64,000 bases of DNA from Gammaproteobacteria bacterium (GTDB lineage Bacteria; Pseudomonadota; Gammaproteobacteria; Burkholderiales; Gallionellaceae): the NCBI GenBank assembly GCA_018814405.1, contig JAHIZO010000005.1:1-64000 (forward strand). The letters are read 5' to 3'. The notes below the pieces were generated by a model. That model did no database searches. It was not told where the DNA came from and saw only the letters and a program-made list of their open reading frames with translations. Below, piece by piece: positions 1 to 64,000 of this stretch (within the stretch, counting starts at the first letter, position 1; each line of letters opens with the position of its first letter). The translations under genes and the position numbers were made by a program.

Positions 1-91
1 ACTCCTTCCCATCTCGAACAGGACAGTGAAACGACCCCGCGCCAATGATAGTGTGGATTACCCATGTGAAAGTAGGTCATCGTCAGACTCC
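1..91 (+). rRNA. rrf: 5S ribosomal RNA, 3' part
   Basis: The window opens inside a 5S rRNA. The stretch running through GAACAGGACAGTGAAAC, the GCGCCAATGATAGTGTGG segment and the GTGAAAGTAGGTCATCG segment matches the conserved 3' two thirds of bacterial 5S rRNA. The 5' part lies off the left edge. A strong terminator follows within about 10 bases, so this is the end of an rRNA operon. The exact 3' end is estimated. Confidence 0.9.
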
Positions 92-100
92 TTATAATGA

Positions 101-129
101 AAAAGCCCAACCAAAAGTTGGGCTTTTTT
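101..129 (+). terminator. Rho-independent terminator of the rRNA operon
   Basis: AAAGCCCAAC and GTTGGGCTTT form a 10-bp stem with a CAAAA loop, ending in a run of T. It lies directly after the 5S rRNA and before the pyrG promoter, separating rRNA transcription from the pyrG operon. Confidence 0.9.
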
Positions 130-178
130 ATTGCGAAAAATAAATAGGGGATACTGCTCAGTAGCAGCACTTCTTCTT

Positions 179-6018
<5,840 letters not shown>

Positions 6019-6085
6019 TCAAACGCCCATGTCACGAACAGGGGATGTGCGAGATAATCGGCAGCTCGCAATTCACGTTATTTTC

Positions 6086-7924
<1,839 letters not shown>

Positions 7925-8008
7925 GGGCGCAGCATTGAAGCGCAGCAATAGATAGGGCAAGATGCGTCCCCTGACGAATTTGAATCAACCAACACAAAGA
8001 GAACAGAC

Positions 8009-8713
8009 ATGGGTGCACAGTGGAAAGCCAGACATAAAGAAGTCGCTGCGAACGCTAAGGGAAAGATCTTCGGCAAACTCGCCAAAGAGATCATGGTCGC
8101 TGCCAAAGGCGGTGCAGACCCCGATACCAATTCGCGTCTGCGTCTGGTCGTCGAGCAAGCGAAAAAGGCTTCCATGCCCAAGGACACGCTGGATCGCGCC
8201 ATCAAGAAAGGTGCGGGTCTGCTGGATGGTGGCGCGAGTCTGGATCGTTTGGTGTACGAAGGTTTTGCACCGCACCGCGTGCCAGTCATCGTCGAATGTC
8301 TGTCTGACAACATCAATCGCACCAAGTCCAGCATGAACGTGTTGTTCCGCAAAGGCCAGCTCGGCGTGGAAGGTTCCGTATCGTGGGATTTTGACTATGT
8401 CGGTATGATCGAAGCGACACCGAATGCAGCGGATGCAGATCCGGAAGTCGCTGCTATCGAAGCCGGTGCGCAAGACCTCGAACCCTCCGAAGAAGGCGCG
8501 ACCTTGTTCATCACCGACACCACCGATCTCGACACCGTGTGCAAAGCCTTGCCGGCACAGGGTTTCACCGTCGTTTCTGCCCAGCTCGGCTATCGTCCCA
8601 AGAATCCCGTCACCATCAGCAATGAAACTGAGCTCGAAGAGGTGCAAGCTTTTCTGGAAGCTATCGATGAAGACGACGATGTGCAGAACGTGTACGTCGG
8701 CTTGGCGGGCTAG
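8009..8713 (+). CDS. YebC/TACO1 family protein, YeeN-like subgroup
   Basis: Family of conserved three-domain proteins described as DNA-binding regulators and, more recently, as factors that relieve ribosome stalling; the role here is unresolved. The 234-aa length is usual. The start [11 protein letters not shown] differs from the common YebC start (MAGHSKWANIKHRK) and resembles E. coli YeeN, so a second YebC paralogue elsewhere in the genome is likely. Conserved blocks visible are [31 protein letters not shown] and [20 protein letters not shown]. It follows recQ by 84 bases. Confidence 0.9.
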
Positions 8714-8784
8714 TTGACCGGCTCTGAGACGGCAACGTATATTCCGCCCATGCAATTTATCTTCATCAAATCTATTAGCGCCAA

Positions 8785-8896
8785 GCGACTGTGGCTAGCC
8801 ATGCTAGTCCACAGTCGCCGCGCGTTCCTGTTTTAACGCTTCACTTTTTAAACGGGCAACGGCGGGTCTTCCGCTTTGTTCCGCAACAAGACCCGC
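8785..8896 (+). other. Two strong hairpins in the leader of the EamA transporter gene
   Basis: The first hairpin pairs 8785-8799 with 8803-8818 (GCGACTGTGG...CCACAGTCGC with an inner CTAGC/GCTAG and one bulged T). The second pairs GCGGGTCTT (8862-8870) with AAGACCCGC (8888-8896), with an inner GTT-CCGC-AAC hairpin. The first may end transcription of the YebC-like gene, but neither is followed by a clean T run. They lie 27 bases or more before the EamA start and could be an attenuator. I do not recognise a known riboswitch. Confidence 0.5.
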
Positions 8897-8923
8897 TTAG
8901 CCTAATCCTCAGGGTCTTTCATC

Positions 8924-9853
8924 ATGACAAGTCAAACTCTCACCACCTTCGCGCAACGGGATGTATTGCTCGGTGTCGTCTTCGCCTTGCTGGCTGCGGT
9001 CGGTTTTTCGGCCAAGGCGATCCTGGTGAAGCTGGCCTATCTGGGCAACGTGGATGCGGTGACGTTGCTGGCATTGCGCATGGTGTTCGCTGCGCCGTTC
9101 TTTATCGGTGTGGCAGTCTGGGCGCGCAAGCGTCATGCGGCGCCGATGAACCGGCATGATCGTTGGCTGGTGGTGGGGCTGGGCTTGGTCGGGTATTACC
9201 TGTCCAGCTATCTTGATTTCCTTGGCTTGCAGTACATCACGGCGGGTCTGGAGCGTTTGATCCTGTTCCTCTATCCGACCATGACGGTGATCCTCGCGGC
9301 GGTGATCTTCAAGCAGCGCATCACTCGCAAAGTGCTGGCGGCGATGGCCTTGAGCTATGCCGGGATCGCGCTGGTGTTCTTGCATGATGTGGGAGTGAGT
9401 CAGAGCGATGCGGTGCTGATCGGTGCGGCATTGGTATTCGCCAGTACGCTGTCTTACGCCATCTATCTGGTCGGGGCGGGGCATGCCATCGCTCGCATCG
9501 GTGCGTTGCGTTTCACGGCTTATGCTTCCTTGGTCGCCAGTGCCGCCTGTGTGATGCAGTTTCTGGTGATGCGTCCGTGGAGTGCATTGGCGTTACCCTT
9601 GCAGGTGTATGAATACGCCATCGCGATGGCGGTGTTCTCCACCGTGCTGCCGGTGTTCCTGTTGTCGTTCGCTATCCATCGTATCGGCTCCGGCAGTACA
9701 TCGTTGATCGGCACGGTGGGGCCGGTCAGCACCATCTACATGGCGTACTTGTTTCTGGGAGAGACGGTCTCGTTGTTGCAGATCGTGGGTTCTGTGCTGG
9801 TGCTGACGGGCGTGTTGATCATCAGCCTGAACAGCAAGAAGGTGCGGGCATAA
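8924..9853 (+). CDS. EamA-family (DMT superfamily) transporter
   Basis: Inner-membrane drug/metabolite transporter of unknown substrate. The 309-aa protein has about ten hydrophobic segments arranged as two EamA repeats, residues 15-150 and 160-303. The second repeat contains the typical SFAIHRIGSGSTSLIGTVGPV and the C-terminal LGETVSLLQIVGSVLVLTGV. The ribosome binding site is weak. Two hairpins precede the gene, which may bear on its control. Homologues include uncharacterised metabolite exporters, so the substrate cannot be named. Confidence 0.85.
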   Translation: MTSQTLTTFAQRDVLLGVVFALLAAVGFSAKAILVKLAYLGNVDAVTLLALRMVFAAPFFIGVAVWARKRHAAPMNRHDRWLVVGLGLVGYYLSSYLDFLGLQYITAGLERLILFLYPTMTVILAAVIFKQRITRKVLAAMALSYAGIALVFLHDVGVSQSDAVLIGAALVFASTLSYAIYLVGAGHAIARIGALRFTAYASLVASAACVMQFLVMRPWSALALPLQVYEYAIAMAVFSTVLPVFLLSFAIHRIGSGSTSLIGTVGPVSTIYMAYLFLGETVSLLQIVGSVLVLTGVLIISLNSKKVRA

Positions 9854-9891
9854 TGCGCTATCTGTTTGATGCGAGCGTGAGGGGGAAGAAT

Positions 9892-10152
9892 ATGAAGAGG
9901 CTGCTGTTATTGCTGTCGCTTGTGATGCCGGTCTATGCATCGGCTGCTGACAAGAGTCGTTGCGGTACCGATTCGTTCGGCAATATCGTGTGTATAGATA
10001 AGGATGGCGTTTTGTTCAATGTATCCCCAGACTTTTTGAAAGGCGAGGCGAGTGCTTCCGGCGTATCGGATGCGGAAAATAAATGGCGCGAGGAGATCCG
10101 CGAAAAGATCCGCTGCGGCATCGACCCGTTCGGCAACAAGGTGTGCCATTGA
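9892..10152 (+). CDS. Small secreted protein with a duplicated CGxDxFGNxVC motif
   Basis: The 86-aa protein begins with a clear signal peptide (MKRLLLLLSLVMPVYASAA, likely cut after ASA), so the mature part of about 65 residues should be periplasmic. It carries the same motif twice: RCGTDSFGNIVC just after the cleavage site and RCGIDPFGNKVC at the C terminus. Four Cys in two C-x9-C pairs suggest two small disulfide loops. I start at ATG 9892, preceded by GAGGGGGAAG. An upstream ATG at 9853 would bury the signal peptide. I do not recognise the family. Confidence 0.7.
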   Translation: MKRLLLLLSLVMPVYASAADKSRCGTDSFGNIVCIDKDGVLFNVSPDFLKGEASASGVSDAENKWREEIREKIRCGIDPFGNKVCH

Positions 10153-10230
10153 AAACGTTCAAACAGAAGTTAGATTCGTCGTTGAGTGACTGATCTGGCT
10201 ACTCAATCATTGAATATTAAAGGTAGGGGT

Positions 10231-11079
10231 TTAGGCGCAGCGCTCAGCTGATTGCACGGTGTTCGCCACGAGCATGGTGATGGTCATCGGGCCCACACCA
10301 CCCGGTACCGGTGTGATGCAACCGGCCACTTCTTTGGCAGAATCGAAATCCACATCGCCGCACAACTTGCCGTTCTCCATGCGATTGATACCTACATCGA
10401 TCACGGCAGCACCGGGCTTGATCATGTCGCCGGTGATCATCTTCGGACGTCCGGTGGCAACCACCAGAATGTCTGCATCACGTGTGAACTTGGCGAGATC
10501 TTGAGTTTTGGAAGTGCAGATGGTGACGGTGGCATTGTGTTGTAGCAGCAGCAGTGCCATCGGCTTGCCCACGATGTTGCTGCGGCCAACCACCACAGCA
10601 TGCTTGCCTTCGATGGAGACACCGCTTTTCTGTAGCAGCACCAACGAACCGTAAGGCGTGCAGGGTGCGAAACGCATGTTGCCGGTGGCCAGCGCACCCA
10701 CGTTCACCGGATGGAAACCATCCACGTCCTTTTCGGGATCGATGGCGTTCAGCACCTTGTCGCTGTCGATGTGCTTGGGCACCGGCAATTGCACCAGCAC
10801 GCCGTGGATCTTTGGATCGTTGTTCAGCGCATCGATCTGTGCCAGCAGCGCAGCTTCGCTGGTGTCGGCGGGCAGGGCGATGTGTTCGGAATGCAAACCT
10901 AGTTCGGCACAGGCTTTCACCTTGTTGGCGACATAGACCTTGGAAGCGGGGTCTTCGCCGACGATGATGACCGCCAAGCCGGGCGTGATGCCGCGCGCCT
11001 TTAATGCGTCGGCGCGAACCTTCCACTCGGCGCGCACTTCCTGTGCAATTGCCTTGCCGTCAATGATGCGTGCGGTCAT
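10231..11079 (-). CDS. folD: Bifunctional methylenetetrahydrofolate dehydrogenase / methenyltetrahydrofolate cyclohydrolase
   Basis: Interconverts 5,10-methylene-, 5,10-methenyl- and 10-formyl-tetrahydrofolate using NADP, supplying one-carbon units for purines and formyl-Met-tRNA. The 282-aa protein has the catalytic Lys in YVANKVKA (near residue 55), the substrate motif [16 protein letters not shown] and the NADP-binding [12 protein letters not shown], with the C-terminal [10 protein letters not shown]. It lies 14 bases downstream of ppa on the same strand and is probably cotranscribed with it. It converges on the small secreted protein gene. Confidence 0.96.
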
Positions 11080-11093
11080 CTCTGTGCTCCTGA

Positions 11094-11642
11094 TCAGAAC
11101 TCGGGTTTGACTTTGGCGTTGTTGTAGTTATCAACGCCCTCCATGATCTCTTTACGGGCTTCTTCGATACCTTCCCAGCCGCCGATCTTGACCCACTTAT
11201 TGGGCTCCAGATCCTTGTAGTGCGCGAAGAAATGTTCGATCTGCTTGAGGACGATCTCCGGCAGTTCACCATAGTGTTTAAGACCGCGATACAGGGTGGA
11301 AAGCTTGTCGACCGGTACTGCCAGAACCTTGGCATCAAAGCCGGACTCATCTTCCATCTTCAGCACTGCAAGCGGACGGCAGCGCACGACCACGCCGCTG
11401 TTCAACGGGACCGGGGTAATCACCAGTACATCGACCGGATCGCCATCATCGGACAAGGTGTGCGGGATGTAACCGTAGTTGCAGGGGTAGTGCATGGCGG
11501 TGTTCATGAAGCGGTCGACGAAGATCGCGCCGGAGTCCTTGTCGACTTCATACTTGACCGGCTCGCCGTGTTGCGGGATCTCGATGATGACGTTGAAGTC
11601 GTCGGGAAGATTGTTGCCGGAAGGTACTTTGTTCAAACCCAT
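11094..11642 (-). CDS. ppa: Inorganic pyrophosphatase, family I
   Basis: Hydrolyses pyrophosphate to phosphate in the cytosol. The 182-aa protein has the metal-binding [10 protein letters not shown] signature, [12 protein letters not shown] and YGYIPHTL. The start at 11642 is set by the family N terminus [11 protein letters not shown]; the reading frame continues upstream without homology. Its presence is notable because a pyrophosphate-dependent phosphofructokinase and a proton-pumping pyrophosphatase are encoded 3-6 kb away: the soluble enzyme would compete with both for pyrophosphate. Confidence 0.95.
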
Positions 11643-11713
11643 GATGCGCCGCCTTTGCCTTGAAAAATGAAGGCGCGGATTGTACCACCGGGCAGGATTA
11701 AGCCCAATACCAC

Positions 11714-12613
11714 CTACTCGTCGGCCGCGATGACCGGAGCGGCTTCGAGCGCCAATGCTTCCAGTTGTGATTCGTCCAGATCCAGCAGCTTCAAACAAGT
11801 GGCGCCCAGCTTGCCCCATTCCTGGGTGAGGCTGAGGCCGAGTTGTTGCTGTACGAGATGCTCCGCTAGCTGGGTGACGGCGATGAGTTTTCGACTGAGC
11901 AAAGGCGGTGGAGAGGCGGTGCTCGCCAGCACGCTGCGGTTGTGGTGATGGCGGATGGCTAGGCAAATCTCTTCCGGTAGCCACCAACTCTGTGCCAGCA
12001 CGCAGCCCACCATGGCATGGTTGGTGGGGAGTACGGCATCTTCTATTTGGGTAAAGTCGAGCTCGACTTCGTTGTTGGCAGAATTCAGAACGGAATTGTA
12101 GCTGGGCAAACGTTTGAGCAATACCGGAATGCCACAGTCTCGGAAAAGCCCGAAAGTGTAAGCATCTTCAGCAGCCAGTTCGAGTTGGTCAAGCTGCAGG
12201 GTAAGCCAACCCGACAGACGGGCGAAGCGCGATGAGGCATCCCAGAAACGCTCCATATTCGGCACGGTGGGGAAGGTCTTGCGCAGGATGATGCCTGCCA
12301 CGGCACGGCTGGCAATGTTCAGTCCGAGTATCACCAAAGCGTCGTTAACGGAACGCACCCGTTGCCGAACACCGAAATAAGGTGAATTGGCGGTTTTGAT
12401 CAGACTCGCTGATAGGCTGACGTCCGAGCAGATGATGCTGGCCAGTCGGTGGTAGTCAGGCTCTTCCTTGCGGGTCTCCACCATGAATCGATTCAGGATG
12501 GCGGGACAGGGAGGGATGCCGAGGTCGATCACAGCCTTCTCGACCATCTGGTCGACTGGTGTTGGTGCGGATGCGTGCAGGTTCAAATCTTGTGACTCCT
12601 TGCTTTTAGCCAT
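11714..12613 (-). CDS. HDOD-domain protein
   Basis: A 299-aa cytoplasmic protein with one HDOD domain (about residues 30-235), a catalytically dead relative of HD phosphohydrolases found in bacterial signalling. Visible signatures are [35 protein letters not shown] and [19 protein letters not shown] with the IRHHH segment. The C-terminal part is Leu-rich. The gene overlaps the 3' end of the upstream GGDEF-EAL gene by 31 bases, so the two are translationally coupled and probably work in one c-di-GMP pathway. Its partner is unknown. Confidence 0.85.
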
Positions 12614-13881
12614 GGCAATAATTCTGAATCCGGCATCGGTTTGGCATAAAAGAAGCCCTGAATGGCATCCACGCCCGCTTCGAGCAGAACATCGATCTGT
12701 TGTTGATTCTCACAACCCTCGGCCACGATGGTCATACCCAATTCATGGCCCAGTTGAGTGACTGCTTTGACGACAGAAAGCGCGCGACGGTCGTCGGGCA
12801 GTACTGTTACAAAAGCGCGATCCAGCTTGAGCTTGCCTGCCGGAATATCCTTGAGGCTCGCCAGACAGGAATAGCCGGTGCCGAAATCATCGATGGACAG
12901 ACTCACGCCGGTGGCAATGATCTCTTTCAGGTTCTGCTGGACTGTGTCCGAGATGTCCATGAACAGCGACTCGGTCAATTCCAGTTCAATCAGGTTAGGG
13001 CTGACGTTCGAACATAACAGGGCGGCATGCAAAGCCTGAGTGAATGCGGGCGAGACCAATTGCGCGCGCGAGACATTGATGGCCACCTTGGTTTCGTGTC
13101 CCGCATCGTGCAATGTGCGGGCATGCATCGCTCCCTGCAGCAGGCTGAATTCTCCCAGACGGATGATGACCCCGGTTTTTTCCGCTACTGGGATGAATTT
13201 CATGGGGGAGATGTTCTCGCCGTTGAGCTTGCAGCGCATAAGCGCTTCTACTGCCTCGACCGTTCCATCGGCGTGAATGATCGGCTGGTAGTGAAGACAG
13301 AATCCGCCCGTTTCTAGGGCCTCATGCAAGGTGCTTTCAATCGACAGTTCTTCGCGGGCAAGCGTGACCCCCAAACGTCCGGGTATGGGCTCATCTCCTG
13401 AGCAGATGATGTTGTTCCCCCCTTTGGATTTTGCCGCGAACATGGCATGGTCGGCGCGCTCAAGCAGGGTGAGCGGGTCTTCATTGGGCTCGTGGATCGC
13501 GATGCCGATACTGGCGGTCGGTCGCAGCGTCAGGCTGCCGATATGGAGGGGCTCCTGCACGATGTCTGCCAATTCAGCGGCAAACTGTAATGCCTGAGTA
13601 CGGTCGAAACCCGGTGCCAGTAACACGAACTCATCACCGCCGACCCGGGAGATCTCGGCGCGACCGGATACGCACGGACGGAAACGTGTGGCGAGGTTTT
13701 CAATCACTTCGTCACCAATCAGATGGCCGAATGACTCATTGATTTGTTTGAATCGGTCGAGATCAAGCCAGATCACGGCAAATGTTTGGCGATTGCCGGT
13801 CGCTTCGGCAGCCAATCGCATGGCTGTATGGAAGCAGCCGAAGCGATTCAGGAATCCAGTAAGAGAATCAACGCTATTCAT
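12583..13881 (-). CDS. Cytoplasmic GGDEF-EAL protein (c-di-GMP synthesis and/or breakdown)
   Basis: The 432-aa protein has no membrane segment or sensor domain. A GGDEF domain (residues 1-165) has an intact RVGGDEFVLL motif but no RxxD inhibitory site five residues before it. An EAL domain (about 180-430) has the catalytic set: EALMR, NVSRAQL, ELTES, DDFGTGYS, KLDRAF, VAEGCEN and QGFFYAKPM. Both activities could therefore be present, with phosphodiesterase the most secure. It is coupled to the downstream HDOD gene, which may supply the input. A 225-base gap separates it from hppA. Confidence 0.9.
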   Translation of the reverse strand: MNSVDSLTGFLNRFGCFHTAMRLAAEATGNRQTFAVIWLDLDRFKQINESFGHLIGDEVIENLATRFRPCVSGRAEISRVGGDEFVLLAPGFDRTQALQFAAELADIVQEPLHIGSLTLRPTASIGIAIHEPNEDPLTLLERADHAMFAAKSKGGNNIICSGDEPIPGRLGVTLAREELSIESTLHEALETGGFCLHYQPIIHADGTVEAVEALMRCKLNGENISPMKFIPVAEKTGVIIRLGEFSLLQGAMHARTLHDAGHETKVAINVSRAQLVSPAFTQALHAALLCSNVSPNLIELELTESLFMDISDTVQQNLKEIIATGVSLSIDDFGTGYSCLASLKDIPAGKLKLDRAFVTVLPDDRRALSVVKAVTQLGHELGMTIVAEGCENQQQIDVLLEAGVDAIQGFFYAKPMPDSELLPWLKARSHKI

Positions 13882-14021
13882 TTTCCGTTAATTATCACCA
13901 AGGGCTTATTGGAGTAATTTGAGGCTGGTAAGGATAAACCAAATAGTCCTATCTGCAGAGTGGAATTGAGGTCTGTTTGCAAAGCGCCATGATGGTCACA
14001 GCGCGGGTGAGATGGCAATAA

Positions 14022-14064
14022 AAAACGTCCCCCAGTTGTTGGATTCATGTCCAACAACTGGGGG
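14022..14064 (-). terminator. Rho-independent terminator of the pfp-hppA operon
   Basis: On the minus strand CCCCCAGTTGTTGGA and TCCAACAACTGGGGG (14029-14064) form a perfect 15-bp stem with a 6-base loop, followed by ACGTTTTTTA. It lies about 40 bases after the hppA stop. Confidence 0.92.
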
Positions 14065-14106
14065 CAGTTCAATAAAATCGGTCTTTTACATTCGCTCCAA
14101 CAAAGA

Positions 14107-16143
14107 TTACAGCAGCGGCACGATCATCAGCGCCACGATGTTGATGATCTTGATCAGCGGATTCACCGCCGGACCTGCGGTGTCTTTGTAGGGGTCGCCC
14201 ACGGTGTCGCCGGTCACAGCCGCTTTGTGCGCTTCCGAGCCTTTGCCGCCGTTGTGTCCTTCCTCGATGTATTTTTTTGCGTTGTCCCAAGCACCGCCGC
14301 CGGTGGTCATGGAGATGGCCACGAAGATACCGGTTATGATGGTGCCGACCAGCACACCGCCCAAGGCTTGCGGGCCGAGTAACAGGCCGACGATCAGTGG
14401 TACAGCGACCGGCAGCAGCGACGGCACGATCATTTCCTTGATGGCGGCCTTGGTCAGCATGTCAACGCAGGTACCGTATTCAGGTTTGGCTGTGCCTGCC
14501 ATGATGCCCGGGATCTCTTTGAATTGACGACGCACTTCGATCACCACCGAACCGGCGGCCCGGCCGACGGCTTCCATACCCATCGCGGCGAACAGATAAG
14601 GCACCATGCCGCCGATGAACAGGCCGATGATGACCATGTGATTGGATAGGTCGAAGGTGAGGGCGGGCCCGCCGTGGGTCGCCAGTGCGTGGGTGTAATC
14701 GGCGAACAGCACCAGCGCCGCCAACCCGGCGGAGCCGATGGCGTAGCCCTTGGTCACCGCTTTGGTGGTGTTGCCGACTGCGTCGAGCGGGTCGGTGATG
14801 TTGCGGATCTTCTCGTCCAGACCGGCCATCTCGGCGATACCGCCGGCGTTGTCGGTGATCGGGCCGTAGGCGTCCAGCGCCACGATGATGCCCGCCATCG
14901 ACAGCATGGAAGTGGCCGCGATGGCGATACCGTACAGCCCGCCCAATTCGAATGCGCCCCAGATCGACAGGCAGACAGCGATCACCGGCAGCGCGGTGGA
15001 TTTCATCGACACCCCCAGTCCGGCGATGATGTTGGTGCCGTGGCCGGTGGTCGAGGCTTGCGCAATATGTTGCACCGGGCTGAATTCGGTCGCGGTGTAG
15101 TACTCGGTGATCCACACCATCGCTGCAGTCAGCGCGAGACCGATCAGCGAGGCCAGATACAGATCCATGGACGATACGAGTTGTCCGTCGATCATCACGC
15201 CGTCACCCAGTATCCAGGTGGTGACCGGATAGAAAGCGGCCACGGCCAAGATGCCGGAGACCAGTAGGCCGCGATAGAGCGCGTTCATGATCTTGCCGCC
15301 TTCATGCGCCTTGACGAAGAAGGTGCCGATGATAGAAGCGATGATGGACACGCCGCCCAGCACCAGCGGATAGACCACTGCCTCAGGCGAACCGGTGATG
15401 AGCAGACCGCCCAGCACCATGGTAGCGATGATGGTCACCGCATAGGTCTCGAACAGGTCGGCCGCCATGCCTGCGCAGTCGCCCACGTTGTCGCCCACGT
15501 TGTCCGCGATCACCGCCGGATTGCGCGGGTCGTCTTCGGGAATGCCCGCTTCGACCTTGCCCACCAGATCGGCCCCGACGTCTGCACCTTTGGTGAAGAT
15601 GCCGCCTCCGAGTCGGGCGAAGATGGAGATCAGCGAGCCACCGAAAGCGAGACCGACCAGTGCGTGGGTCGCTTCGTTGGTGCTGGCACCCATCGCAATG
15701 GTGAGGAATGCGTAATAACCGGCCACGCCCAGCAGGCCAAGGCCGACGACCAGCATGCCGGTGATCGCCCCGCCCTTGAATGCCACGTTCAGTGCAGCAT
15801 TCAGCCCGTCATTGGCAGCTTGTGCGGTACGGATGTTGGCGCGTACTGAAACATTCATACCGATGAAACCGGTCAGGCCGGACAACACCGCGCCAAGCAG
15901 GAAGCCGACGGCAGTCTGCCAACCTAGGGCGAAGAAGATGGCGACCAGCAGGATGGCACCGACCATGGCGATGGTGGTGTACTGCCGGTTCAGATAGGCC
16001 TGTGCGCCTTCCTGCACCGCCGCCGCGATCTCGCGCATGCGGTCGTTGCCGGTCGGCAGGCCCAGTATCCATTTGATCGAAATGCCGCCGTAGAGCAACG
16101 CGGCGATGGCACACAACAACGCAAAACCAAGAGCAGATGACAT
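14107..16143 (-). CDS. hppA: Membrane-bound proton-translocating pyrophosphatase, K+-independent type
   Basis: Couples pyrophosphate hydrolysis to H+ pumping across the inner membrane. The 678-aa protein is highly hydrophobic (about 16 membrane segments) with the cytoplasmic active-site loops [21 protein letters not shown] and [21 protein letters not shown]. The K+-dependence determinant reads [10 protein letters not shown], with Lys where K+-dependent enzymes have Ala (GNTTAA), which by family knowledge indicates the K+-independent H+ pump. It lies 48 bases after pfp on the same strand, an arrangement known from methanotrophs, and is followed by a strong terminator. Confidence 0.96.
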
Positions 16144-16191
16144 CGTTCCCTCCCCAAGTTAAAACCGCCCCTTGCGGAGCGGTGTTGAGCT

Positions 16192-17445
16192 TCAGATCTT
16201 AAATTTTGGCAGTTTGGCGGTTACGGCCACATTCTTCAGTTGCACATACTGCGGCAAGCCATCCTTGTAGGTCGGATAGTCTTCGCCCTTGATCAGCGGC
16301 GTCAGATAGGCGCGGCACTTGTCGGTGATGCCGAAGCCGTCTTTGGTGATGAAGTTGCGCGGCATGAATTTCTCTACGTTGGCCACCTTGGACAGCGGCG
16401 CGACGCCGATCTTCCATTTATAGGGTTTGTCGGAGGTGCGCATGATGGCGGGCATCACTGCGTTCTCGCCCTTGAGCGCCAGTTCGACAGCTGCTTTGCC
16501 CAATGCGTAGGCCTGGTCCACGTCGGTCTTTGAGGCGATGTGGCGGGCAGCGCGTTGCAAGTAGTCTGCAACAGCCCAGTGGAATTTGTAGCCGAAAGCT
16601 TCTTTCACCATGTTGGCGACGACCGGTGCGGCACCACCCAACTGGGCATGACCGAAGGCATCGCGTGTGCCTTGTTCGGCCAGGAACTTGCCGTCCGGAT
16701 AATGGCACCCCTCCGAGACGACAACGGTGCAGTAACCATGTTTTTTCACCATGGCATTCACCTTGGCGAGGAATTTCTTCTGGTCGAAAGGGATCTCCGG
16801 GAACAGGATGACCACCGGAATACCTTGTTCTTCGGCCAGCCCACCCGCAGCGGCGATCCAGCCCGCGTGGCGCCCCATCACTTCCAGCACGAACACCTTG
16901 GTCGAAGTCTTGGCCATAGAGCGCACATCGAAACTGGCTTCCAGCGTGGAGATGGCGATGTATTTCGCGACCGAACCGAAGCCGGGACAGCAGTCGGTGA
17001 TGGGCAGGTCGTTGTCCACGGTCTTGGGTACGTGGATGGCCTGTACAGGGTAGCCCATCTTCTCTGATATCTGTGAGACCTTGTAGCAGGTGTCGGCGGA
17101 ATCGCCGCCGCCGTTGTAAAAGAAGTAACCGATGTTGTGTGCCTTGAAGATCTCGATCAGTCGCGCGTATTCGCGCTCGTTCTCTTCCAATCCCTTGAGC
17201 TTGAAGCGGCAGGAGCCGAACGCACCGGAAGGGGTGCTGCGCAGGGCGGCGATGGCTTTGGCGGATTCCTTGGAGGTATCGATCAGGTCTTCGGTGAGCG
17301 CGCCGATGATGCCATTGCGTCCCGCATACACCTTGCCGATTTTGTCTTTATGCTTGCGCGCGGTCTCGATGACGCCGCAGGCTGATGCATTGATGACGGC
17401 AGTGACGCCGCCGGACTGAGCATAGAACGCGTTCTTTTTTGCCAT
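16192..17445 (-). CDS. pfp: Pyrophosphate-dependent 6-phosphofructokinase
   Basis: Phosphorylates fructose-6-phosphate with pyrophosphate instead of ATP, reversibly. The 417-aa protein has the phosphofructokinase fold with NGGGDSADT at 111-119 and VPKTVDNDL at 139-147. Lys141 in PKTVDND, where ATP-dependent enzymes have Gly, is the diagnostic residue for pyrophosphate use. I start at ATG 17445 (MAKKNAFYAQSGG) behind GAGGAAAG; a codon 39 bases further up adds residues without homology. It heads an operon with hppA, so glycolytic flux and membrane energisation share the pyrophosphate pool. An FNR box lies about 86 bases upstream. Confidence 0.92.
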   Translation of the reverse strand: MAKKNAFYAQSGGVTAVINASACGVIETARKHKDKIGKVYAGRNGIIGALTEDLIDTSKESAKAIAALRSTPSGAFGSCRFKLKGLEENEREYARLIEIFKAHNIGYFFYNGGGDSADTCYKVSQISEKMGYPVQAIHVPKTVDNDLPITDCCPGFGSVAKYIAISTLEASFDVRSMAKTSTKVFVLEVMGRHAGWIAAAGGLAEEQGIPVVILFPEIPFDQKKFLAKVNAMVKKHGYCTVVVSEGCHYPDGKFLAEQGTRDAFGHAQLGGAAPVVANMVKEAFGYKFHWAVADYLQRAARHIASKTDVDQAYALGKAAVELALKGENAVMPAIMRTSDKPYKWKIGVAPLSKVANVEKFMPRNFITKDGFGITDKCRAYLTPLIKGEDYPTYKDGLPQYVQLKNVAVTAKLPKFKI

Positions 17446-17524
17446 GTTATGCTTTCCTCGCAAGTTGATAACGACCCTGCTCATCTTACGCCGATTTTAT
17501 TTCAGTGGTCGAGGTCGGGCAGAA

Positions 17525-17566
17525 TTGATTATCATCAAATTCTCACAAGTCGCGTTTAGATAGAAT
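17525..17566 (+). promoter_or_regulatory. FNR/Anr-type operator and -10 box in front of the ODP-like gene
   Basis: TTGATTATCATCAA (17525-17538) is a perfect match to the FNR/Anr consensus TTGAT-N4-ATCAA. A -10 hexamer TAGAAT lies at 17561-17566, placing the site centre at about -41.5 relative to the predicted start at 17573. No -35 hexamer is visible. This is the geometry of a class II FNR-activated promoter. The site also lies between divergent genes and could act on pfp. Confidence 0.75.
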
Positions 17567-17607
17567 GCGCGGTTTGTGTAAAACAATAACTATCTCTGGA
17601 GAGTGAA

Positions 17608-18381
17608 ATGGCGATCGAACTGTTCAACAACGGCAAACATCTTTGCCTGATCTTTGATGATCTGGTGGATGACTCTATGGGCGAGGCGGTTCAAGCTAAC
17701 CAGTTCCTGATCGTCGACAATGAGCATGGCGCATTGATCGATCCGGGTGGGAACATGACCTATAACGGTCTGCTGATGGAGATGCACAATTACTTTGCGC
17801 CGAAGAATCTGGATTACATCCTGGCTTCGCATGCAGACCCCGACATCATCGCCTCGGTCAACAAGTGGATGATCCACTCCGAGTGCAAGGTGATGATCTC
17901 CAAACTCTGGGCACGTTTCGTACCGCACTTCTGCAGCGTGGGCAATTCCGCCGGGCGTGTGGAAGGTATCCCCGATGAAGGGATGATATTGCCGCTGGGT
18001 AATTCGGTCATCAAAGCGATCCCCGCGCACTTCATGCATTCGGAAGGGAATTTCCAGTTCTATGATCCGATCAGCAAGATATTGTTCAGCGGCGATATGG
18101 GGGCATCCATCGTGCCACATACCGAGGTCGATACGCCGGTAGAAGATTTCAAGTCACACCTGCAGTACATGGAAGGCTTCCATAAACGCTATATGGTTTC
18201 GAACAAGATTTGTCGTTACTGGGTGAACATGGTGCGTGGCATGGATGTGGAAATGATCGTGCCGCAGCATGGCCGCATGTTCAAAGGCAAGAAGATGGTG
18301 AATGAATTCCTAAATTGGATCGAGGCGCTGCCCTGTGGTATCGACCTGATGACACAGGATCACTATCGCGAACCGAAATAA
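17608..18381 (+). CDS. Metallo-beta-lactamase-fold di-iron protein of the ODP (oxygen-binding) type
   Basis: The 257-aa protein consists only of the flavodiiron-type beta-lactamase-fold domain, without a flavodoxin part. Candidate metal ligands are His75, Asp77 and Asp79 in SHADPDIIAS, His144 in AHFMHSEGNFQ, Asp163 in SGDMGAS and His221 in VPQHGRMF. This resembles ODP proteins, which bind O2 at a di-iron site and in some bacteria feed into chemotaxis. Detoxification of O2 or NO is an alternative role. A perfect FNR operator at -41.5 suggests induction at low oxygen, which fits an oxygen-related role. The ribosome binding site is TGGAGAG. A terminator follows. Confidence 0.85.
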   Translation: MAIELFNNGKHLCLIFDDLVDDSMGEAVQANQFLIVDNEHGALIDPGGNMTYNGLLMEMHNYFAPKNLDYILASHADPDIIASVNKWMIHSECKVMISKLWARFVPHFCSVGNSAGRVEGIPDEGMILPLGNSVIKAIPAHFMHSEGNFQFYDPISKILFSGDMGASIVPHTEVDTPVEDFKSHLQYMEGFHKRYMVSNKICRYWVNMVRGMDVEMIVPQHGRMFKGKKMVNEFLNWIEALPCGIDLMTQDHYREPK

Positions 18382-18387
18382 ACAACT

Positions 18388-18411
18388 GCTGCGCCGGAAG
18401 TGCCGGCGCAG
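18388..18411. terminator. Hairpin terminator between convergent ODP-like and glcG-like genes
   Basis: CTGCGCCGG (18388-18396) pairs with CCGGCGCAG (18403-18411). T-rich flanks occur on both strands (TTTGCTTTC on plus; GTTGTTTATTT on minus), so it can serve both convergent genes. Confidence 0.75.
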
Positions 18412-18420
18412 TTTGCTTTC

Positions 18421-18819
18421 CTAGAGTGCGGCCGCCCCGGCTGCTGCGATCTGGCCGTCCTGAGCCGAACGCACACCACTGATACCGATCGCCCCGATCA
18501 CGACACCGTCGCGCAACAGCGGGACGCCGCCTTCTGCCGGGATCACGCCGGGCAGGGCGAGGTGGATCAGACGACCACCCATCACGGCATCCTCGGAAGC
18601 CTTGGAAGGCATATGCAAGGCAGACGCCATATGTGCTTTGGCGGTGGCGGTCTCGATACTGCCGAAGCGTGTATCGTGACTGCGTTGCATGTACAGCATG
18701 TGACCGCCATCGTCGACGATCACGATCGACACCTTCCAGTCATTAGCGTGTGCCTCAGTTTCAGCAGCGGCCGCCACGCGCTTGGCATCTTCCAGCGTCA
18801 GTACCGGTTTGCTCGCCAT
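18421..18819 (-). CDS. GlcG/HbpS family protein (heme-binding-protein type)
   Basis: A 132-aa single-domain protein. Family signatures are LTLEDAKRVAAAAE at the N terminus, VSIVIVDDGGHMLYMQR, and the C-terminal AEGGVPLLRDGVVIGAIGISG. HbpS-type members bind heme or sense redox state, while GlcG has no settled function. There is no signal peptide, so the protein is cytoplasmic. It is the last gene of the exbB-exbD-lpxK-trm112-kdsB-adk operon, only 2 bases after adk, an unusual partner for lipid A and nucleotide genes. Function here cannot be stated. Confidence 0.82.
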   Translation of the reverse strand: MASKPVLTLEDAKRVAAAAETEAHANDWKVSIVIVDDGGHMLYMQRSHDTRFGSIETATAKAHMASALHMPSKASEDAVMGGRLIHLALPGVIPAEGGVPLLRDGVVIGAIGISGVRSAQDGQIAAAGAAAL

Positions 18820-18821
18820 GT

Positions 18822-19496
<675 letters not shown>

Positions 19497-20258
19497 TTAA
19501 CGTGATTGAAAATTGAGTCTGGCGTTCTGCAGATCTTGCTCGGTATCCACCCCGCTGGGCGGTGCATCTTGCGTGACGGTCACGCCGATCTGATGGCCAT
19601 GATACAGCGCGCGCAGTTGCTCAAGAGATTCTGCCTGTTCGATGGGGGCAGGGGCGAGCTGTCCATAGGCTTTGAGAAAGCCGCTGCGATAGGCGTAGAT
19701 GCCGATGTGGCGCAGAACGCCGATCTCGGTTGGCAACGGTTTCTTCAGTGCATATGCATCGCGCGGCCAGGGGATAGGTGCACGGCTGAAATACAGTGCA
19801 TTGCCATGCTTGTTGAGTACCGCTTTGACGATGTTCGGATTGCGCATGTCGTCTTCAGCGTGGATGGGGTGGCAGGCGGTAGCGATGGCGCACTCGGGAT
19901 GATCGTGCAGATGCTGTGCCACGGCCGAGATGAGCGACGGTGGGATCAACGGTTCATCACCTTGCACATTCACCACGATAGTCTCATCCGACCAGCCTTG
20001 TTGCAGGGCGACTTCCGAGATGCGGTCGGTACCGCTGACATGGTCGACCCGTGTCATGCAGGCGTCAAAGCCGTTCGTCTTGGCAGCGTCGATGATGGGC
20101 GCATGGTCGGTGGCGATGATGATCTGCTCTGCGCCACTCTTGGCCGCCTGTTCCGCGACGCGGATCACCATCGGCTTGCCGCCTATGTCCAGCAGGGGTT
20201 TGCCCGGCAGACGCGTGGAAGCGAAGCGGGCGGGGATGACGACTTTGAACGAAAGCAT
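19497..20258 (-). CDS. kdsB: 3-deoxy-manno-octulosonate cytidylyltransferase (CMP-KDO synthetase)
   Basis: Activates KDO with CTP for transfer to lipid A. The 253-aa protein starts [22 protein letters not shown], the family nucleotide-binding signature, and has [10 protein letters not shown] and the TDRISEVA segment. The start at 20258 overlaps the trm112 stop by one base (TGATG), indicating coupling. It uses the product of the kdsA pathway (kdsA lies 18 kb away) and CTP from pyrG. Confidence 0.96.
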
Positions 20259-20443
20259 CAGAGCTTTTCGACTTCCTCGGCGGTCAGTATGCGCGCCTCG
20301 TCGGCCAGCATCACCGGAATATCGTCCTGGATCGGATAGGCCAGTCGGTCTGCCTTGCAGATCAATTCCTGTTCGGCTTTGCGGTACAGCAAAGGAGATT
20401 TGCACAGCGGACAGACCAGAATATCGAGCAGTTTAGCGTCCAT
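20258..20443 (-). CDS. Trm112-like (YcaR) zinc-ribbon protein
   Basis: A 61-aa protein starting [20 protein letters not shown] and containing [15 protein letters not shown], the UPF0434/Trm112 signature. A CPLC pair near the N terminus and a later single Cys (LICKADR) are present, so a full four-Cys zinc site is not evident. The position between lpxK and kdsB is the standard one. Bacterial function is unclear, although eukaryotic and archaeal relatives activate methyltransferases. It overlaps lpxK by 11 bases. Confidence 0.9.
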
Positions 20444-21419
20444 GAGATAGTTTTTCCGTGATGAGGTTGAACAGCGGCGGGGCGACTTGCGCTTCCACTT
20501 GCAGCACCCAGTGTTTGTTGGTGGCGAAGGCAGCGCATTTTACCGCATCTTTTTCCGTCATGAGTATCGCGTCAGCATGTTGGGGCGTGATCTCTTCCCC
20601 GGTGTAGCGGTGATGGTCGGGGAAAGCATGCGTGTCAGGCTGTAGGCCGAGTTGTTGCAGATGGCGGAAGAAGCGGTCCGGATGTCCGATGCCCGCGATG
20701 GCATGCACATGCAGGCCGTCAAAATCCGCAGCGGATCTGGTCTGGGTCGGATCAAGCAGATTGCGGAACTGCGTGCCGTGCAGCGACATCAGGACGCCAT
20801 CCTCGGTATCGGGCGAGCCGCCGTTGATCACCACAGCATCGACTTCAAGCAGACGTGACACTGGCTCGCGCAACGGCCCGGCAGGTAGCAGCATACCGTT
20901 GCCGAAACGGCGTATGCCGTCTATCACCGCGATCTCGACGTCGCGTTGCAGGCGATAGTGCTGCAAACCGTCATCGCTGATGATGACGTCGCATTCCGGA
21001 TGAGCGTGCAGCAAAGCAAGTGCCGCTGCGGGACGGTCGCGTCCGATCCAAACCGGGCACAGCGCACGGCGCGCCATCAGCAAAGGCTCATCGCCGACTT
21101 GGTTCGCGCTATCGTCTTTGCGCACTGCACGTGCACTTGTGTCACCTTCACTGCGGTAGCCGCGGCTGATGATGGCGGGTTGCCAACCGGCTGCGATCAA
21201 CTGCTGTGCCAGCCACAAAGTGAGTGGTGTCTTGCCTGTGCCGCCGACCGTGATGTTGCCGATCACGATGACTGGCACCGGCAGCTTCACCGAAGCGAGC
21301 AGGCCGAAGCGGAACATCCCGCGTCGTAGTGCAGCGAGCAGGCGAAATATCAGACTAAGGGGATACAGCAGGAGATGCAGCGGGGAGACGCGATACCAAT
21401 GCTGCTGCAGGCGTTCCAT
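20433..21419 (-). CDS. lpxK: Tetraacyldisaccharide 4'-kinase
   Basis: Phosphorylates the 4' position of the lipid A disaccharide at the inner membrane. The 328-aa protein has an N-terminal membrane-associated helix ([16 protein letters not shown]) and the P-loop [10 protein letters not shown] near residue 60. DDGLQHYRL and the C-terminal MTEKDAVKC are further family marks. It follows exbD by 9 bases. The exbB-exbD-lpxK order is common in betaproteobacteria. Confidence 0.95.
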
Positions 21420-21428
21420 GTCCCTGGA

Positions 21429-21851
21429 TTACTTGGACGCGTTGCGCGTGGTGAAGGTGATGCGTCCGTAGCCGGCTTCGCGAGCCGCTTCCATGATGGT
21501 GATGACGGATTGGTGCGCCGCCTTGGCATCGGCATTGATCACGATCACCGGGTCGTCCTGCTTGCCGGCTGCCTTGCGCAAGGCTTGGGCGAATTCGGAC
21601 AGGTTCTTGAAGCTGGTGCGTGTGCCATTGATCGCATAGTGTTCAGAAGCATCCACCGCCACCGCGATGGGCTTGCTGAGCGGCACCGTGCTATCGGCAC
21701 CGCTGGCTTGCGGCAGGTTGATCTGTAGTTCGGAGTACTTGCCGTAGCTGGTGGTGACCATCAGAAAGATCAGGATCACCAGCAACACGTCGATCATCGC
21801 GATCAGGTTGATCTCCGGTGTCTCGCGATCGCGGCCACGCTGGAAATTCAT
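21429..21851 (-). CDS. exbD: ExbD/TolR family biopolymer transport protein
   Basis: A 140-aa bitopic inner-membrane protein. After a short cytoplasmic tail (MNFQRGRDRETPEINLIAM) one membrane helix (about residues 18-38) contains the proton-relay Asp in NLIAMIDVLLVILIF, followed by a periplasmic domain. It works with the ExbB/TolQ-type protein encoded directly upstream (overlap ATGA) as a proton-driven motor. The operon lacks tonB, so whether it serves TonB or another partner cannot be decided from here. Confidence 0.92.
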   Translation of the reverse strand: MNFQRGRDRETPEINLIAMIDVLLVILIFLMVTTSYGKYSELQINLPQASGADSTVPLSKPIAVAVDASEHYAINGTRTSFKNLSEFAQALRKAAGKQDDPVIVINADAKAAHQSVITIMEAAREAGYGRITFTTRNASK

Positions 21852-22453
21852 TTACGTTCCCCGTGCACGACCTCGACCAGCTTGATCGCCTGCTGTTCCA
21901 TTTCAATGGTGAGGCTGTCCACCTGGGCGCGGAAATGTCGATAAGCGATCATGCTGGGCACCGCAACGATCAAGCCGAAGGCGGTGTTGTACAAAGCCAC
22001 CGAGATGCCATGCGCCAGCTCGGCCGGCGCGGCACCGCCCGCGTTCTGCGAACCGAAGATCTCGATCATGCCGACCAACGTACCGAACAGGCCGAGCAGG
22101 GGGCTGATAGTGGCGATGGTGCCGAGGGTGGTCAGGAAGCGTTCCATCTCGTGGCTGGCCGCGCGACCAGATTCTTCAATCGCTTCCTTCATCACTTGCG
22201 GTGAGCTCTTAATGTTCTTCAGTCCGGCAGCAAAAACTTTACCCAGCGGTGAGCCGGTGCTCAGCCGTTCCAGCATAGCCGGGCTGACACCGCGCTGTTT
22301 TAATTCATTTACGACTTCGTTCAGCAGATTGGGAGGGATCACATTCTTGCTGCGCAGATAGATCACACGCTCGACGATAAGTGTGACTGCAACCAGTGAA
22401 CAGATGATCAGTAACCAGATCGGCCAGCCGGCCGCTTCGATGAGATTGAACAC
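21848..22453 (-). CDS. exbB: MotA/TolQ/ExbB proton-channel family protein
   Basis: Inner-membrane stator subunit pairing with ExbD. The 201-aa protein has three membrane segments: near residues 8-30, and two in the conserved TolQ/ExbB block containing TLGTIATISPLLGLFGTLVGM and the region ending LIVAVPSMIAYRHF. I propose the GTG at 22453 (VFNLIEAAGWP), because GGGAG lies 7 bases upstream and family members start with this short N terminus. An in-frame ATG at 22519 would add 22 residues. It is the first gene of the lpxK-kdsB-adk operon. Confidence 0.9.
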   Translation of the reverse strand: MFNLIEAAGWPIWLLIICSLVAVTLIVERVIYLRSKNVIPPNLLNEVVNELKQRGVSPAMLERLSTGSPLGKVFAAGLKNIKSSPQVMKEAIEESGRAASHEMERFLTTLGTIATISPLLGLFGTLVGMIEIFGSQNAGGAAPAELAHGISVALYNTAFGLIVAVPSMIAYRHFRAQVDSLTIEMEQQAIKLVEVVHGERK

Positions 22454-22833
22454 GCAACGACTCCCAATGGCGAAAATTTCAAGGCGCGAACTGTAGCCTG
22501 TAAGGCATGTGCAGGGCAAGGTGAGTTGGTCGGTTTACGCTAACTGGCGGAGCGGAAAGCAATTTATTTTTTATTCACAAAAGCTGGGGATAACTTTGTG
22601 GATGAATGCTTTTCAAGCATCGCTAAAGACCGTCATTTCGGGCTTTGCAGAATTGTTGCGTAAAAAATATACGCAAATTAAATACAATTAAATCAATAGC
22701 TTGAAATAAGTCGTTGTTTTTTAGATGGGGAAATCTGTCAAGCGGTAAATGTTTTGGCAGTTGGTGTGGATTATCTGCGTTTGTCAATATGCCATTTGGC
22801 CTATATTTTCATTTTTTTCACACAAATTTTCAC
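22454..22833. other. AT-rich intergenic region between exbB and glnD
   Basis: About 380 bases without a convincing gene. The exbB promoter lies at its left end. The middle (22560-22720) is much richer in A and T than its surroundings. It holds three near matches to the DnaA box TGTGGATAA, all in one orientation: TGGGGATAA near 22587, TGTGGATGA near 22599 and TGTGGATTA near 22766. A 60-codon frame at 22509-22691 has no homology signature. No clear terminator for glnD is visible. Confidence 0.5.
22490..22519 (-). promoter_or_regulatory. Candidate sigma-70 promoter of the exbB operon
   Basis: On the minus strand TTGCCC (22514-22519), an 18-base spacer and TACAGT (22490-22495) precede the proposed exbB GTG start by about 40 bases. 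Each hexamer matches the consensus at four of six positions, so this is tentative. Confidence 0.35.
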
Positions 22834-25368
22834 TCAGGCAAGTTGCGCGATCAGGACGTCGCGCAGGGTGTTGCGGGCATTCGCGTCGTTCAAAGCATCA
22901 CCATCTATCCAGAAAGTATCTTCGGCACGCGCACCCAGCGTATTGATCTTTGCGCTGCGGATCAGCACCTTATGTCGGGTGAGGATGTAAGCGATGCGCG
23001 CCAACAGACCGGGCCGGTCACCGGCGACCAGTGACAAATTATAGCGCCCCTTCTCATCACGGCGCAGATCGACCTGGGGCGCAATGGGGAAATGCTTCAA
23101 CTGGCGACTGCGGCGACCGAACGCCGGCTCCGGAATGGAGGCCACATCAGGACCGATCTCTTCAGCCAGTGCGTACTCGACATAGTTCATCACATCGCGA
23201 TAGGCGAACTTATCCTGACTCGGATCCATCACTAGGAAGCTGTCCAGTGCGTAACCATTCTCGGTGGTGTGCACCTTGGCTTCCATGATGTTGTAGTTCA
23301 TGCGTGCGAAGAAGTTGCAGATGCGCGCGAACAAATAAGGCTGGTCGTGCTGATACACCAGTACTTGCATGCCTTCGCCGGTTCGGCTCAAGCGTGTCTT
23401 GATGATGGGTGTTTTGATATCGGGCCGCTGGGTCAGCGCGCGCGTATGCCAGGCGATCTCATGCGCCTCGTGGCGGACGAAGTACTCATCGTCCAGTTTC
23501 GCCCACAGTGGCAGATAGCTGTCCGGGGCGATGGCATACAGATTGAGTGTGGCCGCCGCCTCGCGTTGCGTCTCGCCGATCTGGTCGGCGATCTTGCCGT
23601 AGCTCAGATAGTGCAGGGTGGCGTGATACAGATCCTCCAGCAGCTTGCCTTTCCAAGCATTCCATACCTTGGGGCTGGTGCCGCGCACGTCCGCCACAGT
23701 CAATAGATACAGCGCGGTGATGTGTCGCTCATCTGGTATATCGGCCGCGAAGGCTGCGATCACATCCTGGTCGGCTAGATCCTGTTTCTGCGCGGTGGAC
23801 GACATGCGCAGATGATTCTTCACCAGCCATACGATGAGCTCGGTATCTTCGGGCGAGATGCCGTGTGTCTTGCAGAAGCGCCGTGCATCCGCACGTCCCA
23901 GCAAGGAATGGTCGCCGCCGCGCCCCTTGGCGATGTCATGGAACAAGGCTGCGATATACAGCACTTCGATGCGTTCGAACTCGCGGATCAGGCGGCTGCT
24001 CAACGGGAATTCATGCGCGTACTGCTCCAGCGTGGCGCGGCGCAGATTGCGCAACACCATCAGGATATGTTCATCCACAGTATAGACATGGAACAGGTCA
24101 TGCTGCATCTGACCGACCACGCGACCAAAGGCGGGAAGATAGCGCCCCAGGATGTCCTGCTGGTTCATGCGGCGCAGCGCGTGGGTCAGTCCCTGTGGCT
24201 GGCGGAAGAGCTGCATGAACAGTTCACGGTGGCGCGGCTCGCGGCGGAACGCCGGGCCGACCAGATGGCGGGCGCGCCACAAGGCGCGCAGCGTCGATGC
24301 AGAGAATCCTTTCAGCTCGGGATGTTGTTGCAGCAACAGAAAGCATTCAAGGATGGCGGATGGTTCACGTTCGAACAATTGGTCGTCGCATGCTTCTAGT
24401 GTGTCGTCGCGCGCGATGAAGCGTGGATTGAGCGGACGCGTTTCGCTGGATGGAAACAGACGGGCGCGCATAGTCTGCAACAGCACGCTGTTCAATTGCT
24501 GCACCGCGCGCTTGGTGCGGTAATACTGGCGCATCATGCGTTCGCTGGCGCGCAGTTGACGGGTGGCTACGATACCGAGTTGTTCAGCCAGCGGCTGCTG
24601 GAAATCGAACACCAGCCTGTCGTCATGGCGACCGCACAGTTCGTGCAAGCGGATGCGCATGTCCTGCAGTAGATGCTGGTGGCGTACCACTTGCCGCGCT
24701 TCGGCCATGGTCAGCAATCCGTTACGCGCTAGCGCCTGCCAGGTGTCACCGAAACCGGCAGCACGCGCGATCCACAGCACATTGTGCAGGTCGCGTAGTC
24801 CGCCCGGGCTTTCCTTCAGATTCGGTTCCAGATTGAAGTCGGTATCGACGTAACGCGTGTGGCGCTGCTGTTGCTCCAGGTTCTTTGCCTGATAGAAAGC
24901 GCGCGGGTCCATAGTTTCATGCAGGCGCTGTTGAAGCGCATCAAACAACTGGGCATTGCCATCCAGTAGGCGCGCTTCCAGCAGATTGGTCTGCACCGTG
25001 ATGTCGTGGCTGGCGGCTATGCATTCATCCACCGTGCGCACGCTGTGACCGATCTCCAGCCCCATGTCCCACCACTGACCGACTATCGCTTGCAAGTGAC
25101 CTTGCAAGGTTTCGTCTGCCGCATGCGGCAACAGGATCAACAGGTCGATATCCGACTTGGGATAGAGTTCGCCGCGCCCGTAGCCGCCCACCGCGACCAG
25201 TGCCACATCATGCGGGATATCGGAAACGCGCCAGACTTGTTGCAGATGCTCGTCCACCGCCTGCGTGTGGTCGCGCAGGAAGCGGGCAGGTTGCGGGGAT
25301 TCTATATAGGTCTGCTTGAGCGCAAGACGTGCGGCACGCAGACTGTTGCGGACGGCGTGCACAGGCAT
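22834..25368 (-). CDS. glnD: Bifunctional uridylyltransferase/uridylyl-removing enzyme GlnD
   Basis: Primary nitrogen sensor: uridylylates PII when glutamine is low and removes UMP when it is high. The 844-aa protein has the nucleotidyltransferase motif GGYGRGELYPKSDIDLL (near residue 63), an HD domain with LFHDIAKGRGGDHS (near 480) and two C-terminal ACT domains (about 665-745 and 770-844) for glutamine sensing. Its start overlaps the map stop by one base (TGATG), so it is translated from the map transcript. Confidence 0.96.
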   Translation of the reverse strand: MPVHAVRNSLRAARLALKQTYIESPQPARFLRDHTQAVDEHLQQVWRVSDIPHDVALVAVGGYGRGELYPKSDIDLLILLPHAADETLQGHLQAIVGQWWDMGLEIGHSVRTVDECIAASHDITVQTNLLEARLLDGNAQLFDALQQRLHETMDPRAFYQAKNLEQQQRHTRYVDTDFNLEPNLKESPGGLRDLHNVLWIARAAGFGDTWQALARNGLLTMAEARQVVRHQHLLQDMRIRLHELCGRHDDRLVFDFQQPLAEQLGIVATRQLRASERMMRQYYRTKRAVQQLNSVLLQTMRARLFPSSETRPLNPRFIARDDTLEACDDQLFEREPSAILECFLLLQQHPELKGFSASTLRALWRARHLVGPAFRREPRHRELFMQLFRQPQGLTHALRRMNQQDILGRYLPAFGRVVGQMQHDLFHVYTVDEHILMVLRNLRRATLEQYAHEFPLSSRLIREFERIEVLYIAALFHDIAKGRGGDHSLLGRADARRFCKTHGISPEDTELIVWLVKNHLRMSSTAQKQDLADQDVIAAFAADIPDERHITALYLLTVADVRGTSPKVWNAWKGKLLEDLYHATLHYLSYGKIADQIGETQREAAATLNLYAIAPDSYLPLWAKLDDEYFVRHEAHEIAWHTRALTQRPDIKTPIIKTRLSRTGEGMQVLVYQHDQPYLFARICNFFARMNYNIMEAKVHTTENGYALDSFLVMDPSQDKFAYRDVMNYVEYALAEEIGPDVASIPEPAFGRRSRQLKHFPIAPQVDLRRDEKGRYNLSLVAGDRPGLLARIAYILTRHKVLIRSAKINTLGARAEDTFWIDGDALNDANARNTLRDVLIAQLA

Positions 25369-26159
25369 CAGGCAGGAATGGCAGGAGATCCGGCAGAAAC
25401 GGTCAGGACTTCAAAGCCGGTCTCGGTGACCAGAATGGTGTGTTCCCACTGTGCGGACAGGCTGTGATCCTTGGTGACGATGCTCCAGCCGTCGCCCAGT
25501 TGTTTAATGTCTTTCTTGCCGGCGTTGATCATCGGCTCGATGGTGAAGATCATGCCTGCTTCCAGTTTTACGCCGGTGCCGGCCTTGCCGTAGTGCAACA
25601 CTTGTGGCTCTTCATGGAATTTAAGACCGATGCCGTGGCCGCAGAATTCGCGCACCACGCTGTAGCCCAATCCTTCAGCGAAGGTCTGGATGGCATGGCC
25701 GATGTCACCCAGATGCGCACCAGCGCGCACTTGACGAATGCCGTGCCACATCGCTTCATAGGTTTTCTCGCACAGACGTCTTGCTTGAATTGAAGGTTCA
25801 CCCACGTAGTACATGCGGCTGGTATCGCCGTGGAAACCATTCTTGATGGTGGTGATGTCCAGATTGACGATGTCGCCGTTCTTCAGCTTCTTCTCGCTAG
25901 GTACGCCGTGGCACACCTGATGGTTGATCGAAGTGCAGATGGATTTCGGATACGGCGTGTGACCGCCCGGGGCGTAGTTCAATGGCGCGGGGATGCAGCC
26001 TTGCACGTCTACCATGTAGTCATGGCACAACTTGTCCAGTGCTTCGGTAGTGACACCGGGCTGAACGAAGGGAGCGATGTAATCCAGCACTTCGCCTGCC
26101 AGCCGTCCGGCGATGCGCATTTTTTCGATTTCTTCCGGGGTCTTGATGCTGATGGACAT
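25368..26159 (-). CDS. map: Methionine aminopeptidase, type I
   Basis: Removes N-terminal Met from nascent proteins. The 263-aa protein has the metal-ligand motifs LDITTIKNGFHGDTSR, the active-site GHGIGLKFHEEP and the C-terminal TIEPMI and EHTILVT. There is no N-terminal extension or zinc finger. Transcribed with glnD downstream. rpsB and tsf, its frequent neighbours, are not in this window. Confidence 0.96.
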   Translation of the reverse strand: MSISIKTPEEIEKMRIAGRLAGEVLDYIAPFVQPGVTTEALDKLCHDYMVDVQGCIPAPLNYAPGGHTPYPKSICTSINHQVCHGVPSEKKLKNGDIVNLDITTIKNGFHGDTSRMYYVGEPSIQARRLCEKTYEAMWHGIRQVRAGAHLGDIGHAIQTFAEGLGYSVVREFCGHGIGLKFHEEPQVLHYGKAGTGVKLEAGMIFTIEPMINAGKKDIKQLGDGWSIVTKDHSLSAQWEHTILVTETGFEVLTVSAGSPAIPA

Positions 26160-26233
26160 ATTGATTCTTTATATATGTTTGATAGGCAATGGCCTGCGAG
26201 GATATTAGATAGCCCTGTGCAGCACAACAAAAA

Positions 26234-26254
26234 AGGCACGCCGACGGCGTGCCT
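26234..26254 (-). terminator. Rho-independent terminator of the DEAD-box helicase gene
   Basis: AGGCACGCCG and CGGCGTGCCT form a 10-bp stem. On the minus strand it is followed by TTTTTTGTTG. It lies 22 bases past the helicase stop. Confidence 0.85.
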
Positions 26255-26276
26255 CTTGAGTTAAGACCACAAAATT

Positions 26277-27833
26277 TTAGCCCTTATTGCCGCCATTGTT
26301 GCCACGACCCAGCGAGAAGCTGGAGCCTTGCGGACGACGGTTGCTATTGAATGGTGCTGGACCTGATGTGCGGCTTGGTGCGCGGTTGCCGTTCACATTA
26401 CCGTTTGCGTTGCTGCGTGGTTGCGCATCATTGCTGAAACGGTTGTGTGAATGACCTTCGCGACGCGGGTGAGCACCATGTTCGTCACGCGTGAAGCTGT
26501 GACGGCTGTCCGGTGCATGATGACGCGGTGCGCCGTTTGCGCTGCGCGGTGCGCCGGTGCGCGGGCCATTGTTGAAACGCTGACCGCCGTTGCCGCCACG
26601 AGGGCCGCCATTGCCACGACCGCCAGGTGCAGCTGGACGCGGCTTGAACTTAGGCTCCATACCTTCGATGGTATGTGTCTGGATGGTTTGGCCGGTGTAA
26701 CGCTCGATGTTGCGCAATGTGCCGGAATCACGGTTGGATGCGAACGACACAGCGATACCGGATGCGCCAGCGCGGCCGGTACGACCGATACGGTGCACAT
26801 AGTCTTCAGCGAACTTGGGCAGGTCGAAGTTGATCACGTGAGTGATGCCGGGCACGTCGATACCGCGTGCGGCTACGTCGGTGGCGACCAACACGCGCAC
26901 ACTACCTTTGCGCAGGTTGACCAAAGTGCGGTTACGTTCACGCTGGTTCATATCGCCGTGCAGTGCGGCAGCAGCATGACCTTGTGCGGACAGGTTGTCT
27001 GCCAGCATGTCGGCATCGCGCTTGGTAGCGGTGAACACCACGGCTTGGTTCAGATCGACATCGCGCAGGATGTGGTCGAGCAAGCGGCCCTTGTGTGCCA
27101 TGTCGTCCGTGTACATCAGCTTCTGTTCGATGTTCTCGTGACGGGCTTTGGTCGCGGCAACGCTGATGCGCTTGGGCGACTTCAGCAGGCGTTGCGCTAG
27201 ATTGCCGATCGCACCATCCAATGTGGCGGAGAACAGCAGGGTCTGACGCGTCTTGGGCGTGGCAGCAGCAATGCGCTCCACGTCGTCGATGAAACCCATG
27301 TCCAACATGCGGTCAGCTTCGTCCAGCACCAACATCTCCAAACGCGAGAAATCGATACGGCCGCGTTCGATGTGGTCGATCAAGCGGCCAGGTGTGGCAA
27401 CCAAGATATCGACAGGGCTGGAAAGCAATTTGTTTTGTAGTGGGTAAGGCATGCCGCCCAAGATGCTCACCACCTTGACGCGCATGTTCTTGCCGTATTT
27501 GGTTGCAGCATCAGAAACTTGTTGTGCCAGTTCGCGGGTCGGGGTCAACACCAGAATGCGCGGGCCTTTGCTGCGTACAGCTGATTCAACAGACAACTTT
27601 TGCAAAGCAGGCAGGATGAACGCGGCAGTCTTGCCGGTGCCGGTCTGGGCAGACGCCATCAGGTCGTGGCCAGCCAGTGCTTCAGGGATAGCTTGTTCTT
27701 GGATCGGAGAAGGTACGGTGTAACCCGCTTCTTGAACAGCCTTCAGGATAGTCGGTGCCAGACCCAGCGAATCAAATGTGATTGTAGGTGCCGCAGTCTC
27801 GGGCGTAGCAGTAGCGATGATATTTTCAGACAT
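26277..27833 (-). CDS. DEAD-box RNA helicase (RhlE-like)
   Basis: ATP-dependent RNA helicase for ribosome assembly or RNA turnover, often cold-induced. The 518-aa protein has a Q motif, AQTGTGKTAA (I), PTRELAQQV (Ia), DEAD in VLDEADRML (II), SATL (III) and HRIGRTGRAG (VI). After residue 395 comes a low-complexity tail rich in Gly, Arg, Asn, Pro and His (GGRGNGGPRGGNGG and similar), an RNA-binding type tail. I start at ATG 27833 (MSENIIATATPE), with AAGGA 8 bases upstream; an alternative start 54 bases further up lacks support. The long 5' untranslated region suggests post-transcriptional control. Confidence 0.93.
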   Translation of the reverse strand: MSENIIATATPETAAPTITFDSLGLAPTILKAVQEAGYTVPSPIQEQAIPEALAGHDLMASAQTGTGKTAAFILPALQKLSVESAVRSKGPRILVLTPTRELAQQVSDAATKYGKNMRVKVVSILGGMPYPLQNKLLSSPVDILVATPGRLIDHIERGRIDFSRLEMLVLDEADRMLDMGFIDDVERIAAATPKTRQTLLFSATLDGAIGNLAQRLLKSPKRISVAATKARHENIEQKLMYTDDMAHKGRLLDHILRDVDLNQAVVFTATKRDADMLADNLSAQGHAAAALHGDMNQRERNRTLVNLRKGSVRVLVATDVAARGIDVPGITHVINFDLPKFAEDYVHRIGRTGRAGASGIAVSFASNRDSGTLRNIERYTGQTIQTHTIEGMEPKFKPRPAAPGGRGNGGPRGGNGGQRFNNGPRTGAPRSANGAPRHHAPDSRHSFTRDEHGAHPRREGHSHNRFSNDAQPRSNANGNVNGNRAPSRTSGPAPFNSNRRPQGSSFSLGRGNNGGNKG

Positions 27834-28068
27834 GTGTTGTTCCTTGATTTTTATAAGACACAGCGCATGCGTGGCCACGGGCCACACAATGGAAATTCAG
27901 TAGGGGGTACTAAAGACCTCTACCGGCGCAAACAAACATCGTCGCTAACCGGTGAAGCTTGGTGCATCCAATAACTACGGGATGCAGAGGGGTCAGAAAA
28001 CGATGGACTCAATACCGCCTGTGAAGCGGCAAGGCGCGCATTATACGGATGAGCGGAAGAATAGCCAG
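27834..28068 (-). promoter_or_regulatory. Promoter and long 5' untranslated region of the DEAD-box helicase
   Basis: On the minus strand a perfect -10 TATAAT lies at 28040-28045 with a poor -35 (CTGGCT, 28063-28068; spacer 17). This predicts a leader of about 200 bases. Hairpins visible in the leader are GCATCC/GGATGC (27964-27985) and GTGGCC/GGCCAC (27871-27885). No gene is seen in the 330 bases between the helicase and the PhnD-like gene. Confidence 0.55.
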
Positions 28069-28165
28069 CTAAATTTGAGTAAGCTCAGGACAGTGGCTGT
28101 TTGAGGGGGTAATATTCAGCAAGGCACAGAGATTAAAAGAACTCTTGATTTTAGGGGGATTGATG

Positions 28166-29062
28166 ATGAAGTGGGTCGTGATGCTGTTGGCAGCGTTGCT
28201 AATGGTGGCCTGCGGAAAGCAGGAAGCCACCTACGAACCCGAATTCAGTTCGCAGGCGGATAGCGGCGTGCATAAAGAATATGTGGTCGGTATCCACCCC
28301 TTGCACAATCCCAAGCGACTGGTCGAGGTATATGGCCCCATCGTCGATCATCTCAATGCCAGTATCCCGCAGGCACACTTCCGTCTCGAAGCATCGCGCA
28401 ATTTCGAAGAGTTCGACAAAAAGCTGTTCAGCGGCTATTTCGATTTCGCCATGCCCAATCCTTACCAGACAGTACATTCTTTGACACACGGATACAGGGT
28501 GTTCGGCAAGATGGGAGATGATGAGTTGTTTCGCGGCATCATCCTAGTGCGGCGCGACAGTGGCATACATAAGGTGAGTGATCTGAAGGGCAAGAAAGTC
28601 GCATATCCAGCGCTTAGCGCATTGGCGGCAACCATGATGCCGCAGTATTACCTGCACACACACGGTCTGGATGTGAACCGCGATATAGAAAATCTATATG
28701 TTGGCTCCCAAGAATCTTCCATCATGAACGTGTTGCGCGGCCATGCGGCAGCTGGCGCGACATGGCTGGTGCCGTGGCTCACTTTCCAACAAGATCATCC
28801 TGAGATGGCGGCACAGTTGGAAGTGAAATGGCAGACCGAGACCTTGCCCAACAACGGCTGGGTGGTGCGTAAAGATGTGCCATCAGAGCTTGCCAATGCA
28901 GTGGGTAGAGCACTGGTTGGTCTGAGTGCGACGGCTGAAGGGCGTGCCATGGTGGCAAGGCTGGGTATCACACACTTCGAACCTGCGACCGATGAGATGT
29001 ATGCTCAAGTGCGGCGCTATCTTGAGAAGTTCTCCGCAACCGTGCGACATATCGAATACTGA
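28166..29062 (+). CDS. PhnD-like periplasmic substrate-binding lipoprotein
   Basis: The 298-aa protein has a lipoprotein signal peptide (MKWVVMLLAALLMVAC, lipid-modified Cys16), then a PhnD/phosphate-phosphite-phosphonate binding-protein fold: VVGIHPLHNPKRLVEVYGPI, MPNPYQTVHSL and LKGKKVAYP are typical. No permease or ATPase gene is adjacent. Instead a membrane diguanylate cyclase begins 6 bases after the stop, so I infer a sensory binding protein for that cyclase rather than an importer. Two ATGs overlap at 28163 and 28166; the second has the better spacing (7) from AGGGGG. Confidence 0.85.
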   Translation: MKWVVMLLAALLMVACGKQEATYEPEFSSQADSGVHKEYVVGIHPLHNPKRLVEVYGPIVDHLNASIPQAHFRLEASRNFEEFDKKLFSGYFDFAMPNPYQTVHSLTHGYRVFGKMGDDELFRGIILVRRDSGIHKVSDLKGKKVAYPALSALAATMMPQYYLHTHGLDVNRDIENLYVGSQESSIMNVLRGHAAAGATWLVPWLTFQQDHPEMAAQLEVKWQTETLPNNGWVVRKDVPSELANAVGRALVGLSATAEGRAMVARLGITHFEPATDEMYAQVRRYLEKFSATVRHIEY

Positions 29063-29068
29063 AATCAG

Positions 29069-30793
29069 ATGAAAAGACACAAATTTCTCAGCGCGCTCTG
29101 GCGCGGTTCTATCCGTAGACAATTGGTGTTGGGGTTCGCACTGGCTTCGCTGATCCTGATGACGGTATTCGGGATGGCCGTGCTGAAGCAACAGCGTATT
29201 GCACAGCACAACTTCTCTACGGCAAATGCGGTCTCTCTGGCGCATGCCTTGTCCATCAGCACCAACTCTTGGGCGCTGGCCAATGATCTGGTCGGCCTGC
29301 AAGAGGTGGTGCAGGGCTTTACGCGTACCACCGATCTGCGGCGTGCATTCTTCACCAGCCCGAATGGCGAGGTGCTGGCCTCGACCAATCCCGGTGAGAT
29401 CGGTTTCTTTCTTTCGGATCAGTTGAGCCGGAACATGCTGGCCTCAGATGCGCGCGACCAGCAGATTCTGCTAGATCAACGCAATCTGGTAGTGGTCGCC
29501 CATCCGGTATTGCTAGGAGGGCGACATCTGGGCTGGGTGCGCATTGAGATGACGCGTAAAGCGATGAACGAGAATCTAGCCGAATTGACTCAAACTTGGA
29601 TTGGCTTCGGCATCATCGCGGTAGTGTTGGTGTCGCTGGTTGCCATGCTGCTGGCGCGACGCCTGACCAAAGGCTTGCAACACCTGATGTCGGTCGCTTC
29701 TGATGTGGAGCAGGGGCGGAGCAAACGACGGGCGGAAGTAGGGCGCGGCGACGAGATCGGAAAGCTAGCCCATTATCTGAATCGTATGTTGGACACTCTC
29801 GAGCAACAGAAGGATCAGTTGAGTGAGAGCGAAGCGAAGTACCGATTTCTGGCAGACAACGTCTCGGATGTGATTTGGGTGCTGAATCTCACTGCCGGAA
29901 ATTGGGAGTATGTGAGTCCCTCGATATTCCAATTACTCGACTTCACAGCTGAAGAATTTATGACACGATCCCCGCAGCAAGTGATGACGCTGGATTCCGC
30001 TGGAAAATTCAATAACTGGATGGCAGAGCGCTCCGCCGCGTTTGTGGCAGGAGAGGGCGACGTTCCGGTTTACACGGACGAAGTGGATGTGGTGCGACGA
30101 AATGGCAGCACTGTGTGTGTCGAAGTGACCTCGCACTTTTCCCGTAACAAACAGGGAGAAATAATCCTTATCGGTTTATCGCGAGATATCAGCGAGCGTA
30201 AAAAATCAGATGAACAGATACGCAATCTGGCGTTCTACGATCCGCTTACGCAATTGCCGAATCGACGCCTGTTGCTGGATCGTTTCGGGCTGACGCTCGC
30301 GGCCTGCAGGCGCAGTCAACGGTACTCTGCGCTGATGTTCATCGATCTTGATAATTTCAAACCACTCAACGACGAGCATGGGCACGATGTGGGCGACCTG
30401 TTGCTGATCGAAGTGGCGCACCGCATCACAGCTTGTGTGCGCGAGATGGATACCGTATCGCGTTTCGGCGGCGACGAGTTCGTGGTGATGCTGCATGAAC
30501 TCAGTACCGAACGTGATGTATCCACCCAGCGCGCCTCGGAGATCGCTGAGAAGATCAGAAGATCATTGGCAAAGCCCTACAAGCTGAGTCTCAAAAGAAG
30601 TGGGGATGCTCCACCGCTGAGCGTCGAACATCGCTGTACGGCCAGCATAGGTGTGGTCTTGTTCGATCAACACTGTTCCTCCAGTGAGGACCTGTTACGG
30701 ATGGCCGACGATGCCATGTATCAGGCGAAAGAAGGCGGACGCAACCAAGTGCGCATCTTGGAATCACTCCCGCCCAAACAACAAAGCTCTTGA
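29069..30793 (+). CDS. Membrane sensor diguanylate cyclase (HAMP-PAS-GGDEF)
   Basis: A 574-aa inner-membrane protein. A first membrane helix (about residues 17-39), a periplasmic domain (40-170) and a second helix (about 172-195) are followed by HAMP (196-250), PAS (255-385) and GGDEF (395-565). The GGDEF motif SRFGGDEFVVM is intact, and an inhibitory I-site RxxD (REMD) lies five residues before it, so it should make c-di-GMP with product inhibition. Coupling to the PhnD-like lipoprotein 6 bases upstream suggests that protein supplies the periplasmic signal. The stop codon lies inside the -35 element of the htpG promoter. Confidence 0.92.
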   Translation: MKRHKFLSALWRGSIRRQLVLGFALASLILMTVFGMAVLKQQRIAQHNFSTANAVSLAHALSISTNSWALANDLVGLQEVVQGFTRTTDLRRAFFTSPNGEVLASTNPGEIGFFLSDQLSRNMLASDARDQQILLDQRNLVVVAHPVLLGGRHLGWVRIEMTRKAMNENLAELTQTWIGFGIIAVVLVSLVAMLLARRLTKGLQHLMSVASDVEQGRSKRRAEVGRGDEIGKLAHYLNRMLDTLEQQKDQLSESEAKYRFLADNVSDVIWVLNLTAGNWEYVSPSIFQLLDFTAEEFMTRSPQQVMTLDSAGKFNNWMAERSAAFVAGEGDVPVYTDEVDVVRRNGSTVCVEVTSHFSRNKQGEIILIGLSRDISERKKSDEQIRNLAFYDPLTQLPNRRLLLDRFGLTLAACRRSQRYSALMFIDLDNFKPLNDEHGHDVGDLLLIEVAHRITACVREMDTVSRFGGDEFVVMLHELSTERDVSTQRASEIAEKIRRSLAKPYKLSLKRSGDAPPLSVEHRCTASIGVVLFDQHCSSSEDLLRMADDAMYQAKEGGRNQVRILESLPPKQQSS

Positions 30794-30817
30794 AATCCCC
30801 TCGGTGCGCCCCCACGT
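30789..30817 (+). promoter_or_regulatory. sigma-32 heat-shock promoter of htpG
   Basis: CTTGAAA (30789-30795), a 14-base spacer and CCCCACGT (30810-30817) match the RpoH consensus CTTGAAA / CCCCATNT with one mismatch in the -10 element. It overlaps the last codons of the upstream diguanylate cyclase gene and lies about 45 bases before the htpG ATG. Confidence 0.75.
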
Positions 30818-30860
30818 GCCGTGAAGTCCTATTTTTGTACAACCATTCAACGGAGAAGTT

Positions 30861-32762
30861 ATGACTGACAGTGCTACCGTCAACCGCGAAACCATGGGCT
30901 TTCAGACCGAGGTCAAACAGCTGTTGCAGCTGATGATCCATTCGCTCTATTCCAACCGTGAGATCTTTCTGCGTGAGCTGGTCTCCAACGCATCCGATGC
31001 CTGCGACAAGCTGCGCTTCGAGGGTCTGCACAACGCCGCCTTGTTCGAGGACGATTCCGAACTGGCGATCCGCATCAGCTTCGACAAGGAAGCGCGCACG
31101 CTGACCATTGCCGACAACGGCATCGGCATGAGCCGCGACGACGTCATCAACAACCTCGGCACCATCGCCAAATCCGGCACGCGCGAATTCTTCAGCAAGC
31201 TGTCCGGCGACCAGCAAAAGGACGCCAACCTCATCGGTCAATTCGGCGTGGGTTTCTATTCCGCATTCATCGTGGCCGACAAAGTGAGCGTGCTGACGCG
31301 CCGTGGCGGTGAGCAGGCCGATCAAGGCGTACGTTGGGAATCAGACGGCGGCGGCGAGTTCGACATCGAGATGGTGAATAAACCGACACGCGGCACCGAG
31401 ATCACCCTGCATCTGCGCGACGATCAGGACGACCTGTTGGCCGGCTACAAACTGCGCGAGATCATCCGCAAATACTCCAACCACATCGTGCAGCCCATCC
31501 TGATGAAGAAAGAGGAATGGAAAGACGGCGTGCCGGAACTGAGTGAGGAAGACGAGACCGTTAACCAAGCCACCGCGCTGTGGACGCAGTCCAAGAACGA
31601 CATCACCGAAGAGCAATACAAAGAGTTCTACAAACACGTCGGCCATGACTACGACGATCCGCTGGGCTGGAGCCATGCCCGCGTTGAAGGCCGTCAGGAA
31701 TACACGCAACTGCTATACATCCCCAAGCACGCCCCGTTCGACCTGTGGGACCGCAACGCGCGCCACGGCATCAAGCTCTACGTGCGCCGCGTGTTCATCA
31801 TGGACGACGCCGAACAACTGATGCCGCTCTATCTGCGCTTCGTGCGCGGGGTGGTCGATTCCGCCGACCTGCCGCTCAACGTCTCGCGCGAGATTCTGCA
31901 AGAATCGAAAGACATCGAAGCCATTCGCAAGGGCTGCACCGGCAAGGTGCTGGGCCTGCTGGCCGACATGGCAGAGAAAGAGCCGGAGAAATACGCCACC
32001 TTCTGGGCCGAGTTCGGCAAGGTGCTGAAAGAAGGCGTGGGCGAAGACATGGGCAACAAGGACAAGATCGCCGCGCTGCTGCGTTTCGCCTCCACCCAAG
32101 CCGACACCAATGAAGAGATCGTCTCGCTGGCTGATTACATCGCCCGCATGAAGGAAGGCCAAGACAAGATCTACTACGTCACCGCCGAAACCTTCAACGC
32201 CGCAAAGAACAGCCCGCATCTGGAAGTTTTCCGCAAGAAAGGCATCGAAGTGCTACTGATGTCCGACCGCGTGGATGAATGGGCATTGAGCTACCTGAAC
32301 GAGTTCGAAGGCAAGCAACTGGTCTCCGTCGCCAAGGGCGGTCTGGACTTGGGCAAGCTGGAAGACGAAGCCGAGAAGCAAGAGCAAGAGAAGCAAGCCG
32401 ACGAACTCAAGCCGCTGCTGGAAAAGATCAAGGCCAGTTTGGGCGACAAGGTGAAAGAAGTGCGCGTTACGCACCGCCTCACCGACAGCCCGGCTTGCTT
32501 GGTCGCGGACGACAACGACATGAGCGCCAACCTGGCCCGCATGTTGAAAGCCGCCGGTCAGAATGCGCCGATGTCACAGCCGATCTTGGAGATCAACCCG
32601 CAGCATCCGGTGGTGACGCGTTTGAACGCTGAAGAGAAACACTTCGACGATTGGGCAGCAGTGTTGTTCGAACAAGCCTTGCTGGCCGAAGGCGGTCAAC
32701 TTGACGACCCAGCCACCTTCGTCAAACGTATCAACCAGTTGATGCTGGAGATGGGGAAGTAA
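30861..32762 (+). CDS. htpG: Molecular chaperone HtpG (Hsp90)
   Basis: Cytoplasmic ATP-dependent chaperone. The 633-aa protein starts with the Hsp90 N-terminal ATPase domain: [23 protein letters not shown] (catalytic Glu), [19 protein letters not shown] and [15 protein letters not shown]. The middle domain contains the [16 protein letters not shown] segment with its catalytic-loop Arg. The C-terminal dimerisation domain runs from about 505. No charged linker of the eukaryotic type is present. A sigma-32-like promoter lies in front and a strong terminator behind, so it is monocistronic. Confidence 0.97.
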
Positions 32763-32787
32763 TTATCACGTTGTAAGGTATTAAACG

Positions 32788-32820
32788 AAAACGGGCCTCC
32801 TTGGAGGTCCGTTTTGTTTT
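32788..32820 (+). terminator. Rho-independent terminator of htpG
   Basis: AAAACGGGCCTCC (32788-32800) pairs with GGAGGTCCGTTTT (32803-32815) with one G-T pair, followed by GTTTT. Confidence 0.88.
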
Positions 32821-32982
32821 CACCGACGGCCTTTATCGATCGAGCAGTGAAAAGTAACGCTCCAGTACCACTCTCACCGAGAGGGGATTACCGCATTGTC
32901 AATTTTGCCCGGCAATTTTCCAATAACGTACGAATCACCTGTATTCTATTGTCATTCCTCAAACATCAAGAAGGTGCTTTAA

Positions 32983-33795
32983 ATGAGCTTCCTGACCAGC
33001 ATTCATGATCTAAGCGTCTTTGTCGTTGAGCCTTCTGCCGTTCAATCACAATTCATCGAGCTGTATTTGAAAAAGATCGGCGTCATGAGCACCACTATCT
33101 TTCGTGACGGCAATAGCGTGCTAACAGCCATGCAAAGCAATTTGCCTCAAGTCGTCATCAGCGCTATGCACTTGCCTGATATGACCGGAGGTGATCTGGT
33201 GGGGCATATGCGTGCCAATGAGCTAACGAGTGGCGTGGCTTTCATTCTCGTATCCAGTGAAACCAACCCGCACTATCTAGAGCCGGTCAGGCAGAACGGC
33301 TCCAGTGCGATTCTGGGCAAACCCTTCACAATCGAACAACTAAAAACAGCGCTTGCCACCACACTGGATTACTTGAACCCTGATGCGGACAAGATACATG
33401 TGAGTAGTGAGATCGATCTGGAGGCTATCAATGTGCTTTTGGTCGATGACAGTCACTTGGCCCGTGGATTCATCCGCCGAGTATTGGAGAATCTCGGCAT
33501 CCAAAAATTCACTGAAGCTGAGAATGGCAAGCAAGCGACTGAGTTGATTGAGGAGCATTACTTCGACTTGGTAGTGACTGATTACAACATGCCGGAGATG
33601 GATGGGCGTGAGCTGACGAATTACATCCGCACTCAAAGCTGGCAAAGCAGCGTTCCCATCCTGATGGTGACCAGCGAACAAAATGAAAGCCGTTTGGCGG
33701 CTGTAGAACAGGCAGGCGTATCAGGCGTATGCGACAAGCCGTTCGAAACCGCTGTAGTCAGAAAATTACTTGAGCAGATGTTGCGAACGGACTAG
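32983..33795 (+). CDS. Tandem CheY-like receiver protein, first receiver degenerate
   Basis: A 270-aa protein of two receiver domains without an output domain. The C-terminal receiver (about residues 147-268) is canonical: VLLVDDS, phosphoacceptor Asp in VVTDYNMPEMDG and Lys in CDKPF. The N-terminal receiver (about 8-125) keeps the fold and Lys (LGKPF) but has EP instead of the acidic pair (VFVVEPS) and Ala where the phosphoacceptor Asp should be (VVISAMHLPDMTG), so it should not be phosphorylated. No kinase gene is adjacent. A role in chemotaxis or c-di-GMP signalling is possible but not shown. Confidence 0.88.
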   Translation: MSFLTSIHDLSVFVVEPSAVQSQFIELYLKKIGVMSTTIFRDGNSVLTAMQSNLPQVVISAMHLPDMTGGDLVGHMRANELTSGVAFILVSSETNPHYLEPVRQNGSSAILGKPFTIEQLKTALATTLDYLNPDADKIHVSSEIDLEAINVLLVDDSHLARGFIRRVLENLGIQKFTEAENGKQATELIEEHYFDLVVTDYNMPEMDGRELTNYIRTQSWQSSVPILMVTSEQNESRLAAVEQAGVSGVCDKPFETAVVRKLLEQMLRTD

Positions 33796-33867
33796 TAGGG
33801 GGTGGCCTGCTTTGTGGACTCTGCTACCATTTGATCCACTGACGCTCAGTAAATGGGAGTGACCTGA

Positions 33868-34536
33868 ATGAACGCATCGCGCCGCCGTCTGTTGAAACAA
33901 CTGACCGCTCTAGGCTTGCTGACCGGCGCGGGCATCCCCGGCCTGATCCGGGATGCACTCGCCGCCAGCAACTATCCTTCCGTGCAGGGCCTGCACAAGA
34001 TCAAAGGCGATGTGCGCATCAACGGCAAACCGGCACGCGAAGGGCAACCCGTGTTGCCGGGCGACAAGGTCACCACCGGCGCGAACGGCGAGGCCATCTA
34101 TGTCATCGACCGCAATGCCTTCCTGCAACGCAGCAACAGCGTGGTGCAGTTCGGCAAGGATGCAACCAAGGAATTCTTTCGCGTGGTCAGCGGCCGGATA
34201 CTGTCGGTGTTCGAACATGGCGAGAAACGGCTGGTAGTTCCCACAGCCGTCCTAGGTATCCGCGGCACTGCCTGCTACATCGAGGCCGAGCCCAAGAAAG
34301 TCTACTTCTGCCTTTGCTACGGTACGGCCTTGGTCGAACCGACTGCGGAACCCGGACGGGTAGAGCGCATCGTCACCGAACACCACGACCACCCCATCTA
34401 CATCCATCACGACAAGGGTATGCCCTCCATGGCGAATGCCAAGGTCGCCAACCATACCGACGACGAACTGATCATGCTCGAATGGCTGAACCGGCGCAGA
34501 CCGCCTTTCTATGGTCTGGGGTTATCGGCGTATTGA
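33868..34536 (+). CDS. FecR-domain protein with a Tat-type signal
   Basis: The 222-aa protein starts with a twin-arginine-like signal (SRRRLLKQLTALGLLTGAG, cleavage likely after ALA near residue 32) and then a FecR-type domain (IKGDVRINGKPAREG, LPGDKVTTGANGEAIYVI, SGRILSVFEHGEKRLVVPTAVLGIRGT). The C-terminal part has a His-rich stretch (EHHDHPIYIHHDKG) that might bind metal. It is not next to a sigma factor or TonB receptor, so classical FecR signalling is unlikely. Function is unknown. Confidence 0.75.
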   Translation: MNASRRRLLKQLTALGLLTGAGIPGLIRDALAASNYPSVQGLHKIKGDVRINGKPAREGQPVLPGDKVTTGANGEAIYVIDRNAFLQRSNSVVQFGKDATKEFFRVVSGRILSVFEHGEKRLVVPTAVLGIRGTACYIEAEPKKVYFCLCYGTALVEPTAEPGRVERIVTEHHDHPIYIHHDKGMPSMANAKVANHTDDELIMLEWLNRRRPPFYGLGLSAY

Positions 34537-34589
34537 TTCTTTATTCAGGAAACTTATCTGGCACAGGAATAGGTTTTGACGGCCGCGTA

Positions 34590-34621
34590 TCGGCCTTATG
34601 TAGCGCTCCACATAAGGCCGA
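34590..34621. terminator. Perfect 12-bp hairpin between convergent genes
   Basis: TCGGCCTTATGT (34590-34601) pairs with ACATAAGGCCGA (34610-34621), loop AGCGCTCC. It lies in the 154-base gap between the convergent FecR-domain and TauD-type genes. No T run follows on either strand, so its role as a terminator is inferred from position. Confidence 0.5.
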
Positions 34622-34690
34622 CATACAGTCGTTAGACCTCGCATCCAGATAAGGCTTTTAGCTCGTCAATCGTGATGCAACGCTGCTTAC

Positions 34691-35563
34691 TTAAGCGAGT
34701 GAAATCCGATCCAGATACCTAGCCCGATAAAGCAACCTCGGATGTTGCGAATCATCAGTGAAGGCACTTCTGTCATGCAGCACGTTGTTGCAGAGCAGGC
34801 CCATGCCGGGTTGCATGGTGGTGTTGAATACTTGCGGGACGTCGGAGGCGAGTAGGGCTTCTAGGGCGGCGACGGCAGCTTGGGTGGCGTCGTCTTGCTT
34901 CCATTCGATGCTGCGGGTGCGGGCGGTGTAGCGCATGTGCAGGTTGCCGTCTGCATCTGTTGAAAAGACCGGGCCGCTTTGGGCGGGGCGTACGCCGTCG
35001 TTCTCGTCCACACGTTCGGGGATGGTCATCACATCCGGTTGCATCAGTGCTTTGATGTGCGCCGGGTCTTGTTCGCGCAGCAGCAGGTAGCACAGCTCGT
35101 GATCCATCAGTCGGTTCTCGCCGCCGCTTATCGCATCGCGCACGCAGTGCAGCACCATGGCGCGTATTTGTCTTTCGGGCGGGTTGTAGTAGCCGTCGGT
35201 GTGCCACTTGATGGGTTTGTCGGTGTAGGGGATGTAGTGCTTGCGCGTGCCGCCGTCGAACACGCGGATGGACGATACGCCGTCTTCGCCGGCCAGCCAG
35301 TTGGCATCTAAATTGTTCAGGCCGAATTGCTCACCGAGTTTGCGCAGGATGTTGCTGTCTTCTTCCAACATGGGGCTGGCGTAGATGGCCATGTTGCAGC
35401 GGCGAATGCGATCTGCGAGTGCCGCGTGTTCGCTTGCGTTGAGTGCGCGCGGGTCTTTGACTTCTACGATGAGGTCTTCTGCGGTGCACGGGGCACTGGC
35501 CAGTTTGGCATCACGCCAGCGCTGGAATGACGAATCGTCGGCGAGGTCGAAGGGATTGTTCAT
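34691..35563 (-). CDS. TauD/TfdA-family Fe(II)/2-oxoglutarate dioxygenase
   Basis: A 290-aa protein with the TauD fold. The metal-binding HxD is in KWHTDGYYN (near residue 120) and a distal His probably lies in LHDRSAF near the C terminus, followed by the 2-oxoglutarate-binding Arg region PRLLYRARYLDR. TauD enzymes release sulfite from taurine or alkylsulfonates, but others act on different substrates, and the substrate here is not determined. I start at 35563 (MNNPFDLADD), overlapping the stop of the upstream gene. It is the last gene of the six-gene operon divergent from dsrA, which makes an organosulfur or sulfur-carrier substrate plausible. Confidence 0.85.
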   Translation of the reverse strand: MNNPFDLADDSSFQRWRDAKLASAPCTAEDLIVEVKDPRALNASEHAALADRIRRCNMAIYASPMLEEDSNILRKLGEQFGLNNLDANWLAGEDGVSSIRVFDGGTRKHYIPYTDKPIKWHTDGYYNPPERQIRAMVLHCVRDAISGGENRLMDHELCYLLLREQDPAHIKALMQPDVMTIPERVDENDGVRPAQSGPVFSTDADGNLHMRYTARTRSIEWKQDDATQAAVAALEALLASDVPQVFNTTMQPGMGLLCNNVLHDRSAFTDDSQHPRLLYRARYLDRISLA

Positions 35564-36198
35564 CAGTCGCCGCTGGTGCCGCTGCGTTTGCGTGCCGGGC
35601 GGGGCTCTTCTTCCCACAGGCCACGCAACGTCTTCTCCACCAGTTTCACGGTATCGGGCGCTTCAAAGCTGATCATCGGGTCGATGATCCACTTGGCGTC
35701 TTCTTCGCTGAGGATCTGGCTGATGCAGTAGGCAAGGAAACGGTAGAAGCCGTAGTCTGGGCCGTTCTCGTCGTAGCCGAAATCGGCGTATTCACCGGCA
35801 CGCTGATTGAGCAGGTCGATGAATTGCTGTTTGCAGGCGGACTGTTCGGTTTCCAGCAATCGGCTGCGGTTCTCGGCGTAGGTCTCGCCCGTGCGATTGG
35901 CCAGATTGCCGGTGAAAATCAGCCGGTCTTCTTCGGATAGTTTCCGATAGGCAAGTCGATCCGCAACGAGGATGAGGAACACCAGATATTCGGCGAGGAA
36001 ATCCAGATACTGCGGCCCGGCCTCGATATTGAAATCGTCCTTGCGCGTGCGGCGCAGGGATGCATCGGCGATACGCCAGAGCGTGAAGGCGAGGGCGTCC
36101 GATATTTCTTGCGGCGAACGCGCCCGGCCATCCTTGAACCAGTTGCTCTTGATGCGGATCGCGACGTGGGCTTTATCCCTTGCGGATGAAGAACTCAT
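35563..36198 (-). CDS. Unknown 211-aa protein of the dsr-divergent operon
   Basis: I do not recognise this family. The soluble protein lacks a signal peptide and membrane segments and is rich in charged and aromatic residues, with a helical look (residues 10-170). It contains only two Cys, in SACKQQF and AYCISQ. Notable stretches are NIEAGPQYLDFLAEYLVFL and YDENGPDYGFYRFLAYC. The C-terminal tail is basic and disordered-looking (RPARKRSGTSGD). The start at 36198 (MSSSSARDK) overlaps the tandem TusA gene by 26 bases and the stop overlaps the dioxygenase start, so it is translated within the same operon. Confidence 0.7.
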   Translation of the reverse strand: MSSSSARDKAHVAIRIKSNWFKDGRARSPQEISDALAFTLWRIADASLRRTRKDDFNIEAGPQYLDFLAEYLVFLILVADRLAYRKLSEEDRLIFTGNLANRTGETYAENRSRLLETEQSACKQQFIDLLNQRAGEYADFGYDENGPDYGFYRFLAYCISQILSEEDAKWIIDPMISFEAPDTVKLVEKTLRGLWEEEPRPARKRSGTSGD

Positions 36199-36655
36199 GC
36201 ACACCTGCCGAAGTTTCAAGGGTTTCCAGCACAGTCATGCCGGTGCTGGCTGCCCAGCCTTCGATGTCCGATGCCACACCGGGACAATCGCTGATGAGCT
36301 TGAGCACTTCGTTCGTCTGCATGCCGTTCAGCAACTTCTTGGCTTCGACGATAGGGCCGGGGCAGACTGCGCCGCGGATATCCAGCGAGACGTGCGCATG
36401 CGGATGCTTCGCGCTCTTGCCACCTTTCTGGATGTGATAGCCGGTGCTGCCACCTTCTATCTTCTCGGTCTTGATGATCGAATTGCCGGTCAGTTCAGCC
36501 CAGGAAAATAGATCGTCCGGTGTGCCGGGGCAGTTGGAGATCAGCAGCAGTACTTGGCCGGGATTCAATTCGTCCACCATGCGCTTGGCACCGATCAGCG
36601 GCTTGGGGCAAGACAGCCCCTTCATATCCAGTACTACATGTACGTTGTCATCCAT
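36173..36655 (-). CDS. Tandem TusA-domain sulfur carrier protein
   Basis: A 160-aa protein made of two TusA/SirA-like domains in one chain: residues 5-78 with Cys16 in GLSCPKPL and residues 86-160 with Cys98 in GAVCPGPI. Each half also has the second conserved CPG, SNCPGTPDDL (Cys42) and SDCPGVASDI (Cys124). TusA proteins carry sulfane sulfur as a persulfide on the CPxP cysteine and feed DsrEFH. A fused pair could hold two sulfur atoms or relay one internally. The start at 36655 (MDDNVHV) follows a long purine-rich ribosome binding site (AAGGAGAGCAAGGAA). It lies 13 bases after the DsrC-like gene. Confidence 0.9.
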   Translation of the reverse strand: MDDNVHVVLDMKGLSCPKPLIGAKRMVDELNPGQVLLLISNCPGTPDDLFSWAELTGNSIIKTEKIEGGSTGYHIQKGGKSAKHPHAHVSLDIRGAVCPGPIVEAKKLLNGMQTNEVLKLISDCPGVASDIEGWAASTGMTVLETLETSAGVHEFFIRKG

Positions 36656-36668
36656 TTCCTTGCTCTCC

Positions 36669-36998
36669 TTAGTATCCGCCCTTGCCATATGGCTGGGGCA
36701 GTCCTGCGATCTTGGCGGCTTGTTTGGCCGGGCCTGTCGGGAACAGATCATACAGCGCCTTGCTGTCTGCATCTGCCCAGAACTCGTTCACGCCTTTTAG
36801 CATGTTGCGGAAGTTCGGGGTGTGACCTTCTTCGCGATATTGATCGCGCATGTAGTTGATGATCTCCCAGTGTTTGGGGGTCAACTCGATCTGTTCGGCA
36901 GCAGCGATCACACCGACTACTTCTTCGCTGTAATCCGGCTCCAACAGAAAGCCATCGTCATCGGTCGCAAGTTCATTTCCAGCTACTACGTATCCCAT
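36669..36998 (-). CDS. DsrC/TusE-family protein lacking both redox cysteines
   Basis: The 109-aa protein is clearly DsrC-like along its length: DDDGFLLEPDYSEEV, LTPKHWEIINYMRDQY and the C-terminal arm FPTGPAKQAAKIAGLPQP. The two arm cysteines that carry trisulfide chemistry in DsrC are replaced: Ala95 in place of the first Cys (QAAKIAG) and Lys106 in place of the penultimate one (YGKGGY). It cannot do DsrC or TusE sulfur transfer. Cys-less DsrC homologues in sulfur oxidisers have been proposed to be regulatory (RspA). The start at 36998 has AGGAGG 5 bases upstream. The authentic dsrC is at 41.7 kb. Confidence 0.92.
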   Translation of the reverse strand: MGYVVAGNELATDDDGFLLEPDYSEEVVGVIAAAEQIELTPKHWEIINYMRDQYREEGHTPNFRNMLKGVNEFWADADSKALYDLFPTGPAKQAAKIAGLPQPYGKGGY

Positions 36999-37031
36999 CA
37001 TTACCTCCTGTTGAGTCAAAGTTATTGAATG

Positions 37032-37619
37032 TCATTCCAGACCGGATATGACCTTGTGCGGCACAAAGATGCCGCAACCCAGATTGCGCCCGCTACCCAT
37101 GCCGGCGTATTGGATGCGTAAGGAATCTTCAGGTGTCAGATCGTGCATCACCAGACTGAAGCCGCTGAGGGCTTGCTGATCAGTATTCAAGCTGTGATGC
37201 CTGCCGCAAATCAGTTTGCTGCGCACTTCCAGTGCTGCCAGTGCGGCATCCACCATCGCCATGAATTCGATCTCGTCGCTAGGCCCGGCCACCAGATGTG
37301 CATGCAGGGTGGAGTAGGGTTGTATCTCGCGTATCTTGCCTTTTCCTAGTTGCAGGGTATCGCTACCTATTTGCAACGCCTGTTCGGAGAGCGACATCGC
37401 CACATCTTGTAATGCCAGCGGCAAGCGCAGTACCAGCTTGCTGCGTTTGGGGAGTAACAGCTCTCCGTTGTTGTTGGGGCCGCGCAGAGGGATCACGCCC
37501 ACATCTTCACTGGCGGCCAATGCAGGGGCGATGCGCAGCAAGGCATCCCACAGTTTGTGCGGGTAGTCGGCGGGGATGCTTTCGCCGTGCAGGTCGAAGC
37601 TGATCTCTATCGCGCTCAT
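37032..37619 (-). CDS. Cas6/Cmx6-like RNA-endonuclease-family protein without a CRISPR locus
   Basis: The 195-aa protein matches, from my memory of the family, the pattern of the type I-MYXAN Cas6/Cmx6 group: FDLHGESIPADY near the N terminus, GVIPLRG, LVLRLPL, STLHAHLV in the middle, GFSLVMHDLTPEDSLRIQ and the Gly-rich C-terminal loop GMGSGRNLGCGIFVPHK. In Cas6 proteins the Gly-rich loop helps bind crRNA. No repeat array or other cas gene exists here, so a crRNA-processing role is unlikely and a non-CRISPR RNA role must be considered. It is second in the operon divergent from dsrA, overlapping the 71-aa gene (ATGA). The start MSAIEIS at 37619 is chosen over an upstream codon lying inside that gene. 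Confidence 0.75.
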   Translation of the reverse strand: MSAIEISFDLHGESIPADYPHKLWDALLRIAPALAASEDVGVIPLRGPNNNGELLLPKRSKLVLRLPLALQDVAMSLSEQALQIGSDTLQLGKGKIREIQPYSTLHAHLVAGPSDEIEFMAMVDAALAALEVRSKLICGRHHSLNTDQQALSGFSLVMHDLTPEDSLRIQYAGMGSGRNLGCGIFVPHKVISGLE

Positions 37620-37831
37620 GCCTGTTTCTGGGAATCTGCCCAGTCCTGCATGGCGGTCGCCCATTTGCTGGCGGTGGCAGGATCGATATCAAAGATGGTA
37701 AAACGCTTGCCTTCACGGATGCGCACGCGCAGCATGTTCAAGCCGCCTTCTTCATGGTCTACATGCTGCAGTTCGATCTGCTGCTTGCCGATCGGGGCGG
37801 TGAACTGGTCGAGTGCATTGATATGTGCCAT
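37616..37831 (-). CDS. Small conserved protein, first gene of the dsr-divergent operon
   Basis: A 71-aa soluble protein without Cys, starting MAHINALDQFTAPIGKQQIEL and containing the basic stretch MLRVRIREGKRFTIFDIDP. I believe it belongs to an uncharacterised family (possibly DUF6967) seen in sulfur bacteria, but this is from memory. The Arg/Lys-rich strand could bind nucleic acid or a partner protein. It overlaps the Cas6-like gene by 4 bases and begins about 280 bases from dsrA in the opposite direction. Confidence 0.7.
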   Translation of the reverse strand: MAHINALDQFTAPIGKQQIELQHVDHEEGGLNMLRVRIREGKRFTIFDIDPATASKWATAMQDWADSQKQA

Positions 37832-38111
37832 GGCTATCCTATGTGGGTTTCCCGGTTGCCTTAGTCAATGGGTCGGGTAATGCGGCAAGTCTATCCGCAA
37901 TGCCCCCTGCATTGGAATACTACCGGGGAAGGTAAAAGCACCCCCCATTAGAGTTACCTAACATACCCGCTCAGGGTGATGGTCGGCATGGTGACACCCT
38001 CGTAATATGCTCAACCATTAGAAACCGGGACGAAGAGCCCGGACGAAATCAAACCAACCCTGCCGAGCACTGCATAAGCCAGAGGCACAGCAAATCGAAA
38101 GGAAAGACATT
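37832..38111. promoter_or_regulatory. Divergent control region between the accessory operon and dsrA
   Basis: The 280-base gap must hold promoters for both directions. A -10-like TAATAT lies at 38003-38008 on the + strand with no good -35, as expected for an activator-dependent dsr promoter. A hairpin CCGGG/CCCGG (38025-38042) would be at the 5' end of the dsr leader. Other short symmetries include TACC-N6-GGTA near 37921. RBS GGAAAGA precedes dsrA. No FNR box is present. Confidence 0.45.
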
Positions 38112-39407
38112 ATGGCCAAGAAGATGCATGACACGCCCAACCTTGATCAATTGGAGTCCGGCCCTTGGCCTAGCTTCGTCACTGGCCTGAAGGATCTGGC
38201 CAAGGACAAGGACTATGTAGTTGACCTGCTGGGTCAGCTGGAAGAGTCCTACCAGACCAAGAAGGGCTACTGGAAGGGCGGTACAGTCGGTGTGTTCGGT
38301 TATGGTGGCGGTGTGATCCCGCGCTTCACCGAGCTGAAGAACGCAGACGGTACCCCCAAGTTCCCGGACGCAGCTGAATTCCACACCCTGCGCATCATGC
38401 CGCCTCCCGGCATGCACTACGATACGGATACCCTGCGTAAGTTCTGTGACATCTGGGAAGAGCATGGTTCCGGCCTGATCGCTTTCCACGGGCAGTCTGG
38501 TGACATCATGTTCCAGGGCGCGACTACAGAGAACGTGCAAAAGTCCTTCGACGAGATCAACGAGATGGGCTTCGACCTCGGTGGTGCCGGTCCTGCAGTG
38601 CGTACTTCCATGTCTTGTGTGGGTGCGGCACGTTGCGAACAGTCCTGCTACAACGAAGCACAAGCGCACCGCGCCGTGCTGAATACCTTCCTCGACGATA
38701 TCCACCGTCCTTCTCTGCCTTACAAGCTCAAGTTCAAGTTCTCCGGTTGCCCTAACGATTGTATGAACGCGATCCAGCGCTCAGACATCGCCGTGATCGG
38801 CACTTGGCGCGACAACATCCGTACCGACGAAGAGCTGGCCAAGAAGTGGTTCGCCAAGCACGGCATGGACGAGTTGGTGAACGACGTCGTGGCACGTTGC
38901 CCGACCAAGGCTTTCCAAGTCAAAGAGCTTTCCAAGATCAAGGCTGGCGAGCACACCTCTACTGTGGCAGTGAACGACACCCACGGCATCGAGATCAGCA
39001 ACCAGGACTGTGTGCGCTGCATGCACTGCGTGAACGTCATGACCGGCGCTTTGGCTCCGGGTAAGGACAAGGGCGCGACCGTGCTGGTCGGCGGTAAGAG
39101 CCACCTGAAGATCGGCGGCCTGATGGGCACCGTGGTGTTCCCGTTCATCAAGCTGGATACAGAAGAAGAAGTGGCCAGCCTGGTCGACTATGCAGAACGT
39201 CACATCGACTTTTTCGCAGAGAACGCGCTGGAGCATGAACGTTCCGGCGAGATGATCGAGCGTATCGGTTTGGCCAATTATCTCGATGCAATGGAGATCG
39301 AAGTCGATCCGGCCATGGTCAATTCGCCACGTATGAACCCCTACGTCCGTACCGACGGCTGGGAAGACGAAGTCGCCAAGATCAACGCCAAGAAACAAGC
39401 AGCCTGA
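38112..39407 (+). CDS. dsrA: Reverse-type dissimilatory sulfite reductase, alpha subunit
   Basis: Cytoplasmic enzyme working with DsrB; in sulfur oxidisers it oxidises the sulfane sulfur carried by DsrC to sulfite. The 431-aa protein has the siroheme-[4Fe-4S] cysteines in CVGAARCEQSC (near residue 170) and SGCPNDC (near 212), and an inserted ferredoxin domain with CVRCMHC (near 300). The presence of dsrEFH and dsrL in the operon marks the oxidative type. It opens the dsrABEFHCMKLJOPN cluster. Confidence 0.97.
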   Translation: MAKKMHDTPNLDQLESGPWPSFVTGLKDLAKDKDYVVDLLGQLEESYQTKKGYWKGGTVGVFGYGGGVIPRFTELKNADGTPKFPDAAEFHTLRIMPPPGMHYDTDTLRKFCDIWEEHGSGLIAFHGQSGDIMFQGATTENVQKSFDEINEMGFDLGGAGPAVRTSMSCVGAARCEQSCYNEAQAHRAVLNTFLDDIHRPSLPYKLKFKFSGCPNDCMNAIQRSDIAVIGTWRDNIRTDEELAKKWFAKHGMDELVNDVVARCPTKAFQVKELSKIKAGEHTSTVAVNDTHGIEISNQDCVRCMHCVNVMTGALAPGKDKGATVLVGGKSHLKIGGLMGTVVFPFIKLDTEEEVASLVDYAERHIDFFAENALEHERSGEMIERIGLANYLDAMEIEVDPAMVNSPRMNPYVRTDGWEDEVAKINAKKQAA

Positions 39408-39418
39408 GGAGATAGAAG

Positions 39419-40513
39419 ATGAATCAAGCCGTCCAAGCCGCACCCGCAGCAAAGCGCAAGCCGAAGGAAACAGGTGTACCGGAAAATACCAAGTACCTGC
39501 ACCCGACGCTGCTGAAGAACTATGGCAACTGGCGTTATCACGACCGTCCGCGTCCGGGCGTGCTGCATCATGTGGCACACAGCGGCGACGAAGTATGGTC
39601 TGTGCGTGCCGGCACCCAGCGTCAGATGGACGTTCATACCATCCGTAAGCTGTGCGACATCGGCGACAACTTCGCCGAAGGTCGCGTGCGCTTCACCATC
39701 CGTTCCAACATCGAGTACATCGTCACTGATGAAAAGAAGGTTGCGCCGCTGATTGCCGAGCTGGAAAAGAACGGCTTCCCAGTCGGTGGTACGGGTAACT
39801 CGATCACTATGATCGCCCACACCCAAGGCTGGTTGCACTGCGACATCCCCGGCACCGACGCTTCCGGCGTGGTGAAAGCGCTGATGGACGAACTGTATGA
39901 CGAGTTCCGTCGCGAAGAGATGCCTAACCGTGTGCACCTGTCCACTTCTTGCTGCGAGATCAACTGCGGTGGACAGGCCGACTTGGCTGTCATCGTGCAA
40001 CACACCAAGCCGCCCGTGATCAACCATGATCTGGTCGCCAACGTGTGCGAGCGTCCGACAGTGGTTGCGCGTTGCCCGGTTGCGGCGATCCGTCCAGCCA
40101 TGGTCAACGGCAAGCCTTCGCTGGAGATCGACGAATCCAAGTGTATGTGCTGCGGTGCTTGCTACCCCCCATGCCCGCCGATGCAGATCAACGATCCGGA
40201 ATTCTCCAAGCTGGCCATCTGGGTCGGTGGTAAGAACTCCAACGCACGCGGCAAGCCGACCTTCATGAAGATGGTTGCTGCGGGTTTGCCGAACAATCCG
40301 CCACGCTGGCCTGAAGTCGGCGCTGTGGTGAAGAACATCCTCACCGTGTACAAGGATGATGCGCGTCCTTGGGAGCGTCTTGCTGACTGGATCGATCGTA
40401 TCGGCTGGCCTCGTTTCTTCGAGAAGACCGGTCTGCCGTTCACCAAGTACCTGATCGACGACTGGCGCGGTTCGCGTTACAACTTGAACGCTTCGGCACA
40501 TATCCGTTTCTAA
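39419..40513 (+). CDS. dsrB: Reverse-type dissimilatory sulfite reductase, beta subunit
   Basis: Partner of DsrA in the alpha2beta2 enzyme, binding the catalytic siro(heme)amide. The 364-aa protein has the cofactor-site motif TSCCEINCGGQADLA (near residue 175) and a ferredoxin domain with CMCCGACYPPCPPM (near 240). The C terminus (LIDDWRGSRYNLNASAHIRF) is typical. It follows dsrA by 11 bases with GGAG in front of its ATG. Confidence 0.97.
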   Translation: MNQAVQAAPAAKRKPKETGVPENTKYLHPTLLKNYGNWRYHDRPRPGVLHHVAHSGDEVWSVRAGTQRQMDVHTIRKLCDIGDNFAEGRVRFTIRSNIEYIVTDEKKVAPLIAELEKNGFPVGGTGNSITMIAHTQGWLHCDIPGTDASGVVKALMDELYDEFRREEMPNRVHLSTSCCEINCGGQADLAVIVQHTKPPVINHDLVANVCERPTVVARCPVAAIRPAMVNGKPSLEIDESKCMCCGACYPPCPPMQINDPEFSKLAIWVGGKNSNARGKPTFMKMVAAGLPNNPPRWPEVGAVVKNILTVYKDDARPWERLADWIDRIGWPRFFEKTGLPFTKYLIDDWRGSRYNLNASAHIRF

Positions 40514-40526
40514 GCGAGGTGACTGA

Positions 40527-40886
40527 ATGAAGTTTGGCATCGTAGTCAACGAGGGGCCGTACCAGCATCAGGCGAGCGATTCTGCTTACCTGTTCGCCAA
40601 AGCGGCCATCGAGTCCGGGCATGAAGTGTGGCGCGTGTTCTTCTATCACGACGGCGTGAACAACGCCTCGCGCCTGACCGAGCCGCCACAGGATGACCGT
40701 AACATCGTCAACCGCTGGACCAAACTGGCGGAAGATCACAAGGTCGACCTCGTGGTGTGTGTGGCGGCAGCATTGCGTCGCGGCATCAAGGAAGAGAATC
40801 TGGCGCAGGGTTTCCGTATTTCGGGTCTGGGTCAACTGGTCGAGTCCGGCATCAAGTGCGACCGTCTGGTCACCTTCGGCGATTGA
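40527..40886 (+). CDS. dsrE: Sulfurtransferase complex subunit DsrE (TusD-like)
   Basis: Cytoplasmic subunit of the DsrE2F2H2 hexamer that receives sulfur from TusA and passes it to DsrC. The 119-aa protein has the active Cys78 in DLVVCVAAALRRG, the same position as the catalytic Cys of Allochromatium DsrE. The presence of dsrEFH beside dsrAB is diagnostic for sulfur oxidation. It follows dsrB by 13 bases with GAGGTGA as ribosome binding site. Confidence 0.96.
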   Translation: MKFGIVVNEGPYQHQASDSAYLFAKAAIESGHEVWRVFFYHDGVNNASRLTEPPQDDRNIVNRWTKLAEDHKVDLVVCVAAALRRGIKEENLAQGFRISGLGQLVESGIKCDRLVTFGD

Positions 40887-40896
40887 GGAGAGCGAT

Positions 40897-41262
40897 ATGA
40901 GTGATAACAAGAAATTCATGTTCGTGAACCGCAAGGCGCCTTACGGCACGATCTACGCGCTGGAATCGTTGGAAGTGGTGCTCATCACTGCGGCCTTCGA
41001 TCAGGATGTCTCGCTGGCTTTCCTCGACGACGGTGTCTACCAGTTGAAGAAGGGTATGCAGACCAAAGGTATCGAGACCAAGAACTTCTCGCCTACCTAC
41101 CGTGCGCTGGAAGATTACGACGTCGAGAAGTTGTATGTCGAAAAGGAAGCGATGGAAGCACGCGGCCTGAGCGAAGACGACTTCATCGTCGGTGTCACCG
41201 TACTTGGCCGTGCCGAGATGGGCAAACTGATGGACGAGCAAGACGTCGTCCTGAGTTTCTAA
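40897..41262 (+). CDS. dsrF: Sulfurtransferase complex subunit DsrF (TusC-like)
   Basis: The 121-aa protein is the Cys-poor structural subunit of the DsrEFH hexamer. Signatures are MFVNRKAPYGTIYALESLEVVL and DQDVSLAFLDDGVYQL. I see no Cys at all, in line with its non-catalytic role. The start at 40897 is set by GAGGAG 6 bases upstream and by the family N terminus. The frame runs further upstream through dsrE without a plausible start signal. Confidence 0.96.
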   Translation: MSDNKKFMFVNRKAPYGTIYALESLEVVLITAAFDQDVSLAFLDDGVYQLKKGMQTKGIETKNFSPTYRALEDYDVEKLYVEKEAMEARGLSEDDFIVGVTVLGRAEMGKLMDEQDVVLSF

Positions 41263-41272
41263 GGGGAAGAAC

Positions 41273-41572
41273 ATGCTACATATCGTGAACAAATCCCCGT
41301 TGACCAGCGGCACGCTGGAGAGCTGCCTGAACACCATGGTCGACGGCGGCGATGTCCTGTTGATCGAAGACGCGGTGTACGCCGCGACTGCCGGTAACGC
41401 TTTCGAATCCAAACTGACCGCAGCCATGGGTCGTTGCAAAGTGCATGTGCTGATGCCTGATCTTGAGGCACGCGGACTGGGCGACCGTCTCATGGCAGGT
41501 GTGGCATCGGTCGACTATGCAGGATTCGTCGGGCTGACGGTCAACAACAAGAATTGCCAATCCTGGCTGTAA
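41273..41572 (+). CDS. dsrH: Sulfurtransferase complex subunit DsrH (TusB-like)
   Basis: The 99-aa third subunit of DsrEFH. It starts MLHIVNKSPL and has Cys18 in TLESCLNTM, close to the conserved Cys of DsrH proteins. VLLIEDAVYAAT is the usual core strand. It lies 10 bases after dsrF and is followed by the longest gap of the cluster (104 bases) before dsrC. Confidence 0.95.
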   Translation: MLHIVNKSPLTSGTLESCLNTMVDGGDVLLIEDAVYAATAGNAFESKLTAAMGRCKVHVLMPDLEARGLGDRLMAGVASVDYAGFVGLTVNNKNCQSWL

Positions 41573-41600
41573 CAAGAATCGCGTTGCGATACGGTTCGTA

Positions 41601-41621
41601 GCTTCTCCCACATGGGGAAGC
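41601..41621 (+). other. Hairpin between dsrH and dsrC
   Basis: GCTTC-T-CCC and GGG-GAAGC with loop ACAT form a small stem in the 104-base dsrH-dsrC gap. It may mark an RNA processing site or the 5' end of a separate dsrC transcript; DsrC is usually needed in excess over DsrAB. No T run follows. Confidence 0.4.
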
Positions 41622-41676
41622 GCGAAATGAGGGAAGAGTAGTCAGCAGCAAACATTATTCATTGAAGGAGATACAC

Positions 41677-42012
41677 ATGGCTAACATCGAAGTCGGCGGC
41701 AAGAGCTACGAAACAGACGAAGAAGGATATTTGGTCAATCTGGGTGAGTGGAATGCAGAAGTTGCTGACTACATCGCCAAGACCGAAAGCATCGAGATGA
41801 CAGACCAGCACTGGGAAGTGATCAACTTCCTGCGCGAATATTTCGACGAATATCAGATCGCACCCGCAGTGCGCGTACTGACCAAAGCGATCGGCAAGAA
41901 GCTGGGCGCAGAGAAGGGCAACAGCGAATACCTGTATGGTCTGTTCCCATATGGTCCGGGTAAGCAGGCGTGCAAGATCGCCGGTCTGCCCAAGCCAACC
42001 GGCTGCGTTTGA
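41677..42012 (+). CDS. dsrC: Sulfur carrier protein DsrC
   Basis: Small cytoplasmic protein that carries sulfane sulfur between DsrEFH, DsrAB and DsrMK. The 111-aa protein has both arm cysteines: Cys99 in GKQACKIAGLP and the penultimate Cys110 in PTGCV, so it is a true DsrC rather than TusE. Start ATG 41677 has AAGGAG 6 bases upstream; an earlier in-frame codon adds five foreign residues. Contrast with the Cys-less homologue at 36.7 kb. Confidence 0.97.
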   Translation: MANIEVGGKSYETDEEGYLVNLGEWNAEVADYIAKTESIEMTDQHWEVINFLREYFDEYQIAPAVRVLTKAIGKKLGAEKGNSEYLYGLFPYGPGKQACKIAGLPKPTGCV

Positions 42013-42038
42013 TCTGAATACGGCAGGGTGACCACACG

Positions 42039-42764
42039 ATGAGCGTAATCTTCGCAATCCTGTTCTATCTCGCGACTTTGGTGTTCGTCGTGGGGTTGCT
42101 CTCCCGCATCAGTCTTTATGCGCGCACACCTGCGCCGCTGAAGATACCGACGACGCCTGCACCGACCACCAAAACTGGTGTGGTCTTCCGCTTGACGCGT
42201 GAAGTGGTGTTCTTCGAAAGTTTGTTCAAAGCCAATCTGTGGACATGGGCCATGGGCTGGTTGTTCCATGCCAGCCTATTGCTGGTCACCCTGCGCCATC
42301 TGCGCTATTTCACCGATCCCGTCTGGGGTTGGATCGCATTCATCCAGCCGTTCGGCGTCTATGCTGGTATCACCATGCTGCTGGGCCTGTGCGGGCTGTG
42401 GGTACGCCGCCTGTTCGTCGAGCGCATCCGTTATATCTCCACACCTTCCGATCATCTGTGGCTGGTGCTGCTGATCATCATCGCCATCTCTGGTTTGATG
42501 ATGCAATTCGTTTCACACACCGATGTGGTCGCGGTGAAGTCCTATTTCCTCGGTCTGCTGCATTTCAGCATCGGCACCTTGCCGGCTGACGCGCCGCTGA
42601 TGCTGCATCTGTTCCTGGTTTTCGCACTCCTGGCACTCTTCCCTCTAAGCAAGTTGTTGCATGCGCCAGGAGTCTTTTTTTCACCCACCCGCAATCAGAC
42701 CGACGACTGCCGCGAGCATCGTCATCTGAGTGCCTGGGGCAGCAAGATGGAATCGGAGAACTAA
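42039..42764 (+). CDS. dsrM: DsrM, membrane cytochrome b subunit of DsrMKJOP
   Basis: The 241-aa inner-membrane protein resembles the NarI cytochrome b subunit, with about six hydrophobic segments and His residues in the helices (GWLFHASLLLVTLRH, MLHLFLVFALLALFPLSKLLH) likely to bind two b-type hemes. It links quinone to the cytoplasmic DsrK. Length matches DsrM of sulfur oxidisers. One base separates its stop from the dsrK start. Confidence 0.95.
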   Translation: MSVIFAILFYLATLVFVVGLLSRISLYARTPAPLKIPTTPAPTTKTGVVFRLTREVVFFESLFKANLWTWAMGWLFHASLLLVTLRHLRYFTDPVWGWIAFIQPFGVYAGITMLLGLCGLWVRRLFVERIRYISTPSDHLWLVLLIIIAISGLMMQFVSHTDVVAVKSYFLGLLHFSIGTLPADAPLMLHLFLVFALLALFPLSKLLHAPGVFFSPTRNQTDDCREHRHLSAWGSKMESEN

Positions 42765-42765
42765 G

Positions 42766-44295
42766 ATGGCTGACATCACAGCACCAGCCTATCGCACCAT
42801 CCCCATCATTCCCGCGCTGAAGCCGGGCGCGATGGAAGGCAAGGGCCCCTTTATCGCCAACGAGAAGCATCAGGAAGCGCTGGGTTTCCCCGGTCAGGTT
42901 CCGGATGACTGGCATGACAAGGCCATCGCCAAGATGGGCGAATTGTTAAGCAAGTTCCGTTCGTTGCGCGTGTACATGGACGCCTGTGTGCATTGCGGTG
43001 CCTGCTCCGACAAGTGCCATTACTTCATCGGTACACAGGATCCGAAGAACATGCCGGTGGCGCGTCAGGACCTGATGCGCAGCGTCTATCGCCGCTACTT
43101 CACTTTCGCAGGGAAGTATTTTCCCAAGCTGGTCGGTGCACGCGATCTGACCCGCGAAGTGCTGGACGAGTGGTACAACTACTATCACCAGTGTTCGGAG
43201 TGCCGCCGTTGTTCGGTGTTTTGTCCCTACGGTATCGACACTGCCGAGATCACCATGGCCGCACGCGAGGTCCTTGCTTCGGTCGGTCTGGGCCAGAAGT
43301 ATTCCAACGAGATCATCGCCAAGGTGCACAAGATCGGTAACAACCTCGGTCTGCCCGAGCCTGCACTGGTCGACACGCTGGAAGGTCTGGAAGAAGACGT
43401 CAAAGAAGATACCGGTCTGGATATCAAATTCCCGGTGGATGTGAAGGGCGCGGAAGTGCTGCTGATCACACCGTCCGCCGACTTCTTCGCCGAGCCGCAC
43501 ATCGACGGTCTGATCGGCTACGCCAAGGTTTTCCATGCCACCGGCACCAGTTGGACGCTGTCCTCGATGGCTTCCGAAGGCGCGAACTTCGGTATGTTCA
43601 TCGGTAACTATGAGCAGCTACGCAAGGTCGCACTGCGCATCCGTGAAGCCGCGCTGGAGTTGGGCGTGAAACGCATCATCGTCGGCGAGTGTGGTCATGC
43701 ATGGCGTGTCGCGTACAGCTTCTGGAACACGTTGAGCGGCGTGGGCGACGGTGCGGACGAGACCGATCGTTTTGCGCAGATGCTGCAAAAGCAACTGGAC
43801 CATCGTTACAAGCAGCCGACACATATCTGCGAATTCACCTGGGACCTGATCCAGCGCGACGCGCTGAAGTTCGACAAGTCCAAGAACGACCAGCACATCA
43901 TCACCATGCACGACTCGTGCAACGTGGCACGCGGTTCGCGCATGGGGGACCTGCCGGGCGGACAGTTCGAGATCCCGCGCAACATCATCAAAGCGGTAGC
44001 GAACAACTTCGTGGAGATGGATGCGAATACCACGCGTGAACGCACTTTCTGTTGCGGTGGCGGTGGCGGACTGCTGACCGACGACCTGATGGAACTGCGC
44101 GTGAAGGGTGCCTTGCCGCGCATGGAAGTGTTGAATCAGGCAGTGGAAGAACACGGTGTGAATTACATGGCGGCCATCTGTGCCATCTGCAAGACACAAT
44201 TTTCAAAGATCATGCCCGTCTACGGTTTCGACCGCAGGATGGTGGGCGGTGTACACCAGTTGGTCAGTAACGCGATCATCTTGGGCGATAAGTAA
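42766..44295 (+). CDS. dsrK: DsrK, heterodisulfide-reductase-like Fe-S subunit
   Basis: The 509-aa cytoplasmic subunit of DsrMKJOP acts on the DsrC cysteines. Two [4Fe-4S] ferredoxin motifs, CVHCGACSDKC (near residue 73) and CSECRRCSVFC (near 143), are followed by two CCG-type segments, HDSCNVARG (near 380) and CCGGGGG (near 428), like HdrD and the noncubane cluster of HdrB. A final CAICKTQF lies near the C terminus. Start ATG 42766 (MADITAP) comes right after the dsrM stop. Confidence 0.96.
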   Translation: MADITAPAYRTIPIIPALKPGAMEGKGPFIANEKHQEALGFPGQVPDDWHDKAIAKMGELLSKFRSLRVYMDACVHCGACSDKCHYFIGTQDPKNMPVARQDLMRSVYRRYFTFAGKYFPKLVGARDLTREVLDEWYNYYHQCSECRRCSVFCPYGIDTAEITMAAREVLASVGLGQKYSNEIIAKVHKIGNNLGLPEPALVDTLEGLEEDVKEDTGLDIKFPVDVKGAEVLLITPSADFFAEPHIDGLIGYAKVFHATGTSWTLSSMASEGANFGMFIGNYEQLRKVALRIREAALELGVKRIIVGECGHAWRVAYSFWNTLSGVGDGADETDRFAQMLQKQLDHRYKQPTHICEFTWDLIQRDALKFDKSKNDQHIITMHDSCNVARGSRMGDLPGGQFEIPRNIIKAVANNFVEMDANTTRERTFCCGGGGGLLTDDLMELRVKGALPRMEVLNQAVEEHGVNYMAAICAICKTQFSKIMPVYGFDRRMVGGVHQLVSNAIILGDK

Positions 44296-44316
44296 CTTCA
44301 ATCTGGAGGCATAGCG

Positions 44317-46287
44317 ATGTCGGCAACAATTGATACCCCAAAAATTCTGAACTTCCGTCGTTACAAAGACGGCGACAGCAAAGTGAAGCGCTGGAACGAA
44401 CAGATCTTTCAGGCCAGCCACTCCTATAAGTGCCCGACCTATATCCAATCTACGCCCCCGTGCCAGGGCAGCTGCCCGGCTGGTGAGGATATCCGTGGCT
44501 ATCTCGGCATCGTGCGTGGCACCGAGAAAGTGCCGAACGGTGCTGATGGCAAGCCCGTCATGCCTTGGCAGGAATATGCATGGCGACGTCTGACCGAGGC
44601 TAACCCGTTCCCGTCTGTGATGGGGCGAGTCTGTCCGGCACCCTGTGAATCCGGTTGTAATCGCAACGAAGTGGAAGACCACGTTGGCATCAACTCGGTC
44701 GAGCACTTCCTCGGTGAATACGCGATCGCAAACAATCTGAAATTCAACAAGCCGGACGTCGCATCCAGCGGCAAGAAAGTCGCTGTATTGGGCGGCGGCC
44801 CGGCTGGTCTGTCGGTTGCCTATCAACTCACGCTGAAGGGCCACGAAGTCACCATCTTCGACGACCACGAATTCCTCGGCGGCATGATGCGTTACGGCAT
44901 CCCAGGTTTCCGTACCCCGCGCGATGTGTTGGACGCAGAGATCCAGCGCATCATCGATCTGGGTGTGAAGACACGGCTGAAGTGCCACGTGGGCAAAGAC
45001 ATCACGCTGGAGCAGATCAACAAGGAATTCGATGCAGTGTTCCTAGGCATGGGCGCACAAGCCGGCCGTGCACTGCCGATCGCTGATTCTGAAGCACCGA
45101 ACGTGGTGACTGCGACCGCTTTCCTGAAGGCGTTCAACGACGGCCGTCTGCAGCACGTCGGCAAGCGTGTGGTTGTGGTCGGTGGTGGTGATACCTCCAT
45201 CGACGTGGCGACTGTCGCACGTCGTTTGGGACATATCAGCCAAGCCAACCAGACTGATACCGAGCTGGCTATCACCGGCCAACTGGCGCATGACGTCGCT
45301 GAGATCTCCGCCAAAGAAGGCGCAATGGTCACCCTGACTTCCGTGTTTCCCATCGACAAGATGCAGGCCAACAAGCACGAGATCGAGCAGGCGCTGGCTG
45401 AAGGCATCCACATCAAGGGCGGTTTGGTGCCGATCGGTATCGTGCGCGATGCGAATGGTCGTGCTACCGCATTGCGCGTAATGCAGTGCGAAGCCAAGTT
45501 CGTCGGTGGCAAACTGGAGATCAACAACGTCGAAGGCAGCGAACAGGACATCGAAGCTGATCTGATCGTGTCCGCGATCGGCCAAGCCGTGGACTTCACC
45601 GGTCTGGAAGAATTCAACAACGGCAAGGGCGCTGTCTCGACCGACCGCAATTATGTGGTCAACGGCAAGCCAGGCGTGTTCGCAGGCGGCGACGTGATCC
45701 GTCCACACCTGTTGACCACGGCCATCGGCCACGGCTCCATCGCCGCCGACGGCATCCACAACTTCCTGCTGGGTATCGATCTGGAGAAGCGTCCCAAGAT
45801 CGACGCGCACCAGTTCGACCTGATGCGCAAGATGGCGGAGAAGGGCCTCGAGATCAAAGAGGTGCACGAACCATTGCGTGGTACAAGCGATTCCAACGTC
45901 GCCGTGCACAACTTCGACAATCGTTCGGATCGCTACATCATCCCGCACGACAAGTTGTTCTTGGGACATTTCGGTTTCACACCGCGCAAGCAGCGTCACA
46001 TCATCACACTGGACGAGCAGACTGCACTGGGTAACTTCGAAGAGCGTCTGAATCCGCTGGCTGAAACAGATGCCGTGGCCGAAGCCAAGCGTTGTATGAG
46101 CTGCGGTATGTGTTTCGAGTGTGACAACTGTGTGGTGTATTGCCCGCAGACTGCCGTGTCCCGCGTCAAGAAGACCGAATCGACACTGGGCCGCTATGTC
46201 ACGACCGACTACGACAAGTGCATCGGCTGCCACATCTGTGCCGACGTGTGTCCGACCGGTTACATCCAGATGGGTCTGGGTGAGTGA
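44317..46287 (+). CDS. dsrL: DsrL, NAD(P)H:acceptor oxidoreductase
   Basis: Iron-sulfur flavoprotein that takes electrons from reverse DsrAB to NAD(P)+; it is present in sulfur oxidisers. The 656-aa protein is GltD-like: N-terminal Cys-rich domain (TPPCQGSCPAGED, CPAPCESGCNRN), FAD motif GGGPAGLSVAYQL (near 160), NAD(P) motif GGGDTSIDVA (near 289), and a C-terminal ferredoxin domain with CMSCGMCFECDNC and CIGCHICADVCPTGY. It follows dsrK by 21 bases and overlaps dsrJ (TGATG). Confidence 0.96.
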   Translation: MSATIDTPKILNFRRYKDGDSKVKRWNEQIFQASHSYKCPTYIQSTPPCQGSCPAGEDIRGYLGIVRGTEKVPNGADGKPVMPWQEYAWRRLTEANPFPSVMGRVCPAPCESGCNRNEVEDHVGINSVEHFLGEYAIANNLKFNKPDVASSGKKVAVLGGGPAGLSVAYQLTLKGHEVTIFDDHEFLGGMMRYGIPGFRTPRDVLDAEIQRIIDLGVKTRLKCHVGKDITLEQINKEFDAVFLGMGAQAGRALPIADSEAPNVVTATAFLKAFNDGRLQHVGKRVVVVGGGDTSIDVATVARRLGHISQANQTDTELAITGQLAHDVAEISAKEGAMVTLTSVFPIDKMQANKHEIEQALAEGIHIKGGLVPIGIVRDANGRATALRVMQCEAKFVGGKLEINNVEGSEQDIEADLIVSAIGQAVDFTGLEEFNNGKGAVSTDRNYVVNGKPGVFAGGDVIRPHLLTTAIGHGSIAADGIHNFLLGIDLEKRPKIDAHQFDLMRKMAEKGLEIKEVHEPLRGTSDSNVAVHNFDNRSDRYIIPHDKLFLGHFGFTPRKQRHIITLDEQTALGNFEERLNPLAETDAVAEAKRCMSCGMCFECDNCVVYCPQTAVSRVKKTESTLGRYVTTDYDKCIGCHICADVCPTGYIQMGLGE

Positions 46288-46658
46288 TGAGACTGCTCGT
46301 ATCCCTGTTGCTGACACTGTGTGTCTCGCTGGCTTGGGCCAGTGAGGCGACAACGCCCAAGCTGGACATCGGCAAGGGTGGACAGTGCGTGGAAGATACG
46401 CAGTGGATGCGCAAGAACCACATGCACCTGCTCAAGCATGCGCGTGACGATGCCTTGCGCCGTGGTATCCGTGATGAGAAGCGCAGTCTGAAGGTGTGTA
46501 TCGAATGTCATGCCAGTACCCAAGACAACAGCGTGATCGCACGTGAAGACAGCTTTTGTGTAGGCTGCCACAAGTTTGAAGCGGTGAAACTGGATTGCTT
46601 CGAATGTCATTCCGGTACGCGCAAGAGCGCATGGTTGCAACAGAGGAAAGCCAAATGA
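46287..46658 (+). CDS. dsrJ: DsrJ, periplasmic triheme cytochrome c
   Basis: The 123-aa periplasmic subunit of DsrMKJOP has a Sec-type signal (MRLLVSLLLTLCVSLAWA) that may remain as an anchor. There are three heme motifs: CIECH, CVGCH and CFECH. Cys34 in GGQCVEDTQW is the probable counterpart of the unusual heme-ligand Cys of this family. I start at ATG 46287, coupled to dsrL; a GTG three bases earlier is possible. Confidence 0.95.
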   Translation: MRLLVSLLLTLCVSLAWASEATTPKLDIGKGGQCVEDTQWMRKNHMHLLKHARDDALRRGIRDEKRSLKVCIECHASTQDNSVIAREDSFCVGCHKFEAVKLDCFECHSGTRKSAWLQQRKAK

Positions 46659-47371
46659 GCGACATGGATATGAATCGTCGTAACTTTCTCAAGACCTCTG
46701 TCGGCGCGGCAGCTGTCGCCATCGCGCCGGGCATGATGCTGTATTCGGTGGCGCAGGGTAAGAGTGAAGGCGCCAGCAGCAAGGTACGCTGGGGCATGCT
46801 GATCGATACCAACCAGTGCAAGCCGGGTTGTAATGATTGTGTGACTGCTTGCAATAATGAAAACGGTCTTTCCGGTGAGAACAACGCGACGAACTCGCAG
46901 TGGATTCGCAAGATCGAGATCAAGGACATCAGCAGCGGACGCGAACTGTCTCTGCCGATGATGTGTCAGCACTGCGAGCACCCACCCTGTGTGGATGTGT
47001 GCCCGACCAATGCTTCCATGAAGCGCGCCGACGGCATCGTGTTGGTGGACAAGCATCTCTGCATCGGTTGCCGTTATTGCATGATGGCCTGCCCGTACAA
47101 GGCGCGGTCTTTCGTGCACGAGCCGCTGCATGACCAGAATCCAGACGTGCCGCGCGGCAGAGGCACTGTTGAGAGCTGCACATTGTGCGTGCATCGTATC
47201 GATGTGGGCGGCAAGCCGGCCTGCTCCGAAGCCTGCCCGAACAAGGCGATCATCTTCGGTGATCTGAACGATGCGAACAGCGAGATCGCCCAGAAAGTGC
47301 ATAGCGTCGCCTCGGTACAGATCCGTGCCGACCTGCGTTTGAACCCCGGCGTTCGTTATCAGGGACTATGA
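46655..47371 (+). CDS. dsrO: DsrO, periplasmic Fe-S subunit of DsrMKJOP
   Basis: The 238-aa protein has a twin-arginine signal (MNRRNFLKTSVGAAAVA), so it is exported folded with its clusters. Cys clusters typical of the four-cluster ferredoxin subunits follow: CKPGCNDCVTAC, CQHCEHPPCVDVCP, CIGCRYCMMACP and CTLCVHRIDVGGKPACSEACP. It passes electrons between DsrJ and membrane DsrP. Start ATG 46655 overlaps the dsrJ stop by 4 bases. Confidence 0.95.
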   Translation: MSDMDMNRRNFLKTSVGAAAVAIAPGMMLYSVAQGKSEGASSKVRWGMLIDTNQCKPGCNDCVTACNNENGLSGENNATNSQWIRKIEIKDISSGRELSLPMMCQHCEHPPCVDVCPTNASMKRADGIVLVDKHLCIGCRYCMMACPYKARSFVHEPLHDQNPDVPRGRGTVESCTLCVHRIDVGGKPACSEACPNKAIIFGDLNDANSEIAQKVHSVASVQIRADLRLNPGVRYQGL

Positions 47372-48567
47372 CCATGTATTCTTCTACCCCCACACTCGCC
47401 GCACTGCACTTCAAGAACCGCCTGTACTGGCTGCTGCTCGCCGTTGGCGGCATGGTCGCTGCTGCAGGTATGTATGCCGTGCACATGATGGAATCGCACG
47501 GCCACATCATCACCGGCATGAACAACCAGATCGTATGGGGCATGCCGCATGTGTTTGCCATCTTCCTGATCGTGGCTGCTTCCGGTGTGCTGAATGTGGC
47601 GTCCATCGGGTCGGTATTTGGCAAGGCGATCTATAAGGCACGCGCGCCGCTGGCTAGTCTGCTGTCCATCGCCATGCTGGCCGGTGGTCTGACCGTGCTG
47701 ATGCTGGACCTCGGCCGTCCCGACCGCATCATCATCGCGGCCACCAACTACAACCTGACTTCTGTGTTCGCCTGGAACGTGCTGCTGTATTCCGGCATGG
47801 TCGGTCTGGTGGTGGTCTATCTGTGGACCATGATGGAACGCCGCATGAACCCATATAACAAGGTCGCCGGCATCGGCGTGTTCGTGTGGCGCTTCGTGCT
47901 TACCACAGGTACCGGCCTGATCTTCGCCTTCCTCACTGCACGTCAGGCGTACGGCTCGGCATTGTTGCCGCCGATGTTCATCGTGTTGTCCTTCGCCTGG
48001 GGTATGGCGGTGTTCCATCTGGTGCAGACCAGCATCTATATGTGGAACGTGAAAGAGATCGATCCGTCCATCCTGTCGCGCAAGAAACACCTGCTCGGTG
48101 TGTTCGTGCTCGGCTCGCTGTACATGGTCGCCACCTATCACTTCACCAACGCCTATTTCTCGCACCAACAGGGATTCGAGCGTTTCATCCTGCTGGATGG
48201 CGGCATCTATCCGAGCTTGTTCTGGTGGGGCTATTTCGTGCTGGGCAACCTCGTGCCGCTGGTATTGCTGTACGCGCCGGGTATCAAGCGTGACCGCTGG
48301 ACCGCGCTGGCAGCCTTGTTGATCATCCTCGGTGGGTTCGCGCTACTGTATGTGTTCATCATCGGCGGACAAGCTTGGCCACTCAACCTGTTCCCCGGTT
48401 ACGAAGTGACTAGCACTTTCGCCGATGGTCAGATCAGCGCCTACAGTCCCTCTATCTACGAGTTCCTATTGGGGCTGGGTGGCTTGTCTATCGCCTTCCT
48501 CATCACCACCGTCAGCGTGCGCGTGCTGAACTTCATGCCGCAGGACAAGCCGTATATCGCGGATTGA
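47368..48567 (+). CDS. dsrP: DsrP, NrfD-type membrane subunit of DsrMKJOP
   Basis: The 399-aa integral membrane protein has about ten hydrophobic segments and NrfD-family features such as MLAGGLTVLMLDLGRPDR and NLTSVFAWNVLLYSGM. It exchanges electrons with the quinone pool. Two starts are close: ATG 47368 overlapping the dsrO stop, and ATG 47374, which has better spacing (8) from AGGGA; the difference is two residues. Confidence 0.94.
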   Translation: MTMYSSTPTLAALHFKNRLYWLLLAVGGMVAAAGMYAVHMMESHGHIITGMNNQIVWGMPHVFAIFLIVAASGVLNVASIGSVFGKAIYKARAPLASLLSIAMLAGGLTVLMLDLGRPDRIIIAATNYNLTSVFAWNVLLYSGMVGLVVVYLWTMMERRMNPYNKVAGIGVFVWRFVLTTGTGLIFAFLTARQAYGSALLPPMFIVLSFAWGMAVFHLVQTSIYMWNVKEIDPSILSRKKHLLGVFVLGSLYMVATYHFTNAYFSHQQGFERFILLDGGIYPSLFWWGYFVLGNLVPLVLLYAPGIKRDRWTALAALLIILGGFALLYVFIIGGQAWPLNLFPGYEVTSTFADGQISAYSPSIYEFLLGLGGLSIAFLITTVSVRVLNFMPQDKPYIAD

Positions 48568-48586
48568 TCCTGCAGGAAAGGCTGCC

Positions 48587-49993
48587 ATGAACCGTATGCT
48601 GATTTCGGCAGCACACAAATCCTCCGGCAAAACCATGGTTAGCATCGGCCTGTGCGCGGCGCTCGCCGCGCGCGGCCATGCCGTGCAGCCTTTCAAAAAA
48701 GGGCCGGACTACATCGACCCGATGTGGCTGGGTCAGGCCGCCGGACACGACTGCCGCAACCTTGATCTGTACCTGATGGAGAACGACGATGTCGTTTCCA
48801 CTTTCTCCCGTCATGCGTCCGAAGTGAATCTGGTCGAGGGAAACAAAGGGCTGTATGACGGGCTGGCGCTGGACGGCAGCAACAGCAACGCCGCACTGGC
48901 CAAACTGCTCGACCTGCCGGTGATGCTGGTCATCGACGCACGCGGTATGACGCGCGGCATCGCACCGTTGATCCTCGGCTATCAGGCATTCGACAAGGAC
49001 ATCAACATCGCCGGTGTCATCCTCAATAATCTGGGTGGCAAGCGTCACGAATCCAAGCTGCGCGAAGTCATCGAGCATTACACCGATGTGCCGGTGATCG
49101 GCGCCATCCAGCATGACGAACGATTGTCCATCGTCGAGCGTCATCTGGGCCTGATGCCCAGCAATGAATCGCATGTCGCCACTGCCAAGATCAGGCAGAT
49201 CGGCGATGCTATCGCCGAACAGGTCGATCTGGATAGATTGCTCGAACTCTCGCGTAAAGAACCGCTGCCTACCCCGCACAAGGCACTGGTGAGTGCCTTG
49301 CCCTGTGGCGACAAGGTGCGCATAGCCATCGCCCGCGACCGGGCTTTTGGTTTCTATTACGCCGACGACCTCGATGCACTGGAAGCGGCCGGTGCCGAAC
49401 TGGTGCCGTTCGATGCCTTGCGTGATGCGCATCTGCCCGATGTCGATGGTCTGTATATCGGCGGAGGTTTTCCCGAAACCTGCGCGGCCGAACTGGAAGC
49501 GAACACCGCCATGCGTGGTGAGATCAAGCAGGCCATCGCCAACGGCATGCCGGCCTATGCCGAGTGCGGCGGGTTGATGTATCTGTCGCGCAGTCTGAAT
49601 TACGAAGGCCGCACTTTCGACATGGTTGGTGCTATCCCCGGTGACGTTAAGATGCATGCCAAGCCCATCGGCCGCGGTTACGTGCATCTGAAAGAAGACG
49701 CAGAACATCCCTGGCCGCGCCCCGATGCACCGGCCAAGCAGATCAAGGCACACGAGTTCCATTATTCGAGTCTGGAGAACCTTCCGCCCGACAGTCGCTT
49801 CGCTTACCATGTGGCGCGCGGTTACGGCATCAACGGGGATCGCGACGGCATCATCGTCAACAAGCTGTTGGCCTCCTACACGCACCTGCGCACCATCGGC
49901 AGTTGCTATTGGGCTACCCGCTTCGTCGGTTTCATCCGTCGATGCAAGGGGCAAGCACTGGACTCAACTTCAATCAAAGAGAAAACGATATGA
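48587..49993 (+). CDS. dsrN: DsrN, siroheme amidase (CobB/CbiA-like)
   Basis: Glutamine-dependent amidotransferase that converts siroheme to the siro(heme)amide of DsrAB. The 468-aa protein has an N-terminal ATP-binding domain with SAAHKSSGKTMVS (P-loop-like) and FKKGPDYIDPMWL. Its C-terminal glutaminase-like domain has YIGGGFPE and the nucleophile AYAECGGLMYL, with a His in AHEFHYS. It follows dsrP by 19 bases and overlaps the DUF4202 gene by 4 bases. Confidence 0.94.
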   Translation: MNRMLISAAHKSSGKTMVSIGLCAALAARGHAVQPFKKGPDYIDPMWLGQAAGHDCRNLDLYLMENDDVVSTFSRHASEVNLVEGNKGLYDGLALDGSNSNAALAKLLDLPVMLVIDARGMTRGIAPLILGYQAFDKDINIAGVILNNLGGKRHESKLREVIEHYTDVPVIGAIQHDERLSIVERHLGLMPSNESHVATAKIRQIGDAIAEQVDLDRLLELSRKEPLPTPHKALVSALPCGDKVRIAIARDRAFGFYYADDLDALEAAGAELVPFDALRDAHLPDVDGLYIGGGFPETCAAELEANTAMRGEIKQAIANGMPAYAECGGLMYLSRSLNYEGRTFDMVGAIPGDVKMHAKPIGRGYVHLKEDAEHPWPRPDAPAKQIKAHEFHYSSLENLPPDSRFAYHVARGYGINGDRDGIIVNKLLASYTHLRTIGSCYWATRFVGFIRRCKGQALDSTSIKEKTI

Positions 49994-50589
49994 CACAAGC
50001 ACTGTACCAAGCAGCCATCGCGGCATTCGACAAAGCCAATTCCGAAGATCCGAATCTGGAAGTGTTCGAGGGCAAGACTTATCCGAAGGAACTGCTGTAC
50101 GCAGAGCGCATGACAGAGATGCAGGAGCGTTTCGCGCCCGACGCATCGGAAGCAGTCAAGCTGGCCTGTCGTGCACAACACATCCAGCGCTGGAAAAGCC
50201 CGCGCAGTGATTACCCGATGGACAAGAAGGGTTACATGCTGTGGCGCACCAATCTGTACAAGTTCCACGCTGAGACCGCCGGTGCCCTGATGAAAGAAGT
50301 GGGCTACGACGACGAGATGATCGCGCGCGTGAAGACTATCGTCGGCAAGAAAGACATGAAGACCAATCCCGAGACACAGTTGATGGAAGACGTGGTCGAC
50401 CTGTGCTTCATCGAGCACTACATGCTGCACTTCGCCGAGATGAAGCCGGACTACGACGAAGCCAAGTGGATCCTCATCATCAAGAAGACTTGGGACAAGA
50501 TGTCCGACAGCGCGCATGCGTTCGCGCTTGCCGGCAAGATCAAGTTGCCGGAAGCATTGGTTCCGCTGATCCTGAAGGCGATCCAGTAA
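49990..50589 (+). CDS. DUF4202 protein between dsrN and cysG
   Basis: The 199-aa soluble protein, from memory of the family, fits DUF4202: [54 protein letters not shown] and the acidic [16 protein letters not shown]. Several His and Asp/Glu suggest an HD-like metal site ([21 protein letters not shown]), but this is inference. No biochemical function is known to me. It is translationally coupled to both neighbours (ATGA with dsrN, TAATG with cysG), so a link to siroheme or siroamide is plausible. Confidence 0.8.
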
Positions 50590-51968
50590 TGGATTACTTG
50601 CCTGTATTCCAGAAGATCGACGGCCGCCTGTGTCTGGTGGTCGGAGGCGGCGTGGTCGGCGCACGCAAGGCGGGCGTGCTGCTCGAAGCCGGTGCCAAAG
50701 TGCGTGTGGTCGCGCCCGAGATCGACGAGGAGCTGAAGTCACAAGCCAACGTCGAGGCCGTGCTCGCCCGTTTCGAGCCGCAGCATCTGGATGGTGTAGC
50801 GCTGATCATCGCCGCCACCAATGATCGCGCAGTGAACAAGCAGGTGTCCGAGCTGGCACAGGCACGCAATATTCCAGTCAACGTGGTGGACGATCCCGAG
50901 CTGTGCAGTTTCATCATGCCAGCCATCATGGATAGGTCGCCACTTATGGTGGCGTTCTCCAGCGGTGGTGCCTCACCAGTGTTGACACGCATGATGCGCG
51001 GCAAGCTGGAGACCGTCATCCCGCAGAACTACAGCAATCTCGCTGGCTTTGCCGAGCGTTTCCGGGAAGAGGTGAAGAAGCGCGTGACTAATCCAGCCAA
51101 GCGTCGCATCTTCTGGGAGAACGTGTTCGACGGCGTGGTGGCAGAGAAGGTGCTGACCGGGGACGAGGCGGCTGCCGAAGCCATGCTGCAACAGATGTTG
51201 GCCGACGAAGACAACATCGTGCGCGGCGAGGTGTATCTGGTTGGCGCCGGTCCCGGCGATCCGGACCTGCTTACTTTCCGCGCGCTGCGTCTGATGCAGA
51301 AGGCCGATGTGGTGGTGTATGACGCGCTGGTGTCCAAGCCCATCGTGGAGATGACGCGCCGCGATGCGGATCGCATCTTCGTCGGCAAGCGTCGTGCCGA
51401 CCATGCTTTGCCGCAGGAAGAGATCAATCTGCTGCTGGTGCGTCTAGCCAAGGAAGGCAAGCGCGTGCTGCGTCTGAAGGGCGGCGACCCGTTCATCTTC
51501 GGTCGCGGCGGCGAGGAGATCGAGACACTGGCGGCGGAAGGTATCCCGTTCCAGGTGGTGCCCGGCATCACCGCCGCTTCCGGTGTCGCGTCCTACGCGG
51601 GAATCCCGCTGACCCATAGAGACCATGCGCAATCCTGCCTGTTCGTCACCGGCCACCTCAAGGACGGCACGATGAATCTGGACTGGGAGCAACTGGCCCG
51701 TCCGCGTCAGACCGTGGTGGTGTACATGGGCCTGCATGGTCTGGATATTCTGTGCGCGAAACTGATCGAACACGGTATGCCCGACACTACGCCTATCGCT
51801 ATCGTGCAGCACGGCACGCAGCCCACGCAACGCGTGTTCACCGGCACACTTGCAACACTGCCTGGCATCGCCGAGCGCGAGAAGCCTGTCGCGCCAACAC
51901 TGATCATCGTCGGCGGGGTTGTCACCTTGCGCGAGAAACTTGCGTGGTTCCATCCGCAGCAGAACTAG
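50589..51968 (+). CDS. cysG: Siroheme synthase CysG (trifunctional)
   Basis: Makes siroheme from uroporphyrinogen III: two methylations, dehydrogenation and iron insertion. The 459-aa protein combines the precorrin-2 dehydrogenase/ferrochelatase half ([22 protein letters not shown] at the N terminus, [17 protein letters not shown]) and the methyltransferase half from about residue 212 ([35 protein letters not shown]). Its location behind dsrN supplies the DsrAB cofactor. Start ATG 50589 overlaps the preceding stop by one base. Confidence 0.96.
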
Positions 51969-52008
51969 ATTCGCTTTGCAGTCCAATAACGAGCCAGGGA
52001 GAGAAAAG

Positions 52009-52902
52009 ATGATGCAACTGATCAAGAGGGTGTTGTTGTCCGCGATGTTGCTGTGTGTCGCAATCGGCGCACAGGCTAAAGATGCGATCTATAAACCGTT
52101 CGTGCTGGCTTCCACCGGTGCAGGGACAGTCGCCGAGAAAACCGTTCAAGTGAAGAGTGCGCTGACGGCCGCAGGTTTTTCGGTGGTAGGCGAATATGCC
52201 CCGTTCGACGGAGCAAATATCATCATCATCACCAATGATGCGCTGAAGAAGAACGCTGCTGAATCGGAGCAGGGCGGCTACGGTGCAGTGCAACGTGTGT
52301 CGGTCACTGCCGCCGGCAAGGATGTGCAGGTCAGCTATACCAATCCCGTGTACATGTCGTATGTGTATCGCATGAAGGGTGATCTCTCTGATGTTTCCGC
52401 CACATTGGAAAAGGCATTGGGCAGAGTAGAGGAGTTCGGTGCCAAGGGCCTGACCGAGAAGCAGGCGCGCAAGTATCACTACATGTTCGGTATGGAGTAT
52501 TTTGACGAGCCGAGCATATTGGCCAGATATGACAGCTACGAGGAAGCCGTGAAAGCGGTGGATGCGAAGCTGTCCGCTAACCAGAACGGCGTGAGCAAGG
52601 TGTATCGTGTCGATGTGCCGGGCAAAGAAGAGAGCGTGTTCGGCGTGGCGCTGAAGAGCGACGACAAATACAAGGATGACACATTCATCATGTCCGAGAT
52701 CGATTTTCACGATGTGAAGTCGACCGCACATCTGCCGTATGAAGTGCTGGTATCCGGTAACAAGGTGTATGCCTTGTATGCACGCTTCCGCATCGCGATC
52801 AGTTTCCCCGACTTGTCCATGATGGGCAAGAACAGTTTCATGAACATCATGCAGACACCGGAAGCGATCCGTAAGGCGCTTGAGGGTGCGGTACAGAAAT
52901 AA
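52009..52902 (+). CDS. Unknown periplasmic protein downstream of cysG
   Basis: The 297-aa protein has a signal peptide (MMQLIKRVLLSAMLLCVAIGAQA) and a mature part without any Cys, so neither disulfides nor heme are expected. The sequence looks like an alpha/beta domain repeated loosely: KTVQVKSALTAAGFSVVGEY near the start and YDSYEEAVKAVDAKLSANQ later. I do not recognise a family. It lies 40 bases after cysG and 13 before the ankyrin gene on the same strand, so it may be a late gene of the dsr transcript. RBS GGGAGAG. Confidence 0.75.
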   Translation: MMQLIKRVLLSAMLLCVAIGAQAKDAIYKPFVLASTGAGTVAEKTVQVKSALTAAGFSVVGEYAPFDGANIIIITNDALKKNAAESEQGGYGAVQRVSVTAAGKDVQVSYTNPVYMSYVYRMKGDLSDVSATLEKALGRVEEFGAKGLTEKQARKYHYMFGMEYFDEPSILARYDSYEEAVKAVDAKLSANQNGVSKVYRVDVPGKEESVFGVALKSDDKYKDDTFIMSEIDFHDVKSTAHLPYEVLVSGNKVYALYARFRIAISFPDLSMMGKNSFMNIMQTPEAIRKALEGAVQK

Positions 52903-52915
52903 GCAGGAGGCAACA

Positions 52916-53383
52916 ATGACGGAACTGATGATCGCCGCCTACGCGGGTGACTTGGAAAAAGTGAAGCAACTGCTTGCTGCAGGTGCGGACGTGAACGCGA
53001 CCGACGAAACCGGCTGGACCGCACTGATGAAGGCTTGCTATAACGCTGAAGAGAAGCATGGCTTCGCTGATGTGGTGCAGGCTTTGATCGATGCCGGTGC
53101 GAACATCGAAGCACCCATCGGCTATGGTGTGCGTCCGTTGATGCTGGCTGCAGGTTATGGCGAGACTGCTGTCGTGGATGCATTGCTCAAGGCCGGCGCA
53201 GACGTGCTGGCCAAGAACGAGGGCGGCTTCACCGCATTGATGATGGTGAAGCAGAAGTTCTACGTGGATGTCATCAATCTGTTGCACGAGGCCGAGCAGC
53301 TGGCCGGTCTGGGTGAGAACAGCTGTGCCAGCAAGAACGCCCCCGGCAGCAATGTCGTCACCTTCATGAAAAAACCGGAATAA
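52916..53383 (+). CDS. Ankyrin-repeat protein
   Basis: A 155-aa cytoplasmic protein with about four ankyrin repeats: LMIAAYAGDLEKVKQLLAAG, TGWTALMKACYNAEEKHGF, GVRPLMLAAGYGETAVVDAL and GGFTALMMVKQKFYVDVINL. Such repeats bind other proteins, and no enzymatic motif is present. The C-terminal tail is not repeat-like. Start ATG 52916 has AGGAGG 6 bases upstream. Position among dsr accessory genes suggests an assembly or scaffolding partner, which is inference only. Confidence 0.85.
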   Translation: MTELMIAAYAGDLEKVKQLLAAGADVNATDETGWTALMKACYNAEEKHGFADVVQALIDAGANIEAPIGYGVRPLMLAAGYGETAVVDALLKAGADVLAKNEGGFTALMMVKQKFYVDVINLLHEAEQLAGLGENSCASKNAPGSNVVTFMKKPE

Positions 53384-53394
53384 GCGAGGACGCC

Positions 53395-53622
53395 ATGCCC
53401 TATTACATCTACCGCATCACCGAACGTCCTATTCGCATATTGGAAAAGTTGGAACAACATGAGGTCTACAAAGAAGCTTCTGCGCGCGCCAAGGCGTTGC
53501 GCAAGGAAGAAGTGGACGGCGAGAACGGCACTATCAAGATGATCCATGCCGAGAACGAACTGCAAGCCGAAGACCTGTTGAACGAAGTGCGCGAACCGGA
53601 GCCGCAACTCGGCGACGACTAA
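53395..53622 (+). CDS. Small charged protein of unknown function
   Basis: A 75-aa soluble protein starting MPYYIYRITERPIRILEKLE, without Cys and rich in Glu, Arg and Lys, ending acidic (EVREPEPQLGDD). The first 20 residues form likely beta structure and the rest is helical. I recognise it only as a conserved type seen in betaproteobacteria, without a function. It lies 11 bases after the ankyrin gene and 24 before the Cys-rich gene; codon use looks like its neighbours. Confidence 0.7.
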   Translation: MPYYIYRITERPIRILEKLEQHEVYKEASARAKALRKEEVDGENGTIKMIHAENELQAEDLLNEVREPEPQLGDD

Positions 53623-53646
53623 GGCGAATGGTAGGAGGCTGAAGCG

Positions 53647-54084
53647 ATGGACGAAGCGGCCTACAGAAAGACACTTGATGCGACGCATCCCTTGCTGTGT
53701 CCGTTCAGCAAGGCATTGTTCTCGGCGTGTGTCGCTTGCGCCAAAGCTGGACGCATGAACCTGGCAGAACGCGAACTGATCGTTTGTGATGAAGCCGGTC
53801 TGCAAAGACGCTGTACTCAAATGCACGATGCTTTGCGACACAATTTTGGTTTCGCCATCCACATCCTGCACGACGAAGCGCCTATCCCGCACGCGCAGGA
53901 GATGCGCATCCAGTGTGGCGGACTACGCGGTCTGCAAGACGTGTTGCGCGGCGATGCCGAGGTGACAGACGTGGATGAACTGATGTGGGCGGTGTTGCAA
54001 CGCTGGCCGGAGGAAGGTGATATCCCATTCTCGGAAGTAGTGCATGCCGCGCGCCAGCATTATCAAGGAAGACATAGCAGATGA
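53647..54084 (+). CDS. Cysteine-rich unknown protein
   Basis: A 145-aa soluble protein with six Cys, five of them in the first 60 residues: LLCPFSKALFSACVACAKAG, ELIVCDEAG and LQRRCTQMH, plus IQCGGLRGL near residue 90. The spacing (C18, C28, C31, C47, C56) could bind a metal or an Fe-S cluster. His residues in HDALRHNFGFAIHILHDE might contribute. I do not recognise a family. It is the last gene before moaA, 66 bases away. Confidence 0.7.
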   Translation: MDEAAYRKTLDATHPLLCPFSKALFSACVACAKAGRMNLAERELIVCDEAGLQRRCTQMHDALRHNFGFAIHILHDEAPIPHAQEMRIQCGGLRGLQDVLRGDAEVTDVDELMWAVLQRWPEEGDIPFSEVVHAARQHYQGRHSR

Positions 54085-54150
54085 ACGGGCTGCTACCGCT
54101 ACAATGCAGGTCATAGAGGGCTGCATCAAATAACAGGTATCAAATCGGGA

Positions 54151-55137
54151 ATGACTACCGCTGCCACATTACAAGATCGCTTCAGCCGCCGCATCGACTA
54201 TCTTCGATTGTCGGTGACGGATCGTTGCGACCTGCGTTGCAGCTACTGCATGCCGCAGGGTTTCAGTGACTACGAGCAACCAGCTGACTGGCTGAACTTC
54301 GACGAGATCGAACGGGTGGTCGCCGCCTTTGCGCGCATGGGCACCTCGCGTTTCCGCATCACCGGGGGCGAACCTTTGTTGCGCCGCGATCTGAGCGGCT
54401 TGGCTGCACGCCTGTCCAGCCTGTCCGGTGTGGAAGACCTGTCGCTCAGCACCAATGCTACTCATCTGGCGCAACATGCCGCAGCCCTCAAAGCAGCAGG
54501 TGTCACTCGGCTCAACATCAGCCTAGACTCCCTTTGTTCTGAGCGCCTGCAACAGATCACCCGTCGCGATGCGCTGGACGAGATACTGGAAGGTTTGCTG
54601 GTCGCCAAGGCCAGCGGCTTTTCGCCGATCAAGATCAATATGGTGGTGATGGCCGATGTGAACGAGGACGAGGTGGAAGACATGGCCGCGTTCTGCTTCC
54701 GCCACGGCTTCGTGTTGCGCCTGATCGAGACCATGCCCATGGGCGAGACCGGACGCAACGCGGCTTATGTCGATCTGCAACCCATCCGCCTGCGTCTGCA
54801 AGAACGCTTCGGGTTGGTGGATGGCATCGTGGGTGGCGGCGGCCCGGCACGTTATCTGGTCACACCGGACGGCAAGTCCAGCATCGGTTTCATCACCCCC
54901 ATGTCGCAACACTTCTGCGAGACCTGCAACCGTGTGCGTTTGTCTGTAGATGGCACGCTCTATCTGTGTCTGGGCCAAGAGAATGCCTTGCCACTGCGTC
55001 CTATGTTGCGCGCCGGATGCACCGATGAAGAACTGGATGCCGCTATTCGCGGCGCCATAGACCTCAAACCCGAACGGCACGAGTTCAGCGAACAGCCCGG
55101 CAAGATCATTCGCATCATGTCGATGACAGGAGGATGA
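54151..55137 (+). CDS. moaA: GTP 3',8-cyclase MoaA
   Basis: Radical SAM enzyme for the first step of molybdenum cofactor synthesis, working with MoaC to make cyclic pyranopterin from GTP. The 328-aa protein has the radical SAM motif CDLRCSYC (near residue 26), the SAM-binding ITGGEPLLR, and the second cluster [10 protein letters not shown] with a third Cys in LYLCLG. It ends in Gly-Gly as the family does. It begins the moaA-moaC-moaD-moaE-GNAT-mobB-mobA-moeA-mogA operon, and the stop is one base from moaC. Confidence 0.96.
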
Positions 55138-55138
55138 G

Positions 55139-55636
55139 ATGAGTCTGACCCATTTCAGCGAATCCGGACGTGCCCGCATGGTGGACGTCGCGGGCAAGGA
55201 AACGACCCTCCGCGTGGCCATTGCCAGCGGCACCATCCGCATGCATCCGCAGACTTTGCAGCGCATCCGCGACGGCAAGATAGGCAAAGGCAACGTGTTG
55301 GCCGTGGCGGATGTGGGCGCGGTGATGGCCGCCAAACGTACACCGGACATCATCCCCATGTGCCACGCCATTGCGCTTTCCGGCGTGCAGGTAGAGTTCA
55401 ACGAAGTGACCGAAGCGGATGCACAAGGCAGTGTCGGCCTGCAAGCCGTGGTCACCGCCAGCTGCGTCGGCCAGACCGGTGTCGAGATGGAAGCGCTGAC
55501 CGCGGTCAATGTCGCGCTGCTCACCATCTACGACATGTGTAAAGCCATCGACCGCGGCATGCGCATCGAGAACGTACAGTTGGATGAGAAACGGGGCGGC
55601 AAGAGCGGTGTGTGGAAGCGAGGGGAGAGCAAATGA
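55139..55636 (+). CDS. moaC: Cyclic pyranopterin monophosphate synthase MoaC
   Basis: Converts the MoaA product to cyclic pyranopterin monophosphate. The 165-aa protein has [14 protein letters not shown], the active-site [16 protein letters not shown] and the [22 protein letters not shown] signature. RBS AGGAGG overlaps the moaA stop. It overlaps moaD by 4 bases. Confidence 0.96.
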
Positions 55637-55872
55637 TCAAAGTCCTGTTCTTCGGCCCAGTCGCCGACCGCGTGGAGACACGCGTGATGGATATCGACTA
55701 CACAGACGGCATGACCCTGCACGACGTCACGCACAAGGTCGGCATGCTCTATCCCGGTGCACTCAGCATCGTCAGCTTCATCGCCGTCAATCAGGAACAA
55801 GTGCACGACAAACAGATAGGGCTGAACGATAACGACGAGATTGCCTTCATGGCGAAGTTCAGTGGAGGTTGA
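55633..55872 (+). CDS. moaD: Molybdopterin synthase small subunit MoaD
   Basis: A 79-aa ubiquitin-like sulfur carrier ending in the required Gly-Gly (AKFSGG), whose thiocarboxylate donates sulfur to molybdopterin. [11 protein letters not shown] is the N-terminal strand. Start ATG 55633 has GGGAGAG in front; an earlier in-frame codon lies within moaC. One base separates it from moaE. Confidence 0.94.
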
Positions 55873-55873
55873 A

Positions 55874-56299
55874 ATGAGCGAGCCGGTACGCATCCAAGAG
55901 CAGGACTTCTCGCAAGACGCAGAGATCGCCGCACTCAAGGCATCCTCCAAGCGCATGGGCGGCATCGCCACTTTCTTAGGCTGCGCGCGCGACTTCTCCG
56001 AAGGCCGCGACGTGAGCCAGATCAGCTTCGAAGCCTACGGCAGCATGGCGCTGGCCGAGATGCGCAAACTGCGCGAAGAAGCCATCAGCAAGTTCGACCT
56101 GCTCGATGCTCGCATCGTGCACCGCGTCACCACAGTGCAAGCCGGTGACAACATCGTCTTCATCGCCGCCGGTGCCGCCCATCGTGCCGCCGCCTTCGAC
56201 GCCTGCCGCTGGATCATCGACGAACTCAAACAACGCGTGCCGATCTGGAAGAAAGAAGTCACGCCGGAGGGCGAGGCGTGGGTGACGCAGCATCCTTAA
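55874..56299 (+). CDS. moaE: Molybdopterin synthase catalytic subunit MoaE
   Basis: Partner of MoaD that inserts the dithiolene sulfurs. The 141-aa protein has GGIATFLGCARD, FEAYGSMALAEM, VHRVTTVQAGDNIVFI and the catalytic Lys in PIWKKE. Start ATG 55874 (MSEPVRIQEQDF). The last 22 bases are also read as the start of the next gene. Confidence 0.95.
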   Translation: MSEPVRIQEQDFSQDAEIAALKASSKRMGGIATFLGCARDFSEGRDVSQISFEAYGSMALAEMRKLREEAISKFDLLDARIVHRVTTVQAGDNIVFIAAGAAHRAAAFDACRWIIDELKQRVPIWKKEVTPEGEAWVTQHP

Positions 56300-56769
56300 A
56301 GACTGTTCGAGCCAATGACTTGCATTTCCATGAGGTCGCATTCGGTTCGGATGAGTACAAGCAGACATGCGAGTTACGGAACGAAGTCTTGCGCCTTCCG
56401 TTTGGACTGAATCTGTATAGCGAAGACCTTCAGCAAGAAAAGGATCAATCGCACTTCGGTTTGTTCGATCATGGCAATTCACTGATCGCCTGCGTCATCG
56501 CAGTGCCCCAAGGATCAGGTCAGGCAAAGCTTCGTCAGATGTCCGTCAAGGCTGGCTATGAAGGGCTGGGTGTCGGGCGCAGGATGTTGCTTTCCCTCGA
56601 AGCACTGTTAGCCAGGCAGGGGGTGACGCAACTTTCATTGCATGCTCGCATCAGTGCTGCCGGTTTTTATGAGAAGCTTGGCTATGTGCGCTCGGGAGAG
56701 CCATTCATTGAGATCGGGATACCGCACATCCGTATGGAAAAACAGCAACAGTCATTGAAGAAGCCATGA
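56278..56769 (+). CDS. GNAT-family N-acetyltransferase inside the Mo-cofactor operon
   Basis: The 163-aa protein has the GNAT acetyl-CoA loop YEGLGVGRRML (near residue 95) and the C-terminal SLHARISAAGFYEKLGY. It starts at GTG 56278 within moaE, preceded by GGAGG 7 bases upstream, and ends overlapping mobB. Substrate unknown. Its neighbours all act in molybdenum cofactor synthesis, but no acetylation step is known there, so it is either a passenger or a regulator. Confidence 0.85.
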   Translation: MGDAASLKTVRANDLHFHEVAFGSDEYKQTCELRNEVLRLPFGLNLYSEDLQQEKDQSHFGLFDHGNSLIACVIAVPQGSGQAKLRQMSVKAGYEGLGVGRRMLLSLEALLARQGVTQLSLHARISAAGFYEKLGYVRSGEPFIEIGIPHIRMEKQQQSLKKP

Positions 56770-57257
56770 ACCTCATCTCCATCGTCGGTCACTCCGGTTC
56801 CGGAAAGACCACTCTGATTGAAAAGCTGGTGCGCGAACTAACGCAGCGCGGCTTGCGTGTGGCGACCATCAAACATGCGCATCACAAGGTGGAGATGGAT
56901 ACGCCGGGTAAGGATAGTTGGCGCTACACACAGGCGGGGGCGACGATGAGTCTGCTGGTGACGCAAGGTGGGGTGCAGCTGGTGGATACGCAGACCGAGC
57001 AACGCGAACCGCAGCAATTGGCAGAACGTTTTCTGGGTGAGGCTGACTTGGTTTTGGCAGAAGGATTCTCGCATGCGCCGGGTGCGAAGATCGAGGTGTT
57101 GCGTCGTGCGTGTTTCGCTACGCCGCGCTGCACAGTGGAAGAGGGTGTGGTGGCGCTGGTGACAGATGTGGGGGAAGCGCATCCGCAGTTGCCGCATTTC
57201 ACGCTGGACGATGTGGACGGCATCATCGCCTTCATCCTGCAGCAGTCGCAGCAATGA
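56766..57257 (+). CDS. mobB: Molybdopterin-guanine dinucleotide adapter MobB
   Basis: GTP-binding helper of MobA. The 163-aa protein has a P-loop GHSGSGKTTLIEKL at residues 8-21, the HAHHKVEMDTPGKDSWRY segment and the LVLAEGFSH motif. Overlaps its neighbours on both sides by 4 bases. Confidence 0.94.
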   Translation: MNLISIVGHSGSGKTTLIEKLVRELTQRGLRVATIKHAHHKVEMDTPGKDSWRYTQAGATMSLLVTQGGVQLVDTQTEQREPQQLAERFLGEADLVLAEGFSHAPGAKIEVLRRACFATPRCTVEEGVVALVTDVGEAHPQLPHFTLDDVDGIIAFILQQSQQ

Positions 57258-57835
57258 TCACCGATTGCACCGCATTGATCCTCGCCGGCGGTGATTCCAG
57301 TCGCATGGGACAGGACAAGGCAGGGCTGTTGCTGGAAGGCACGACCTTGCTGCAACGTGTGACGGCCACCATGCAGGGTGTATTCCCAAAGGTCATCGTC
57401 AGCGTGCGCCAGCCGCGCGCGGAGGTGGCGTTGCATCAGGTGTGTGATGCCGAAGCGGACGGCGGGCCGCTGGCCGGGCTGGTGGCGGGGCTGGCACAGG
57501 TGGAAACGCCTTGGATGTTCGCGGTGGCATGCGACATGCCGTTCATCCAGTCTGCCGTCATCACGCGCATGGCTGAGTTGCGCGGCGAACAGCATGCTGT
57601 GGTGCCGATGATAGATGGCCATCCGCAACCGCTGTTCGCGTTCTATGCGAAACAGGCACTGCCTATGATGCGCGAGACATTGGCGAGCGGAGAGAAGCGC
57701 GTGCGTGCGGTGCTGAAGCAGTTGGATGTGCGCTATGTGAGTGAGGCGGAGTTGCGGGAATACGATCCGCAGTTCCGCAGTTTTATTGATCTGGATACGC
57801 CGCAGGACCATACTGCGGCACAGGAGTTGAAGTGA
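57254..57835 (+). CDS. mobA: Molybdenum cofactor guanylyltransferase MobA
   Basis: Adds GMP to molybdopterin to make the guanine dinucleotide cofactor of DMSO-reductase-family enzymes. The 193-aa protein has the nucleotide-binding LILAGGDSSRMGQDKAGL at the N terminus and ACDMPF near residue 95. Start ATG 57254 overlaps the mobB stop; upstream in-frame codons lie inside mobB. Its presence implies that MGD-type molybdoenzymes are made in this cell. Confidence 0.95.
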   Translation: MITDCTALILAGGDSSRMGQDKAGLLLEGTTLLQRVTATMQGVFPKVIVSVRQPRAEVALHQVCDAEADGGPLAGLVAGLAQVETPWMFAVACDMPFIQSAVITRMAELRGEQHAVVPMIDGHPQPLFAFYAKQALPMMRETLASGEKRVRAVLKQLDVRYVSEAELREYDPQFRSFIDLDTPQDHTAAQELK

Positions 57836-59073
57836 GTGATCTGACCGTAGCAGCGGCGCAGCGATGCGTCATCGAAGCAATGAAGAGACTGGGTACGGAG
57901 TCCGTGCCTTTGCAGCAGGCGCTGGGGCGCGTGCTGGCAGCGGATGTGATCGCCAATCGCGACCAGCCGCCGTATGACGTTTCAGCGATGGATGGTTTCG
58001 CCATCCGCAGTGCGGATGTGGCGAACGCACCAGCGGTATTGGAGATCATCGAGGACATCAAGGCAGGCGACATGCCGCGCAAGACCGTACAAGCCGGACA
58101 GTGCGCGCGCATCATGACCGGTGCACCGGTGCCGCAGGGTGCGGATGCTGTGATCCGTGTGGAAGACACCGAAGCGGTGGGTGAGGCGCAGGTGCGCATC
58201 AAGGTTGCCGTGAAGGCGCGCAACGACATTCGCGACCGAGGCGAGAGCATGCGCAATGGCGAGGTGATCCTGAGTGCTGACACCGAGATCACACCGGGGG
58301 CAGTGGGCTTGATGGCGATGGTGAAAGCGGCCAGTGTCGAAGTCTGGCGTTTGCCGCGCGTGGCCATTCTTTCTACAGGTGACGAACTGGAAGGTCTGGA
58401 CGAACCGTTCGATGCGAACAAGATCCCTGACGCGAACAGCTATGCCTTGATGGCGCAGGTGCAGGCGCTTGGTATCCAGCCTGTACTACTCGGCATCGCA
58501 CGCGACGAACCGGAGCATCTGAAAGAGATGCTGCAACGCGGTTTACAGTTCGATGTGTTGCTGGTCTCCGGTGGCACCTCGGTCGGCGTGCACGACTATG
58601 TGCGTCCGACACTGGAAGTATTGGGTGTGCAGATGAAGTTCTGGCGCGTGTCGATGAAGCCGGGGCATCCGATGGCGTTCGGTGTCGCACCGCTGACCTG
58701 GGTGTTCGGTCTGCCGGGTAATCCGGTGTCCAGCATGGTCTGCTTCGAGCAGTTCGTGGTGCCCGCGCTGCGTTTCATCACCGGCCATACGCGTATCTAT
58801 CGCCGTTCTGTTACGGCACGCTTGGCACATGCCGTGAAGCACAGGCCGGGCCGCAGCGAGTTCGTGCGTGTCACCTTGAGTAATGAGGTGGACGGGTATG
58901 TTGTCAGTTCCACCGGTGCACAGGGCAGCGGCATCCTGCTGTCGATGGCGGTGGCGGAAGGCTTGCTGGTTGTACCCGCTGATAGCGCAGGGTTGGCTGC
59001 GAGAGAACAAGTGCTGGTGCAATTGCTGGACGGTACGGCGTATCAACAAGCGGCAGGATTGGATGGAATATGA
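57832..59073 (+). CDS. moeA: Molybdopterin molybdenumtransferase MoeA
   Basis: Inserts molybdenum into adenylylated molybdopterin. The 413-aa protein has the MoeA domains with DQPPYDVSAMDGFA, RIMTGAPVP, GDEL in ILSTGDELEG, the VSGGTSVGVHDY loop and FGLPGNPVSSMV. It starts at GTG 57832 overlapping mobA (GTGA); no nearby ATG fits. Overlaps mogA by 4 bases. Confidence 0.95.
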   Translation: MSDLTVAAAQRCVIEAMKRLGTESVPLQQALGRVLAADVIANRDQPPYDVSAMDGFAIRSADVANAPAVLEIIEDIKAGDMPRKTVQAGQCARIMTGAPVPQGADAVIRVEDTEAVGEAQVRIKVAVKARNDIRDRGESMRNGEVILSADTEITPGAVGLMAMVKAASVEVWRLPRVAILSTGDELEGLDEPFDANKIPDANSYALMAQVQALGIQPVLLGIARDEPEHLKEMLQRGLQFDVLLVSGGTSVGVHDYVRPTLEVLGVQMKFWRVSMKPGHPMAFGVAPLTWVFGLPGNPVSSMVCFEQFVVPALRFITGHTRIYRRSVTARLAHAVKHRPGRSEFVRVTLSNEVDGYVVSSTGAQGSGILLSMAVAEGLLVVPADSAGLAAREQVLVQLLDGTAYQQAAGLDGI

Positions 59074-59606
59074 AAGCTCGAATAGGATTTGTAACTGTCT
59101 CTGACCGCGCCAGTCGCGGTGAATACGAGGACAAGGGTGGCCCGGCGATGCAGGCTTGGTTCGCACGTGTGTTGAGCAGCGAATGGGAAGCCGTGGCACG
59201 CGTGATTCCGGACGAACAAACACAGATCGAACAGACCTTGATCGAGCTGGCTGACAAGGAAGGCTGCAGCCTCATCGTCACCACCGGCGGCACCGGCCCC
59301 GCACTGCGCGACGTGACACCAGAGGCGACTGAAGCTGTGTGCGAGAAGATAATGCCGGGCTTTGGCGAGTTGATGCGTACCGAGTCGCTCAAGTTCGTAC
59401 CGACCGCGATCCTGTCACGCCAGACCGCTGGCATCCGTGGCAAGAGCCTCATCATCAATCTACCGGGTAAGCCCTCGGCTATCGACGATTGCCTGAACGC
59501 AGTTTTTCCCGCGGTACCTTATTGCATAGACCTCATTGAAGGTGCGTATCTCGAATCCGATCCGGAACAGTGCCAGGTGTTCCGCCCGGCACATGCGAAG
59601 AAATAA
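59070..59606 (+). CDS. mogA: Molybdopterin adenylyltransferase MogA
   Basis: Adenylylates molybdopterin before MoeA acts. The 178-aa protein has IGFVTVSDRASRGEYEDKGG, TTGGTGPALRDVTPEAT and the C-terminal NLPGKPSAIDDCL. Last gene of the operon; a strong terminator follows 20 bases later. Confidence 0.95.
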   Translation: MKARIGFVTVSDRASRGEYEDKGGPAMQAWFARVLSSEWEAVARVIPDEQTQIEQTLIELADKEGCSLIVTTGGTGPALRDVTPEATEAVCEKIMPGFGELMRTESLKFVPTAILSRQTAGIRGKSLIINLPGKPSAIDDCLNAVFPAVPYCIDLIEGAYLESDPEQCQVFRPAHAKK

Positions 59607-59626
59607 ATATACTTCGCTGAAATGAC

Positions 59627-59663
59627 AAAGGCCTCCGACTTTGCAGTCGGAGGCCTTTTAGTT
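59627..59663. terminator. Bidirectional terminator between mogA and sqr
   Basis: AAAGGCCTCCGACT (59627-59640) pairs with AGTCGGAGGCCTTT (59645-59658), loop TTGC. On plus it is followed by TTAGTTTG; on minus by GTCATTTC. It serves the convergent mogA and sqr genes. Confidence 0.88.
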
Positions 59664-59676
59664 TGAGCTAACCGAA

Positions 59677-60948
59677 TTACTTCAGCTTCTCGATGCCCAG
59701 CATCTTCATGATGCTGCCTTCATAGAATGGCTCGGTGGTGCCTTTCTTCATCTTGCGGATGAAGTATTTCTCGAACGCGACTTTTGCGAGGTGCACCCAC
59801 TTGCCTTCGGAGAACCAGTTCACATTGCGTGGCGGGATCTGCGGGATAGCGACGAATGCGACGCCGCTCTCGCCGAAGTCTGCCAGACACACTGCATTCC
59901 AGGTTGCTTCTTCATCAGCGGGTTGGCCGGTGAGGTCAGCTCTGATGTTGTGCACGGCAGCGGTGACCATGGATTCGATCATGTAGCCGGTCTTTGGTGT
60001 GCCGACTGGAATCGGTGTCGGTTCTACTGGCGGAATGGCGACACATACGCCAACGGCAAAGATATTTTTGTACTTTGCATTGCGCTGGTGCTTGTCCACC
60101 GTGATGAAACCGCGCGGGTTAGTGAGGCCTTCAAGACCGAACACCGCATCAATGCCTTTGAAGGCGGGCAGCATCATGCTGTATTTGAAGGGCAGTTCGT
60201 GTTGTTTCTTTTCCTGTCCCATGTCGTCATGCTCGGTGACGAACATCTTGCCGTCTTCGACCTTGGTGACTTTGGCATTGCAGATCCACTTGATGTGCTT
60301 GTCGCGCATGCCGGATTCCAAAATGCCTTTGGAGTCACCGACACCGCCCAGACCGAGATGGCCGATGTATGGCTCGGACGTGACGAAGGTCATAGGGACC
60401 TTGGTGCGGATCTTGCGCTTGCGCAGGTCCGTTTCCATGATGAATGCGTATTCGTATGCGGGGCCGAAGCAGGAGGCGCCCTGTACGGCACCGACTACGA
60501 TGGGGCCGGGATCATTGCAGAAGTCGTCCCAGATGTCGTGCGACTTCATGGCGTGATCGACGTGGCAGACGGATTGCGTGAAACCACCGTGAGGGCCGAG
60601 ACCTTCGACCTCGTCGAAGGCCAGCTTGGGGCCGGTGGCGATGACGAGGTAGTCATAGTCCATCATGCTGCCGTCATTGAGCTCTAGCTGGTTCTGGTCT
60701 GGGTGGACGCGCTTGACACCTGAGGAATTGAATTCGATACCCTTGCGCTGCAGATAGGTGCGCACCGGGAATTCGATGTGTTTGCGTTCGCGCCATTTGA
60801 CGCCTACCCACGGGTTGGAGGGGGTGAAGTGGAAGTTCTCGCCGTTGTTGACGACTGTGATCTTGTGCTTGCTGTCCAGTTCTGCGCGCATCTCGTAAGC
60901 TGCCGGCATACCGCCGATACCTGCACCCATGATGACTACATGTGCCAT
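59677..60948 (-). CDS. sqr: Sulfide:quinone oxidoreductase, type I-like
   Basis: Membrane-associated flavoprotein that oxidises sulfide to sulfane sulfur with quinone as acceptor. The 423-aa protein starts AHVVIMGAGIGGMPAAYEM (FAD fold) and, from memory, closely follows Acidithiobacillus ferrooxidans SQR along its length. The three redox cysteines are present: Cys128 (QSVCHVDHA), Cys160 (GASCFGPAY) and Cys354 (WNAVCLADF). The C-terminal amphipathic helices (WVHLAKVAFEKYFIRKMKKG) fit membrane attachment. It is divergent from nothing and stands 150 bases downstream of the two-component genes on the same strand, with inverted repeats in that gap. Confidence 0.93.
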   Translation of the reverse strand: MAHVVIMGAGIGGMPAAYEMRAELDSKHKITVVNNGENFHFTPSNPWVGVKWRERKHIEFPVRTYLQRKGIEFNSSGVKRVHPDQNQLELNDGSMMDYDYLVIATGPKLAFDEVEGLGPHGGFTQSVCHVDHAMKSHDIWDDFCNDPGPIVVGAVQGASCFGPAYEYAFIMETDLRKRKIRTKVPMTFVTSEPYIGHLGLGGVGDSKGILESGMRDKHIKWICNAKVTKVEDGKMFVTEHDDMGQEKKQHELPFKYSMMLPAFKGIDAVFGLEGLTNPRGFITVDKHQRNAKYKNIFAVGVCVAIPPVEPTPIPVGTPKTGYMIESMVTAAVHNIRADLTGQPADEEATWNAVCLADFGESGVAFVAIPQIPPRNVNWFSEGKWVHLAKVAFEKYFIRKMKKGTTEPFYEGSIMKMLGIEKLK

Positions 60949-61058
60949 GTATTTTCCCCCGTTAGGTTGATGTTGATGGAATTGCCCCAGTTTTTTCCGG
61001 ATGCTGCTCTCTTTCCCAGCGTGTAATTAGGCGCAATAAGGCATGCCAGTGTCTATAA

Positions 61059-61091
61059 CCCCATTGGGTAGTGTGGGCAACCCACATGGGG
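61059..61091 (-). promoter_or_regulatory. Nested inverted repeats upstream of sqr
   Basis: CCCCAT (61059-61064) pairs with ATGGGG (61086-61091) around an inner TGTGGG/CCCACA hairpin (61072-61086, loop CAA; the A at 61086 is shared). The element lies 111-143 bases before the sqr start and right after the response regulator stop (61100). It may be a terminator remnant or an operator. Confidence 0.4.
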
Positions 61092-61099
61092 GTGTGGCC

Positions 61100-61762
61100 T
61101 TAAAGATCGTTATCTGCATTGTTCTGTTCCTTGGCGAATAGGACGGCAGCTTTGACGCGAGAAGACAGATTGAGTTTGTTCAGGATGTGGCGCACGTGTT
61201 GTTTGACGGTGTCGTAGCTAATGGACAGCGTCTGCGCGATGGCTTTGTTGCTTTCGCCGCGTGCGAGCAGTTGCAGAATCTCTTTCTCGCGTTCGGTCAG
61301 CAGGCTGAGAGAATGTCGTGGCTCGCTACCGGGCTGTTTGCCCTTGAGCATGTCGATCATCTTCACGGTCATCGAGGGGGCGACCACCATCTCGCCAGCC
61401 GCGACACGGCGGATAGCATCGACAACATCTTCCGGTGCCATATCTTTCAGCAGGAAGCCGCGTGCACCGGCCTTGATGGCGTTGGAGAGGTCGGTCTCGG
61501 AATCGCTCATGGTGAGGATCACAGTGGGGATGGTGCAGCCATCGTCACGGATCTGCTGCAACATGGCGATACCGTCCATCGGTTTCATGCGCAGATCCAT
61601 CACGATGACATCGGGTTCCAGTTCGATCAGTTTCTGTAGTGCTTCCAGCGTGCCGACTGCGCCGAGCACGTTGAATCCGTAGCCGTTGCTCAACAGTTCA
61701 CACAGTCCCATGCGACAAAGGTTCTGGTCATCCACCAGGGCGATCTTCAGCATCTCACTCAT
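61100..61762 (-). CDS. NarL/FixJ-type response regulator
   Basis: The 220-aa transcription regulator has a receiver (residues 1-125; acidic pair Asp11-Asp12, phosphoacceptor Asp56 in VIVMDLRMKPMDG, Lys in FLLKDMAPED) and a LuxR-type helix-turn-helix (about 150-215: LTEREKEILQLLARGESNKAIAQ, TVKQHVRHILNKL). It overlaps the kinase gene by 8 bases and is encoded between that gene and sqr, so sqr is a plausible target. Confidence 0.93.
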   Translation of the reverse strand: MSEMLKIALVDDQNLCRMGLCELLSNGYGFNVLGAVGTLEALQKLIELEPDVIVMDLRMKPMDGIAMLQQIRDDGCTIPTVILTMSDSETDLSNAIKAGARGFLLKDMAPEDVVDAIRRVAAGEMVVAPSMTVKMIDMLKGKQPGSEPRHSLSLLTEREKEILQLLARGESNKAIAQTLSISYDTVKQHVRHILNKLNLSSRVKAAVLFAKEQNNADNDL

Positions 61763-62975
61763 TCATCGTTCTCCAGTTGGCTTCCGGTTCGGGGAAGTAA
61801 AATTGTACGCAAGTTCCCAGACCTTTTGTGCTCTCGACTCTGATCTCGCCGCCGACACGTTGTGCACGCTCGCGCATGATGACCAAACCGTAATGACCTT
61901 CGGCGGGGGCAAATGTGCCGACGCCATTATCTTCTACCATGAATACATAGTAACCGCAGACATAATCGACTATCACTCTGGCATGCGAAGCGTTGGAATG
62001 CTTCTCTATATTGGAGAGCGCTTCGCGCACGATGTTATAGGTCTGTATCTCGTGTTCCAGGGGCAGATCGAGGTCGGCGATGCGCACTTTGCAGTCAAGC
62101 ACGATATGGTTGCGCCGGTTGAATTCGCCGCACAGGTCTTGCAAGGCATACAACAAGCCGGCCGGATTCATCTCGCTGCGAAAATCGGTGATCAGTGCCC
62201 GCACCGCTTTCTGGCCGATCTCAAGCGCGTCTTCGATATCTCCGACGTATTTCGCGGCCGTGTTCTTGTTATTGCGCACCGCGTCGCGTAGCAGTGTGGT
62301 GTTCATGCGTGCGTAATTCAGCGTCTGGGCCAGCGAGTCATGTATCTCGTTGGCAATGGACTGGCGCTCCATCAATAATTCTGCGCGACGCGCTTCGCGA
62401 CCGGCTTGGGTGTGTTCGATCAGGGCAGCCAGCATATCGGCGAAGTTGACCGCCATCTGAGCGGTCGGGCTGAACGTGGTCTGCGGGGTGTCAAAGAACA
62501 GGGTGAATACACCGAGCAGCGTGTCGGCAGATTCACGGCCTTCCAAGGGGATGGAGATCACCGATTGCATGCGTTGACTGGCTGAGCCGCATTGTCGGGT
62601 CTCGCAATTTTCGATGGTGGTGGCGCACATGCCGTGGCGGAAAGCGTCACGATTGCATTCTTCGCAGGCCAGTTCACTCACGCGTTCGGAATCCAGCTCC
62701 TCGTTCGAGAGGCCGACAGTACTGATGACGGGCAGGGTCTGCTCATCCGGCAGCAGGATGCGGATCACCCCGGCGCGTGCATGCAACATGCCGAGGGCGG
62801 ATTCCAGGCAATGGTTGAGCAGGGTCTCAAGATCGCTGGCGCGCTGGGAAATGAAGCTCTGTTCCACGCATGCGTCCACACCGCCGTCCAGATCGGGCGG
62901 AATGAATTCCGGCTCGCTTGTCCAGAAGAATTCGGTTTCATCCGAAAGCTCTGCGGGGATGGATAGTCTGTTCAT
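61755..62975 (-). CDS. Cytoplasmic GAF-domain histidine kinase with a five-Cys cluster
   Basis: The 406-aa NarX/NreB-like kinase lacks membrane segments. A GAF-like sensor (about residues 40-190) contains Cys104, Cys107, Cys117, Cys124 and Cys129 (ELACEECNRD, HGMCATT, ENCETRQCG), a C-x2-C-x9-C-x6-C-x4-C pattern that could bind an Fe-S cluster, zinc or react with sulfur. HisKA_3 phosphoacceptor His212 is in NEIHDSLAQTLN; the HATPase domain ends near 395 with DNGVGTF. It phosphorylates, by inference, the response regulator encoded by the overlapping downstream gene. Confidence 0.92.
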   Translation of the reverse strand: MNRLSIPAELSDETEFFWTSEPEFIPPDLDGGVDACVEQSFISQRASDLETLLNHCLESALGMLHARAGVIRILLPDEQTLPVISTVGLSNEELDSERVSELACEECNRDAFRHGMCATTIENCETRQCGSASQRMQSVISIPLEGRESADTLLGVFTLFFDTPQTTFSPTAQMAVNFADMLAALIEHTQAGREARRAELLMERQSIANEIHDSLAQTLNYARMNTTLLRDAVRNNKNTAAKYVGDIEDALEIGQKAVRALITDFRSEMNPAGLLYALQDLCGEFNRRNHIVLDCKVRIADLDLPLEHEIQTYNIVREALSNIEKHSNASHARVIVDYVCGYYVFMVEDNGVGTFAPAEGHYGLVIMRERAQRVGGEIRVESTKGLGTCVQFYFPEPEANWRTMNE

Positions 62976-63112
62976 CGTGACTCTGCAAGAAAGGGTTGCT
63001 TGATCCAGCTCAAGACGTTTTGCGGTACTGAAGTACGCTTATCGTTTCAAGGTTATGTCGCTTTTCAATAAATATCAACCGTTAGGCAATTGTGTTCGAA
63101 TATCCCCCGCCA

Positions 63113-63139
63113 ATCGGGGTGGGACGACGCTCACCCGAT
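63113..63139. promoter_or_regulatory. Inverted repeat between the kinase and yfcE-like genes
   Basis: ATCGGGGTG (63113-63121) and CACCCGAT (63132-63139) are complementary apart from one bulged G. The repeat lies in the 230-base divergent control region of the kinase operon (minus) and the phosphoesterase gene (plus). It may be an operator; no known consensus is recognised. Apart from this repeat and an imperfect FNR-like half-match at 63000 the gap holds nothing I can name. Confidence 0.35.
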
Positions 63140-63205
63140 ATGGCTATAGACCCCGCGCGCTTTATTCTGCCTAATGCGGGCTAATTCCAGACAGACAGCA
63201 AGGGT

Positions 63206-63739
63206 ATGAAGATCTGCATCGTTTCAGACAGTCATGATCGTTCCGACGCATTGGTGCATGCCATCAACGCAGCCAAGGACGAAGGCGCGCAAGCAGTGAT
63301 CCATTGCGGCGATCTGATCGGTGCCAATACCATGCGCGCCTCTCTCAAGCTCGGGCTGCCCATCCATGCCGTGCACGGTAACAATCTGGGTGATGTCCAC
63401 GCACTGTACCGCATGATGAAGAACAACCCCGGCGTATTCACCTATTACGGCGAAGAAGCTGTGCTGGAACTCGGCGGTCGCAAGCTATTCATCACCCACA
63501 TGCCAAACCACGGACATGCTTTTGCCTGCACCGGCGATTACGATCTGGTCTGCCATGGCCACAGTCATACCGCGCATGTTGGGCTGCAAAAACACGTCCA
63601 GGACGGTGCATGCTGGCTGGTCAATCCCGGCTCGGTCGCCGGTATCGATGCGCCCGGCATAGTTGCTATGCCGACTTGGGTGCTGGGCGACTTGTCCAGC
63701 ATGCATTTCGAGATACGCAAACTACCTGAGGTTTGCTGA
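63206..63739 (+). CDS. YfcE/MJ0936-family metallophosphoesterase
   Basis: The 177-aa calcineurin-like phosphodiesterase has the metal-site series SDSHDR, HCGDLIG, HGNNLG, THMPNHG and CHGHSHT. The common family motif GNCD reads GNNL here. The C-terminal VNPGSVAG is typical. No signal peptide, so cytoplasmic. Natural substrates of this family are largely unknown. The neighbouring rhodanese gene begins 111 bases downstream on the same strand. Confidence 0.88.
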   Translation: MKICIVSDSHDRSDALVHAINAAKDEGAQAVIHCGDLIGANTMRASLKLGLPIHAVHGNNLGDVHALYRMMKNNPGVFTYYGEEAVLELGGRKLFITHMPNHGHAFACTGDYDLVCHGHSHTAHVGLQKHVQDGACWLVNPGSVAGIDAPGIVAMPTWVLGDLSSMHFEIRKLPEVC

Positions 63740-63850
63740 GCGATCCGGTTGCTGGTAAGCCACGTCATCCAGCCGAAGAAATTGCAGGATATGGCCGGAA
63801 AATAATAGGGCTATAATCTGTCAGACCAGAACTAATCAGGAGCAACGACC

Positions 63851-64000
63851 ATGCAACATCTCACCCCAAAAGAAGCTTACGATTTTCTGCAGTCCAATCC
63901 CGAAGCAGTGTTTGTCGATGTGCGCAGTGAGATGGAATATATGTTCGTCGGCCATCCGCGCGGTTCCATCCATATCCCCTGGGTAGACGGACCGGATTGG
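63851..64000 (+). CDS. Rhodanese-like protein, 5' part cut by the window edge
   Basis: Fifty codons from ATG 63851 to the window end. The translation begins MQHLTPKEAYDFLQSNPEAV and continues with FVDVRSEMEYMFVGHPRGS and HIPW, the N-terminal half of a rhodanese fold. The catalytic Cys loop lies beyond the edge. AGGAG is placed 8 bases before the start. A sulfurtransferase role fits the sulfur-oxidation neighbourhood. Confidence 0.88.
   Translation, partial: MQHLTPKEAYDFLQSNPEAVFVDVRSEMEYMFVGHPRGSIHIPWVDGPDW

Follow-up and report, generated by a model that had tools for sequence, protein, structure and literature searches.

A Cas6-family gene without CRISPR genes accompanies the dissimilatory sulfite reductase genes in beta- and gammaproteobacteria

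The window, i.e., the whole 64-kb stretch of DNA that was analyzed, contained a dsr operon and, on the opposite strand, a compact group of genes that diverged from dsrA. The following features were recognized:

34691..35560, minus strand: TauD-like Fe/2-oxoglutarate dioxygenase (PF02668, E 1.5e-18)
35563..36189, minus strand: conserved protein of about 208 aa with no assigned family (seen in 74 of the 80 named loci; 38 members aligned)
36173..36655, minus strand: tandem TusA-domain protein (PF01206, two stretches)
36669..36998, minus strand: DsrC/TusE-like paralogue with a GKGGY end, penultimate Cys absent (PF04358, E 2.4e-33; longer ORF 36669-37019)
37032..37619, minus strand: Cas6-family protein, 195 aa, of a dsr-linked, CRISPR-free clade (profile searches, PDB match, tree and predicted fold)
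37616..37831, minus strand: 71-aa DUF6967 protein (PF22295), encoded at the head of the divergent operon (family search)
37832..38111, no strand: intergenic region between the divergent module and dsrA (by position)
38112..39407, plus strand: dsrA, dissimilatory sulfite reductase alpha (TIGR02064, 493 bits)
39419..40513, plus strand: dsrB (ORF and homology across loci; named from homology)
41662..42012, plus strand: canonical dsrC belonging to the dsr operon; its product ends in ...ACKIAGLPKPTGCV with two Cys, in contrast to the paralogue (ORF and C-terminal comparison)

The divergent genes are read in the order DUF6967, Cas6-like, DsrC-like, tandem TusA, the protein of 35563-36189, and TauD-like. 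All of them diverge from dsrA, and the stop codon of the DUF6967 gene overlaps the ATG of the Cas6-like gene, which agrees with the tight operon that the initial annotation had described. That annotation had also regarded the neighbours as sulfur-carrier genes; this may be right for the tandem TusA protein, but probably not for the DsrC-like protein, which lacks the penultimate Cys and is an unlikely carrier. The dsrA gene is presumably of the oxidative type because dsrEFH and dsrL adjoin it. The protein of 35563-36189 had no Pfam or NCBIfam match up to E 0.1, and R12, E67, D77, R78, R89, Y134, D164, W167, and P178 were invariant among its 38 aligned members. An imperfect palindrome, TACCCGCTCAGGGTGA, possibly a regulator site, was noticed by eye in the intergenic region (37832-38111), and similar ACCC..GGGT elements were seen by eye in the dsrA intergenic regions of several relatives. 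The window starts with the 3' part of a 5S rRNA gene (1-88), and an Rfam scan of the window at gathering scores returned this partial 5S rRNA only.

The 195-aa protein had been likened to Cas6/Cmx6 by four motifs (IPADY, GVIPLRG, LTPEDSLRIQ, and a Gly-rich loop), all of which were present. It exceeded the curated cut-offs of both Pfam PF09559 (Cas6; 187 bits, cut-off 26.7, E 4.7e-55) and NCBIfam TIGR02807 (cas6_cmx6; 145.9 bits, cut-off 98.85), was matched by the Cas6 models of PADLOC (best E 1.3e-54), and carries the NCBI model label 'type I-MYXAN CRISPR-associated protein Cas6/Cmx6'. The sole PDB sequence matched by phmmer up to E 10 was 8fcj_B, a type I-B Cas6 (E 5.8e-15), and this match rose to E 1.1e-31 with a profile of the window protein (P0001) and 80 relatives. 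An AlphaFold2 model based on the alignment of these 81 proteins had a mean pLDDT of 93, and the top PDB chains in Foldseek were 8fcu_B (TMq 0.89) and 8fcj_B (TMq 0.87), followed at lower rank by other Cas6 chains, among them 3i4h (0.66), the Cas6 of P. furiosus, and Cas6e. The structure comparison thus agreed with the profile searches, reaching a TM-score of 0.89 to type I-B Cas6. As far as prediction goes, it is sure that the protein has a Cas6 (RAMP) fold with a C-terminal Gly-rich loop, and the product of 37032-37619 is, by sequence and predicted fold, a relative of Cas6.

A simple exact-repeat scan of the 64-kb window found no CRISPR-like repeat array, and the ten window proteins neighbouring the Cas6-like gene had no match to a PADLOC Cas model at E 0.001; the DUF6967 protein gave a weak ThsB match only. 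The absence of an array and of other cas genes, as first noted for the window, thus stood up in both scans. The genome assembly to which the window belongs comprises 2.38 Mb in 10 contigs and is 98.7% complete. It contains a single PF09559 gene; searches of the assembly for Cas1 and Cas2 gave no match, and a search for the Cas3 core gave helicase matches below the cut-off only. In a survey of 274 genomes sampled evenly across the class, 42 had both the Cas6-like gene and Cas1, 49 had the Cas6-like gene only, 62 Cas1 only, and 121 neither (p 0.06). Cas1 was therefore absent from 49 of the 91 carriers, and the Cas6-like gene, judged by Cas1, does not always accompany CRISPR. A role in crRNA processing for a CRISPR system at another place in the genome would fit the family names in Pfam and NCBIfam, but it is scarcely credible for a protein whose own genome has no Cas1, no Cas2, and no Cas3 above the cut-off, whose association with Cas1 is not significant, and which falls in a separate clade (see below). 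On the same grounds, any CRISPR function of the protein was rejected as very unlikely.

The Cas6-like gene tracks dsr, while its association with Cas1 is not significant. Among 120 genomes of the window's own family, 68 had both the Cas6-like gene and dsrA, none the Cas6-like gene only, two dsrA only, and 50 neither, with dsrA accepted at E below 1e-20 and one genome (G648) added by hand; this genome has a dsrA fragment (E 1e-16) at 0.84 kb from its Cas6-like gene, and without it the table reads 67/1/2/50. Both genomes with dsrA only are cases of contig ends, one ending 0.55 kb upstream of dsrA (G562) and the other holding a dsrA fragment at the contig start (G602). Five genera of this family include both states, with the Cas6-like gene and dsrA changing together; one genus has 21 genomes with both and 17 with neither. 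Across the 274 class genomes, PF09559 was found in 91 and dsrA in 94, and the counts (both, Cas6-like only, dsrA only, neither) were 87/4/7/176 (Fisher 2e-57, kinship ignored), where any dsrA piece at 100 bits or more was counted and lower-scoring matches were attributed to other sulfite reductases. The Fisher p values ignore phylogeny, and the mixture of states within genera of the family survey is the better control. The survey of dsr genomes proposed at the outset thus revealed co-occurrence with dsrA rather than with Cas1.

The two genes are also physically linked. In 66 of the 91 carriers, dsrA was located on the same contig, and 65 of these pairs were divergent neighbours with a gap of 0.5-4.5 kb. 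The odd pair belongs to a 1.4-Mb genome (G109), in which the Cas6-like gene lies 41 kb from dsrA and the TauD gene and the DsrC paralogue with its KGGY tail are retained at other places in this genome. There, the Cas6-like gene (locus L156, 6779-7441) is divergent from a gene that we take to be RNase III-like. In eight of the 11 discordant class genomes, the contig breaks off at the expected position of the missing gene. In all four genomes with the Cas6-like gene only (G067, G093, G127, and G186), the contig ends in the TauD gene or at most 0.42 kb from it, on the side where dsrA is expected. For those with dsrA only, less than 0.7 kb is available upstream of dsrA in G070, G110, and G207, the contig of G123 ends behind TauD-f19, and G079 and G238 are fragments. 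G211 is an unexplained exception, with 7.8 kb upstream of one dsrA piece lacking the module; a TauD relative adjoins its second dsrA piece on another contig. In a sample of 299 genomes from the phylum, dsrA exceeded the cut-off in 51, and the Cas6-like gene was present in four of four from the window's own order and in none of 47 from other classes. Within the sampled Pseudomonadota, the Cas6-like gene is confined to one class, for which the name beta/gammaproteobacteria was taken from the names of the relatives' loci, and there it is a nearly constant companion of dsr. In a collection with a single genome for each species, at least 580 stretches code for relatives that bear the C-terminal pattern of the clade. 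The gene is retained even in three genomes of 1.0-1.1 Mb.

The gene neighbourhood was compared across 80 named loci, which are the best 80 of at least 580 relatives and are biased to near kin of the window; they come from Gallionellaceae, Thiobacillus, Sulfuricella, Sulfurisoma, and others. Besides the Cas6-like gene, these loci contained DUF6967 (75), the protein of 35563-36189 (74), TauD-like (61), and tandem TusA (32) genes. The Cas6-like module was divergently adjoined by dsrA in 76 loci, and the other four start at a contig end. A further 36 gammaproteobacterial loci (L119-L154) were picked for having dsrA on the same contig, so that their dsrA neighbourhood is no evidence of linkage, and they leave out 15 further same-contig pairs. 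Their order is TauD-like (33), a small protein f19 (33), f4 (17), Cas6-like, and DsrC-like; DUF6967 occurs in one of them and tandem TusA in none.

Parts of this module occur in another class. TauD-like, f19, and DUF6967-like genes diverge from dsrA in four other-class loci (L157, L158, L172, and L173) that have no Cas6-like gene, and a CysG-type siroheme synthase is next in three of the four. In the other-class loci L176, L178, and L179, the divergent dsr-side operon was seen to consist of TauD-like, f19, DUF6967-like, and CysG-type siroheme synthase genes. CysG at that place was found in three of 123 loci, all without a Cas6-like gene; the window's own CysG-type gene is located at 50589-51956. 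None of the module genes was present in the other-class dsrAB loci L169-L171 and L174, for which at least 5.9 kb upstream of dsrA was covered, while L168 covers 0.7 kb upstream of dsrA only. It appears that the Cas6-like gene joined, in this class, a dsr-side module of wider distribution.

The usual partner of the Cas6-like gene is a DsrC-family gene. A gene with a GGY or AGY tail was located at most 3.5 kb downstream in 73 of the 80 beta and 31 of the 36 gamma loci; seven beta and five gamma loci had none within this distance. The tail is of the KGGY type with basic residues. The penultimate Cys, the sulfur-binding residue of DsrC (PMC3397948), was absent in 104 of 104 of these partners and present in 59 of 59 DsrC proteins of dsr operons. 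The paralogue is therefore unlikely, from its sequence, to be a sulfur carrier. The count of 104 excludes two opposite-strand Cys-free tails, since a stop codon was required there, and the second downstream copy in L134, which has the penultimate Cys and no GGY tail; some further Cys-free downstream copies carry another tail. Ten downstream tails have a single Cys among their last 26 residues, mostly at the place of DsrC Cys100 and in one case, the L134 copy, as the penultimate residue. Because about eight partner copies keep a Cys near that place, the description "without cysteine" is true of the sulfur-binding Cys only. The partner shares the DsrC family (PF04358) with TusE and with the RspA-type homologues that lack the two cysteines, but it differs from DsrC and TusE by its KGGY end and the missing penultimate Cys. 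The name RspA was reportedly given to such homologues in a 2014 review by Venceslau et al., and we know of no Cas6-like gene beside an RspA-type homologue in that literature.

Neighbours from the TusE/DsrC and TusA families could indicate that the Cas6-like protein acts with them in thiolating tRNA or modifying it in another way. This is highly doubtful, for the TusE-like partner has no penultimate Cys, the tandem TusA gene is found in 32 of the 80 named and none of the 36 gamma loci, and the presence of the Cas6-like gene follows dsrA, which is unneeded for tRNA thiolation; the Tus pathway thiolates tRNA independently of dsrA.

The Cas6-like protein itself forms a distinct clade. An unrooted tree of 65 sequences (29 of the 81 beta proteins, 28 gamma, seven CRISPR-linked, and the cyanobacterial L116; long branches BE_L063 and CR_L114) split the 57 dsr-linked sequences from the CRISPR side with a support of 100/99. 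The other side held the seven CRISPR-linked sequences and L116, which has no cas genes in its stretch. The L116 gene (3971-4762 of a Gloeobacter morelensis plasmid) is of the PF09559 type and annotated as Cas6/Cmx6; its 8.6-kb stretch contains no annotated cas genes, and the neighbours are a PAPS-reductase-family protein and a cupin. It is possible that this represents a second CRISPR-free use of the family. The dsr-linked clade is marked by R59, E116, G139, and a C-terminal PHK. Compared with its nearest named relative (L032), the window gene had a dN/dS of about 0.14, which indicates purifying selection.

Proteins linked to dsr and those linked to CRISPR both retain the Gly-rich loop. R65 was found in all sequences of all groups; R59 and K189 occurred throughout the beta and gamma sequences, followed by H188 (100% of beta, 92% of gamma) and R178 (97% and 89%). 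On the other hand, the mean net charge per 100 aa was +3.4 for the seven CRISPR-linked, -0.4 for the 81 beta, and -2.3 for the 28 gamma sequences, and the window protein has a net charge of -6 in all. The presumed catalytic His of RAMP nucleases directly follows the first strand, and even within Cas6 its conservation is incomplete (PMC3150331). At this position, equated by its place in the alignment, the window protein has Tyr19, six of the seven CRISPR-linked sequences have His, the gamma sequences have His (92%) or gaps, and the 81 beta sequences have His (about 53%), Tyr (25%), or Asn (17%). Because the His varies even among Cas6 proteins, Tyr19 is not decisive against membership.

The loss of net positive charge would be expected if the Cas6 fold had been reused for an accessory protein that binds no RNA but instead binds the DsrC paralogue and DsrAB, aiding assembly, siroheme loading, or gated access of DsrC. 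A DsrC-family protein is indeed the usual neighbour, and in L176, L178, and L179 the CysG-type siroheme synthase follows TauD-f19-DUF6967 where no Cas6-like gene is present. However, the dsr-linked proteins retain the Gly-rich loop together with several basic residues, and the CysG link is indirect, as it comes from 3 of 123 loci that all lack the Cas6-like gene. Such a role is possible but somewhat unlikely.

An RNA target was sought in the leaders of the dsr island. The 80-nt dsrA leaders were not more stable than dinucleotide shuffles in either the 74 beta loci including the window (mean z -0.41, five below -2) or the 36 gamma loci (mean z -0.49, one below -2), and neither were 76 DUF6967 leaders (mean z -0.32, five below -2). 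A general dsrA-leader hairpin was rejected, given that there was no excess of stability over the shuffles. The window's own 80-nt leader had a z of about -1.6; by eye, it contains a small hairpin, CCGGG..CCCGG (38025-38042), in which one pair is G-U in L032. Five related leaders (L070, L072, L088, L092, and L101), picked by eye from 110 with L069, L075, L078, and L100 left out, have an 11-bp hairpin; a T-rich tract and then the dsrA ribosome-binding site come directly after it. Three pairs of the hairpin are changed on both sides; double-sided changes as high occurred in 4 of 500 shuffles, and the changes come from two leaders. Among the five measures, that of further pair types did not place the hairpin above the shuffles (7 vs. 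a mean of 7.6). This covarying hairpin of one clade is a lead suggested by sequence and not a result.

The initial annotation had proposed that the protein binds or cuts dsr or sulfur-carrier mRNAs. The five-leader hairpin speaks for this proposal, and the absence of a general leader structure, the lost positive charge, and the Tyr in place of His speak against it. For cutting in particular, an active endoribonuclease that cleaves a hairpin in the dsrA leader or in another dsr transcript in the manner of Cas6 would accord with the fold, the first-strand His in 92% of gamma and about 53% of beta sequences, and the hairpin of the five leaders. It is nevertheless quite improbable, considering Tyr19 in the window, Tyr and Asn in 25% and 17% of the beta sequences, and the lack of a general hairpin signal.

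An RNA-level role of the Cas6-like protein remains plausible, and the reading that we tentatively favour is RNA-binding control of the dsr island by the Cas6-like protein together with the DsrC paralogue. The protein would then be an RNA-binding control protein, probably mostly non-catalytic, with an RNA face formed by the conserved Gly-rich loop and the basic R59, R65, R178, H188, and K189. The paralogue, which lacks the usual residue for carrying sulfur, could have a regulatory role as a sensor of true DsrC or as its competitor. Together with the paralogue, the Cas6-like protein may bind transcripts from the dsr island, so that their stability or translation would follow the state of sulfur oxidation. 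The Cas6 fold, the dsr linkage, the separation from CRISPR Cas6 in the tree, purifying selection, the kept loop and basic residues, the KGGY tail and missing penultimate Cys of the partner, and the five-leader hairpin may be counted in favour of RNA control. Counted against it are the Tyr or variable His and the four dsrEFH-bearing dsr loci of another class without a Cas6-like gene, but the main arguments against it are the loss of positive charge and the missing general hairpin. A more far-reaching form of RNA control, which we regard as speculative, is that the oxidative dsr island of beta- and gammaproteobacteria acquired a Cas6-family RNA-binder in a single event; there, it and the DsrC paralogue without the sulfur-binding Cys would form a dedicated device for RNA-level control of sulfur oxidation, with leader-hairpin targets that diverge with the protein by clade.

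The protein shares with type I-B (I-MYXAN) Cas6/Cmx6 the family over curated cut-offs, the fold (TM-score 0.89), and the Gly-rich loop; 8fcj_B belongs to a type I-B CAST, and the homologues on cyanobacterial plasmids (L112-L115, L117, and L118) each adjoin other cas genes. In contrast to these CRISPR proteins, the window protein has neither cas genes nor an array with it, is linked to dsr, forms a distinct clade marked by R59/E116/G139/PHK, has no net positive charge, and has Tyr in place of His. The dsr island is already known to include accessory genes such as dsrR, dsrS, and dsrT (PMC11406059), among which the Cas6-like gene would rank as another. In this 2024 paper, which deals with how sulfur oxidation by Dsr arose and spread, a search for CRISPR gave no hit (PMC11406059). 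A link between Cas6 and dsr was unreported in the titles and opening parts of abstracts retrieved by a full-text search of openly licensed PubMed Central, where subscription journals are mostly outside the coverage. To our knowledge, none of dsrR, dsrS, dsrT, and the other accessory genes encodes a Cas6-family protein, and the link is likely to be novel.

A CRISPR-free Cas6 relative beside dsr points to a second job for the Cas6 family. Matches to PF09559 or TIGR02807 are by themselves no proof of CRISPR, because the NCBI label names CRISPR for a gene that tracks dsr, not Cas1, in the surveyed genomes. If the linkage is functional, the Cas6-like protein would be an unrecognized component of oxidative dissimilatory sulfur metabolism in beta- and gammaproteobacteria, and a CRISPR RNA processor, or its ancestor, would have taken on a metabolic role.
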